From: Marinifilum sp.
GTDB taxonomy: Bacteria > UBA9089 > CG2-30-40-21
Reading direction: 5' to 3'
DNA: 41,043 bases
NCBI GenBank assembly: GCA_020717845.1
Contig: DYDG01000013.1
Location: 1-41,043, forward strand
How positions within the stretch are numbered: the first letter of the stretch is position 1; each line of letters begins with the position of its first letter. The notes under the pieces were generated by a model, which saw only the letters and a list, made by a program, of their open reading frames with translations, had not been told where the DNA came from and searched no databases. This document shows positions 1-41,043 of the stretch, piece by piece. The position numbers and the translations under genes are program-made.

Positions 1-37
1 TGCTACCTCCCGCAGCTACAAATATGCTAAGCCGTTC
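1..37. repeat. Terminal direct repeat, left copy
   Basis: These 37 bases recur at 41007-41043 in the same orientation with one mismatch (C6 versus T). The window therefore starts and ends in the same repeat family. A related, less similar copy lies near 40927-40945. Most likely an interspersed repeat at which the contig broke. Confidence 0.85.
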
Positions 38-88
38 TATTCTGACTATCACAGGTTAAAAAACCTTGAACATCGAAAAGTGTCAAAT

Positions 89-131
89 CTGGCAACTGCT
101 TTAATTGCTATGCAATCAAAGCAGTTGCCAG
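89..131 (-). terminator. Long hairpin downstream of ppdK
   Basis: Arms 89-108 and 112-131 are complementary over 20 positions with one mismatch, around a 3-nt loop. The hairpin lies 14 nt past the ppdK stop. The downstream minus-strand sequence has only a broken T tract, so it may end transcription or simply protect the 3' end of the mRNA. Confidence 0.6.
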
Positions 132-144
132 AGAGACTTGTAAT

Positions 145-2799
145 TTAAACTTGTGATTTCAGTACTGCCTGAGCTGCAGCAAGCCTGGCAATAGGCACGC
201 GATATGGAGAGCAGCTGACATAGTTCAAGCCAATCATATGGCAGAACTCGATAGAGCTTGGGTTGCCGCCATGTTCGCCGCATATTCCTACCTTGAGATC
301 AGGCTTTACTGATCGTCCCTTTTCTGTGCCCATCTTTACTAATGCTCCAACACCGTCTCTATCCAAAACCTCGAACGGGTTCTTTTCTAAGAGACCTGTT
401 TCTACATACCTGTCAAGGAATTTGCCCTCAGCATCATCCCTGGAGAAGCCAAAGGTAGTCTGAGTCAGATCATTTGTGCCAAAGGAGAAGAATTGTGCCT
501 CCTGAGCTATCTTGTCGGCAGTAACAGCTGCCCTTGGCAGCTCAATCATTGTCCCTATCAGATAGTCAACCCTGATCCCTTTTTCTGTAAACACCTCTTC
601 GGCTGTTTTTTGAATCAATTCCTTTTGCACCTTAAGCTCTGCGACGGTGCTAACCAATGGCACCATTATCTCGGGGAATACCTTAATTCCTTCCTTTGTC
701 AGGTTACAGGCAGCCTGGATGATTGCCCTTGCCTGCATCTCAGTGATCTCAGGATAGGATATTCCCAGACGGCACCCTCTTAAGCCAAGCATAGGGTTTA
801 ATTCCCGCAGGTTTTCAACCTTATGGAGTAATTTTTTCTTATCAGCAATCTCTTTTTTATCTCCACCAGTTATCTCAAGCCTGGTTACCTCTACCAAAAG
901 CTCTTCATGGCTTGGCAAGAATTCATGAAGCGGCGGGTCAAGCAGTCTGATGGTAACCGGTAATCCTTCCATAGCCTTCAGCATCTCATAGAAATCGCCT
1001 CGTTGCATTGGCAGGAGCTTATCCAGAGCCTTTCTTCTTTCCTGTTCATTTTCAGCCAGGATCATCTCCTGCATGATAGGCAATCTATCCTCAGCAAAGA
1101 ACATATGTTCTGTTCGGCATAAACCTATCCCCTCAGCACCAAACTCCCGTGCCTTTTTAGAGGCTGCAGGGTCATCTGCGTTTGCTCTGATCTTGAGCTT
1201 GCGAATCTCATCTGCCCAGCCAAGCAATTTTATCCCTTCTGGGGTCATCTCAGCCTCAATGGTTGGTGCCTCACCCAGGATAACCTTGCCGCTTGAGCCA
1301 TCAATGGTGATAATATCTCCCTCAGAGATAACCTGGTCGCCAACTGTGAATCGTTTATTGGCTTCATCCACCTTTATTGCCTCACATCCGGCTACACAGG
1401 ACTTACCCATACCCCGAGCTACAACCGCAGCATGAGAGGTCATACCGCCATGAGCAGTTAATATCCCCTTAGCAACAGCCATACCATGGATATCATCTGG
1501 TGATGTTTCCTTCCTGACCAGAAGAACCTTTTTCCCCTGCTCTACCCAGCTACAGGCATCATCAGCAGAAAAGACAACTGCCCCTGAGACTGCCCCTGGC
1601 GAGGCATTCAGCCCGGTAGCCATTACCTCTATCTTTGCCTTTGGATCAATATGCGGGTGAAGAAGCTGGTCAAGCTGAGCCGGGTCTACCCTTAACAGTG
1701 CCTGTTCTCTGGTAATTAATCCCTCTTCAACCATATCAGCAGCTACCTTTATGGCTGCTGCTGCTGTTCTCTTTCCTGTTCGAGTCTGAAGCATGTATAG
1801 CCTTTGATTCTCAATAGTAAACTCAATATCCTGCATCTCTTTATAGTGTTTTTCAAGGGTATTATAGATATCTGTCAATTGAGCATATGCCTCTGGCATC
1901 TCATCCTTAAGATAGGCAATTGGTCTTGGTGTTCGGATACCAGCCACGACATCCTCGCCCTGAGCATTGGTCAGGTATTCGCCGTAAAATATCTTTTCAC
2001 CTGTAGAGGGATTACGGGTAAAGGCAACGCCTGTGGCACAGGTATCGCCCATGTTGCCAAAGACCATGGTCTGGACATTAACAGCTGTCCCCAGATCATC
2101 CGGAATATCATACAGCTTGCGATAGGTTACAGCTCGCGGGCTATCCCATGATTCAAAGACCGCATCAATAGCCATCTTTAACTGTTGTTTTGGATCTTGT
2201 GGAAAATCAATCCGTTCTACCTCACGAAGCATCCGAAGATAGCGGGCAACCACATTTCTCAATGCCTCTGTTGAAAGCTCATTATCTAATTTCACACCTT
2301 CATCATGCTTTACCTCATCAAGAATGAACTCAAAATCACTGTGCTTTATTCCAAGAACCACATTGGAAAACATCTGGATAAACCTGCGATAGGCATCATA
2401 AGCAAACCTTTCGTTGCCTGTCTTAGCAGCCAGTCCCTTTACTGTTTCGTTGTTTAATCCAAGATTAAGAACCGTATCCATCATTCCGGGCATAGAAATC
2501 TTTGCCCCAGAACGTACAGAAACTAAGAGAGGATCATGGTGATCACCAAGCTTTTTACCCATAAGTTTTTCCAGAGCATCAAGGTTTTGGTCCATCTGTT
2601 CCTGAAGCCCCTCTGGATATTGCTTATTATTTTTATAATAATAAATACATGCCTCCGTAATAATCGTAAACCCTGGTGGAACAGGGATATTGATATTGGT
2701 CATCTCTGCCAATCCTGCACCCTTGCCACCTAACGTATCTTTCATTGTTCCTGTGCCTTCTGCCTTGCCATTGCCAAAAAAATACACCAATTTGCTCAT
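145..2799 (-). CDS. ppdK: Pyruvate, phosphate dikinase
   Basis: Interconverts pyruvate, ATP and phosphate with PEP, AMP and pyrophosphate in the cytosol. The 884-residue length is typical of the bacterial enzyme. The N-terminal nucleotide-binding domain includes SVRSGAKISMPGMMDT near 94-109. The swivelling phosphohistidine domain has GGMTSHAAVVARG with the phosphorylated His at 456. The C-terminal PEP-binding barrel has GLCRTEHMFF, and the catalytic Cys lies in GICGEHGGNP near the C-terminus. The start is supported by AAGGAGG about 9 nt upstream. The nearest gene upstream on this strand ends 66 nt away, so ppdK may have its own weak promoter. In a PTS-using organism it can regenerate PEP or work glycolytically with pyrophosphate; the direction cannot be told from sequence. 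Confidence 0.97.
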   Translation of the reverse strand: MSKLVYFFGNGKAEGTGTMKDTLGGKGAGLAEMTNINIPVPPGFTIITEACIYYYKNNKQYPEGLQEQMDQNLDALEKLMGKKLGDHHDPLLVSVRSGAKISMPGMMDTVLNLGLNNETVKGLAAKTGNERFAYDAYRRFIQMFSNVVLGIKHSDFEFILDEVKHDEGVKLDNELSTEALRNVVARYLRMLREVERIDFPQDPKQQLKMAIDAVFESWDSPRAVTYRKLYDIPDDLGTAVNVQTMVFGNMGDTCATGVAFTRNPSTGEKIFYGEYLTNAQGEDVVAGIRTPRPIAYLKDEMPEAYAQLTDIYNTLEKHYKEMQDIEFTIENQRLYMLQTRTGKRTAAAAIKVAADMVEEGLITREQALLRVDPAQLDQLLHPHIDPKAKIEVMATGLNASPGAVSGAVVFSADDACSWVEQGKKVLLVRKETSPDDIHGMAVAKGILTAHGGMTSHAAVVARGMGKSCVAGCEAIKVDEANKRFTVGDQVISEGDIITIDGSSGKVILGEAPTIEAEMTPEGIKLLGWADEIRKLKIRANADDPAASKKAREFGAEGIGLCRTEHMFFAEDRLPIMQEMILAENEQERRKALDKLLPMQRGDFYEMLKAMEGLPVTIRLLDPPLHEFLPSHEELLVEVTRLEITGGDKKEIADKKKLLHKVENLRELNPMLGLRGCRLGISYPEITEMQARAIIQAACNLTKEGIKVFPEIMVPLVSTVAELKVQKELIQKTAEEVFTEKGIRVDYLIGTMIELPRAAVTADKIAQEAQFFSFGTNDLTQTTFGFSRDDAEGKFLDRYVETGLLEKNPFEVLDRDGVGALVKMGTEKGRSVKPDLKVGICGEHGGNPSSIEFCHMIGLNYVSCSPYRVPIARLAAAQAVLKSQV

Positions 2800-2865
2800 G
2801 CCTTAAAAACCTCCTTGATATAATTAAAAGTTAAAAGAATTGCATCAATCCTCAGTCTTTTTTCT

Positions 2866-3153
2866 TTAAGCAGCCTGCGAAGATTGTCGCAATACCTCAC
2901 TATTGCAAATTTCTAATCGCTCTATATAGTATCGTAAATTATCTGGACAAATATCATATCCATTTGGCCAATAAATCCCTCGACCATTTTCATATATTTT
3001 GACCTGTCGAAAATATTCTGGATCTGATAACGGTTTTGTCAATGGATCATTTCCAATAAACTGCATCCCATCTATGGTTTTTTCTACACCGTCATCAAAA
3101 ACTAAATAAAGGTGATACTTCTCTAATGTATGTAATTGAATAATCTTGACCAT
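2866..3153 (-). CDS. DUF2442 domain protein
   Basis: A 95-residue protein with the DUF2442 pattern: an N-terminal strand KIIQLHTLEKYHLYLVFDDGVEKTID followed by L..PEYF..V.I...GRGIYWPNGYDICPDNLRYYIE. The family is widespread next to DUF4160 genes and is often listed as a candidate toxin-antitoxin component, without a proven biochemical role. GGAG sits 7 nt before the ATG. It lies 11 nt downstream of the DUF4160 gene, so the two form a two-gene operon. Confidence 0.85.
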   Translation of the reverse strand: MVKIIQLHTLEKYHLYLVFDDGVEKTIDGMQFIGNDPLTKPLSDPEYFRQVKIYENGRGIYWPNGYDICPDNLRYYIERLEICNSEVLRQSSQAA

Positions 3154-3164
3154 AACTGAACTCC

Positions 3165-3425
3165 TTATTTTAAGGGATCAATCTTCTTCAATAAAGCAGG
3201 TTTTTTCGCCTGCTCACAATTGGCTAATAATTCCTGTCGATGTTCTAATGCCCATTCAACGATCAGAAGTCGAGCCCGTTTTGGAAGACTGCCTTTAATC
3301 ATCTCAAGGGTATGAATGTCAAACAGAGCTTCTTGATCCTGATATTCTGCATGAAAATGAGCAGGGGGATGATCATTAATAAACATTCGAACAATGATTC
3401 CATAAAATCTACAAATCTCTGGCAT
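3165..3425 (-). CDS. DUF4160 domain protein
   Basis: An 86-residue protein with the family hallmark MPEICRFYGIIVRMFIND followed by HPPAHFHAEYQD; the His-rich HPPAHFHA motif is diagnostic of DUF4160. Its partner is the DUF2442 gene just downstream. I chose the ATG at 3425, with GAGAGG 4 nt upstream, over an extension to 3446, because family members begin at MPEI or similar. Function is unproven; the pair is treated as a putative toxin-antitoxin unit in many genomes. Confidence 0.85.
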   Translation of the reverse strand: MPEICRFYGIIVRMFINDHPPAHFHAEYQDQEALFDIHTLEMIKGSLPKRARLLIVEWALEHRQELLANCEQAKKPALLKKIDPLK

Positions 3426-3527
3426 TTTGCCTCTCTTTACTATCATCCTACACTTGATGTTTTCTTGGCTTCCTGGGGTTTATAGACCAAAAAATCAATG
3501 GCTATGTCTATGATATATCTTGCCTCT

Positions 3528-4649
3528 CTACTCCAGAGCTACCACCCTTCTTGCTCCAAGGTATCTCTGGTGATAATAAGGAGAATCCATGGAGTCAATC
3601 CTCACCCCTCCGCTGCGATATGATGATGAATGGATGAATCTATCACCGCCAATATAGATGCCTACATGAGAGGGATAAGAGGCATAGGTAGCGAAAAATA
3701 CCAGATCTCCTTCATGCAGCTCTGTTACCGAAAAGCCCTCTTTCCACTGCTCTCTTGCTGACCTTGGAAGTTTTATTCCAAAATAGCCAAATGTTCTTTT
3801 CACAAATCCTGAACAATCTGTAGCCTCATCCCCAATCTCACCACCGGATTTATAAGGAAGATAGAGATACCTCTTTGCTGTATCAACTATCTGACTGGCA
3901 ATAGCACTCGGATTCTCTGAAAACCTGATATCTGCAATGGTATCAGAATCTATGGTATCCAAATTTTCTTTAACCTTTGAAGAAGCCTCCACCATAGGAG
4001 ATGCACCCTTTGATAGAGAGGCTTCCTCTGCCGAAGGAGCTTCCTCAGCCAGAGGGGCTCCCTCACTTGCTGCAAAAACATCTGGCAGATGGGCATCGTC
4101 TGATGGAAGGGATTGTCCATTAGTCACCTGTGGCGTTGCCCTCTGACAAGGCATGGAGTTGTCGAGAGATAACACCTGATTTACCTCTATCGTATTATCC
4201 GATAGGTGATTGAGCCTTTTTAGCTCATGGACAGTGCAACTGTTTCGTCTGGCAATGGAAAAAAGCGTATCGCCTTTTTTGACAACATAGCTTTTCTGCA
4301 AAGTAGAGGTTGTCTCTTGAACAATACCTATCTCCTGCTTCTCAACCTTCACATTCTGGCTTCTGACTTCTTGCTTCTTGCTTCTACCCTCTACCTTCTT
4401 CTTCCTATCCTCCGCATTCCGCATTCCGCATTCCGTATTTTTCGATATAATCAGCTGTTGTCCCTTACAGATAAGATTCCCATTCAATCCATTAATCTGC
4501 TGCAATTCTTCTACAGACATGCCATATTTTTTGGATATACGCCAGAGTGTTTCATCCCCACTTACCGTATGGTAAAGCACACCCCATGAAATTGTTGGGT
4601 AGAAGATAAGTATCCCTGCAAGAATATTGATGGTTAATTGTTTAGACAT
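3528..4649 (-). CDS. Secreted LysM-LysM-NlpC/P60 peptidoglycan hydrolase
   Basis: A predicted cell-wall endopeptidase that cleaves peptide stems of peptidoglycan. From the ATG at 4649 it has an N-terminal signal segment (about 5-24), LysM 1 (about 26-68), LysM 2 (about 120-162), an Ala/Glu/Ser-rich linker (about 195-230) and an NlpC/P60 domain (about 250-370). The catalytic Cys279 is in TDCSGF, His328 in SHVGIYIG and a third polar residue, His340, in RFIHSSS. The start at 4649 gives a clean signal peptide; the upstream TTG at 4679 does not. Residues about 72-105 between the LysM domains are highly charged and repeat-derived (see 4335-4436). The linker near 199-221 carries degenerate Glu/Ala repeats. 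Confidence 0.93.
   Translation of the reverse strand: MSKQLTINILAGILIFYPTISWGVLYHTVSGDETLWRISKKYGMSVEELQQINGLNGNLICKGQQLIISKNTECGMRNAEDRKKKVEGRSKKQEVRSQNVKVEKQEIGIVQETTSTLQKSYVVKKGDTLFSIARRNSCTVHELKRLNHLSDNTIEVNQVLSLDNSMPCQRATPQVTNGQSLPSDDAHLPDVFAASEGAPLAEEAPSAEEASLSKGASPMVEASSKVKENLDTIDSDTIADIRFSENPSAIASQIVDTAKRYLYLPYKSGGEIGDEATDCSGFVKRTFGYFGIKLPRSAREQWKEGFSVTELHEGDLVFFATYASYPSHVGIYIGGDRFIHSSSYRSGGVRIDSMDSPYYHQRYLGARRVVALE
4335..4436 (-). repeat. Low-complexity repeat inserted in the LysM linker
   Basis: On the minus strand this stretch is built of tandem GGAATGC units followed by purine-rich AGAAG/AGCAAGAAG units, unlike the flanking domains. It translates in frame as a charged run (ECGMRNAEDRKKK and onward). 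It looks like an intergenic-type interspersed repeat captured by the reading frame. Confidence 0.6.
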
Positions 4650-4819
4650 ATTCCTGTTTCCCTTGAAGTTACTCGCCAATTACTGATGATATTAATTGAC
4701 CAGACATCCATAATATCGCATGACTCTTAATCTTAGGAGTAGGATTAGCATTGTCCACCAGATGACAGACAGATTGGTAGGCAATGTCCACTCTACTCAA
4801 AACCTACAACTTTAATTGT

Positions 4820-4864
4820 GTGCCTCTCGCACCAACTTCTTATTCCGTAACAGCCTGTCGAGAT
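4820..4864 (+). repeat. Interspersed repeat, copy 1
   Basis: This stretch matches the reverse complement of 22389-22434 over about 45 nt with few mismatches, including the shared core CCGTAACAGCCTGTCGA; a partial third copy lies at 22499-22518. The rest of the intergenic region 4650-4915 shows only a weak repeated AATGTCCAC motif near 4755 and 4785, and no gene. Confidence 0.7.
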
Positions 4865-4915
4865 CGCTTTGCTTCCTCAACAACATAAAAATACTACATT
4901 GGATTGTTAATCCAT

Positions 4916-5032
4916 TTATTGTCTCTTTGGTGGTGGTGGTGGTATTATTATATTAGTTGGTGGTGGTGGATTAACATTCCGACCTTCTTGTATCAGTTTT
5001 GGTGGTGATGGATTAGATTCTTTTTTCCCCAT
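4916..5032 (-). CDS. Small proline-rich protein (38 residues)
   Basis: An ORF of 38 codons, starting MGKKESNPSPPK and ending PPPPPKRQ, with two polyproline runs (4 and 5 Pro) separated by TNIII. AGGAG lies 7 nt before the ATG, overlapping the stop of the DUF6338-like gene, so the two should be translationally linked. It has no membrane segment. The polyproline runs are encoded by CCA repeats, so slippage variation is possible. Function unknown; by position it is a candidate partner of the upstream membrane protein. Confidence 0.65.
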   Translation of the reverse strand: MGKKESNPSPPKLIQEGRNVNPPPPTNIIIPPPPPKRQ

Positions 5033-5041
5033 TTTCTTCTC

Positions 5042-5632
5042 CTATATTTTTTCCATAAATTCGACCATTTTAACGTCTTTAACATCAACCATTATTGAGC
5101 TGACTCCAGTTAGTGGAATCTGTTTTTCATCACTAAGCCATGAAGCTTGCTCAAGGACAAAATGCCCTTTTTCTGGATCAGATGGCCATTCTTTTGGCCA
5201 ACCATAAAGCCGTCTTTCACCATCTAAATGTAACACAACATAAGTTACATTTTCTAAAAACATCCCAAACCATTCAGAAGGGTATGATGTTTCTCTTGTA
5301 ATACCCCAGTCCCGCAGTTTTTTATGAACCTTGTCATTATTGGCATAGTATGAAAAAATTATGCCTAATAGTATTGCCAAAATTATAGACCAAATTAAGT
5401 CAGACTGTAAGTTCCAATTAAATAAAGACCACTTGCTTCCAATAAAAAAGAGTAATACTTTAATAAGATATACAAACACCTGAACAAAGATTGTGAAAAT
5501 AAGAGCTTGTATAACTCTCTCAAATTGAGATGGCTTGGGGAATGAGGTGAAGTTATAAAAGACCCAAGCTGCTACAAAACCTGGCAACAAATATTGAAGC
5601 AATGTCACAAAATCCTTTGCAAATGTTTCCAT
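5042..5632 (-). CDS. DUF6338-like membrane protein
   Basis: A 196-residue protein. Its N-terminus (FVTLLQYLLPGFVAAWVFY) and general layout resemble the DUF6338 family, which has no assigned function. Membrane segments are likely at about 10-28, 40-65 and 77-97; the rest is a soluble cytoplasmic domain of about 95 residues with WFGMFLENVTYVVLHLDGERRLYGWPKEWPSDPEKGHF, typical of the family. A clear promoter lies upstream (5668-5697). The 38-codon proline-rich gene overlaps its stop region. Family assignment is from memory of the motif and not from a search. Confidence 0.6.
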   Translation of the reverse strand: METFAKDFVTLLQYLLPGFVAAWVFYNFTSFPKPSQFERVIQALIFTIFVQVFVYLIKVLLFFIGSKWSLFNWNLQSDLIWSIILAILLGIIFSYYANNDKVHKKLRDWGITRETSYPSEWFGMFLENVTYVVLHLDGERRLYGWPKEWPSDPEKGHFVLEQASWLSDEKQIPLTGVSSIMVDVKDVKMVEFMEKI

Positions 5633-5667
5633 TTAGTGATTTGTTCTCCTTTTCAACCCCATTATTT

Positions 5668-5697
5668 ATTATACAGTAATAATATCGGCTATGTCAA
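5668..5697 (-). promoter_or_regulatory. Sigma70-type promoter for the DUF6338-like gene
   Basis: On the minus strand TTGACA (5697-5692) and TATAAT (5673-5668) are separated by 18 nt. Transcription would start near 5661, about 30 nt upstream of the ATG at 5632. Confidence 0.75.
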
Positions 5698-5730
5698 GAA
5701 AAATCTAAACAGCTGGACACATATATTAAA

Positions 5731-5772
5731 AAAAATCCGTAAAAATTCGTCCAATCCGTATTTATCCGTGTG
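5731..5772. repeat. ATCCGT-type interspersed repeat
   Basis: Contains three near-copies of ATCCGT/ATTCGT spaced 10-11 nt apart (AATCCGTA, ATTCGTCC, AATCCGTA, TTATCCGTG), directly after the stop of the ATPase fusion gene. Looks like a short intergenic repeat; no gene. Confidence 0.45.
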
Positions 5773-8700
5773 CTATTTTTTTGCTATAAGCCGTTTTCTA
5801 CCCTCTTCAATAAAGAAGATAGCAATCATAAAGACAAACAAGATGCCCCAATCAGCAAGACTGAGTGGAACAGTATTGAATATCTTCTGGAAAAAAGGGA
5901 TATAAACCAATGCTGCGATAAATACAAGTTCAAAGGAAATACCCCAGATAATGAGCTTATTACTGAACAACCCTTTTGCAAATACAGACTTAAACTCTGT
6001 TCTGCAGGCAAACACATTAGCAATCTGCATTACCACAATGCCAGCAAAGATCATGGTCATGGCATGCAGGTGTAATGGATTAGTAAACGATGTATCATCT
6101 GGCTCAAGTTGCATTCCTGGCGACCATCCTCCCTTAAACAGTACCCAGAAATAAGCAGCCAGAACAGCGATCGTGCTCAATGTCCCAAGAAAGAAGTATC
6201 CTCTAAAGAGTACTGAGGAATCAACAAGCCCTTTGTTTTTTGGTCTTGGTGGCTTATCCATCAGCCCTTCCTCTATTTTTTCAGTCCCGAGTGCAATCGC
6301 TGGCAGGGTCTCAGTGCCAAGGTCAATGGCAAGTATCTGTAATGCTGTAATTGGAAATGGTATTTTGAATACGGCGAATAGACAAAATGGGATAATCTCA
6401 GGGACAAGGTGGGCAAAGATATAGATCATAAACTTGCGGATATTATCAAATACAGCTCGTCCTTCTTCAATGCCAGCAACAATACTGGCAAAGTTATCAT
6501 CAGTCAAGATCATATCAGCTGCATCTCTGGCCACATCAGTGCCGCGGACACCCATGGCTATGCCAATATCAGCCCGTTTGAGTGCTGGGGCATCATTGAC
6601 CCCATCACCAGTAACAGCAACGATATGCCCTATTTCTTTGAATGCATTGACAATCCTGAACTTATGTTCAGGATTGATGCGAGCAAAAACAACCTCATCC
6701 TTGAGCAATCTCTGCAGTTCTTCATCAGACATGGTTGTCAACGCTGTGCCATTGACAACCTTAGCATCCTGAGATTGGACAATGCCCACCTGACGAGCAA
6801 TAGATAGGGCAGTAATCTCATAATCGCCAGTAATCATAACTATCCGAATACCAGCTTTCTTGCAGAGTGCAATTGCATCTGCTACCTCAGGACGTGGTGG
6901 ATCATGCATGGCTGCAAGCCCGACAAAGGTAAGATTGCATTCAACCTGTTCAGCGGTTTCGTCAATGGCTTCCAGATGGACATAATTCCGATATGACAGA
7001 GCAAGAACACGGAGGCCATCTTCAGCAAACGTATTTAGTGATGACATAATCTGATTACGTTCATCATCAGAGAGCGGTATGATTTTGTCTCCATGGACAA
7101 TGGATGTTGACAAGTTAAGCACCTCGCATGGTGATCCCTTGACAAAGACACGCACCTTGTCAGGGCTGATCTGGTGTAGAGAGCTCATTCGTTTACGGAC
7201 AGACTCAAATGGAAATCGCTTGATTAACGGAAACATTTCTCTGAGCTTATCAATATCAAGACCTGCTTTTACAGCAAAACTGAGCAATGCCCCTTCGGTT
7301 GGATCGCCCAACACATTCCAGTATTTTCTATCCTTTTTCTCTGGAGCAAGTAATCTGGCAGTGCTACACAGCACACCGATGGTAGAAAAAAGATGCAGAT
7401 TGTCTGCATCAAATTCATTTGGAGAAACTGTTTTGCCATTTAAAGAAAAATTACCTGATGGTTCGTAACCGCTGCCTGATACCTCTATGATTTTCCCATT
7501 AAGCCATAGCTTTTTTACACAGACCTGACTGGTTGTAAGAGTTCCTGTCTTGTCTGTGCAGATAACATCTGTTGAGCCGAGTGTTTCTATGGATGAGAGT
7601 TTTTTGACTAAGACATGCCTTCGCGACATTCTCTGGACTGCCACGGCAAGCGACAGGGTAACGGTTGGCATCAGTCCTTCGGGTACATTGCCAAGGATAA
7701 TGCCAATGGCAAACAGTGATGCTGCTGTAAAGGAAAGCTTGGCAACAAGTGTGCCCAGGACAAAAAATATTAATCCAAGGCTGACAGCAATGACAGCGAT
7801 GATTTTTGTTAGGCGGTCAATCTCTTTTTGAAGCGGGCTTGGCTCTTCCTTGACTGATTGTGTTAGCCTGGCAATCTTGCCAAGCTCTGTAGCCATACCT
7901 GTGGCAATGATCACAGCTTTGCCTGTCCCTGAAACAACACTGGTTCCAGCAAACACAAGGTTGGGTATCTCGGTCCAGACAAATTCTTCGATAAGATTAA
8001 ACACTTCAGACATTTTGTAACCTGGCCGTGATTCACCAGAGAAGATACTGTTGTCAACCCGAAGCTCATGCGATTCAATAAGACGAGCATCAGCCGGTAT
8101 GTTGTCGCCCTCTTCAAAGAGAACAATATCACCAGGGACAATCTCATTGCTTGAGATTATATGTTCTTTGCCATCGCGAAGGATGCGGGTTTGCCGCGGC
8201 ATGAGCACAGAAAGCGACTCGATAGCCCTTTCTGCCTTGAATTCCTGCCAGAAACTAAATATAGCGTTCAATATAATGACAACAATAATTGTCCAGCCTA
8301 CCTCTTTCATCCCAATAAAAAATGCAAGCATGCTTCCTGCCCACATTAAGAGAGCCAGAAGGTTGGTGAAATTGTAAAGAAACTTGCATATGAGTGGTGT
8401 CCTTTTCTTTTTACTGATCTCATTTGGGCCATAGTCTTCAAGCCTCTCTCTGGCATCATCGGTAGAGAGTCCATTATCCCCTGTATCCAACTCTTGATAG
8501 ATCTCTTCACGCGATAATGACAAAAACTCTTCCCGTTCTTTCCGTTCTTTCTGCTGAGCTTTAAGCAATCTCAATAACTTCTCATCGCTTTCAGCTGAGA
8601 TTATCCTATCTATCAATATCTTATTCCGTGCAAGCAAGCTGAGTCTGGATAATATCTTAAGATGTGTTCCTGTTTCCGAGAGTGGGGTGATGAAGAGGAA

Positions 8701-9000
8701 AAAAAGATGCACAGGCTTATTGTCTGGGGCATTAGAATTAATCCCTTTGCTTGATACACCTACAAAAAAGAGCACCTCATCCAGTCCCTCGATTCGTGCG
8801 TGAGGGATGGCTATACCATTACCAATTGCAGTAGAGGCAACCTGTTCACGATTAATGATTGAGGCTGCAATTGCCTCAGGGTGTTTGAGATGCTTTTGCT
8901 TATGGAGCATAGCAACCATTTCTTCCAATACAGCATCCATGGATGTTGATTGCAGATGAACGGTTACTAATCCTTGCTTAAGAAAGGAAGAGATTTGCAT
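5773..9000 (-). CDS. EIIA (PtsN-like) domain fused to type II P-type cation ATPase
   Basis: A 1075-residue fusion. Residues 1-150 form a PTS EIIA domain of the fructose/nitrogen class with the phosphorylatable His67 in GIAIPHARIEG. A charged linker (about 148-165) leads to a cation-ATPase N-terminal domain (about 160-205), then a full P-type ATPase: SGES (321-324), phosphorylated Asp483 in CTDKTGTLTT, hinge MVTGDGVNDAP-like GDGVNDAPALKRAD, and about ten membrane helices. M4 reads NVPEGL and M6 ILAIDLGTETLPAIALG, which resemble Na,K/H,K-ATPases (type IIC) more than SERCA pumps; the second M6 acid is Glu. It likely pumps a cation across the inner membrane, with activity tied to PTS phosphorylation. 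Transported ion unknown. Confidence 0.93.
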   Translation of the reverse strand: MQISSFLKQGLVTVHLQSTSMDAVLEEMVAMLHKQKHLKHPEAIAASIINREQVASTAIGNGIAIPHARIEGLDEVLFFVGVSSKGINSNAPDNKPVHLFFLFITPLSETGTHLKILSRLSLLARNKILIDRIISAESDEKLLRLLKAQQKERKEREEFLSLSREEIYQELDTGDNGLSTDDARERLEDYGPNEISKKKRTPLICKFLYNFTNLLALLMWAGSMLAFFIGMKEVGWTIIVVIILNAIFSFWQEFKAERAIESLSVLMPRQTRILRDGKEHIISSNEIVPGDIVLFEEGDNIPADARLIESHELRVDNSIFSGESRPGYKMSEVFNLIEEFVWTEIPNLVFAGTSVVSGTGKAVIIATGMATELGKIARLTQSVKEEPSPLQKEIDRLTKIIAVIAVSLGLIFFVLGTLVAKLSFTAASLFAIGIILGNVPEGLMPTVTLSLAVAVQRMSRRHVLVKKLSSIETLGSTDVICTDKTGTLTTSQVCVKKLWLNGKIIEVSGSGYEPSGNFSLNGKTVSPNEFDADNLHLFSTIGVLCSTARLLAPEKKDRKYWNVLGDPTEGALLSFAVKAGLDIDKLREMFPLIKRFPFESVRKRMSSLHQISPDKVRVFVKGSPCEVLNLSTSIVHGDKIIPLSDDERNQIMSSLNTFAEDGLRVLALSYRNYVHLEAIDETAEQVECNLTFVGLAAMHDPPRPEVADAIALCKKAGIRIVMITGDYEITALSIARQVGIVQSQDAKVVNGTALTTMSDEELQRLLKDEVVFARINPEHKFRIVNAFKEIGHIVAVTGDGVNDAPALKRADIGIAMGVRGTDVARDAADMILTDDNFASIVAGIEEGRAVFDNIRKFMIYIFAHLVPEIIPFCLFAVFKIPFPITALQILAIDLGTETLPAIALGTEKIEEGLMDKPPRPKNKGLVDSSVLFRGYFFLGTLSTIAVLAAYFWVLFKGGWSPGMQLEPDDTSFTNPLHLHAMTMIFAGIVVMQIANVFACRTEFKSVFAKGLFSNKLIIWGISFELVFIAALVYIPFFQKIFNTVPLSLADWGILFVFMIAIFFIEEGRKRLIAKK

Positions 9001-9128
9001 GGGTTAACCTTCAGTAAACGGTCAGCTTTCAGCGGTCAGAAAGAGAGCTGTCCAGCATTGTCTATGCTGATGGCTGAACGCTTGTGAGTTTAGTGACTTG
9101 AGTAGTCAAACAGTGAATCCCTTGAATT

Positions 9129-9157
9129 AAGATACACTATTTTTTGTGATTTGTCAA
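9129..9157 (-). promoter_or_regulatory. Sigma70-type promoter for the ATPase fusion
   Basis: On the minus strand TTGACA (9157-9152) and TATCTT (9134-9129) are separated by 17 nt. The leader to the ATG at 9000 would be about 120 nt and contains a small CAGCAT/ATGCTG hairpin near 9054-9070. Confidence 0.6.
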
Positions 9158-9245
9158 GGAAAATTCAAGATAAAGATGGTGTCTTATTTGCCTTTATGAC
9201 ACATTAAACCATTTTGGTTTTCGCAGCATTCTGAAATAATTTGTC

Positions 9246-9274
9246 TTGACATATTTCTGAAATTGAGATATAAT
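9246..9274 (+). promoter_or_regulatory. Consensus sigma70 promoter of metK
   Basis: TTGACA (9246-9251) and TATAAT (9269-9274) are 17 nt apart, a perfect consensus. Transcription should start near 9281, leaving a leader of about 45 nt, too short for a SAM-I riboswitch. Confidence 0.85.
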
Positions 9275-9276
9275 GT

Positions 9277-9298
9277 AATATGATTGTTAAATCATATT
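9277..9298 (+). promoter_or_regulatory. Palindrome at the metK transcription start
   Basis: A perfect inverted repeat: AATATGAT (9277-9284), 6-nt centre, ATCATATT (9291-9298). It covers the predicted start site, where a repressor dimer would block initiation. No regulator can be named from sequence. Confidence 0.5.
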
Positions 9299-9325
9299 TA
9301 ATAGTAAGGAGGAAGTTGTAAGGAA

Positions 9326-10465
9326 ATGAAGAAAAATTTTTTGTTTACCTCAGAATCAGTGACCGAAGGGCATCCAGATAAACTGGCTGATCAGATCTCA
9401 GATGCGGTGCTTGATGCTATTATGGAGAATGACCCTGATGGAAGGGTTGCCTGCGAGACTCTTATTGCTATGGGTCTGGTGTTTGTGGCTGGTGAGATAA
9501 CCACCAGTTGTTATGTTGATGTGCCAAAGGTTGTCCGAGCTGCTATCAAGGATGCTGGTTATACCAATCCTGCCTTTGGGCTTGATTATCAGGATTGCTC
9601 GGTAATTACCTCTATCAATGAACAGTCTCCAGATATTGCCCTTGGTGTGGATAAAGAGGGTGCTGGTGATCAGGGGATGATGTTTGGTTATGCTACGGAT
9701 GAAACCAAGGAATTAATGCCATTACCAATCATGCTGTCTCACAAATTGGCCAGACGCCTTTCTTATGTCAGAAGAGGGATGCTATTACCATGGGTAAGAC
9801 CTGATGGCAAATCTCAGGTAACTGTAGAGTATGTTGATGGCAAACCAGCAAGGATAGATACTGTGGTTATCTCTGCTCAGCATGATGAGGATGTAACCAT
9901 AGAAACCATTCGGGAAGGGGTTATCGAAGAGGTGATCAAGCATGTTATCCCGGCAGAACTGCTCAAGGATACAAAATATTTCATCAATCCTACAGGAAGG
10001 TTTATTATTGGCGGGCCACAGGCAGATACAGGGCTTACCGGAAGAAAGATTATTGTTGATACCTATGGCGGCTGGGCAAGACATGGTGGCGGATGTTTTT
10101 CAGGCAAGGACCCATCAAAGGTAGACCGTTCTGCTGCTTATATGGCCAGGTATGTGGCTAAAAATATTGTTGCTGCTGGGCTGGCAAAGGAATGTGAGAT
10201 ACAGTTTTCTTATGCTATCGGTGTTGCTGCCCCTGTCTCGGTTATGGTTGATACCCATGGCACAGGCAAGATGGCTGATGAAAAAATAGAAAAATTGGTT
10301 CGGGAACACTTTGACCTGACCCCAAGAGGGATTGTCAGGACATTGCAGCTTCAAAAGCCAATCTATAAGCAAACAGCAGCTTTTGGACACTTTGGCAGGG
10401 AAGAGGAAGGTTTTGCCTGGGAAAATACAGATAAGGTTGAGTTGTTGAGGGAATGCAAGAAGTAA
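9326..10465 (+). CDS. metK: S-adenosylmethionine synthetase
   Basis: Makes SAM from methionine and ATP in the cytosol. The 379-residue length is normal. Motifs: [21 protein letters not shown] at the N-terminus with the ATP-binding His of GHPDK, GAGDQG at 112-117, and the phosphate-binding loop [16 protein letters not shown] from 254 (Cys replaces the usual Ala). AAGGAGG lies 13 nt before the ATG and AAGGA directly before it. Preceded by a consensus promoter and followed 139 nt later by ahcY, so the two probably form a SAM-cycle unit serving the methyltransferases. Confidence 0.97.
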
Positions 10466-10480
10466 GGATCATCATATATA

Positions 10481-11861
<1,381 letters not shown>

Positions 11862-11893
11862 GGAATCAGGTGGATAGGCTGTTAGGTAGGATT

Positions 11894-11954
11894 GGTGATC
11901 AGGTGATCAGGTAATATAGGATATTGCTTTTCCGATCACCGATCACTGATCACC
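11894..11954 (+). repeat. GATCACC inverted repeat element
   Basis: GGTGATCAGGTGATCAGG (11894-11911) faces CCGATCACCGATCACTGATC (11932 onward) across about 20 nt. The unit could form a strong hairpin between ahcY and the PTS operon. Probably a repeat element; a role as terminator is possible but there is no T run. Confidence 0.65.
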
Positions 11955-11984
11955 CTGCTTTCAGCCTAAACAAGAGGTGTCAGA

Positions 11985-12377
11985 ATGATTGGGATTGTAG
12001 TAGCAACTCATGGCAGCATGGGAATCGAGCTTGTCAGGACTGCAGAATTGATTGTAGGAAAATGTGAAAAGATTGAGGCAGTTCCCTTTTTCCCTCATGA
12101 GTCTGGTGAGGAGCTTACTCAAAAGATTAAACAGGCAATAGCTAATGTAAATGACGGAGATGGTGTGGTGGTATTCGTTGATCTTATCGGCGGAAATTGC
12201 TGCACCATCTCTGGTGCATTTTTAAGGGATGAAAATGTAGAGGTTATATGCGGCGTTAATCTGCCTATGGTTATAAAGCTTGTCAATCATAGACATGAAG
12301 GGTTGAAGGATGTTGCTGCTGCTGTTCAGAAGGCAGGGGTCAAGAGTATTGTCAACCTGCGCGAACGGTTATTATAG
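11985..12377 (+). CDS. PTS EIIA component, mannose class
   Basis: A cytosolic phosphocarrier that takes phosphate from HPr and passes it to EIIB. 130 residues, the usual size of a free-standing EIIA-Man domain. The phosphorylated His9 lies in VVATHGSMG, and the FVDLIGGNC segment matches the family pattern D-L-x-G-x-S/N. First gene of the PTS operon; EIIB follows after 11 nt. The start follows an AAGAGGTG-type ribosome site. Confidence 0.93.
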   Translation: MIGIVVATHGSMGIELVRTAELIVGKCEKIEAVPFFPHESGEELTQKIKQAIANVNDGDGVVVFVDLIGGNCCTISGAFLRDENVEVICGVNLPMVIKLVNHRHEGLKDVAAAVQKAGVKSIVNLRERLL

Positions 12378-12388
12378 GATACCAGATT

Positions 12389-12853
12389 ATGAACATTGTT
12401 TTGTTTCGCATTGATGAAAGGTTTATTCATGGGCAGATAATTCAAGGGTGGAAGGGATTAGAGTATCAGCATATTGTTGTGATTAGCGACAGGATGGCTG
12501 GGGATGAGCTTGAAAAGCGGCTTCAACTTAGTGGCGTATTAGATAATGTTACGGCTTGCTTTTACAAGAGTAACCAAATGCCTGAAATGGCAATGGATCA
12601 GGCAAAAAATACAAAGCGAACCATTATCCTTGTTGGAAATGTTGAGGATGCCATTCTGGTAATACAGAGTGGCATCAGGGTGAATAAACTTAATCTTGGT
12701 GTTATGTCCCGGAATAGTTCCAGAACTCATGTAGTGAGTCCTGCAGTTTATGTTTCTCCTGAGGAGATGGAGTCATTGAAACAGATATCAATGATGGGAA
12801 TTGAGGTTGAGGCTCAGGGGGTGGAGAGGGATACGGCGGTGAGGTTGTTTTGA
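12389..12853 (+). CDS. PTS EIIB component, mannose/sorbose class
   Basis: A cytosolic phosphotransferase that phosphorylates the incoming sugar. 154 residues, typical length. The phosphorylated His14 is in RIDERFIHGQIIQGW, the signature of the mannose-fructose-sorbose family EIIB. It lies between EIIA (11 nt upstream) and EIIC (9 nt downstream) on the same strand. Confidence 0.95.
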   Translation: MNIVLFRIDERFIHGQIIQGWKGLEYQHIVVISDRMAGDELEKRLQLSGVLDNVTACFYKSNQMPEMAMDQAKNTKRTIILVGNVEDAILVIQSGIRVNKLNLGVMSRNSSRTHVVSPAVYVSPEEMESLKQISMMGIEVEAQGVERDTAVRLF

Positions 12854-12862
12854 GCCAGATGA

Positions 12863-13594
12863 GTGGCACAAATTTGGAGTAGTTTAATGTTATTATATGC
12901 CTTGATTGTCTCCATATGTTACAGCCTGATAAATCTGGATGCCACCGCCATAGCTCAGACCATGGTTTCCAGACCAATAGTTATTTCTCTATTAATTGGA
13001 AGTGTTTTGGGGTTATTGAATGGGGATGCTGCTTCTGGGGCAGGGATAGGCATAACCATAGGGGTATTCCTGGAATTTTTCTGGATTAATATTTCTTCGC
13101 TTGGGTCATCGGTTCCAGCGAATGCATCCATTAGCTCAGCCGTAGCCACAGCCGTGATTTGTTATCTTTCTAAAGGAGCACAGATAGAGCCATATTGGAT
13201 AACCAGCGGGCTTGTTTACGGGGTATGCTGTGGATATGCTGGCGGAAGGACAGATACATTACTCAGAGCCTTGAATGCCAGGCTGGTCAATAGGGCAACG
13301 CCTTTTGTTGAAAAGGGCGAACTAAATGCCATTAATAGGCTTAATTTGCAGGCTATTGGTGTATCGCTGGCAATCAACACCTTGCTTTGTTTTGTGTTAA
13401 TCATTGTGGGGATTAGTCTCTTGCCTGTCCTCCTGAAGTGTTTTCCGCAAGAGGTATTAGCAGCACTTAAAAATTCCTTGTGGCTGTTTTTATTGGTCTG
13501 TATGGGTATTGCCTTAGAGGCGTTTATGACAAAGAAGAGTGTATTTTATTTTGGGGCTGTGTGGGTGATTATAAGTCTTATAGGTCTTATATGA
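12863..13594 (+). CDS. PTS EIIC component, mannose class (permease)
   Basis: A membrane permease subunit that forms the sugar path together with EIID. 243 residues from the GTG at 12863; hydrophobic throughout with about 6-7 helices and the family-type stretch RPIVISLLIGSVLGLLNGD. An ATG at 12887 has a better ribosome site (GGAG, 7-nt spacing) and would remove eight residues, so the start is uncertain. Sugar specificity cannot be read directly; the downstream phosphomannose isomerase makes mannose or glucose plausible. Confidence 0.92.
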   Translation: MAQIWSSLMLLYALIVSICYSLINLDATAIAQTMVSRPIVISLLIGSVLGLLNGDAASGAGIGITIGVFLEFFWINISSLGSSVPANASISSAVATAVICYLSKGAQIEPYWITSGLVYGVCCGYAGGRTDTLLRALNARLVNRATPFVEKGELNAINRLNLQAIGVSLAINTLLCFVLIIVGISLLPVLLKCFPQEVLAALKNSLWLFLLVCMGIALEAFMTKKSVFYFGAVWVIISLIGLI

Positions 13595-13615
13595 CCTATA
13601 ACATGAGGTAAATCC

Positions 13616-14386
13616 ATGCTTGGACAAATATTCTGGAGATCCTTATTCATTCAATGCGTCCTGAATTTTGACAAAATGCAGAATACAGGTTTTGCTACAG
13701 CTATGATGCCTGTTATAAAAAGGCTGTTTCCACAGGGAGAAGAACAGAAAAAGGCATTATTACGGCATTTTGAACATTTTAACACTCAACCCTATGTAGC
13801 AAGTATCATTATGGGAATGATTGCGGCTAAGGAAAAAGAATATGCCTCTTCAGGAGATACGAAAATACTTGATGATATATCCAGATTAAAGGAGCAAACA
13901 GCCAGAGCCTTTGCCGCCTTAGGTGATATGTTTTTTTGGGGGACATGGAGACCGTTTATCTCTCTGTTGGGAATAGTGATTGTTTATTCAGGGATTATTC
14001 TGAAAGAAACATGGTTGATGGGGGCAGGAGCAGCTGTTTTTTTAATCGTGTATAATCTAATCCCATTAATGGTTAGATGGTATGGGCTGCGATTGGGTTA
14101 TGAAAAGCAAGAAGGGGCGATTGAGATTATTCTTAAGGCTAAGCCTGTGATTCAAAAGACAATCTGGTGGATACAGTGTATCAGCTTGACAATACTTGCT
14201 TGTTTTGGGACATTTATATCATCTAAAACGATTGCAACCCTTGGTGGTCAGGGCAATCTGATCTCGTCTCTTTTATCTGGGGCAATAGTCCTTTGGGTAG
14301 CAGTAACACTCAGGCGTATTTCAATATCCAAGGTTGTGATATTGATTATCCTTATCTCTGCTGTTCAAGCATATGTTTTTAAGTAA
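13616..14386 (+). CDS. PTS EIID component, mannose class
   Basis: The EIID subunit found only in the mannose family. 256 residues. The N-terminal FWRSLFIQCVLNFDKMQNTGFATAMMP is the family signature, followed by GDTKILDDISRLKEQTARAFAALGDMFFWGTWRP. The C-terminal half has several membrane helices. It is shorter than E. coli ManZ (about 280) but within range. Starts 21 nt after EIIC. Confidence 0.95.
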   Translation: MLGQIFWRSLFIQCVLNFDKMQNTGFATAMMPVIKRLFPQGEEQKKALLRHFEHFNTQPYVASIIMGMIAAKEKEYASSGDTKILDDISRLKEQTARAFAALGDMFFWGTWRPFISLLGIVIVYSGIILKETWLMGAGAAVFLIVYNLIPLMVRWYGLRLGYEKQEGAIEIILKAKPVIQKTIWWIQCISLTILACFGTFISSKTIATLGGQGNLISSLLSGAIVLWVAVTLRRISISKVVILIILISAVQAYVFK

Positions 14387-14406
14387 CACAAGCATCCTGC
14401 TTGTGT
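14386..14406 (+). repeat. Intercistronic hairpin
   Basis: A perfect 9-bp stem (ACACAAGCA / TGCTTGTGT) with a 3-nt loop, beginning on the last base of the EIID stop. A shorter version (GCAAGCA tcc TGCTTGC) lies at 17641-17657. No T run follows; it may separate EII from HPr/EI expression by mRNA processing or partial termination. Confidence 0.7.
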
Positions 14407-14427
14407 CTTGTATAATAGGTGAAGAAG

Positions 14428-14709
14428 ATGCAATATTTGACAGAATCAGTAGTTATCCAGAATAAGCTTGGATTACATGCCCGGGCTGCCAGTGTTTTTG
14501 TGAACACTGCCTCCAAATTTGCATCAAAGATAGAGGTAGGGAAGAATGGTAATAATGATTTTGTGAATGGGAAGAGTATACTTGGGGTTCTATGTATGGC
14601 TGTTTCTCCAGGCAGCAAGATTGTTATCCGTGCTATGGGCAAGGATGCAGGGGCAGCTATGGTTGCCCTTATCGAATTAATAAATAATAAGTTTGGAGAA
14701 AATGAATGA
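14428..14709 (+). CDS. ptsH: Phosphocarrier protein HPr
   Basis: Carries phosphate from EI to EIIA proteins. 93 residues from the ATG at 14428, chosen over a GTG at 14419 because GGTGAAGAAG makes the better ribosome site. The active His17 is in NKLGLHARAAS. Ser50 in NGKSILGV aligns with the regulatory serine of Gram-positive HPr, but no HPr kinase gene is in the window. The stop overlaps the EI start by 4 nt, indicating translational coupling. Confidence 0.95.
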   Translation: MQYLTESVVIQNKLGLHARAASVFVNTASKFASKIEVGKNGNNDFVNGKSILGVLCMAVSPGSKIVIRAMGKDAGAAMVALIELINNKFGENE

Positions 14710-16451
14710 TTACTCTCACTGGAATCCCTGCTTCTCCTGGAATTATCATTGGCAAGGCATTTCTCTTTGACATAGGAAGATTTCATGTTGAGAAGAGAAA
14801 GATAGAATCTACCAAGATAGAGGTTGAGGTGCAACTTTTTAAGGAGGCAATTCTAAAGACCAGAAAAGAGATAGAAAAAATAGAGGAAAAGGTTCAACAA
14901 AATATAGGTGCAGATATTGCCAAGATATTTAGTGCCCATCTGGCAATGCTGGAGGATCCCATTCTGGTTCTTGATGTAGCTCAAAAGATAAGGGAGGAAT
15001 CGGTATGTGCTGAATATGCTCTGGAATGTGTGCTTAAAAATATAGCAGATAATTTTGCTATCATGGAAGATGAATACTTCCGTGAAAGGGTGGTGGATGT
15101 TTTTGATATTGGTCGCAGAATCCTTCAAAATCTTAAGGGTGTTGACAGGGTAAGTGTGGAGGATCTGACAGAAAAGGTTATTATTATTGCCCATGAATTG
15201 TCGCCATCAGATACAGCTCATATGCATGATAGTAATGTGATCGGTTTTGTCACAGAGATAGGGGGAAAGACCTCTCATGCAGCTATTATGGCCAGGGCAT
15301 TAGAAATTCCGGCTGTAGTTGGGCTTAAAGAGATAACCTATCAGGTGAGAAATGACGAGACCATTATCATCGATGGCAGTCATGGCATAGTTATTATTAA
15401 TCCGGATAAAGAGACAATTAAGAAGTATTCCCATAAACAGGAGGAATTTTCTGCCTTTAAGGAAGGGTTATCCTGTCTGCGTGACCTGCCAGCACAGACT
15501 GAGGATGGGTTCAGGGTTCTGCTTTCAGCAAATATTGGGACACCAGAAGAGATTGATGTCATTAAACGAGAAGGTGCCGAAGGAATTGGATTATATAGAA
15601 CAGAATACCTGTATCTTGAACGGACAGACCTTCCTACAGAAGAGGAACAATTTAGTGCTTATCAGACTGTTGTAACAAGGCTTAGCCCATGTCCAACAGT
15701 AATCAGGACCGTAGACCTGGGTGGTGATAAATTTCTTACCCATCTGGATTTGCCTATTGAGCCAAATCCGTTTCTTGGGCTTCGGGCTATTCGACTCTGT
15801 CTTAAATATCCTGAGATATTTAAGACACAGATACGAGCAATTCTGCGGGCAAGTAATTATGGCAAGGTACAGATAATGTTTCCCCTTATCTCAGAGATTG
15901 ATGAGTTCCAGCAGGCAAAAACAATCCTGCTTTCTGTGATGGAGGAATTGGAGCAAGAAAAGATCCCTTTTGATCGTAACATTCAGATTGGCATAATGGT
16001 GGAAACCCCTTCTGCAGCTCTGATTGCAGATAGATTGGCTAAAGTGGTTGATTTTTTCAGCATAGGCACGAATGACCTGATTCAATATACGATGGCCATT
16101 GATAGAGTAAACGAAGAGGTATCTGCTCTATATAAACCGTTTCATCCAGCAATCCTTCGTTTGATCAAGATGACCATAGATGCTGCTCACAATGAAGGGA
16201 AATGGGTTGGGATGTGCGGTGAAATGGCTGGAGATCCTTCTTTTACAGTTCTTTTGCTGGGATTGGGATTGGACGAGTTTAGCATGTCAGGCGGCTCTAT
16301 TGCTAAAATTAAGAAAATAATTCGAGCTATACGACTGGATGAGGCAAAGGCTTTTGCTGATGGGATTATGCAGATAACCTCAGCGGCAGAGGTTCAAGAA
16401 GTGCTTGAGGAAATGATGACAAAAAGGTTTGGGAATATGTTGGATATGTAA
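14706..16451 (+). CDS. ptsI: PTS enzyme I (PEP-protein phosphotransferase)
   Basis: Starts the PTS phosphorelay by taking phosphate from PEP and handing it to HPr. 581 residues, the usual length. The active His191 is in GGKTSHAAIMARALEIP; the PEP-binding barrel has GAEGIGLYRTEYLY, LRAIRLCL, FFSIGTNDLIQYTMA and the catalytic Cys in GMCGEMAGDP. The whole PTS, general and sugar-specific, is thus one contiguous unit from 11985 to 16451. EI might also feed the EIIA domain of the ATPase fusion at 5773-9000 (inference). Confidence 0.97.
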   Translation: MITLTGIPASPGIIIGKAFLFDIGRFHVEKRKIESTKIEVEVQLFKEAILKTRKEIEKIEEKVQQNIGADIAKIFSAHLAMLEDPILVLDVAQKIREESVCAEYALECVLKNIADNFAIMEDEYFRERVVDVFDIGRRILQNLKGVDRVSVEDLTEKVIIIAHELSPSDTAHMHDSNVIGFVTEIGGKTSHAAIMARALEIPAVVGLKEITYQVRNDETIIIDGSHGIVIINPDKETIKKYSHKQEEFSAFKEGLSCLRDLPAQTEDGFRVLLSANIGTPEEIDVIKREGAEGIGLYRTEYLYLERTDLPTEEEQFSAYQTVVTRLSPCPTVIRTVDLGGDKFLTHLDLPIEPNPFLGLRAIRLCLKYPEIFKTQIRAILRASNYGKVQIMFPLISEIDEFQQAKTILLSVMEELEQEKIPFDRNIQIGIMVETPSAALIADRLAKVVDFFSIGTNDLIQYTMAIDRVNEEVSALYKPFHPAILRLIKMTIDAAHNEGKWVGMCGEMAGDPSFTVLLLGLGLDEFSMSGGSIAKIKKIIRAIRLDEAKAFADGIMQITSAAEVQEVLEEMMTKRFGNMLDM

Positions 16452-16503
16452 GGGGAAGTGGTTAGTAGGTTAGTATGAAATATTGGGTTACTTCCTGTGA
16501 ATT

Positions 16504-16521
16504 CCCCCTTAATAAAGGGGG
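16504..16521 (+). repeat. CCCCCTT/AAGGGGG hairpin repeat
   Basis: A 7-bp stem CCCCCTT / AAGGGGG with a 4-nt loop, followed by a GTTAGGGGG half copy. A common short intergenic repeat type; it may slow transcription between ptsI and the isomerase gene. Confidence 0.6.
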
Positions 16522-16582
16522 TTAGGGGGTTGTTACTTCCTGTGCACCGCTGTCAGCTTATAATAAATTGAAGGAGTTATCG

Positions 16583-17578
16583 ATGTTAATAGACAAGTCA
16601 AATATGCTTGAATCAATCAAGAGGTTTCCGGGTCAGTTTGAGAAATCTGTAGAATTTGCAGATAAGGTAAGGGTTGAAGGAAAAATAAATAAGGTTGTGG
16701 TGTCTGGTATGGGAGGAAGTGCCTTCCCGGGTGATATCCTGAAGGCATATCTATCTGATTCTTTTAGCAATATACCAGTAGAGGTCTGCCGTGGATATTC
16801 TATTACCACACCAATTGATGCTAATAGCCTGGTGTTTATTTCATCCTTTTCAGGCAATACAGAGGAGACCATATCTGCCCTGTATGATGCTCTGGAGAAA
16901 AAGGCACAGGTGGTGATTGTTACTGCTGGTGGAAGGCTTGAGGAATTAAGCAGGGAACATAACCTGCCAATTGCAAAGATAATCAAGGAGTTTCCTACCT
17001 TTCAGCCAAGGGCTGCTACCGGATACTTTATCGGCATATTCATCAGTGTCCTTTCAAACTCAGGGGTAATTCCAGAACAAAAGGCGGATCTGACTAATCT
17101 GGGCAATTTCTTGTCCAAATGTGAGTTTGAGGAAGAGGCAAAACAATTGGCAAAACAGCTGGTAGACAGGATACCTATTGTCTATGCTCATGATTTTTAT
17201 GAGATGCCTCTGGCCAGGATTGTAAAGATAAAATTCAACGAAAACTCAAAGGTGCAGGCATTCTATAACTCGTTTCCAGAACTGAATCACAATGAGATGA
17301 TGGGATTTACAAATATTAAGGGCAAGTATCACTTCATTATCCTTGATGATCCACAGGGACATGAAAGGATCAGGAAAAGGATACAGATATTTTGCAGCTT
17401 TATGAGGGATAAGGGATTACCGGTGAGTGTTATAGAGATGCAGGGGAATAGTGTCCTGACTAAGATATTTGGCAGCATCTATTTCTTTGAGTATGTATCA
17501 TATTATCTGGCATTGGAATATGGGATTGATCCAACACCAGTGGATATGGTGGAGGATTTTAAGAGGACGATGGGGTAG
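16583..17578 (+). CDS. Bifunctional phosphoglucose/phosphomannose isomerase
   Basis: Interconverts glucose-6-phosphate or mannose-6-phosphate with fructose-6-phosphate. 331 residues from the ATG at 16583, which has AAGGAG 9 nt upstream; a TTG at 16568 lacks one. It has two SIS sugar-isomerase domains with GMGGSAFPGDIL (near 45), SFSGNTEETI (near 95), and the C-terminal catalytic stretch PELNHNEMMGF. This compact PGI/PMI is typical of Archaea and various deep-branching bacteria. Its place after the mannose-type PTS suggests it takes the imported sugar phosphate into glycolysis. Confidence 0.93.
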   Translation: MLIDKSNMLESIKRFPGQFEKSVEFADKVRVEGKINKVVVSGMGGSAFPGDILKAYLSDSFSNIPVEVCRGYSITTPIDANSLVFISSFSGNTEETISALYDALEKKAQVVIVTAGGRLEELSREHNLPIAKIIKEFPTFQPRAATGYFIGIFISVLSNSGVIPEQKADLTNLGNFLSKCEFEEEAKQLAKQLVDRIPIVYAHDFYEMPLARIVKIKFNENSKVQAFYNSFPELNHNEMMGFTNIKGKYHFIILDDPQGHERIRKRIQIFCSFMRDKGLPVSVIEMQGNSVLTKIFGSIYFFEYVSYYLALEYGIDPTPVDMVEDFKRTMG

Positions 17579-17871
17579 AGGGAAGTGCAAGTAAAAGCGG
17601 CTCAATTTGATTCTGCTCTTGTGGCATAGAACAATGTAAGGCAAGCATCCTGCTTGCGGTTGAGATAGGATGTTGCCAGTGTGTGGTGCGGGAATGTGTG
17701 CATAGAGGCAGCCCTTGCGGCTGCCCGCAAGCTTAATTATCACGGAGGAGTACAAGGCAAAGAATAACCTGCAAAAAAAGAATATGTTGCCCCTTTTTTT
17801 ACAGGTTAATTCTGTCTTGTAGTTCTTGCTGTGTTTATATACATAAACACAGGCACAGGGGGTGCCTGTAA
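17579..17871 (+). repeat. Repeat-rich leader with five hairpins
   Basis: No gene. Holds, in order: GCAAGCA/TGCTTGC hairpin (17641-17657); an interspersed repeat (17664-17694) also found at 21409-21439; GGCAGCC/GGCTGCC hairpin (17707-17725); a long imperfect stem with arms 17761-17780 and about 17793-17813; TGTGTTTAT/ATAAACACA hairpin (17830-17851); CAGGCAC/GTGCCTG hairpin (17850-17868). The last three stand directly before the TPR gene and may control it. Confidence 0.65.
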
Positions 17872-17895
17872 ATGAAAAAATGGAGGGGGACTACG

Positions 17896-18966
17896 ATGTT
17901 AAGTATTGCAAGATTATTCGTGGTTTTGGGGTTGATTGGATGGACATTTGCTGGGAATGCTCAGGCAATAGGGGAAGAAAAATTTTTAGCCAAGAATTTC
18001 CTGGGGATAGGGATTAAGGCGTATACTAAGAATGATATTGGAGCAGCCATCTATTATTTTAAGGAGGCATTGAAATTAGATGCTGGTATGGTTGAGGCAA
18101 GGAAGAGGTTGGCACTTGCCTACTATCGGAATGGGATGCTTGACGAGGCGATTAATGAGTATGCAACAGTAGCTAAGGTAGAGCCAGGCAATGAGCAATT
18201 ACATAATATGCTTGGTATTATCTACTATACTATGGGAAAAACAGATAAGGCTATTGAGGAATACCAGAGGGCGATAAATGCTAATCCAACAAATCCCAAG
18301 TATTATAATAACCTTGGGGTAGCATATTATGCAGGTAACTCATTGGACCTGGCACAGACTCAATATCAAAAGGCATTGGAATTAATGCCAGATGATGTGG
18401 ATGTCCATATTAATCTTGGAGCGGTTTATCATGATAAGGGGCTTTTGCAGGACTCGATTCATGAATATGAAAAGGCATTAAAGCAGGGTGGTGTTAAAAA
18501 CAGCCGCGCCTACTTTGGATTGGGTATGGTTCAGGCTACTTATGGAGACCTGAAAAAGGCAAGGCTGTTCCTTAATCTGGCATTAAGGTGTGAACCAGAG
18601 TATGAGGAGGCATCTGAATTGCTTTCTCTTCTGGATAATCCTAAACGGCTATATTTGAATTTTGCAGATAAATACTATCGGACAGGCAAGTATGACCTAG
18701 CAATAGAGCTGTATAGCCGAATACTTAAAATAGACCCTGCCTGTCAGGATGTCTTAATAGGTATGGGGTTGAGCTATTGTCAGAAAGCAGGCGTCCCTAT
18801 GCAGGATATAATGGCAGAATTATATAAGAATGAGGATACAAACAAGGGAAAGATGCTTCCTTCGCAGACAGAGATTAATCATTCGGCAAAGGTTGATATT
18901 GAAAGCGATTCAGGGGTAGACATCTGTAATATTATTGCCTGTAAGGGGATTGTGCAAATGGATTGA
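17896..18966 (+). CDS. Secreted tetratricopeptide repeat protein
   Basis: 356 residues from the ATG at 17896, which has an ideal GGAGGGGG 6 nt upstream; an in-frame ATG at 17872 would add eight residues (MKKWRGTT) and cannot be excluded. A signal peptide (SIARLFVVLGLIGWTFAGNAQA) is cut near residue 24. Then come about five or six TPR units, for example GIKAYTKNDIGAAIYYFKEA, LGIIYYTMGKTDKAIEEYQR, LGVAYYAGNSLDLAQTQYQK and a later one near 255-285. TPRs bind other proteins; the location is probably periplasm or outer envelope. No specific partner can be named. Confidence 0.88.
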   Translation: MLSIARLFVVLGLIGWTFAGNAQAIGEEKFLAKNFLGIGIKAYTKNDIGAAIYYFKEALKLDAGMVEARKRLALAYYRNGMLDEAINEYATVAKVEPGNEQLHNMLGIIYYTMGKTDKAIEEYQRAINANPTNPKYYNNLGVAYYAGNSLDLAQTQYQKALELMPDDVDVHINLGAVYHDKGLLQDSIHEYEKALKQGGVKNSRAYFGLGMVQATYGDLKKARLFLNLALRCEPEYEEASELLSLLDNPKRLYLNFADKYYRTGKYDLAIELYSRILKIDPACQDVLIGMGLSYCQKAGVPMQDIMAELYKNEDTNKGKMLPSQTEINHSAKVDIESDSGVDICNIIACKGIVQMD

Positions 18967-18968
18967 GG

Positions 18969-18990
18969 CTGTTTGAGCTTGAGCAAACAG
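18969..18990 (+). terminator. Hairpin after the TPR gene
   Basis: A perfect CTGTTTG/CAAACAG stem with an 8-nt loop, starting 3 nt after the TPR gene stop. There is no T run, so termination is only a possibility. The rest of the gap to folD (18991-19119) shows no gene. Confidence 0.45.
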
Positions 18991-19119
18991 TGCCACAAGC
19001 AGGACGCTAAGGAGGAGAATAGGTGATATAGCTATTTAAGGTATATAGGCAAAAGAGGTAAAAGCTAACAGCCTTCAGCCTAAACACCTGAATTTTTAAT
19101 TAAGGAGGAGAATTAGAGT

Positions 19120-20004
19120 ATGGCAGCAATAGTAATTAATGGTAAAGAGGTAGCACAGCAGATACAGGAGGAGCTGGTTGATAAAGTTATCGAATTAAAG
19201 GCAGAGGGTATAGTGCCGCGACTGGCTACCCTTCTTATTGGTGAAGATCCTGCTTCTCAGGTTTATATCGGTCAAAAACGAAAAGCCTGTGACAAACTGG
19301 GTATAATCTCAGACCATCAAACCCTTTCAGCAAAGATCACTGAGGCAGAGTTGTTATCCATTATCGATGGGTTGAACAATGATCCAGAGGTAAACGGTAT
19401 CCTGGTGCAGCTTCCTGTGCCAGAACATATCAATTCTGTTAAAATCCTGGATGCTATCTCTCCCCAAAAGGATGTAGATGGATTCCATCCCTTTAATGTA
19501 GGGAAATTTTTTACAGAAAAGTCCTTTTCTGATATGGTTGACAAGGGATTGTTCCTTCCCTGTACCCCGTATGGGATTATGGAGTTATTAAAAAGATATG
19601 ATATACCCATAAAGGGTGCAGATGTTGTTGTTGTTGGACGAAGCAATATTGTGGGTAAGCCTATTACTATGCTTTTACTCGCTGCGGATGCTACAGTTAC
19701 TGTGTGTCATAGCAGGACAAAGGATTTGAGAGAGGTTTGCCGAAGGGCTGATATTATTGTTGCTGCTATTGGGAAGCCAAAGTTTGTTACTGAAGATATG
19801 GTTAAAGAGGGTGCGGTTGTCATTGATGTTGGTGTTAATAGATTGCCTGAGGGGTTAGTGGGTGATGTTGATTATGCCAATGTTTCTCAGAAGGCTTTAG
19901 CAATTACCCCTGTCCCTGGCGGTGTTGGACCAATGACGATTACTATGTTGATGGCAAATACAATCATGGCAGCTAAGAATCAGTCAATGGGTAATAAGGA
20001 GTAA
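19120..20004 (+). CDS. folD: Methylenetetrahydrofolate dehydrogenase/cyclohydrolase
   Basis: A bifunctional NADP-dependent dehydrogenase and cyclohydrolase of one-carbon metabolism. 294 residues, standard. Motifs: YIGQKRKACDKLGI near 50 with the catalytic Tyr and Lys, VQLPVPEHIN, PQKDVDGFHPFNVGK, PCTPYGIMELL, the nucleotide loop VVVGRSNIVGKP and the C-terminal PVPGGVGPMTITML. AAGGAGGAG lies 10 nt before the ATG. The S1-repeat gene begins 5 nt after the stop and is probably co-transcribed. Confidence 0.97.
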   Translation: MAAIVINGKEVAQQIQEELVDKVIELKAEGIVPRLATLLIGEDPASQVYIGQKRKACDKLGIISDHQTLSAKITEAELLSIIDGLNNDPEVNGILVQLPVPEHINSVKILDAISPQKDVDGFHPFNVGKFFTEKSFSDMVDKGLFLPCTPYGIMELLKRYDIPIKGADVVVVGRSNIVGKPITMLLLAADATVTVCHSRTKDLREVCRRADIIVAAIGKPKFVTEDMVKEGAVVIDVGVNRLPEGLVGDVDYANVSQKALAITPVPGGVGPMTITMLMANTIMAAKNQSMGNKE

Positions 20005-20008
20005 ATTG

Positions 20009-21379
20009 ATGACTATAATAGTGCATGACCTAATTGATCGTGTTATCGAAAGAACAAAGCAAGAGATTATCTCTCATGAACAACACGAAAAGGCTCAAAA
20101 ACAAGAGAAAATAACTGAGCCAGAGCTTGAGCAAGCAGAAGAATCAAAGCAGCCAGAGATGGTTGTAGAGATTGAAGAGCAGGAAGAACAGGAAAAGCAT
20201 GAAGCGAAAGAAGAGCAAGAAAAAATTGAGACGATTGATCAGGATTATGAGATGCAGGGGATTGAGGAAGGGATGCTTGTTTCTGGGGTAGTAGTAAAGA
20301 TTGATAAGGAAGAGGTTTTGGTCTCTATCCCTGGGTGTAAGTCAGAAGGGGTAATCCCTTTGAACGAGTTATCCAACAAAGCCTTTTCTTTGCCAGAAGA
20401 GGTGGTAAGTATAGGACAAACTGTCAAGGTATATATCCTGGCTGTTGAAGGAAGTGAAGGGAATCCTATCCTTTCTAAGCGGCAGGCAGATATGGAAGAC
20501 GACTGGGCAAGGATAATAAAATCATACGAAACCGGTGAAATACTTTCTGGCAGAGTAATCAATAAAACCAGGGGTGGATTGATTGTTGATATTGGCATGG
20601 CTGGATTTGTCCCATTTTCTCAGATAGACATAAATCGGCCTGTTGATTTAAACAGCTATCTGGGAAAGACCTTAAGGGTAAGGATCATAGAGTTGAATAG
20701 AGAGGAGAATACTATTGTCCTCTCTCAAAGACAGGTTTTAGAGGAAGAGTATAATCAAAAGAAGAAGACATTTTTTGATTCCTTTGTTGAAGGCATGGTA
20801 TGTGATGGTGTTGTCTCTAAGATAGCAGGCTTTGGAGCCTTTATTGACCTTGGAGGAATAGACGGTCTGGTGCATCTGTCAGAAATATCATGGACAAGGA
20901 TTAAACATCCGAAAGATGTGCTAAAACAGGGTGACAGGGTTAAGGTTGTGATATTAAAGATTGATAAGGATAACCGCAAGCTATCCTTAAGCATGAAACA
21001 GGCAATACCTGACCCATGGCAGGCTGCTGCTGAAAAGTATAATATTGGTGATGTTGTCTCTGGAGATGTTGTGAATTTTTTAAAGAATATTGCCTTTGTC
21101 CGATTAGAGGATGGCATAGAAGGGATATTACCTATCAGTGAGATATCCATAAAAAGGATAGCTTCGCCGTCTGAGGCATTGTCTGATGGGCAAAGGATAA
21201 CAGCTAAGGTTATAGATATTAATTTTGCTCAGCGAAAAATAGTTTTGAGCATTAAACAAATAATGTATGCAGCAGAAGAGAATACAGTCAGTGATTTTCT
21301 AAAAAACCAGAAGAATTCCTGCGGCATGACACTCGGTGATATGTTTAAGGATAAGTTCGAGGGATTGATGGCAAAGTGA
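20009..21379 (+). CDS. S1 RNA-binding repeat protein (ribosomal protein S1-like)
   Basis: 456 residues from the ATG at 20009 (AAGGAG 7 nt upstream, inside the end of folD). A Glu/Gln/Lys-rich, probably coiled-coil N-terminus (about 20-80) precedes four S1 domains starting at about 90 (EGMLVSGVVVKIDKEEVLVSI), 170 (TGEILSGRVINKTRGGLIVDI), 258 (EGMVCDGVVSKIAGFGAFIDL) and 343 (IGDVVSGDVVNFLKN). The third is the most canonical (GLVHLSEISW). Four domains and this length fit the short S1 or Tex-like RNA-binding proteins of many bacteria; it likely helps translation initiation or mRNA handling. It may be the organism's rpsA, which I cannot confirm. Confidence 0.88.
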   Translation: MTIIVHDLIDRVIERTKQEIISHEQHEKAQKQEKITEPELEQAEESKQPEMVVEIEEQEEQEKHEAKEEQEKIETIDQDYEMQGIEEGMLVSGVVVKIDKEEVLVSIPGCKSEGVIPLNELSNKAFSLPEEVVSIGQTVKVYILAVEGSEGNPILSKRQADMEDDWARIIKSYETGEILSGRVINKTRGGLIVDIGMAGFVPFSQIDINRPVDLNSYLGKTLRVRIIELNREENTIVLSQRQVLEEEYNQKKKTFFDSFVEGMVCDGVVSKIAGFGAFIDLGGIDGLVHLSEISWTRIKHPKDVLKQGDRVKVVILKIDKDNRKLSLSMKQAIPDPWQAAAEKYNIGDVVSGDVVNFLKNIAFVRLEDGIEGILPISEISIKRIASPSEALSDGQRITAKVIDINFAQRKIVLSIKQIMYAAEENTVSDFLKNQKNSCGMTLGDMFKDKFEGLMAK

Positions 21380-21408
21380 AAACTATCCAACCTGTTGTTT
21401 GCAGATGT

Positions 21409-21439
21409 GATAGGATGCTGCCTGTGTGTGGTGCGGAAA
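21409..21439 (+). repeat. Interspersed repeat, second copy
   Basis: Matches 17664-17694 at about 28 of 31 positions (GATAGGATG, TGCC, GTGTGTGGTGCGG shared). Both copies lie in gaps between plus-strand genes. The remaining gap before crcB shows no fluoride-riboswitch motif. Confidence 0.7.
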
Positions 21440-21519
21440 TAGAAAAGTGGTGGAGATGCAGAGCACAGTGTGGGAATGATAGAGTGGTGTGAGACGTGTT
21501 TGGAAAGGAGTCTCAAAAG

Positions 21520-21903
21520 GTGAGCAAATTGTTTCTAATTGGCATTGGCGGTTTCATTGGTTCAGTCCTTCGGTATCTGGTTAGCGGCTATGTCCAGCAA
21601 ATAACGAAAAGCGTCGAGTTTCCCTATGGCACACTTATGGTCAATCTCATAGGTTGTGGTCTCATCGGTTTCCTTTCACAATTGGCAGATACACGCGGAG
21701 TTTTCACTGCTGAGTCACGCTCCTTTGTATTCATCGGACTTTTGGGCGGCTTTACCACTTTCTCAGCCTTTGGCAATGAAACTATGAACCTTCTCAGCGA
21801 TGGGGAAAACTTTTTCGCCCTCGCTAACATCGCTGCCCATATTGTGCTTGGCCTTGGCGCAGTCTGGATTGGCCGCACAGCAGCTTATCTGATTTGGAGG
21901 TAA
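21520..21903 (+). CDS. crcB: Fluoride channel CrcB/Fluc
   Basis: A small inner-membrane fluoride exporter that works as an antiparallel dimer. 127 residues from the GTG at 21520 (AAAGGAG 9 nt upstream). Motifs: GGFIGSVLRYL, YGTLMVNLIGC with the conserved Asn, and GLLGGFTTFSAFGNE, the family's pore-lining stretch; four helices. A DUF190 gene follows by 3 nt, a known pairing. Codon third positions look more GC-rich (for example CTCGCTAACATCGCTGCC) than in neighbours, which hints at transfer. Confidence 0.95.
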   Translation: MSKLFLIGIGGFIGSVLRYLVSGYVQQITKSVEFPYGTLMVNLIGCGLIGFLSQLADTRGVFTAESRSFVFIGLLGGFTTFSAFGNETMNLLSDGENFFALANIAAHIVLGLGAVWIGRTAAYLIWR

Positions 21904-21906
21904 AGC

Positions 21907-22254
21907 ATGGTACTTCCTGAAAACGGTTATTTACTTCGTATCTTCATCGGTGAAAGCGATAAGCACGCTGGCAAGCCACTGTATGAGTGGATAGTCATTC
22001 AAGCCCGCGAACAGGGTTTAGCAGGAGCGACAGTATTACGCGGCATGATGGGGTTTGGTGCAAACAGCCGCATTATTCACACCTTCAAAATTGAACGACT
22101 CTCAGAAGATTTACCTATCATTATTGAACTTGTAGATACCCTCGAGAAGCTGGAGAAGTTTCTTGCCTTCATAGATGACAAAATACACGCTGGGCTGGCA
22201 ACTCTTGAAAAGGCACAGGTTCGCTTTTATCGAAGCGGTAAATCGAGTCCATAG
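21907..22254 (+). CDS. DUF190 (PII-like) protein paired with CrcB
   Basis: 115 residues with the DUF190 layout: LLRIFIGESDKHAGKPLYEWIV, then GLAGATVLRGMMGFGANSRIIHT and PIIIELVDTLEKLEKFL. The family has a PII-like ferredoxin fold and is often next to crcB; a regulatory or sensing role in fluoride resistance is inferred from that pairing. Starts 3 nt after crcB in the same operon and shares its base composition. Confidence 0.92.
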   Translation: MVLPENGYLLRIFIGESDKHAGKPLYEWIVIQAREQGLAGATVLRGMMGFGANSRIIHTFKIERLSEDLPIIIELVDTLEKLEKFLAFIDDKIHAGLATLEKAQVRFYRSGKSSP

Positions 22255-22388
22255 GGTGACACAACGTATTAGGAATTTGCATGGAGTGGTGCGTTTTAGT
22301 TAGACATCACCAAATCTTGAGCAAAAGGCTTAAAATCTGAAAAATCACAACACTTCAGTTATTGTCGTTCCCTCGTCCTTGTCGTACG

Positions 22389-22434
22389 AGCTCGACAGGC
22401 TGTTATGGAATAAGAATTTGATGCGAGAAACACC
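22389..22434 (-). repeat. Interspersed repeat, copy 2 (inverted)
   Basis: Reverse complement of 4820-4864 with few mismatches. A partial plus-oriented copy of the core lies at 22499-22518, so the two form an inverted pair here. The whole gap 22255-22665 has no credible gene; it holds these repeats and the possible attC at 22537-22632. Confidence 0.7.
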
Positions 22435-22536
22435 CAATATGTGGGGTTAAGCTTGCTACCGTCTGATATATATGGTATGTCGATGCTGTTGATTTTGCAT
22501 TCCGTAACAGCCTGTCGATATAAGAATAAGGAAATC

Positions 22537-22632
22537 GGACAACAAGGTGTTGCACGGAATGGTGTCCATGCGACGTCGGTTGGCAATTCGGGAGTCACGG
22601 AGAGGCCGCTATCGATGAGCTAATCGTTAGTC
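22537..22632 (+). other. Possible degenerate attC site 1
   Basis: R''-like GGACAAC (22537-22543) and R'-like GTTAGTC (22626-22632) bracket 82 nt; AACAAGGTGTTGCACGG after R'' resembles classical attC left arms. Pairing of the inner arms is poor, so this is the weakest of the listed sites. Confidence 0.35.
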
Positions 22633-22665
22633 CAAACGAGAAAATTCTTGACTATGGAGGTTACC

Positions 22666-22863
22666 ATGACAACAGTTACAATTGCTTTGTCAGACGAACG
22701 GTCATCAAAGTTGAAAGAGCTGGCAACCAGTTTTGGCGTCTCATCAGAAGAATTGGTACGCGTGAGCATTGAGGAATTACTTGCACAGCCTGAAAAAGCG
22801 TTCAAACAAGCCACAGATTATGTGCTCAGAAAAAATGCTGACCTTTACAGGCGGTTGGTTTAA
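22666..22863 (+). CDS. Ribbon-helix-helix-type antitoxin (Doc partner)
   Basis: 65 residues from the ATG at 22666 (TGGAGG 5 nt upstream). The sequence TTVTIALSDERSSKLKELA, then VSSEELVRVSIEELLAQPE, fits a short ribbon-helix-helix DNA-binding antitoxin with a C-terminal tail (ATDYVLRKNADLYRRLV) that would neutralise the toxin. The stop overlaps the start of the Doc-like gene (TAATG), a classic antitoxin-toxin arrangement. The toxin is truncated, so the antitoxin may now act only as a DNA-binding protein. Confidence 0.8.
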   Translation: MTTVTIALSDERSSKLKELATSFGVSSEELVRVSIEELLAQPEKAFKQATDYVLRKNADLYRRLV

Positions 22864-23039
22864 TGCGTTATCTTACTCTCAATGAGGCATTTGAACTCCA
22901 TCACTACCTCATAGAACAGTATGGTGGTTCGAAAGGTATTCATGATTTAGGTGCATTGAAGTCAGCTTTAGCTCAGCCCCGGATGACATTTGGTGGAGAA
23001 GACCTTTATCCGACAATTGTTGAAAAAGCGAGGGTATAA
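22863..23039 (+). pseudogene. doc: Truncated Doc (death-on-curing, Fic-fold) toxin
   Basis: 58 codons: MRYLTLNEAFELHHYLIEQYGG, then IHDLGALKSALAQPRMTFGGEDLYPTIVEKA, all matching the N-terminal half of Doc proteins (about 125 residues). It stops at ARV before the Fic catalytic motif (HxFxxGNKR), which is absent. The module should therefore be inactive as a kinase toxin. The break lies about 20 nt before the possible attC at 23059. Confidence 0.85.
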
Positions 23040-23058
23040 TCAGGGTCAAACCTTGAAA

Positions 23059-23115
23059 GCTGAACAGTTCTTGAGCGGACGGCAAAACCTCCGCTGCTGA
23101 TTTTTAGTATTAGGC
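23059..23115 (+). other. Possible attC site 2 (degenerate)
   Basis: R''-like GCTGAAC (23059-23065), inner stem AGCGGA/TCCGCT (23074-23079, 23090-23095) and R'-like ATTAGGC (23109-23115; A replaces the G). The inner TTGAGCGGACGGC resembles classical attC arms. The homology between the starts of units 2 and 3 begins exactly at the crossover point 23110. Confidence 0.45.
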
Positions 23116-23182
23116 CTTTTGCGTAAGATATTACTTAGGCGTAAGAAAGCACTCAATCTTGAGAAAACAAGCAGGTATGAAG
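23110..23182 (+). repeat. Cassette 5' leader repeat, copy 1
   Basis: About 72 nt that match 24005-24075 at roughly three quarters of positions (shared TTAG, AATATTACT/GATATTACT, AGGCG, AAGAAAG). Both copies start at an attC crossover point, so two cassettes share a leader. Confidence 0.65.
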
Positions 23183-23255
23183 AAATTTAGTGGCATACCT
23201 TGAATATGGAAAACAAACTATCTGAATTCTATATTCAAGGTGCGACACTAAATTT
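23183..23255 (+). repeat. 27-nt inverted repeat before the PIN gene
   Basis: Arms 23183-23209 and 23229-23255 are complementary apart from about four positions, with a 19-nt loop. The hairpin ends 18 nt before the PIN ATG. It could be an operator or mRNA structure for the module; it is too small to be an insertion sequence. Confidence 0.7.
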
Positions 23256-23272
23256 AACATAAGGTATTGCCA

Positions 23273-23761
23273 ATGAAAAAGAAAGTATATATTGAAACAT
23301 CAATAGTGAGCTATTTGATGGGAAGATCATCTATAAATCTGATTGTTGCAGCGTGGCAGAACTTGACGATAGAATGGTGGGAAAAACGACGGAATGTGTT
23401 TGATCTTTATACCTCAGAGCTGGTGATTGAAGAAGCAACTCGTGGAGACATGGAAGCTGCTCAAAAAAGGCTGAAGGCTCTGGAGGGAATACCCTTACTA
23501 AAACTCACTGAGCCTGTGGTTAAATTATCCCAAAAGCTTATTGCTAACGGAGCGTTGCCATCAAAAGCTATAAACGATGCTGTTCATATTGCACTTGCAG
23601 CAGTTCACGGTATTGATTATCTATTAACATGGAACTGTAGACATATTGATAATGCGGAAATAAAGCCATTGGTTCGGGCAATAATAATTTCCGAGGAGTA
23701 TAAGTATCCTGAGATATGTACTCCACAAGAACTTCTTGGAGGTAAGACAGATGAAGAATGA
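23273..23761 (+). CDS. PIN-domain toxin (VapC-like)
   Basis: 162 residues from the ATG at 23273. A PIN-fold RNase is suggested by the N-terminal KVYIETSIVSYLMGR, which in this subfamily has Glu where many PIN proteins have Asp, by SELVIEEATRGD in the middle and by SKAINDAVHIALAAVHGIDYLLTWNCRHIDNA with the later acidic site. Length is that of the longer VapC-like group. Unlike the Doc, MazF and HepT genes of this array it is full length. The partner gene starts 11 nt before its stop. Confidence 0.88.
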   Translation: MKKKVYIETSIVSYLMGRSSINLIVAAWQNLTIEWWEKRRNVFDLYTSELVIEEATRGDMEAAQKRLKALEGIPLLKLTEPVVKLSQKLIANGALPSKAINDAVHIALAAVHGIDYLLTWNCRHIDNAEIKPLVRAIIISEEYKYPEICTPQELLGGKTDEE

Positions 23762-23996
23762 AATATTGGAAGAACTCTGGCAAGCAAAGGATGCAGTTGC
23801 TAAGGAATATGGATATGATATTGATAACCTTGTAAAGGGATTGAGAGAAAAAGAAAAATTTGAGAAAAATAGAGTAATCAATTTGAATACAAAGCATATA
23901 AGAGGAACAAAGGATATTTCAAAAAAAGAGGTAGATAAATTGTCTAACAAAATCGCTGAAGCTAATCAAAACCACAGAGCGGTTTTAGCAGCTTAG
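23751..23996 (+). CDS. Antitoxin-like partner of the PIN protein
   Basis: 81 residues from the ATG at 23751 (GGAGG 8 nt upstream, inside the PIN gene). The N-terminal MKNEILEELWQAKDAVAKEYGYDIDNLVKGLREKEK is typical of small proteins encoded just after PIN genes of this group. The last 55 nt of coding overlap the attC site 23942-24010, so the protein's C-terminus (KIAEANQNHRAVLAA) is partly shaped by recombination-site sequence. Confidence 0.8.
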   Translation: MKNEILEELWQAKDAVAKEYGYDIDNLVKGLREKEKFEKNRVINLNTKHIRGTKDISKKEVDKLSNKIAEANQNHRAVLAA

Positions 23997-24010
23997 ATCA
24001 ATTGTTAGCC
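23942..24010 (+). other. attC-like site 3
   Basis: R'' GTCTAAC (23942-23948, fits RYYYAAC) and R' GTTAGCC (24004-24010). Arms pair as CTAACAA with its complement, then an unpaired spacer, then AAGCT and AAAACC/GGTTTT, with a 7-nt ACAGAGC loop. The left arm TCTAACAAAATCGCTGAAGC closely resembles classical 59-base elements. It overlaps the end of the antitoxin gene. Confidence 0.75.
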
Positions 24011-24075
24011 TCTTGTGTAAAATATTACTCAGGCGGAAGAAAGTACTTGAGGCTGGAAAACAACTATGCATAAGG
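24005..24075 (+). repeat. Cassette 5' leader repeat, copy 2
   Basis: Second copy of 23110-23182, starting at the TT of R' GTTAGCC. The gap 24001-24350 otherwise holds the inverted repeat 24114-24252 and no gene. Confidence 0.65.
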
Positions 24076-24113
24076 TAGTAAATGGGCGTAAGAAAACAGT
24101 CAAACGTAAGAAA

Positions 24114-24252
24114 AGGTGACAGTTTATACAACATTCTGCTAATCAAGAGGATATAAATAAAATATGCACGTTTAGGTTTCTCTGCTCTATGTCTTGGGTA
24201 ATATTTAATCTACAACTGGCAGAAAGACAATAAGTTATATAAACTGTCACCT
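24114..24252 (+). repeat. Inverted repeat unit (possible MITE)
   Basis: AGGTGACAGTTTATACAAC (24114-24132) and its near-exact complement at 24234-24252 flank about 100 nt without an ORF. Terminal inverted repeats around a short non-coding core fit a miniature element; no target-site duplication is evident. Confidence 0.6.
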
Positions 24253-24350
24253 TTACCCAGTCCTTCGCTATCGCTCAGGACTTCTTTTATGCTGGAACCG
24301 TTATCGGAACTCGCTTGTATATAGAAAGTAAGAAATAGAGAGGTGAAATT

Positions 24351-24545
24351 ATGACTGCGAAAGAGTTGTTTTTTAACGAAATTAAGAAGATTCTTGAACC
24401 ATTGTTTGAGGAAGTGTTGGACTTTATACATTTTTTAGAGACAAAAACTTTGGGACAAAAAATGGAAACAGCAATTGCAAGTGAGTCATCTTTGAAGAAG
24501 GACTGGCTAAAACCAGAGGAGGATATAGCATGGCAAGATTTATAA
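24351..24545 (+). CDS. DUF2281-like antitoxin
   Basis: 64 residues: ILEPLFEEVLDFIHFLETKTL followed by a polar tail (WLKPEEDIAWQDL). This short helical layout matches DUF2281-type antitoxins encoded just before PemK/MazF-like toxins. GAGAGGTG precedes the ATG. Its end overlaps the toxin start by 16 nt. The toxin is truncated, so its original role is probably lost. Confidence 0.72.
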   Translation: MTAKELFFNEIKKILEPLFEEVLDFIHFLETKTLGQKMETAIASESSLKKDWLKPEEDIAWQDL

Positions 24546-24676
24546 AAGGTGGTGTTGTAGTCGTCCCTTTCCCTTTTTCTGATTTGACACAAACAAAAAG
24601 AAGACCTGCGTTAGTTATTGCGGAATTAGAAGGAGATGATATAATCTTATGTCAGATAACCAGTCAGTGGGTTTAG
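24530..24676 (+). pseudogene. Truncated PemK/MazF-like toxin
   Basis: 48 codons: FIKGGVVVVPFPFSDLTQTK, then RRPALVIAELEGDDIILCQITSQ, the N-terminal half of a PemK/MazF-like endoribonuclease (about 110 residues). The frame ends WV-stop immediately after ITSQ, where the protein normally continues. The 3' half is missing and the sequence runs into a DUF2283 gene. GAGGAGGATATAGC is the ribosome site within the antitoxin gene. Confidence 0.85.
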
Positions 24677-24861
24677 GTGCAAAACACTTATGGTTTGACT
24701 TTGATGAAAAAGCGGATGTTTTATATGTAAGTTTAGAGCGACCTCAAAAGGCAACTGATACAGATATATTAGAGGCTGGCACATTCTTGCGGCTTCGAGG
24801 CAAAAGAGTAGTTGGAATAACTATAACAAATGTGAGTAAGAAATTTAAACCAGAATTTTGA
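24649..24861 (+). CDS. DUF2283 domain protein
   Basis: 70 residues. LWFDFDEKADVLYVSLERP and KRVVGITITNVSKKF are the DUF2283 signature (DxExADxLYI, then VVGIxIxNxS). Function unknown; often near toxin-antitoxin genes. The N-terminal MSDNQSVGLGA is coded by the end of the truncated toxin in another frame, so the native start was probably lost or is the GTG at 24667-24668; the start is uncertain. The junction suggests a deletion that joined toxin and DUF2283 genes. Confidence 0.75.
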   Translation: MSDNQSVGLGAKHLWFDFDEKADVLYVSLERPQKATDTDILEAGTFLRLRGKRVVGITITNVSKKFKPEF

Positions 24862-24878
24862 ATTATAGACCCGTAACA

Positions 24879-24944
24879 GCAGATAATAGCGTGTTCACGA
24901 AATTGCTTTCAGCAACTTCGCAAATACGCAAAACCGTTATCTGC
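24879..24944 (+). other. attC-like site 4
   Basis: Outer arms GCAGATAA (24879-24886) and TTATCTGC (24937-24944) pair perfectly; R' GTTATCT is 24936-24942. After an unpaired spacer (longer on the right, CCGTTTTGC type) the inner arms GCGT..TT..CGAA.TTGC pair to a TTTCA loop (24907-24911). Unpaired central spacer and extrahelical bases are attC hallmarks. Confidence 0.75.
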
Positions 24945-24993
24945 AATAGAAACTGTTTTTTGAAAAATGGTAATAAATGGGAGAATTTTACAT

Positions 24994-27405
24994 ATGGAAA
25001 CTTTACCATATTCTATTTATGTATGTAAACGGCCATTAAGAATAGTATTTCTTGTTGATCCGAATAATTCTAATTTTCAACAACTTGATGCAATTTTTAG
25101 GTATAACCATAGTAAATGGGGAGGACGCTTTAATCCAATCATTTTTACCGATGGTAAGACTATTGAAGAGAAATGGTGGAATTTTCTGCGTGATGTTGAT
25201 CCAGATGTTATCAAATCCATAGTTCCTCTTCAAGATGAGCTATTAAAGAAGATTGATACTTTTCTCTCGCCTTATTCGGTTGAAGTTTCTCATAGAGTTG
25301 ATGAGAATAGCTCAGATTATTATATCCATATCTCGGGTGAAGGCTTATCCATTCTTCCCACGCCAGACAATATTGCTAAAGTATCTCGAGCCTTTATGGG
25401 TAACTCGAAGCTCGTTCTCTTTGAGTTAGGTCAAACAGAAGATAAAATAGTAAACCAATTTATACACCGCAACTTTGGAACATATACGCAGACTCTTTAT
25501 ATTGACAGAGCCTTAGACAAGAATGAAAAGAAGATTTTTTCTATAATTAACAGGGAAAGCTTAGCAGTGGCGTTGACGGAACTAAGTACTTTTGAACGAT
25601 TTACTTACCCAATTCAGATATGTTCTCTGCCAAATACTTTTAGGGAAGTTAAGTCTGATAGAATGGGAGATATCTTTACTGTAGTTATAGGAGATACTCC
25701 TGAAGATGTAGTCTATTCATGGAATAGAACTTTGTTAATTCCTCGGTGGAAGCGGGCAGATATTAACCAGGTATGGCTTCCTACAGAAATAGTAAACGAT
25801 ACACAAATAGAGACTGCTTTAAAAAGATGGTTGCAAAGGGCGGCTGATCCCAATGGTACAACCAATAAAGAAATACAGTTTGTCAGTTTTAGCCTGAAAG
25901 AAGCTGAATTAGAAAAAATTGCTAATAGACTTACAAAAGACATTTGGCTGCACAAGACTGTTCGTGTCTTCACTGAACCGCAAATACCTGATTTTCAACC
26001 AAGCGACTCTTATCTGCGATTGAAAGAAAATATGGACTTGTACAGAGCGACAGGAAATGAGGAACATATTGTTTTAAGTGAGCCTAATGTCTTGGAAGGA
26101 GTCATGGGTGGTGAGCATTGGATGGCGGATACCTATATTCAGTTTAGACCTGAACGCTACATGAACTTTGTAGGAAAAGATTTCTGGTGGCAGTTCCCTC
26201 GAAGAAATCATTTGGCTCGTGCCATGTTTCGCAAACCCTCACGGATTGGTTCAGATGGCTTTCCTTCTGTTTTGATGAAGCGGGGTGAACCAACCTTGAG
26301 TATTAAATTATTAGATGACGAATCCGTTTTCCAAGCTTTAATTATTGGGGAAAACACTCCTGCGTATACTACAGATCCAAGAAGTAAATTTGCGTATCGA
26401 CCGTTCGATGATGTACAACGGTCTGATAAGGGTCGATACCTATCTGGCTTTTTGGACATATTCTCAGGCTTGTCATTTGCGTACCAGATACTTAAGGAGC
26501 GATACTGGCGACGTATGTTTAATATTTTATCGCACCAGAATCCTTCGAAGGATGAGAAGAAACAAGAATCGATTCTTAATAAGCTCAAAAAGGAGATGCG
26601 ATCATATGGGGCAGATTTTCAGGGAAAGCCAGAAGGATTAGAGTGGTTGTCGAAATATGTTTTACAACTTTCAAAAAAGGAGGCAGCTACTGGAAAAGAG
26701 TCGCCATTCAAAGGTTTTATTGAGGAAGCCAAAAAGGAATTAGAAGAATTTAATTCATCGATACAAGAGGATCAAAAATTTGAGTTTAACGAACAAGATG
26801 TAAAGGATGCATTATTTGATCTTATTGAATCAAACATCCTTCTTATGGGAATCCGCCCGCATTGTCTTCTATGTGGTTGTGTGAACTGGTATCATGTCAA
26901 CGAAGCACAACAGACTCTTCAGTGTAAAGGATGCGGATATAAGTATCCAGTACGTCCACAGGAAGAATGGTATTACAAGTTAAATAGCCTTGTGCAAATT
27001 GGTTGTGCTCAACACGGCTTAGTTCCTGTCGTTCTTGTGTTAGGACAACTTTTGCACGAATGCAGGTCTTCATTCATTATGACCACAAGCTGGGAGATTT
27101 TCGAGACAGGAAAAGATAAGCCATTTAGCGATATAGATATTGTTTGTATCCAAGACGGTAAGTTTATTATCGGAGAGATTAAGCAATCGATTGCTCTCTT
27201 TAAGAAGTCAGATTTTGAGAAAATGGCTGAAATTGCTGAGCTACTTAAACCAGATATCTTGCTCTTTTCTTCGTTGGATCCAAAACCTAATAGATCCGTG
27301 AATGATAATCTTGAAATCCTTAAAAAAAGGCTGGCTCCACTTGAAATAGAGGTAAGTTGGTATCAGTTACACTCATACATATTCGAAGCCTCACCAGTTC
27401 GATGA
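24994..27405 (+). CDS. Unknown large protein with zinc ribbon and PD-(D/E)XK-type nuclease motif
   Basis: 803 residues from the ATG at 24994 (GGGAG 10 nt upstream); an ATG at 24967 lacks a ribosome site. I do not recognise the family. Residues about 15-60 (RIVFLVDP, then KWGGRFNPIIFTDG) look like a Rossmann-type beta-alpha start. The middle 60-600 has no motif I know. A Cys4-type zinc ribbon follows: C624LLCGC and C644KGC647. The C-terminus has FSDIDIVCIQDGKFIIGEIKQS, with Asp715 and E728-I-K730 spaced as in PD-(D/E)XK nucleases, then KPDILLFSS. No membrane segment. It fills a 2.6-kb cassette alone. A DNA-targeting defence nuclease is a reasonable guess, not shown. Confidence 0.8.
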   Translation: METLPYSIYVCKRPLRIVFLVDPNNSNFQQLDAIFRYNHSKWGGRFNPIIFTDGKTIEEKWWNFLRDVDPDVIKSIVPLQDELLKKIDTFLSPYSVEVSHRVDENSSDYYIHISGEGLSILPTPDNIAKVSRAFMGNSKLVLFELGQTEDKIVNQFIHRNFGTYTQTLYIDRALDKNEKKIFSIINRESLAVALTELSTFERFTYPIQICSLPNTFREVKSDRMGDIFTVVIGDTPEDVVYSWNRTLLIPRWKRADINQVWLPTEIVNDTQIETALKRWLQRAADPNGTTNKEIQFVSFSLKEAELEKIANRLTKDIWLHKTVRVFTEPQIPDFQPSDSYLRLKENMDLYRATGNEEHIVLSEPNVLEGVMGGEHWMADTYIQFRPERYMNFVGKDFWWQFPRRNHLARAMFRKPSRIGSDGFPSVLMKRGEPTLSIKLLDDESVFQALIIGENTPAYTTDPRSKFAYRPFDDVQRSDKGRYLSGFLDIFSGLSFAYQILKERYWRRMFNILSHQNPSKDEKKQESILNKLKKEMRSYGADFQGKPEGLEWLSKYVLQLSKKEAATGKESPFKGFIEEAKKELEEFNSSIQEDQKFEFNEQDVKDALFDLIESNILLMGIRPHCLLCGCVNWYHVNEAQQTLQCKGCGYKYPVRPQEEWYYKLNSLVQIGCAQHGLVPVVLVLGQLLHECRSSFIMTTSWEIFETGKDKPFSDIDIVCIQDGKFIIGEIKQSIALFKKSDFEKMAEIAELLKPDILLFSSLDPKPNRSVNDNLEILKKRLAPLEIEVSWYQLHSYIFEASPVR

Positions 27406-27456
27406 TGGATTCGGAAGTAAAGAAGAAAGAATGTTAAACATTAAGTACGGCACAGC

Positions 27457-27538
27457 ATATAACATGATGTAAAAGATTTTGTTTCACTTCATCCAAATTT
27501 TGCTCCGCAAAACTTCTTTTACATCAGGTATGTTAGCC
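27457..27538 (+). other. attC-like site 5
   Basis: R'' ATATAAC (27457-27463) and R' GTTAGCC (27532-27538). TAACA pairs outside; after a spacer TGATGTAAAAG pairs with CTTTTACATCA (11 bp), then an extrahelical base and ATTTTG/CAAAA. The loop region is 27482-27507. The best-formed hairpin of the series. Confidence 0.75.
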
Positions 27539-27600
27539 TACATTTTGCTTAGTAATTTTAGAAAATAATGAAACAACTTGAGAAAAATGGAGTAAGAAGA

Positions 27601-27930
27601 ATGCTTTCTCATGGTAAATTTGATAAAGAAATTAAATATATTGTAGAGTAGCTTATTGGGATATATAACCCCCAGAAAATCATTTTGTTTGGTTCTCTCT
27701 CCCATGGAAGAATAAGAGAAGGAACAGATATTGATCTTTTTGTTGTGAAAGAAGATGTCCCTAATCTTGGTGTTGATAGAATACGCCAATTGGAGAGATT
27801 AATCAAATATAGATTAGCTACTGACTTCATTGTATACAGACCTAAAGAAGTAGAGCAGAGATTAAAATTAGGCGATCCTTTTGTAGTGGCTGTAGTTAAG
27901 GAAGGGAAGGTTCTTTATGATGCAAGTTGA
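27601..27930 (+). pseudogene. MntA-like nucleotidyltransferase with internal amber codon
   Basis: A minimal nucleotidyltransferase of the MNT/HEPN antitoxin type: KIILFGSLSHGRIREGTDIDLFVV carries the GSxxxG and DxD motifs. The frame starts at 27601 with GGAG 8 nt upstream, reads 16 codons, hits TAG at 27649-27651, and continues to 27930 without further breaks. Without the stop the protein would be 109 residues, a normal size. Restart at TTG 27685 would lose the first helix. The partner HepT gene overlaps the end and is itself truncated. Confidence 0.82.
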
Positions 27931-28000
27931 GATTATCAAAGAATGGATGGAAAAGGCAGAAGAAATAAGAAAGTGGATAAGAGACTTTTTAAAGTTTTGA
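27917..28000 (+). pseudogene. HepT-like HEPN toxin remnant
   Basis: 27 codons (MMQVEIIKEWMEKAEE and on to WIRDFLKF) that match the first helix of HEPN proteins, which normally run to about 130 residues and carry an RxxxxH motif; that motif is absent. It overlaps the nucleotidyltransferase stop by 14 nt, as in intact MntA-HepT operons. The break lies 25 nt before attC site 6. Confidence 0.65.
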
Positions 28001-28024
28001 AAGAAATCGCCAAGTAAAACGATC

Positions 28025-28113
28025 GACTAACACGGTGTTTGCGGTTCGTCCTGACGGGCTCACCCAAATGCCTCGCTATGCTTGGCACTTTGTAAACATC
28101 GAAAACGTTATCT
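28025..28113 (+). other. attC-like site 6
   Basis: R'' GACTAAC (28025-28031) and R' GTTATCT (28107-28113). TAAC pairs, then an unpaired spacer (longer on the right), then GGTGTTTGC pairs with GTAAACATC. A long variable terminal region (about 28045-28090) with CCTCGCTATGC is typical of larger attC sites. Confidence 0.7.
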
Positions 28114-28151
28114 GCTCATTGCAGACAAAAGATTTGGAACAGGAGACACGA

Positions 28152-28589
28152 ATGAGCTTAATTTATCTTGATTATAACTGTTTTCAGCGGGGCTTTGATG
28201 ACCATCGTCAGATTAGAATTCAAATGGAAGCCTTAGCCTGTCAGGAAATATTTAATAGATCAGAAAGAAAAGAGCTACAGTTGATTTGGTCTTTTATGCA
28301 TGAAGACGAAACCATTATTTGTCCATTTATAGAACGGAAAATTGAGGTTTTTCGTTTGTCGAATCTTTGTGAAATAAAGGTAGGACCAAAAGAAGAAATT
28401 TATAATTGTGCTAAGTCATTTCAGATAGAATCAAATCTTTCTGCTAAAGATGCTGTTCATTTAGCATGTGCTTCTTATATCAAAGCGGAATTTTTTCTTA
28501 CTTGTGATGATGGTGTAATAAAATACGCCAAGCGATTAAATCTTAATATAGGAGTTATGAATCCAATAGATTATATTCGAGGAGGATAA
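28152..28589 (+). CDS. PIN-domain protein (VapC-like toxin)
   Basis: 145 residues from the ATG at 28152 (AGGAG 6 nt upstream); the frame is open further upstream through attC site 6, which is not coding. A PIN fold is suggested by LIYLDYNCFQRGF at the N-terminus (first acidic residue Asp7), a central Glu, AKDAVHLACASYIKAEFFLTCDDGVIKYAK (later acidic residues) and the final MNPIDYI typical of the family. Full length. Followed after 6 nt by a small partner gene. Confidence 0.82.
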   Translation: MSLIYLDYNCFQRGFDDHRQIRIQMEALACQEIFNRSERKELQLIWSFMHEDETIICPFIERKIEVFRLSNLCEIKVGPKEEIYNCAKSFQIESNLSAKDAVHLACASYIKAEFFLTCDDGVIKYAKRLNLNIGVMNPIDYIRGG

Positions 28590-28595
28590 AATGAA

Positions 28596-28802
28596 ATGAA
28601 AATGGAACTGATGGATGATACGGAAATCAGGATTAAAGGTATAGAGGTTTTGAATCAAACCCTTGGTTATAGTAGTGCGTTACGGTTTCTCTCCTTGTTT
28701 TATCGAGAACCAACTGATTATGTTCAAATTTCCAGACGACTCTATAAAGGACAAACCGTTGAAGAAATATTTGATCGGGCTAAAAAACACTGGAAAGAAT
28801 AA
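28596..28802 (+). CDS. Small partner of the PIN protein, putative antitoxin
   Basis: 68 residues: KMELMDDTEIRIKGIEVLNQTLGYSSALRFLSLFYREPTDY and on to GQTVEEIFDRAKKHWKE. GGAGGA stands about 10 nt upstream; an earlier ATG at 28591 reads only two codons. It follows a PIN gene in toxin-first order. The fold is probably all-helical. No confirmed family; the antitoxin role comes from position. Confidence 0.7.
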   Translation: MKMELMDDTEIRIKGIEVLNQTLGYSSALRFLSLFYREPTDYVQISRRLYKGQTVEEIFDRAKKHWKE

Positions 28803-28819
28803 ACAGAATGTTTGCGACG

Positions 28820-28860
28820 GCAGATAACAGAGTATTTGTGAAATTGCTTGAAGGCAATCT
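28820..28860 (+). other. Truncated attC (right end of the array)
   Basis: GCAGATAAC (28820-28828, containing R'' AGATAAC) and the following GAAATTGC match the left half of site 4. Only the innermost stem ATTGC/GCAAT remains on the right; R' is absent and the sequence passes directly into the flavin reductase-like gene. Confidence 0.6.
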
Positions 28861-28880
28861 ATTATTACATGGAGCAAAAA

Positions 28881-29426
28881 ATGAAGTTAGAATTAAAGAA
28901 TTGGTACAAGATTCTCTGCCCAAGACCAGTAGTTTTGATCTCAACTATAGATACTCAAGGCATCTCAAACGCTGCCCCTTATTCCTTTGTCATGCCCATA
29001 TCATGCCAGCCGGCTATGGTTGGTTTTGCCTCAGGCTTGAAACGGCATACCTTGACAAATATAAGAGAGACAAAGGAGTTTATCCTGAATATCCCATCTG
29101 AAGAGATAATTGATCAGATGTGGCAGTGTGCTAAGCCGTATCCTCAAGGGGTATCAGAGATTAGAGAGACAGGATTAAGCGAGGAAAAAGCAGAAAAGGT
29201 TTCTGTGCCAAGGATTGGTGAATGTATTGGCTGGATTGAATGCAGCCTTGAGTTTGAAAGAGAGATAGGGGATCATGTTCTGATAGTTGGACAGGTCCTG
29301 TATTCACAGGTAAGGGATGAGTGGTGGAAAGACGATAAGTATCAGGCTATTCAGGCAAAACCCTTGCTTCATATCGGCGGCTGTGAGTTTAGTATCCCTG
29401 GCTGGGCAACAGAACCAGTGGAATAG
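28881..29426 (+). CDS. Flavin reductase-like FMN-binding split-barrel protein
   Basis: 181 residues from the ATG at 28881 (GGAG 6 nt upstream). The fold is indicated by CPRPVVLISTIDTQGISNAAPYSFVMPISCQPAMVGF, then KRHTLTNIRETKEFILNIPSEE, the FMN-binding pattern of the flavin reductase/DIM6-NTAB family. These proteins use FMN and NAD(P)H for reductase or oxygenase partner roles; the substrate is unknown. It lies directly at the right edge of the cassette array, 53 nt before rfbD. Confidence 0.88.
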   Translation: MKLELKNWYKILCPRPVVLISTIDTQGISNAAPYSFVMPISCQPAMVGFASGLKRHTLTNIRETKEFILNIPSEEIIDQMWQCAKPYPQGVSEIRETGLSEEKAEKVSVPRIGECIGWIECSLEFEREIGDHVLIVGQVLYSQVRDEWWKDDKYQAIQAKPLLHIGGCEFSIPGWATEPVE

Positions 29427-29479
29427 CAGAGGGGGTGTAAGAAGGCAATGAATATCAAGAAGCAGGTTGTTATCATATC

Positions 29480-30328
29480 ATGAAATTTCTTATTACTGGC
29501 GCAAATGGTCAGCTTGCAAGAGAATTTTTGGGAGCATTGGCAGATTATCAGGTAAAGGCATTGACTAAGGATCAGTTGGATGTAGCAAATATGCAGGCTG
29601 TCCTGGATGTTGTCTCTTCCTGCAAACCAGACGTTATCCTGAACTGTTCTGCTTACAATCTGGTGGATAAGGCTGAAAATGATCTTGATGCTGCCTTGCT
29701 GGTGAATGCAGATGGGGTTAAAAATTTAGCCTCTGTCAGCAGGAAATATCATGCCTTGCTTGTTCACTACAGCACAGATTATGTGTTTGACGGGACAAAG
29801 GATGGTTTTTATACTGAGGATGATCTCCCAAACCCTATCAATAACTATGGGAAGAGTAAGCTTGCTGGCGAAAAGGTATTGCTTGAGGAAACAGATAACT
29901 TTTTGCTGTTTAGAACAAGCTGGGTGTTTGGTCCAGGAAAGCAAAATTTTCTTTATAAGCTGGCAGAATGGGCAAAAACAAACAGGGTATTAAGAATAGT
30001 CTATGATCAATTATCTATTCCTACCTATACTGAGGATATTGTCTGGATTACTATGTTGGCCATAAGGAATGGATTAAAAGGGATGTATCATCTGACTAAT
30101 AGCGGATATGCCTCAAGGTATGAGGCAGCAAGATATATTCTGCAACAGCTTGGCATGGATAATTTAGTCCTGCCTGTTTCCTCAGAGCATTTTCCTGCTG
30201 CAGCGAAGAGGCCTTTTTTCTCAGCATTATCTAATAGCAAGCTTTCTAAAGAGCTGGGAATTAATATTCCCCAATGGTGGGATGGGATTGACAGGTTTGT
30301 TAGGTGTCAGGTATCAGTAAATAGGTGA
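29480..30328 (+). CDS. rfbD: dTDP-4-dehydrorhamnose reductase
   Basis: Last step of dTDP-L-rhamnose synthesis: reduces dTDP-4-dehydro-L-rhamnose with NAD(P)H. 282 residues, normal. Motifs: GANGQLAREF (7-16) for the cofactor, YSTDYVFDG, and the catalytic NNYGKSKLAGE with Tyr123 and Lys127. rfbB follows after 35 nt on the same strand. rfbA and rfbC, needed for the full pathway, are not in the window. Confidence 0.95.
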   Translation: MKFLITGANGQLAREFLGALADYQVKALTKDQLDVANMQAVLDVVSSCKPDVILNCSAYNLVDKAENDLDAALLVNADGVKNLASVSRKYHALLVHYSTDYVFDGTKDGFYTEDDLPNPINNYGKSKLAGEKVLLEETDNFLLFRTSWVFGPGKQNFLYKLAEWAKTNRVLRIVYDQLSIPTYTEDIVWITMLAIRNGLKGMYHLTNSGYASRYEAARYILQQLGMDNLVLPVSSEHFPAAAKRPFFSALSNSKLSKELGINIPQWWDGIDRFVRCQVSVNR

Positions 30329-30363
30329 TAGGTGAAATTAATCAGTTTATCAAGGAGACAATC

Positions 30364-31368
30364 ATGAACAAAAGAATATTAGTAACAGGCGGTTGTGGTT
30401 TTATAGGGAGTGAGTTTGTCCGACAGGGGACTCAGCGAGGATACAAGATTACAGTTGTAGACAATCTTACCTATGCTGGGGATTATGCAAGGATAAAGAG
30501 TGTGGAAGAAAATATCAGTTTTTATAAGGCAGATATAACCAATAGGGAGTTTATGGAACATATTTTCAATAAAGAAAAGCCGCAAATAGTTATTCATATG
30601 GCAGCAGAAAGCCATGTTGATAGAAGTATTCTTGATGCCACACCCTTCATAGAAACCAATATTAGAGGGACACAGGTTTTGCTGGATGTTTCAAAACATT
30701 ATGGTATAGAAAAATTTATAAATATGTCTACTGATGAGGTATATGGAGAGATTTCTGATGGTCAGTTTGAAGAGACAAGCCCATTGAGCCCTAATTCCCC
30801 ATATTCTGTGAGCAAGGCAGCCGCTGATATGCTTGGTCGGGCATACTGGCGGACATATGGTCTGCCTGTAATTACTGTTAGACCATCAAATAACTATGGC
30901 TCATGGCAATATCCAGAAAAGCTTGCCCCTGTGGTTATCCTTAAGGGATTGAATGAGGAAAGGATCCCTGTTTATGGAAAGGGAACGAATGTCCGGGAGT
31001 GGCTCTTTGTCTCTGACTGTGTTGAGGCAATATTTTTAGTAGTGGAACAGGGAAGGATAGGCGAGATTTATAATGTTGGCAGTGGACAGGAGAAAAAGAA
31101 TATTGATGTGGTCCAAGCTATCTTAGGATTATTAGGAAAATCTGAAGGGCTGATAGAGTTTGTTAAAGACAGGCTGGGGCATGATCTCAGATATTCCTTG
31201 AATTCAGCTAAGATAGAAAATGAGCTTGACTGGAAGGCTAAGGTCTCTTTTGAAGAAGGGATAGAATGGACAGTAAAATGGTATGTGAATAATATGGATT
31301 GGGTAAAAGACAAGGTTGATTATCTTCATAAATATTGGGAAAGGGTGTATGCTAAGGATTTCTCATAA
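30364..31368 (+). CDS. rfbB: dTDP-glucose 4,6-dehydratase
   Basis: Converts dTDP-glucose to dTDP-4-dehydro-6-deoxyglucose, NAD-dependent. 334 residues from the ATG at 30364 (AAGGAG 6 nt upstream); an earlier GTG at 30325 would add thirteen unrelated residues. Motifs: VTGGCGFIGSEF (7-18), MSTDEVYGE with Thr123, Asp124 and Glu125, and SPYSVSKAAADML with Tyr147 and Lys151. Works with rfbD to supply deoxysugars for the polysaccharide genes downstream. Confidence 0.95.
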   Translation: MNKRILVTGGCGFIGSEFVRQGTQRGYKITVVDNLTYAGDYARIKSVEENISFYKADITNREFMEHIFNKEKPQIVIHMAAESHVDRSILDATPFIETNIRGTQVLLDVSKHYGIEKFINMSTDEVYGEISDGQFEETSPLSPNSPYSVSKAAADMLGRAYWRTYGLPVITVRPSNNYGSWQYPEKLAPVVILKGLNEERIPVYGKGTNVREWLFVSDCVEAIFLVVEQGRIGEIYNVGSGQEKKNIDVVQAILGLLGKSEGLIEFVKDRLGHDLRYSLNSAKIENELDWKAKVSFEEGIEWTVKWYVNNMDWVKDKVDYLHKYWERVYAKDFS

Positions 31369-31384
31369 AATAAACTATTGTCGC

Positions 31385-31474
31385 CGTCAACCTTAATCTG
31401 TCGTATGTAGTAGAGACGCGATTAATCGCGTCTCTACATTGGGAAAAGGCAGGGACAAGCCCTGCAGCTACATT
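31385..31474 (-). repeat. 90-nt inverted repeat flanking the polysaccharide block, left copy
   Basis: Matches the reverse complement of 40106-40195 with about four mismatches. It contains a perfect 28-nt palindrome (31410-31437; half-site GTAGAGACGCGATT) and a GCAGGG/CCCTGC hairpin (31449-31465). A degenerate palindrome of the same family is at 38171-38199. The rest of the gap 31475-31554 holds a CGACAGGCTCAACGACC-type repeat and no gene. Confidence 0.85.
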
Positions 31475-31554
31475 GCAACGACCACGTTTCGACAGGCTCA
31501 ACGACCACACATGCACTGAGAGTAATCGGTCTTTATTTACGGTTCTAATGTCAA

Positions 31555-33624
31555 CTATTTTATTGGACTCCACATATTAGCTATCTGGCAGACTATTCTC
31601 TTCCAGAGAAAAACAGACAAGATGCCAAGCAAGGTTATGGATGTGATGATCATTCCTGCATGTTCGACCAATCTATTTTTGTACTCAAATACAATCGTAT
31701 AATCCTTGCCCTTTGGTATAGTGAATTTTATCAATCCCAGATCGTCCATGATTAGCTTCAACGGTTTAGCGTTGATAGAGGCATGCCATAAGGGATAATG
31801 TGATATCTTCAAGATAGCTTCAGTATCATTTTTTGCATCCTGTATCCTGATTTCAATCCTATTTGGTTTATAGCTTATCACTTGAGATGAAACATTGCTA
31901 ACATCCAGCAGGGTAGGGGAGTATCCACTGACATCAAAGATAGAGAAAATATTGGATTGATCTGTCAGGGCAAAGAGTTTGGATTTTTTGAAAAACAAAA
32001 GGGCATTAGGTTCCTGGGATGTAACAACAATCGTTTTAATATTCAGACGGCAACAAATATTATATAGCTTCTCCTCTGTAAGTTCATCCTTGTATCTCAT
32101 TCCAAAGAGGGAATAATTCTTACAGCCTTCAGGCATCTGGGTTAATATCCTTTGCTTCTCTCCATGAATATAATAATTGCCTACAGGCAGACCAGCGGTG
32201 CATCCGATTACCTCTTTCCCAGTAAATATTGGGGACATTCCCCAGAGATGAGTATGGCATCCAGAATAGTTAAAATATTGAATTACAGGTGTTGTTGGCA
32301 GTATCCTGCCTTTTGGCCTCTCTCGCAATATTTGCCAGAGGTTATTCAGTTCAAACTCATTGGCTATATCCTTAAAATGGCAAACACGATAAGGACTTTT
32401 CTCTGGCAGGTCAGCAATCAGCGGATTAAAGATGGTGTAGAATATAATCCCCGCTATTATGCCAGACAAAGTTCTTTTCTTCCATAACATGTTTTGTGGT
32501 ATTAGCTCTGTTGATTCAATGCCTTGTCTCTCTTTGTTCGTCCAATTAATAATTGCCTCCAGCCCTATTCCAGAAACAAGAAGCACCGGATAGAAGAAGC
32601 TGTCATTCATCCTGAAGGCATCAAAGAATCCAATATCAAAACAATTAAACAGGATAAGATAATTGAAGATAATAAACAATAACATGGCTGGCACAAGACA
32701 GATTAGAGGCAGTCCTATTTTCTTTTGATGAAGAGAAGCATATCTGTATACCCAAATTATGGAAAGAGCATAAAGAATGAGATATGGGGAAAGTATCTCT
32801 GCCCACATCCCAAGATGTTGAAGAGAAAACGGCCACATAAACCCAATCTTAATACAAGAAGATTTGTGAAGCAGTGGTAATACCCAGAAGGCTGATGTCC
32901 CAATAGCAATAGAGAACACCCCAAACCCCTTTCGCAGGGAACGATGATTGAAGAGCCATACAAAAAATATGCCGAGTGTAGGCAAAAAACTGTGCATAGG
33001 ATGAGTAAGATATATCATGCCAAGCGTCAATCCAGTTAACACCACATCTCTCAGCCTTCCATGCTCCTGAAAGCATGCAATGGCAAAATAAATGGCTAAT
33101 GGGAAAAGTCCAATGGCTATTCGATTACTCAACATTCCGATTGCCATTCCGCCAATATCTGCCCCAAGAAACATGCTGTCCAATATAGCCACATGATAAA
33201 GCATCATAACCAGGACTGTGAAAAAGGTGCTTGTCCTGCTCAAGCCAAGCCTTTTATAGAGGAGAAAGGTTGATACACCTGGGAGAAAATAGGTGAAGAG
33301 GATAAGCAGAAAATAGATGTTCTCAACACTAAGAAGATGCAGGGTAATGGTATCAAGGAAAATACCAATAAAAAGAAAACCAGGCGGATAAAATTGCATG
33401 AATGGTATCCCTGCACTCCAGTAGGGATTCCATGTAAAGATATTCCCTATTTGCGGAATAGCGATATTAAGACTGTACCATAACGCAAAAAAGACACCTG
33501 GATTATCATCATGAATTACAGGATATTTCCAATCTATGCAGCCGAAGCCAAGATGATAAAAACCTATAGATAATGCCAGGATTAAAAGTAAAAAATCCAT
33601 TCTTTCTAATTTATTTGATTTCAT
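31555..33624 (-). CDS. Large GT-C-like integral membrane protein
   Basis: 689 residues. About eleven or twelve membrane helices in the first 430 residues, starting at about 10-28, and one near the C-terminus (about 655-675). An early acidic pair in the first outer loop (VIHDDNPG, about 37-44), as in GT-C glycosyltransferases that use lipid-linked sugars. The C-terminal soluble part (about 430-650) is beta-rich and ends in a membrane anchor, as in YfhO-like or 6-pyruvoyl-type envelope proteins. Probably transfers sugars on the outer side of the inner membrane; no precise family. Last gene of the minus-strand block, 23 nt after the methyltransferase gene. Confidence 0.8.
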   Translation of the reverse strand: MKSNKLERMDFLLLILALSIGFYHLGFGCIDWKYPVIHDDNPGVFFALWYSLNIAIPQIGNIFTWNPYWSAGIPFMQFYPPGFLFIGIFLDTITLHLLSVENIYFLLILFTYFLPGVSTFLLYKRLGLSRTSTFFTVLVMMLYHVAILDSMFLGADIGGMAIGMLSNRIAIGLFPLAIYFAIACFQEHGRLRDVVLTGLTLGMIYLTHPMHSFLPTLGIFFVWLFNHRSLRKGFGVFSIAIGTSAFWVLPLLHKSSCIKIGFMWPFSLQHLGMWAEILSPYLILYALSIIWVYRYASLHQKKIGLPLICLVPAMLLFIIFNYLILFNCFDIGFFDAFRMNDSFFYPVLLVSGIGLEAIINWTNKERQGIESTELIPQNMLWKKRTLSGIIAGIIFYTIFNPLIADLPEKSPYRVCHFKDIANEFELNNLWQILRERPKGRILPTTPVIQYFNYSGCHTHLWGMSPIFTGKEVIGCTAGLPVGNYYIHGEKQRILTQMPEGCKNYSLFGMRYKDELTEEKLYNICCRLNIKTIVVTSQEPNALLFFKKSKLFALTDQSNIFSIFDVSGYSPTLLDVSNVSSQVISYKPNRIEIRIQDAKNDTEAILKISHYPLWHASINAKPLKLIMDDLGLIKFTIPKGKDYTIVFEYKNRLVEHAGMIITSITLLGILSVFLWKRIVCQIANMWSPIK

Positions 33625-33647
33625 GATTATTCCTTTTTATTGGGATA

Positions 33648-34211
33648 TTATATCTTCTGGAGAGTAATTATTTCCTTGTTATGAATAGAATATTTACCCA
33701 TAACCCTTGGCAGAGGATAAGGATATGATTCCAAGACAACAAATAATTCTTTTGCTATCATGGCAACCTCTTCAGGGGTAACAAAGTGTTTGTGTCCGCA
33801 ATTAATCCTGATCCCATATTCATATCCTTTCTGATTGGGGACAACAATTAGAAATTTGCCGCCTTTTTTAAGAATATGATAGACTTTTTTCAATATCCTC
33901 TCTGCCTCTTGAAGGGTAAAATGTTCCATGGCATCATGCATCAACACTAGATCAAAGGTAGCATCAGGAAACGGTAAGTCCTCTTCTATAACATTACACA
34001 TTTTAACTTTGTACCCACATTGAGACAAATATTCAATGCACTCTGGAACAATATCTACACCCCATGCTTTTGGGTTAATCTTCAAATAATATCCCCATCC
34101 ACAACAAATATCAAGGACATGTTCATATCTTACAGTTTTTTTTAAGTGACCTGAAAGAAAATGGATGCGAACCCATTCTCGCCAGACATTGCTTCTTTGA
34201 AGAATGCTCAT
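33648..34211 (-). CDS. SAM-dependent methyltransferase (class I)
   Basis: 187 residues. The SAM-binding motif is HVLDICCGWGYYLKI, followed by WGVDIVPECIEYL (acidic ribose-binding residue) and LPFPDATFDLVLMHDAMEHF, then ILKKGGKFLIVVPNQ. Methyltransf_11/UbiE-like fold; the substrate is probably a sugar or lipid of the envelope pathway, judged only by neighbours. GAGG lies upstream of the ATG. Lies between the frameshifted radical SAM gene and the GT-C-like gene. Confidence 0.9.
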   Translation of the reverse strand: MSILQRSNVWREWVRIHFLSGHLKKTVRYEHVLDICCGWGYYLKINPKAWGVDIVPECIEYLSQCGYKVKMCNVIEEDLPFPDATFDLVLMHDAMEHFTLQEAERILKKVYHILKKGGKFLIVVPNQKGYEYGIRINCGHKHFVTPEEVAMIAKELFVVLESYPYPLPRVMGKYSIHNKEIITLQKI

Positions 34212-34279
34212 TTTATTACCTCTATAATACGATTTACGTGAAACTTAATATGCTTTACTCGTGAAATTTCTGGTTAGGA

Positions 34280-35745
34280 TTATAATCGTTTTGCTCTTTT
34301 TTCCGCCCTGATAGCAAAATACATTTTTATAAAATCGCTAATAACACTAAAGGCAGACATCCTCAAGATCAATTTCAAAAGATATGTTGGTCTTTTAAAA
34401 AACCTGTTCATTGCAATCTCTCGCAACCTCATAAGTTCTCTGGCAGGAAGAGAGCTATTAAGAGGAATAGGCGGTGTATTTATACTTCCAAAATCATTCC
34501 ATGGTGGAAGAGGAATATTGTTATCTATGCAATATTGATAAATTTCTGTCCCTGGAAATGGAATAGCAATAGCAAATGAGGCATATTCCTCATCAACCTC
34601 ACACGCCAAACGAATAGTCTCCATCGCTGTTTCCCATGTTTCTCCAATATGCCCAATCATAAAATTTCCTGCTATAAAAAGCCCGGACTCTCTTGCCATT
34701 TTATAAGCCTTCTTTATCTGCTCAATAGTGATATGTTTATGCATTTGGTTAATATCTCTTGATTCCCACTTTCAACGCCAAAGCATATCCATCGAATAGA
34801 TGCTTCTCTCATTTTTTTCAGGGTAAGAATGTCTACGGTATCCACTCTTGCTGAAACCATAATCTCCAATTTTCGATTGTAGCCTTTTTCTATAATATAG
34901 TCACATATCTTATGGACCATGTTGCGATTTGCCGTAAAGGTGTCGTCTTGGAAATAAAGTACGCGTATCTTCCATTTATCTATAAGATAATCAATCTGGT
35001 CTTTTATTTGTTGGAAGGTGAAATATCGTATTCCCTGACCAAAGGTTGCGTGAACAGCACAGAAATTACATTTGCCAAGGCATCCTCTACCTGTAAAGAT
35101 GACGCCAATCGGTTTTCTGTATCCACCAACCCACTTATTCCAACCATAAGAACGATATAATTCAGGATTAAATAAATGAAATGCAGGCAAAGGAAGAGTG
35201 CTCAAATTGTTAAGAGCTGGTCTTTTTTTTGTGATAATAATTTTATTATTTTTTCTATATGCAATTCCTGGGATATCTTCTAATCCGTTGTCGTTTCCAA
35301 TTGCATTAAGAATTTCGGGTACAATTTGATCTCCTTCGCCTATCACACAGATATCAATTGCCTCTGCCTCTTCTAATGTCCTTTCAGGTATTGCAGAAAC
35401 ATGAGGCCCGCCAACAATTACTGTCACTTGAGGCATTTTATCTTTTAAACCTTCATAGAATCTCTTTGAGATATCCATGGTTGCAGTCATAATTGTAGAT
35501 CCTACATAGTCAGGATTTTTTTCAACAACCCTTTCTATTGTTTGTTCAAGGGTAATTCGTTCAGCATCGCCATCAATAATTGAAACCTCATATCCTGCTT
35601 TTTCTGCAGTAGCAGCAATACTTGCTATTCCTATCGGAGGCATTATAGCAACAAAATCCTGCAAATCATGATATGCATTTTCCATTGTTGGGATAACAAC
35701 CAGGGTCAATTTTTTCAACTGATAAAAATTTGTTTTTTGGGACAT
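34280..35745 (-). pseudogene. B12-binding radical SAM protein, split by a frameshift
   Basis: Two reading frames make one protein: 35745-34714 (N-terminal 343 codons) and 34744-34280. N-terminus: B12-binding domain (about 15-150; GGPHVSAIPE), then the radical SAM cluster motif GRGCLGKCNFCAVH with Cys222, Cys226, Cys229, and the barrel to GVESGNQEILTK. The second frame goes on with HKHITIEQIKKAYKMARESG and IAGNFMIGHIGE. The frames join if one A is added to the run at 34744-34746 (minus AAA, probably AAAA originally). Without correction the protein ends in CINISLLSR. A sequencing error in the homopolymer is possible. If intact, a methyltransferase or related radical enzyme of the polysaccharide block. 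Confidence 0.88.
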
Positions 35746-35762
35746 TTGAATATTGTCTCTCC

Positions 35763-36470
35763 TTACTTCTTTCGCAATAGGGTTGTAAGTATCGAAAGGA
35801 ACATCTTGAAAACATAGTACATAGGTTTGATAATACCCTGATGCATAGATTTTTTATCAGGAAATGAATACATAGTTACACCTATCTCTCTAATTTTGAA
35901 TCTCATTCGGTGTAAAAGAATGAGGATGTCAGCATCAGGGTAATCTGAAGGATAATGGATACTCGCATAGAATTCAATTATCTTACGGTTCATTGCTTGA
36001 AATCCAGAGGTTGAATCTGTAATCTTTTGATGCAAGATAAAGGAAGTAATGGTGTTAAAGATAATCATTCCCAACCATCTGGCACAAGGAGTCTGATATC
36101 CTTTACCCTGAAGAAACCGACTGCCAATGACAATATCTGGATGGTCAATATCGTCCATGAGCATCGAAAGAAGGGTATTTATATCTTTGGGATTATGCTG
36201 CCCGTCTCCATCCATCTGAACAACAAAGTCATAACCTTCTCTTTGAGCATAAATAAATCCTGTTTGGAGACAGGCACCATAGCCGAGATTGAAAGGTAAA
36301 CGAAGTACCTTTGCCCCCCCTGCCATTGCCAATTCAGATGTTTTATCATCTGAACCATCATTAACAACTAAGATATCTGCCGCAGAATTTTTTTGTATCT
36401 CACTAATAACCTTGAGAATATTCTCTTCTTCATTGTAACATGGAATAATGATCAATATTTTTTTTGCCAC
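35763..36470 (-). CDS. Glycosyltransferase family 2 (DPM1-like)
   Basis: 235 residues from a GTG at 36470. GT-A fold: IPCYNEEENI (9-18), VVNDGSDD (35-42), the metal-binding MDGDGQHNPKD (Asp87, Asp89), and IVIGSRF. The C-terminal DSTSGFQAMNRK and YPDADILILLHR are typical of dolichol-phosphate-mannose-synthase-like and undecaprenyl-phosphate sugar transferases. Probably loads a sugar on a polyprenyl phosphate for the GT-C-like protein. Paired with a DUF2304 gene 5 nt upstream, a common arrangement. A truncated relative is at 39735-40070. Confidence 0.93.
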   Translation of the reverse strand: MAKKILIIIPCYNEEENILKVISEIQKNSAADILVVNDGSDDKTSELAMAGGAKVLRLPFNLGYGACLQTGFIYAQREGYDFVVQMDGDGQHNPKDINTLLSMLMDDIDHPDIVIGSRFLQGKGYQTPCARWLGMIIFNTITSFILHQKITDSTSGFQAMNRKIIEFYASIHYPSDYPDADILILLHRMRFKIREIGVTMYSFPDKKSMHQGIIKPMYYVFKMFLSILTTLLRKK

Positions 36471-36475
36471 AAGTA

Positions 36476-36835
36476 TTATTTCTCCATTTGTTTGGATATT
36501 TCTTCAATCTTAGCTTCCATGATGGCATATTCTTGAGCAATCTTTTTCATCCTATTCGTTATTGTAGATATTTTCACAGAGAAATGGAGACAAATCAACA
36601 ACAAAAACATTACTCCGCAGAAAATTAAAGCAGAAGCAGGAACAACAGCACCAATTATCCATGTGACAAATTTCAAAAAGGGAGGATAGATAGTCAGTAA
36701 CAGGATTATCCATCCGCTTAACATCCATAACCATGAATATTCTTCATTAAGTTTTTGTCGCCGCACCAATTCAAAGACAATCAATATTAAAAATATACTG
36801 ATAATAATAGATAAAATTATATTCTGGGGAACCAT
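36476..36835 (-). CDS. DUF2304 membrane protein
   Basis: 119 residues: three membrane helices (about 6-22, 36-56, 62-86) followed by a charged coiled coil (about 90-119). RRQKLNEEYSWLWMLSGWIIL is the DUF2304 signature. These proteins are usually next to polyprenyl-phosphate glycosyltransferases and are thought to anchor or assist them. Ends 5 nt before the GT2 gene on the same strand. Confidence 0.88.
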   Translation of the reverse strand: MVPQNIILSIIISIFLILIVFELVRRQKLNEEYSWLWMLSGWIILLLTIYPPFLKFVTWIIGAVVPASALIFCGVMFLLLICLHFSVKISTITNRMKKIAQEYAIMEAKIEEISKQMEK

Positions 36836-36887
36836 TCTTATCTCCCTTCTCTTAGAGATCTTCTACAAATAACTATATATTTAACCA

Positions 36888-37994
36888 TCATTTTTTCAGG
36901 GTTATCTCTTTGACTGAGATAATATACCTGCGAAGAAGTGCCTTCATTTGAGTCGAAGTTAATCTTTTAAGTCGACTTATCTCTTTCCTTTGTCGGAACA
37001 TTATGGGGAATCCTTTTATGGCAGAAAGATATGCCTTAATAACTATAAAGAGCAATTGCCAGATAGATCGTTTTTTCACGAACTCTCCAGATGCTCCTTG
37101 CCCAAAGATTGCTCCATAAAAATGGAAAAAAACTCGAAGAAATGTATAATAAGGGCTTACAAATAACATTGAGACTGGAAAATATTTTATAGCAATCCAG
37201 ATTCTATTTCGTTCAACATAGAATACTTTTAGGGGTGAATATTCATCTGTAGAGGCAGAGTATAAATGGTAGGCAACTGCCTCTGGAACATAGATACAAT
37301 GCCATCCTGCCCATCTACTTCGAAGACCTATATCCGTATCATCTGCATAGGCAAAAAAATTTTCGTCAAATAACCCAATCTCTTTCAACATCTCCATTCG
37401 ATATAGACATGCGGCTCCACTCGGAAAGAGGACAGCTTCAGGATTATCGTCATACTGCCCCTCATCCTTTTCTAATCGACCTTTCCCTCTGCTTGAACCA
37501 TCAAAATAAAGTAAATGTCCAATATTATCTATAATCTTTTCCTCTTGTGGATTGATAAGATATATCTTTGAGCTACACATCCCTATCTTCTTATCACCTT
37601 CGGCCGTATTGACTAATGCTGTTAGCCATCCTTTCGTTGCCCAGGCATCGTTATTTAATAAGGCAATATAACTTCCTTTGGCGATACGAATTCCTTGATT
37701 ATTAGCCACACCAAAACCTAAATTCTTACTATTCCTTAGCAGGATAATTCGATTCTCATATTGAGTCTTTAAGTATTCATAAGACCCATCTGTCGAATTA
37801 TTATCAATTACAATAATTTCAAGATTATCCCAATCCTGTTCAAAAAGAGAATCTATACATCGCTGGACATACTTTGTTCCATTCCAATTAACAACTATAA
37901 CTGAAACTAATGGTTTATTTGACTGACAAAAATTTGTTTTCTGGATATTTTGGATATTAGTTCTATTTTTATTCATAGAGGGATATTTTACCAT
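36888..37994 (-). CDS. Glycosyltransferase family 2 (rhamnosyltransferase-like)
   Basis: 368 residues from the ATG at 37994. GT-A domain: VSVIVVNWNGTKYVQRCIDSL, IIVIDNNSTDGS, KNLGFGVANNQGI, ALLNNDAWATKGWL (nucleotide-sugar site) and the later ADDTDIGLRSRWAGW. It resembles bacterial dTDP-rhamnosyl or galactofuranosyl transferases, which fits rfbB/rfbD in the window. The frame is open to a TTG at 38045, but that codon lies at the predicted transcription start, so an internal ATG (37994 or 37976) must be used; neither has a good ribosome site. C-terminus with a possible membrane-associated stretch (MLFVSPYYTFLRVFFHFYG). Confidence 0.9.
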   Translation of the reverse strand: MVKYPSMNKNRTNIQNIQKTNFCQSNKPLVSVIVVNWNGTKYVQRCIDSLFEQDWDNLEIIVIDNNSTDGSYEYLKTQYENRIILLRNSKNLGFGVANNQGIRIAKGSYIALLNNDAWATKGWLTALVNTAEGDKKIGMCSSKIYLINPQEEKIIDNIGHLLYFDGSSRGKGRLEKDEGQYDDNPEAVLFPSGAACLYRMEMLKEIGLFDENFFAYADDTDIGLRSRWAGWHCIYVPEAVAYHLYSASTDEYSPLKVFYVERNRIWIAIKYFPVSMLFVSPYYTFLRVFFHFYGAIFGQGASGEFVKKRSIWQLLFIVIKAYLSAIKGFPIMFRQRKEISRLKRLTSTQMKALLRRYIISVKEITLKK

Positions 37995-38048
37995 AAATTG
38001 CTCTAATAAAAATTCTTTGTAACTCCGCTCATACTTAATGCTCAAAAT

Positions 38049-38077
38049 ATTATATCATGGAATCTTCTGCTTGTCAA
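38049..38077 (-). promoter_or_regulatory. Consensus sigma70 promoter of the polysaccharide block
   Basis: On the minus strand TTGACA (38077-38072) and TATAAT (38054-38049) are exactly 17 nt apart. Transcription should start near 38042 and read GT2, DUF2304, GT2, the radical SAM gene, methyltransferase and GT-C-like gene. A 9-codon mini-ORF begins about 12 nt into the leader. Confidence 0.85.
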
Positions 38078-38170
38078 TTACATTTGTACCTTTTTCAGAG
38101 CAAACATATCAATTGCTTCTGATGATAAAATATTACTGATTCCATCTGCAATTGTAGACAGTGTAGTGCA

Positions 38171-38199
38171 GTAGAGACATAACATTTTTGCGTCTCTAT
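38171..38199. repeat. Degenerate GTAGAGAC palindrome
   Basis: GTAGAGAC (38171-38178) and GTCTCTA (38192-38198) are the outer parts of the palindrome seen at 31410-31437; the centre has changed. The gap 38078-38243 holds nothing else I can name. Confidence 0.55.
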
Positions 38200-38243
38200 A
38201 AGTTGCATATATTGATAGATCGACTAAACTAATCATTGACTGA

Positions 38244-39653
38244 TTACCTCATAACTACCTTGAGAAATCCTATTAACCCTTTTAAGATATTCCATATCCC
38301 TTGCGGATTTGTGATTATTCTTTTAAGATAAGCAATAATAGTTTTAGGTCTCAAATAAAATCTTTTCAAGATAAGCTGGGAATACTGCTTAAGTTCCTGT
38401 TTGGTTAATCCATGAGGAACAAAGGTTATCTCTAAGAGATTCATTTTTTCCCAGCTGTCTTCAAATTCCCCAAATTCCTTAGCTGTCTGATAGATTTTAG
38501 ACCCTGGGAATGGGGTAAACATGTTCACGCTAATATCATCAAGAGGGCTGGTGGCAATAAAATCAATCGTATGCTGAATACTTTCCTTTGTTTCTGTAGG
38601 AAGTCCGATGATAAAAAAGCCTTTGGACATTATCCTGGCCTCTTTTGTCAATATAAGAGCCTTTTCCATCTTATCAAGTCGCATTTTTTTTTCAATAAAA
38701 TCCATAATTCTCTGATCACCAGTTTCTATGCCAAATGCAATTTGCCAGCAGCCAGCCTTTTTCATCAGCTTTAATATATCTGGTGAGACCATGTCTGCCC
38801 TTCCAAGGCATGACCATGAAAGATTCAGCTTTTTCTTGATGATAGATTCGCAAATAGCTGTTAGCCGTGGCTTAAACATCACAAAGGTATCATCCTCAAA
38901 TAATATTTCTCTAATCCCATGCTTATGATAAAGATTCTGGAGTATTTCTATAATATATTCTGCACTAAATACCCGGCAATGACTTCCAAAGACTGAACGA
39001 TCGCAGAAGATACACTTATTAGGACAACCTCTGGAGGTAACAAGAGACGCAGCTGGCATCCGACGAAATCTAAAGGCTGGCGGATGATAGGCATGAGGGA
39101 AACCTGGCAGAATATCCCATGCAGGGAAAGGCAGCATATCTAAATTCTTGATAAATGGTCTTGGCTCTGTCTTATGAAGCTGATCATTTTCTCTAAAGAT
39201 GATTCCTTTGATATTCTTTAACTCGGCTACATTTCCTGTTATTAACTCGGCTATTGTCTCCTCACCCTCACCAATAACCCCCAGGTCAAAGTCCTTAAAT
39301 AATTCCATGGTTTGATCAGGTATGGCTGTCAGGTGTGGTCCACCAATGATAATCATTGTGTCTGGAGACACCTGTTTAATCTCTTTTGCCAATCTGCCAG
39401 CTGAGAAGATTGAAAGGGTTGAGGCAGTTATCCCTGCATATTTTGGTTTAGCTGTCTGAACCTGCTCAATAATATCCTCAGTAGATAATCCAAGAGAGCC
39501 TGCCTCAATAATGACTGGGGTTAAATTGTGTTTCCTTATTATTCCGGCAAGCGAACATAATCCTAATGCAGGCATGGTGCTACCTGCATTTTTAAGCTTA
39601 CCATATCTTTTATCCATACTTAACGGCGGATTGATTAAAAAAAATTTTTCCAT
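38244..39653 (-). CDS. B12-binding radical SAM protein
   Basis: 469 residues from the ATG at 39653. N-terminal B12-binding domain (about 5-145; IIIGGPHLTAIPD, LGVIGEGEETI), then the radical SAM cluster motif SRGCPNKCIFCD with Cys210, Cys214 and Cys217, EDDTFVM, FGIETGDQRIM and MFTPFPGSKIY. Such proteins (formerly BchE/P-methylase-like) do methylations or other radical steps on lipids, sugars or cofactors; the substrate is unknown. The TTG at 39713 is excluded as start because it is the -35 box of the promoter. A paralogue of the frameshifted gene at 34280-35745. Confidence 0.93.
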   Translation of the reverse strand: MEKFFLINPPLSMDKRYGKLKNAGSTMPALGLCSLAGIIRKHNLTPVIIEAGSLGLSTEDIIEQVQTAKPKYAGITASTLSIFSAGRLAKEIKQVSPDTMIIIGGPHLTAIPDQTMELFKDFDLGVIGEGEETIAELITGNVAELKNIKGIIFRENDQLHKTEPRPFIKNLDMLPFPAWDILPGFPHAYHPPAFRFRRMPAASLVTSRGCPNKCIFCDRSVFGSHCRVFSAEYIIEILQNLYHKHGIREILFEDDTFVMFKPRLTAICESIIKKKLNLSWSCLGRADMVSPDILKLMKKAGCWQIAFGIETGDQRIMDFIEKKMRLDKMEKALILTKEARIMSKGFFIIGLPTETKESIQHTIDFIATSPLDDISVNMFTPFPGSKIYQTAKEFGEFEDSWEKMNLLEITFVPHGLTKQELKQYSQLILKRFYLRPKTIIAYLKRIITNPQGIWNILKGLIGFLKVVMR

Positions 39654-39684
39654 GTTTTTCTCTATAAAACGGTAGTATTTATTT

Positions 39685-39713
39685 ATTATACTATGCAATC
39701 CTTTGATTGTCAA
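39685..39713 (-). promoter_or_regulatory. Consensus sigma70 promoter of the radical SAM gene
   Basis: On the minus strand TTGACA (39713-39708) and TATAAT (39690-39685) are 17 nt apart, a perfect consensus. Transcription starts near 39678, about 25 nt before the ATG at 39653. Confidence 0.85.
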
Positions 39714-39734
39714 TGCAAATAAAAAAAATTTTCC

Positions 39735-40070
39735 TTGCTTTTTTGGCTATTTTTTGGTAAACTTACTTTTGAGCTGTTTAGTCTAATCGTTTCTGTTAGC
39801 ATTAAACAAAAGATAACAGATCCTACCTCTGGCTTTCAAGTAATAACTCAACGGTTTCTCAACCTTTACAGTAATAATTACTACCCAGCAGATTATCCAG
39901 ATGCAGATGTCCTTATCATGGTTCATCGTGCTGGATTCAGGGTCAAAGAGGTGCCAGTAATAATGTATGGTAACACGAACCAAAAGAGTATGCACAAGGG
40001 CATCTCCCAAATTTATTATATATTCAAGATGTTTCTCTCTATTTTGATAACATTATTGCGAAAAATATAG
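39735..40070 (+). pseudogene. GT2 glycosyltransferase C-terminal remnant
   Basis: An open frame of 111 codons. From about residue 26 (KQKITDPTSGFQVITQRFL, then YYPADYPDADVLIMVHRAGF and KSMHKGISQIYYIFKMFLSIL) it is clearly related to the C-terminal half of the GT2 at 35763-36470 (DSTSGFQAMNRK, YPSDYPDADILILLHR). The catalytic N-terminal half is missing and there is no good ribosome site. A broken duplicate on the opposite strand. Confidence 0.85.
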
Positions 40071-40105
40071 TGTCGTGTCAAGTCTCAAGTGTCGAATGGT
40101 TTATT

Positions 40106-40195
40106 AATGTAGCTGCAGGGCTTGTCCCTGCCTTTTCCCAATGTAGAGACGCGATTAATCGTGTCTTTACTACATGCGACAGATTAAGCTTGACG
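40106..40195 (+). repeat. 90-nt inverted repeat flanking the polysaccharide block, right copy
   Basis: Inverted copy of 31385-31474 with about four mismatches; two of these break its inner palindrome (GATTAATCGTGTC). With the left copy it encloses 8.6 kb. Confidence 0.85.
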
Positions 40196-40212
40196 CAACA
40201 CTATACAGGATA

Positions 40213-40249
40213 ACAGGATTAACGAGATGAATCATTATTTTAATCCTGT
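40213..40249 (+). promoter_or_regulatory. Hairpin in the leader of the SMR-like gene
   Basis: ACAGGATTAA (40213-40222) and TTAATCCTGT (40240-40249) are perfect 10-nt inverted repeats with a 17-nt loop, ending 8 nt before the AAGGAG ribosome site. May affect translation or be an operator. Confidence 0.5.
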
Positions 40250-40268
40250 CAAAAAAAAAGGAGTCAAT

Positions 40269-40646
40269 ATGAGTTTCAAGGTTTTTATTGTCTGTGCTAT
40301 CTCCACAATGGTAACTATTGCCAGTCAACTTTGTCTAAAAAAAGGGATGACACAAGTAGGGACGATTAGTTTTGACAGATTAAGTCATTCCCTTCCCCTG
40401 ATAATCCAGATTTTTTCTAATTATTTCATCTTGCTTGGGTTAGGAATGGCTGTTGCAGCTTCATTGATATGGCTGATAGTTCTTTCCAGGGTAAACCTGA
40501 GTGTTGCTCTGCCAATTAGCGGTGGAATATTTTATATTTTATTGGTTTTTTCCTCATGGTTGTTTTTGAAGGAACAGGTATCTATTTTTCATTGGATAGG
40601 AACAGTAGTCATTTGTTTGGGCATAGGAATAATTCTTAAGGGATAG
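40269..40646 (+). CDS. Small four-helix transporter (EamA/SMR-like)
   Basis: 125 residues from the ATG at 40269 (AAGGAG 5 nt upstream). Four helices: about 3-22, 42-62, 67-88 and 103-124. SQLCLKKGM in helix 1 and ALPISGGIFYILLVFSSWLFLKE in helices 3-4 resemble SMR and ArnE/EamA-type lipid-linked sugar flippases. Near the polysaccharide genes a role in flipping a polyprenyl-linked sugar is plausible; drug efflux is the alternative. Confidence 0.85.
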   Translation: MSFKVFIVCAISTMVTIASQLCLKKGMTQVGTISFDRLSHSLPLIIQIFSNYFILLGLGMAVAASLIWLIVLSRVNLSVALPISGGIFYILLVFSSWLFLKEQVSIFHWIGTVVICLGIGIILKG

Positions 40647-40776
40647 GGGAATGTCCTGCCTTGGATGTCTTCTGAGGCAACAATATGAACGCATGGCAGA
40701 AAACAAGGTTAACCAGCGATTAAGAATGTGGGTATGGCTTTTTGATTTCTATGCAACGCTCACTCATTAAAAAAAC

Positions 40777-40805
40777 TTGACAAATTGAATAATATGTTGT
40801 ATAGT
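40777..40805 (+). promoter_or_regulatory. Orphan sigma70-type promoter
   Basis: TTGACA (40777-40782) and TATAGT (40800-40805) are 17 nt apart. No plus-strand gene follows up to the window end. A GACTA/TAGTC stem (near 40829-40846) and a T6 run (near 40855-40860) would allow a short RNA of about 50 nt. The gap 40647-41043 otherwise holds repeats only. Confidence 0.45.
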
Positions 40806-40918
40806 TATATTTACGCAGGTTGTTCAGACTAAAGGCTGATAGTCGATGTTCAAGTTTTTTATGGCTCATAAGAACCACCAGTTCAGAGTAGTAAAATACC
40901 AGCCAATATTCTTGTAGC

Positions 40919-40953
40919 TGCGACCTGCCAGAGGTGCTACCTCCTTGTGGTCG
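40919..40953 (+). repeat. GCGACC/GGTCGC hairpin repeat
   Basis: GCGACC and GGTCGC flank an inner AGAGG/CCTCC stem. The inner part (CCTGCCAGAGGTGCTACCTCC) resembles the sequence before the terminal repeat near 40996-41015, so this is the same repeat family. Confidence 0.55.
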
Positions 40954-41006
40954 CTTCTTATTTCCCATGCGTGATTGGAAGATAGCGGGGACAAGCCTGC
41001 CAGAGA

Positions 41007-41043
41007 TGCTATCTCCCGCAGCTACAAATATGCTAAGCCGTTC
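41007..41043. repeat. Terminal direct repeat, right copy
   Basis: Same 37 bases as 1-37 with one mismatch; the window ends exactly where the match ends. Confidence 0.85.

Follow-up and report, generated by a model that had tools for sequence, protein, structure and literature searches.

The window, by which we mean the whole stretch of 41,043 nucleotides that was analysed, contains a single open reading frame on its minus strand in which a PtsN-like EIIA domain is joined to a complete type II P-type ATPase. This arrangement had been predicted from the sequence, with no strand given, and is borne out by the following features of the gene and its product (coordinates in the window).

5773..9000, minus strand: EIIA-P-type ATPase fusion gene, 1075 aa (single ORF with ATG start; Pfam domains; fused homologues)
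8560..8985, minus strand: PTS_EIIA_2 (PtsN-like) domain, residues 6-147 (Pfam E 1.6e-28; nearest solved structure PtsN, 1a6j, E 2.1e-18; pLDDT mostly 75-92)
8848..8850, minus strand: Arg51, active-site arginine, aligned with the Arg of RE in PtsN
8800..8802, minus strand: His67, predicted phosphoryl acceptor (AIPHAR, in GIAIPHAR), aligned with the active His of PtsN
8662..8664, minus strand: His113, second active-site histidine (THLK; alignment)
8521..8550, minus strand: linker, residues 151-160 (residues 154-159 with pLDDT <50 between two confident domains)
5782..8523, minus strand: complete type II P-type ATPase, residues 160-1073 (Pfam; NCBIfam; best Foldseek match 8jbk)
7663..7695, minus strand: M4, LGNVPEGLMPT with Glu441, Gln in the Omnitrophota branch (alignment)
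7552..7554, minus strand: Asp483 of DKTGTLT, catalytic phospho-Asp (motif present throughout the alignment)
6295..6432, minus strand: M5-M6 cation-site region, YIFAHLVPE ... AIDLGTETLPA (alignment)

A gene for a DUF6338 membrane protein (5042-5632) lies directly downstream on the same strand.

All Pfam domains of the fused protein score above their curated cut-offs. The EIIA domain matches PF00359 (PTS_EIIA_2) with 99.9 bits against a gathering cut-off of 27, and it contains the phospho-histidine, partner arginine and second histidine of this family: Arg51, His67 and His113 align with the conserved arginine, the active histidine and the conserved histidine of E. coli PtsN (1a6j). The original prediction had numbered the active histidine correctly, and the two motifs that it quoted from the pump, NVPEGL and IDLGTETLPAIALG, are both found in the protein. 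The scores against the PtsN equivalog models stay below the cut-offs (TIGR01419, 71.2 versus 138.7; NF008145, 73.5 versus 221), and the domain is PtsN-like, not a PtsN equivalog. The ATPase part comprises Cation_ATPase_N (residues 162-225), E1-E2_ATPase (266-461), Cation_ATPase (543-634), Hydrolase (680-811) and Cation_ATPase_C (881-1071), in the order typical of type II P-type ATPases, together with the motifs DKTGT, GDGVND, T/SGES and PEGL; in the window's branch SGES takes the place of TGES. In an AlphaFold model two parts are predicted with confidence; between them, at residues 154-159, the pLDDT drops below 50 and the chain is predicted to form a short flexible linker. The placement of the EIIA domain relative to the pump in this model is not reliable (pTM 0.67).

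The pump part resembles most closely the α-subunits of the Na,K- and H,K-ATPases (type IIC), which provide its best NCBIfam, PDB-sequence and Foldseek matches and with which it has the M6 motif IDLGT and the M8 glutamine in common. The top ranks of the Foldseek search are occupied by E1 structures of Na+,K+-ATPase, the best being 8jbk (E1.3Na; E 2.7e-66, 34% identity). The best NCBIfam match, TIGR01106 (IIC), scores 633.9 bits, however, far below its cut-off of 946.1, and TIGR01522, the model of the PMR1-type Ca2+-ATPases, reaches 609.1 bits against an equivalog cut-off of 798.3. Relatives score alike, with the PMR1-type model slightly ahead in some of them. For the cation site we use the Na,K-ATPase numbering, the correspondence being given by the alignment. 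Glu327 (Glu441 in the fusion), Glu779 (Glu868) and Asp804 (Asp893) are kept, as is Gln923, whereas Ser775 is replaced by His864, Asn776 by Leu865, Asp808 by Glu897 and Asp926 by Asn995. Three of the six IIC ligand positions (E327/S775/N776/E779/D804/D808) are thus changed. The Na,K/H,K type that had been assigned to the pump holds with regard to the best-matching family but not to the family cut-off, to the distance from the PMR1 type or to the residues at 775, 776 and 808; the label 'Na,K-ATPase' appears partly right and would be better softened to IIC-like type II pump.

Unfused bacterial IIC-like pumps, from Thermoanaerobacterium, Sporolactobacillus, Actinomycetota and Chloroflexota, are ~50% identical to the ATPase part of the fusion but have no EIIA domain. 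Those from Bacillota share its variant M5 AHLTPE and M6 GTE motifs, and the same His-Leu/Glu set occurs in some actinomycetotal pumps. Within the fused clade itself the site varies between AHLVPE/DLGTE and SNIPE/DLGTD, the SN and D being retained in L011, L123 and L132-L134, while VPQGL is found in the Omnitrophota branch. A comparison of one with two origins of the His-Leu/Glu site gave p 0.29 in the AU test. Because the M5 and M6 ligands are unlike those of Na,K-ATPase and differ among the fused proteins, the sequence does not reveal the transported ion, and an assignment from the M4-M6 residues was abandoned. Gastric H,K-ATPase carries a basic residue, Lys791, at the position corresponding to 775. 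By this analogy a basic residue at 775 would be in keeping with a pump that is electroneutral or exports protons, an idea that we regard only as a lead. The Omnitrophota branch (L005, L006, L007, L008, L009 and L030) has an unusual cation site, in which VPQGL in place of VPEGL at the central M4 ligand is combined with the M5 His-Leu and the M6 Glu.

The fusion is not confined to the window. A search for the domain pair in other genomes, which had been proposed as a check, revealed full-length fusions of the same domain order and length in 17 of them, giving 18 genomes with an intact fusion when the window's genome is included and each is counted once. Chance or misassembly is excluded by these copies. 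Omnitrophota, Planctomycetota and Fibrobacterota are represented among them, along with one or more other groups; a contig scan yielded full-length fused relatives, 41-88% identical, in MAGs whose labels are Fibrobacter, Omnitrophota, Phycisphaerae/Planctomycetota or Leptospirales, as well as in unnamed bacteria. Taxon names are those of the record titles, and L007, although labelled Phycisphaerae, branches with the Omnitrophota rows. Whole-genome searches found the fusion in three of the four genomes of the window's genus, in 5/285 of Omnitrophota (in one of the five the contig ends before the EIIA part is reached), in 4/294 of Planctomycetota (search cut-off 1e-200), in 3/167 of the phylum of the Fibrobacter MAG and in 2/9 of the phylum of the HOT.CON.50 MAG. 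One further fusion, in G008, breaks off within its EIIA domain close to the end of a contig and stands outside the 18. No earlier description was found in the open-access literature searched, in agreement with the original prediction, which knew of no characterised covalent fusion of this kind. The EIIA-ATPase architecture is real, is conserved and has apparently not been described before.

Two trees bear on the origin of the fusion. For the pump part, a tree was built from 115 ATPase domains without the EIIA columns, and all 18 fused rows fall inside one clade of 20 rows (SH-aLRT 99); the remaining two are L010, a contig-edge truncation, and L039, which has a diverged EIIA domain. In a tree of EIIA domains alone the fused ones likewise group together, with support of 94/91 and in 96% of bootstrap trees; the 24 further EIIA domains encoded by these genomes lie outside their clade, whose inner branching is similar to that of the ATPase tree. 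The presence of a single clade in both trees indicates that the fusion was probably one old event, and two or more independent EIIA-ATPase fusions are unsupported. The trees are read most simply as one fusion event whose product then spread vertically and perhaps also laterally; they were inferred without rooting, so that the direction of the event is our inference. The original prediction had named two separate genes in homologues as evidence against it; the relatives proved to be fused and to form one clade. A join without regulatory meaning, be it an accidental passenger fusion or an assembly or frameshift artefact, would agree with the unconserved gene order around the fused genes, but it is contradicted by the 18 intact independent sequences, their single clade in both trees, the low dN/dS of the EIIA domain and its intact active site, which make it very improbable as a passenger and rule out the artefact.

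The EIIA domain is under purifying selection, with pairwise dN/dS values of 0.09-0.18 compared to 0.06-0.14 for the ATPase part, and at the protein level it evolves faster than the ATPase. Arg51, His67 and His113 are kept in all intact fused proteins that were aligned. In eight relatives from Spirochaetota (L203-L210), the EIIA domain shows a graded divergence, with profile scores from 59 down to 5 bits; Arg51 is lost and His113 is lost in most, but each of them retains a His at position 67. The loss of Arg51 and usually of His113 suggests that the domain may have a phosphorylation-independent role in these bacteria.

A complete PTS is encoded within the window itself.

11985-12377, plus strand: mannose-family PTS EIIA (Pfam)
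12389-12853, plus strand: mannose-family PTS IIB (Pfam)
12863-13594, plus strand: mannose-family PTS IIC (Pfam)
13616-14386, plus strand: mannose-family PTS IID (Pfam)
14419..14709, plus strand: HPr, presumed phosphoryl donor, with the His of LGLHARA and the Ser of NGKSILGV (Pfam PTS-HPr; sequence; only HPr found in the assembly)
14706..16451, plus strand: Enzyme I (EI), with the active His of GGKTSHAAI (Pfam; sequence; only EI N-domain found in the assembly)

The EI/HPr pair that had been noticed about 5 kb from the fusion is thus present, and no second EI N-domain or HPr was found in the assembly, which is 94% complete. The two genes close a complete mannose-family sugar PTS operon (11985-16451) with the order EIIA, IIB, IIC, IID, HPr, EI. 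The location within this operon implies that the signal would include sugar flux, beyond the PEP/pyruvate balance alone. From the workings of the PTS, the fused EIIA would share the HPr~P pool with the sugar permease, and the flow of sugar should dephosphorylate it. Of the genomes with the fusion, 15/15 were found to encode EI and 20/20 to encode HPr, but HPr is also present in 275/288 Planctomycetota; the presence of EI and HPr is thus a prerequisite that does not discriminate, and it was dropped as special evidence. The assembly contains two EIIA_2 domains, the fused one and a free one of 184 aa. Each genome with the fusion encodes at least one EIIA_2 domain besides the fused one or, if the latter has decayed, a full one. 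The free PtsN-like EIIA of the window's genus (L096:1465-2013; L162) carries an insert of ~20 residues right behind the active-site IPHARSD. The window that holds the PTS operon and the fused pump also contains a gene similar to pyruvate phosphate dikinase, an enzyme of PEP/pyruvate interconversion (145-2799, minus strand), and two ORFs of 812 aa (24967-27405, plus strand) and 689 aa (31555-33624, minus strand) without a Pfam match.

To account for these observations, we favour, as a fairly likely reading based on analogy with LacS, a primary cation pump that carries its own PTS receiver and that would be switched through phosphorylation of His67 by HPr~P. The phosphoryl group of PEP would pass via EI and HPr, both encoded 5 kb away, to His67. 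With ample PEP and an idle mannose-family PTS the EIIA domain would be phosphorylated, whereas sugar inflow or a drop in PEP would leave it unphosphorylated. Tethered by its short linker at the start of the actuator-domain region, it could dock in one of its states onto the cytoplasmic domains and restrain the E1/E2 cycle, and phosphorylation would free the pump. The restraining state is most likely the unphosphorylated one; this sign is a guess by analogy with unphosphorylated PtsN, which inhibits the K+/H+ antiporter YcgO (PMC11808508), and with EIIA-Glc, which blocks the rotations of MalK that are required for ATP hydrolysis (PMC10710835). The exported ion would most likely be a monovalent cation, at a guess Na+ or H+, perhaps in exchange for K+. 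The building of ion gradients would thereby be tied to the carbon and energy status of the cell, and energy metabolism would probably control ion pumping directly through the fused EIIA domain.

Two other readings, each unlikely, have to be weighed against this one. The EIIA domain could be an ordinary end acceptor of the PTS, serving as phosphoryl sink or signalling to other proteins, for instance K+ transporters or sensor kinases, with the pump acting as a membrane anchor or ion sensor whose own transport is not controlled. The completely kept PtsN-type site is compatible with such a role, soluble PtsN of E. coli acts on TrkA, KdpD and YcgO (PMC13104625), and a further EIIA_2 domain, full where the fused one has decayed, accompanies every fusion. 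Nevertheless, the retained DKTGTLT and GDGVND motifs and the strong selection on the ATPase part point to a working pump, and despite the age of the clade, none of the intact genomes seen has lost the link between EIIA domain and pump. Equally improbable is that the EIIA fold has become an autoinhibitory or ligand-binding module that is no longer phosphorylated by HPr and exerts control through binding of a metabolite or protein. The strongly diverged domains kept by the eight Spirochaetota, without Arg51 and mostly without His113, and the faster evolution of the EIIA domain agree with this idea, but the three active-site residues kept in the window's lineage and in the other intact fused proteins, where aligned, are hard to explain without phosphorylation.

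Our preferred reading, a pump switched by HPr~P, has its closest parallel in LacS, the lactose/galactose transporter of streptococci and lactobacilli, in which an EIIA domain that HPr phosphorylates is likewise fused to a transporter; the fusion shares with LacS the defining presence of EIIA and transporter in one chain, and the fused pump as a target of HPr~P would be the counterpart that we infer. LacS, however, is a secondary sugar carrier with a C-terminal domain of the unrelated EIIA-Glc-like type, whereas the protein described here is a primary cation pump of the P-type and carries an EIIA_2 domain (fructose/Ntr) at its N-terminus. PtsN (EIIA-Ntr) of E. coli belongs to the same EIIA family and acts on K+ transport, but it is a separate soluble protein with targets other than P-type pumps, and in the fusion the link is covalent. 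EIIA-controlled transport would thus be extended to a new transporter class. A review from 2023 counts LacS as the sole bacterial transporter regulated via direct phosphorylation (PMC10710835); the fusion, if it functions as proposed, would add a second, of a quite different kind, and the first case of a primary ATP-driven pump. It would unite two uses of high-energy phosphate, PEP via the PTS and ATP via the P-type pump, in one polypeptide, and would provide a clean one-protein system for the long-debated control of cation balance by EIIA-Ntr, because the covalent link fixes the target of the EIIA domain. The chances are about even that this is the first P-type ATPase known to be under phosphohistidine control by a covalently attached PTS domain, with its rate set by PEP supply and sugar-PTS flux, and that such control is ancient and present in several little-studied phyla.

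The neighbourhood of the fused gene is not conserved among genomes and seldom includes PTS genes, and no conserved operon that could serve as a functional clue was found around the fused genes. Three single cases are suggestive. A gene for TrkH lies directly upstream in L007, where the fused gene begins 5 bases after it; in L009 a proton-pyrophosphatase gene adjoins the fused gene, and in L039 the gene of a cyclic-nucleotide-gated channel is nearby. In addition, two genomes with the EIIA-ATPase fusion encode an Na_H_Exchanger protein with an EIIA_2 domain (L170:16-1932 and L173:22-1947). Here the same EIIA family is attached to a cation transporter, but to the C-terminus of a secondary antiporter, in contrast to its N-terminal position on a primary pump. 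With its EIIA domain in a separate branch, this protein seemingly represents a parallel and independent fusion. Together with the TrkH and proton-pyrophosphatase genes, the two exchanger fusions support a role of the fused pump in the transport of monovalent cations.

Follow-up and report, generated by a model that had tools for sequence, protein, structure and literature searches.

Cassette exchange has so far been ascribed to the integron integrase IntI, which recognizes attC sites by their structural features (PMC2727003). In archaea, the integrons described mostly lack an integrase, and attI lies immediately 3′ of the integrase gene where there is one; three of the six archaeal integrases of that study were set aside there because they were short or covered the domain only in part (Ghaly et al., 2022, PMC9668308). 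We examined a stretch of 41,043 nt from Marinifilum sp. (contig DYDG01000013.1; hereafter, the window), in which a first-pass annotation had described a toxin-antitoxin cassette array without an integrase (CALIN). The system described here resembles integrons and CALINs in its one- or two-gene cassettes in a single orientation, the R and L boxes of its hairpin sites, the implied crossover at G|TT of R′, an attI adjoining the integrase gene, and its toxin-antitoxin and defence-type genes. In our favoured reading, which we consider probable, the window carries a decaying hybrid CALIN-like island with cassettes from both an IntI integron and an integron-like platform of a different tyrosine recombinase, here named HInt.

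An inserted island of decaying cassettes

Blastn comparisons revealed an insertion of ca. 7.5 kb at about 21386–28866 (Table 1). The same locus is empty in two genomes of the same genus: window positions 21385 and 28881 are only 13 bp apart in G001 and are separated by 130 bp in G003. The insertion contains toxin-antitoxin cassettes, partly decayed, with hairpins in between. No integrase was found in the window or its contig, as the first-pass annotation had proposed, and all integrase matches from this genome are on other contigs; an Rfam search of the window produced no matches. The island is an inserted, decaying, CALIN-like row of mobile gene cassettes without a recombinase.

A full-length match to the DUF190 protein was absent from genomes G001 to G007, and the nucleotidyltransferase-like gene contains an in-frame TAG at 27649, as read from the sequence.

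Table 1. Features of the island, in window coordinates.
Feature	Coordinates	Strand	Evidence
Inserted island	21386..28866	.	BLASTN vs. relatives; flanks: S1-domain gene and flavin reductase gene
crcB (fluoride channel family)	21496..21903	+	Pfam CRCB 1.4e-26; inside island; absent at locus in G001, G003
DUF190 protein gene	21907..22254	+	Pfam DUF190 2.6e-35; inside island
Inverted-repeat (MITE-like) element	22388..22515	.	Copies at 80-85% on G000:C181, elsewhere in genome
Weak attC candidate	22537..22632	+	attC arm model, 19.2 bits
Ribbon-helix-helix antitoxin-like gene	22666..22863	+	Pfam RHH_1 0.0024, below cut-off
Fic/Doc toxin gene, truncated	22863..23039	+	Pfam Fic 4.3e-5; profile 1-64 of 93, then ORF end
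PIN-domain toxin-like gene	23273..23761	+	Pfam PIN 6.3e-8
Short ORF, possible PIN-gene partner, extending into attC	23751..23996	+	ORF; no Pfam match
Canonical attC	23942..24010	+	attC arm model, 39.2 bits; DNA fold z -2.98
DUF2281 (antitoxin-like) gene	24351..24545	+	Pfam 6.6e-4, below cut-off
MazF/PemK-like toxin gene, truncated	24530..24676	+	Pfam PemK 0.0011; profile 2-46 of 109
DUF2283 gene	24649..24861	+	Pfam 6.5e-7
Second-family site	24879..24944	+	R1 40.9 bits (E 2e-6); R2 35.5 bits
812-aa ORF	24967..27405	+	ORF; no Pfam family
Second-family site	27455..27540	+	R1 56.2 bits (E 1e-9); R2 62.2 bits
Minimal nucleotidyltransferase-like gene	27604..27930	+	27685-27927: Pfam Polbeta 3e-6, NTP_transf_2 2.8e-5
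Second-family site	28023..28115	+	R1 48.8 bits (E 4e-8); R2 56.3 bits
PIN-domain-like gene	28152..28589	+	Pfam PIN 0.0022, below cut-off
Short ORF 3′ of PIN-like gene, antitoxin candidate	28596..28802	+	ORF; no Pfam match
Second-family site, left half, cut at island edge	28818..28866	+	Sequence in common with 24879-24944

Two kinds of hairpin sites

A simple scan for R and L boxes could not separate sites from background, and we therefore adopted arm and covariance models. The attC arm model, trained on plasmid arrays and on arrays from relatives, identified the canonical attC at 23942 with a score above the maximum of 27.0 bits over 60 shuffled windows. Of the two weaker sites in the first-pass annotation, 22537–22632 is retained as a weak candidate, since its score is expected about 0.08 times per shuffled window, and 23059–23115 was dropped, having support from no model. 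The arm model did not report the three second-family sites, which were identified by two covariance models built without any window sequence, R1 from relatives only and R2 from cross-phylum sites only: the plus-strand matches of R1 in the window are exactly these three sites, and so are those of R2. All four main hairpins of the first-pass annotation are thus above chance, and its half site is a second-family site reduced to its left half, which terminates where homology to relatives restarts. For a CALIN definition of at least two attC close together, the island offers one clear canonical and one weak attC, the remaining three sites being of the second family.

The site at 24879 has copies at 81–84% in G007:C62, and that at 27455 shares 89% identity across 85 bp with G005:C441. 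DNA folding z-scores were -4.7 and -5.5 for these two sites and -0.3 for the site at 28025, which folds poorly when alone. None of the three shows the extrahelical base on the R″-L″ arm or the canonical spacers of attC; in contrast to integron sites, no additional base interrupts their paired L stem in the alignment, the bulge is one-sided (about 1 nt vs. 5 nt), the top is branched, and unit-end complementarity can extend well past the R box. Among 123 sites, 10 of the 10 L-stem pairs had changes on both sides, with 93.5% paired, and the covariation score was 0.383 vs. 0.131 (0/500 shuffles). As judged from sequence, these three sites and the half site constitute a second hairpin family and not ordinary attC, so that the first-pass assignment of all sites to attC is not supported for three of the four main ones. 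Same-strand arrays of second-family sites are present in relatives from the same order, accompanied by other genes, a recurrence that the first-pass annotation had suggested looking for. The family spans many phyla of Bacteria and Archaea, in a survey of loci picked for having sites; viral contigs scanned with the site pattern gave no match.

The start of each second-family unit is complementary to R″ at the end of that same unit, while R″ and R′ of the same site pair at a random, shuffled level. In 27 units starting with GTT, the match averaged 4.19/5 vs. 2.66 expected (0/20,000), with own-site pairing of 2.67; in a second set of 36 units it was 3.61 vs. 2.64 (0/20,000), with own-site pairing of 2.73. 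In the window, the rule holds for the units 24944 to 27455 (7/8), 27540 to 28023 (6/8) and 28115 to the half site (8/8, by eye), and not for 24010 to 24879. Such chimeric sites indicate that second-family units once moved as cassettes cut at G|TTA, which agrees with the circulation of units suggested by the first-pass annotation.

HInt recombinases and their attI-like site

HInt belongs to the tyrosine recombinases and has an N-terminus that resembles HARP. Second-family sites lie just 3′ of its gene, after a repeated attI-like site, and were found downstream and in the same orientation in five of six informative HInt loci, for a clade delimited after the data were seen. In contrast, none of 13 other recombinase loci had second-family sites, or 0/10 if three that end close to the recombinase gene are left out. 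The attI-like layout follows immediately after the HInt stop codon in 12 of the 13 loci read, with cassettes starting there, as in integron platforms. The first cassette after it matched the unit rule at 9/9 positions in four of nine loci and at 8/9 in two more; the match was 9/9 in L258, from Ratteibacteria, and in L270, from Caldisericum. The HInt locus of G179 has the attI and no second-family site within about 9.6 kb, and several HInt genes are fragmentary or contain stops. These arrangements suggest that HInt would act on second-family sites.

All HInts show two gaps (31 and 10 columns) where IntI1 and the IntIs of this lineage have residues, and thus lack the IntI-specific insertion of the catalytic domain; in the tree, IntIs grouped at 100/100 with HInt outside. 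HInt scored 226 against TIGR02249 (cut-off 265), and 234 and 261 against NCBIfam XerA_Arch (cut-off 220), and its NCBIfam label is 'site-specific tyrosine recombinase/integron integrase'. Unlike Xer-type recombinases, it carries a HARP-like domain added at the N-terminus, and its neighbours are an attI-like site and cassettes, not a lone dif site, although XerA, together with IntI4, is among the solved structures nearest to an HInt model in Foldseek. The HARP reading rests on Pfam matches below cut-off, because the AlphaFold model was of moderate confidence only and Foldseek matched recombinases only. Searches of plasmids and phages found distant recombinases only.

HInt also differs from IntI in being transcribed toward the array. 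As in the archaeal integrons, second-family arrays occur in Archaea and the attI-like site is 3′ of the recombinase gene, whereas the archaeal integrases analysed have the IntI-specific domain (PMC9668308). HInt may overlap with them, because half of the six were set aside there.

Origin of the cassettes

The genome of the window encodes a full IntI (G000:C4; 369 bits to TIGR02249, cut-off 265) and, on C173, another IntI, now decayed, together with a single canonical cassette, bearing out the first-pass proposal that it has or had an integron. A further TIGR02249 match, on C181, was rejected as IntI and read as an integrase fragment of what we take to be an IS91-type-associated family. No HInt gene was found in this genome at E 1e-40, and for this reason we can only infer an HInt source there. 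The canonical-attC cassettes would derive from the IntI integron of this lineage, and the second-family ones from a platform of HInt, the attI-like site just 3′ of its gene, and co-oriented cassettes. With HInt as putative catalyst, recombination at G|TTA of a folded single-stranded hairpin would release a circular cassette, which would re-enter at the attI-like site or at another hairpin. The folded hairpin would comprise an R stem that can reach about 20 bp when the cassette is circular, a one-sided bulge, the L stem of 11 bp and a branched top. The second-family cassettes of the window may have been placed by this route.

Alternatively, all sites could belong to ordinary IntI integrons as attC, with the second family a divergent attC lineage on which IntI acts in trans and HInt just a neighbour. 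The coexistence of both site types in one island, the R boxes and G|TTA start shared with attC, the full IntI of this genome, the structural recognition of attC by IntI (PMC2727003) and the predominance of CALINs among reported archaeal integrons (PMC9668308) agree with this. Nevertheless, we consider it unlikely: IntI loci had 41 canonical attC and no second-family sites, whereas HInt loci had second-family sites, their sole canonical match being itself one, and the attI-like site directly follows the HInt gene in 12 loci, with first cassettes that mostly obey the unit rule. It is very improbable that the hairpins are mobile palindromes (MITE or REP type) or terminators instead of recombination sites; strong, repeated palindromes do occur between same-strand genes, next to a genuine MITE-like element, but a self-contained palindrome would pair its own ends, and in-phase arrays and attI junctions also speak against it. 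Fixed chromosomal DNA with hairpins arising by chance, compatible with partly decayed genes and no demonstrated movement, can practically be dismissed, because R1 finds the three window sites, which recur with other genes in relatives, and G001 and G003 lack the insertion at this locus; the fixed single-locus DNA that the first-pass annotation named as counter-evidence was not seen.

The second cassette system is thus probably an IntI-independent integron-like platform. That such a system, with a HARP-domain tyrosine recombinase, a downstream attI and a branched-hairpin site family across domains, exists in anaerobic and subsurface Bacteria and Archaea, and includes some arrays filed as CALINs and part of this window, seems to us fairly likely. 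Should another recombinase lineage have evolved, or retained, the same logic, this could account for part of the integrase-less CALINs, and the HARP-like domain would connect hairpin recombination with an accessory domain of ssDNA/fork type, which can be tested. It would also allow direct comparison of two recombinases handling folded single-stranded sites, and offer a testable route for gene transfer across domains, given the many phyla that the site family spans. The second system would then represent a parallel, largely unrecognised form of integron-like gene exchange.

The island and its genes

The window is an entire contig (C13) of a 2.55-Mb draft genome of 181 contigs. The genome is from a small group, its phylum being represented in this analysis by 19 genomes. 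The island, of about 7.5 kb, is flanked by an S1-domain gene (end at 21379) and a flavin reductase gene (start near 28881). It is absent at this locus in two genomes of the same genus, where the flanks are 13 bp (G001) and 130 bp (G003) apart; a third relative, G002, is uninformative here, matching on the flavin reductase side only and on a short contig. The first-pass annotation had named genes and hairpins fixed as single-locus DNA in related genomes as counting against its reading of an integron cassette array, and these two relatives do not show that pattern. Genes crcB and DUF190 are inside the inserted island, where they may represent an early cassette or have been inserted independently. 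Downstream of a MITE-like repeat, toxin-antitoxin type genes follow in the order RHH, truncated Fic/Doc, PIN, DUF2281, truncated MazF/PemK, DUF2283, an 812-aa ORF (24967–27405), a nucleotidyltransferase-like gene interrupted by an in-frame stop, and a second PIN gene with a weak match. That several genes are broken fits an old array. A Pfam search returned no family for the 812-aa ORF; by eye, a CxxC pair is seen in its product, and the C-terminus may be nuclease-like. Other copies of the repeat are on contig C181 (77–204 and 13519–13645; L014), one of them adjoining the end of an integrase fragment, with related pieces at 4815–4866 of the window.

Features of the island and of related loci in the same genome
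Feature	Position	Strand	Remarks
crcB and DUF190 genes	21496–22254		Inside the inserted island
MITE-like inverted-repeat element, ~130 bp	22388–22515		Ends cgacaggctgtta...; repeated in this genome (G000)
Weak attC candidate	22537–22632		19.2 in arm model
attC	23942–24010		39.2 bits in arm model; maximum of 60 shuffled windows, 27.0
Lone second-family site	G000:C153:12735–12809	(-)	41.8 bits
Decayed IntI C-terminus, likely attI, one AbiJ-family cassette and canonical attC	G000:C173 (L015):13923–15660		attC, 33.5 bits

Two families of hairpin sites

All four main hairpins had been proposed as attC. With an arm model trained on plasmid class 1 arrays and on real IntI-adjacent cassette arrays of order relatives, this stands for the first of them (23942–24010) and fails for the other three (24879–24944, 27455–27540 and 28023–28115), which BLAST grouped with hairpins dispersed over the order relatives. 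A covariance model built from six such relatives (R1) matched the plus strand of the window at exactly these three second-family sites; elsewhere, it found one further site in the same genome and, across the order, about 60 that form same-strand arrays. A non-GTT start, CGATAACCAAAATGTCGCTTCGC, is common after second-family sites in six loci of order relatives (L074, L081, L112, L113, L117 and L118), as though the downstream position had been occupied by one shared element.

An exact-pattern scan identified at least 120 stretches, the matches listed including Dehalococcoidia, KSB1, WOR-3, Atribacteria, Caldiserica, Nitrospirae, Omnitrophota, Patescibacteria, the archaeal Methanophagales, Methanosarcinales, Altarchaeum and Aenigmarchaeota, and others; the viral contigs scanned with the pattern gave no match. 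The sources are all draft genomes, mostly labelled MAG, and binning errors could account for single cases, but the breadth of taxa makes them unlikely as a general explanation.

Unit ends and site pairing

In cassettes, the unit that a site closes contributes R'', and the next unit contributes most of R', so that poor own-site pairing and matching unit ends are expected. Among 27 units starting with GTT, the five variable bases matched at 4.19 of 5, versus 2.66 by chance (0 of 20,000), with an own-site pairing of 2.67. A second collection, from genomes retrieved by exact pattern and partly overlapping the first (G005 and G006 are in both), gave 3.61 versus 2.64 by chance for 36 units (0 of 20,000; own-site, 2.73). 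Unit ends matching above chance, with own-site pairing near chance, bear out the earlier proposal that the units once circulated as cassettes. Over 123 sites, the L stem showed both-side changes at 10/10 pairs and 93.5 % paired cells (0/500 shuffles as high), and the variable R-stem positions were unpaired in some one-third to one-half of the sites. Simple palindromes do not predict a paired L stem with a mispaired variable R stem, the combination that would be predicted for shuffled cassettes.

The associated recombinase and the engines of this genome

At the IntI loci of the phylum, 41 canonical attC were counted, and second-family sites were absent. One particular integrase, HInt, was recurrent upstream of second-family arrays in the pattern-scan loci. 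It spans 350–400 aa, with an N-terminal, a SAM-like and a Phage_integrase domain, the first giving weak HARP matches (0.001–0.003, below the cut-off). Because HARP domains have a known role in SMARCAL1, we infer by analogy that this part may act on ssDNA or at forks. Second-family sites were absent near L328 and L332, two other tyrosine recombinases whose N-terminus is similarly HARP-like. HInt falls outside the IntI clade (100/100) and lacks the IntI-specific insertion present in IntI1 and the lineage IntIs. Integron function is described as dependent on this insertion (PMC8138268), so HInt may have another way of holding the folded site. In the open-access literature searched, we found no description of a HInt-type recombinase with cassettes, but it may be among the partial archaeal IntIs that Ghaly et al. 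excluded.

A search for HInt covered 242 genomes, and up to 20 kb around 20 matches was scanned with R2, a model trained on the cross-phylum collection only. Second-family sites adjoin 5/6 informative loci of the strict HInt clade, its boundary set after data inspection, versus 0/13 other recombinase loci (Fisher 0.0005; about 0.001, by hand, without three contrast loci ending near the gene). Co-occurrence by genome was weaker (5/8 versus 30/234, p 0.002) and confounded by kinship. Two intact HInt genes with arrays occur, in Ratteibacteria (L258) and Caldisericum (L270). Directly 3′ of the integrase stop, 12 of the 13 loci read have inverted-repeat arms and then the GTTA or GTTG at which the first cassette starts; the layout of L177 is unclear. 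Arm sequence differs between lineages, but arm layout is kept. The start of the first unit matched R'' at its end at 9/9 in L319, L324, L198, L172, L258 and L270, at 8/9 in L176 and L320, and less well in L323, L331 and L168. When its two ends are joined as in a circle, the L258 unit gives a long hairpin (z -7.95).

The search found no HInt in the genome of the window. This genome does have a full-length IntI, located at the end of a contig, and the decayed IntI on C173, a second remnant integron; both support the inference that it has or had an integron. In an order relative (L043, G004:C39), a long IntI (9613–10995, about 460 aa, with an N-terminal extension) is oriented divergently, as is usual, from an adjacent canonical array, with attC from 11825. 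With its IntIs elsewhere and no HInt found, the window array now has no engine close by, as the annotation of an array lacking an integrase had held, and none of these results shows present activity. The island is a mix of at least one IntI-type cassette and second-family cassettes. Its cassettes could now be mobilised in trans, or may no longer move.
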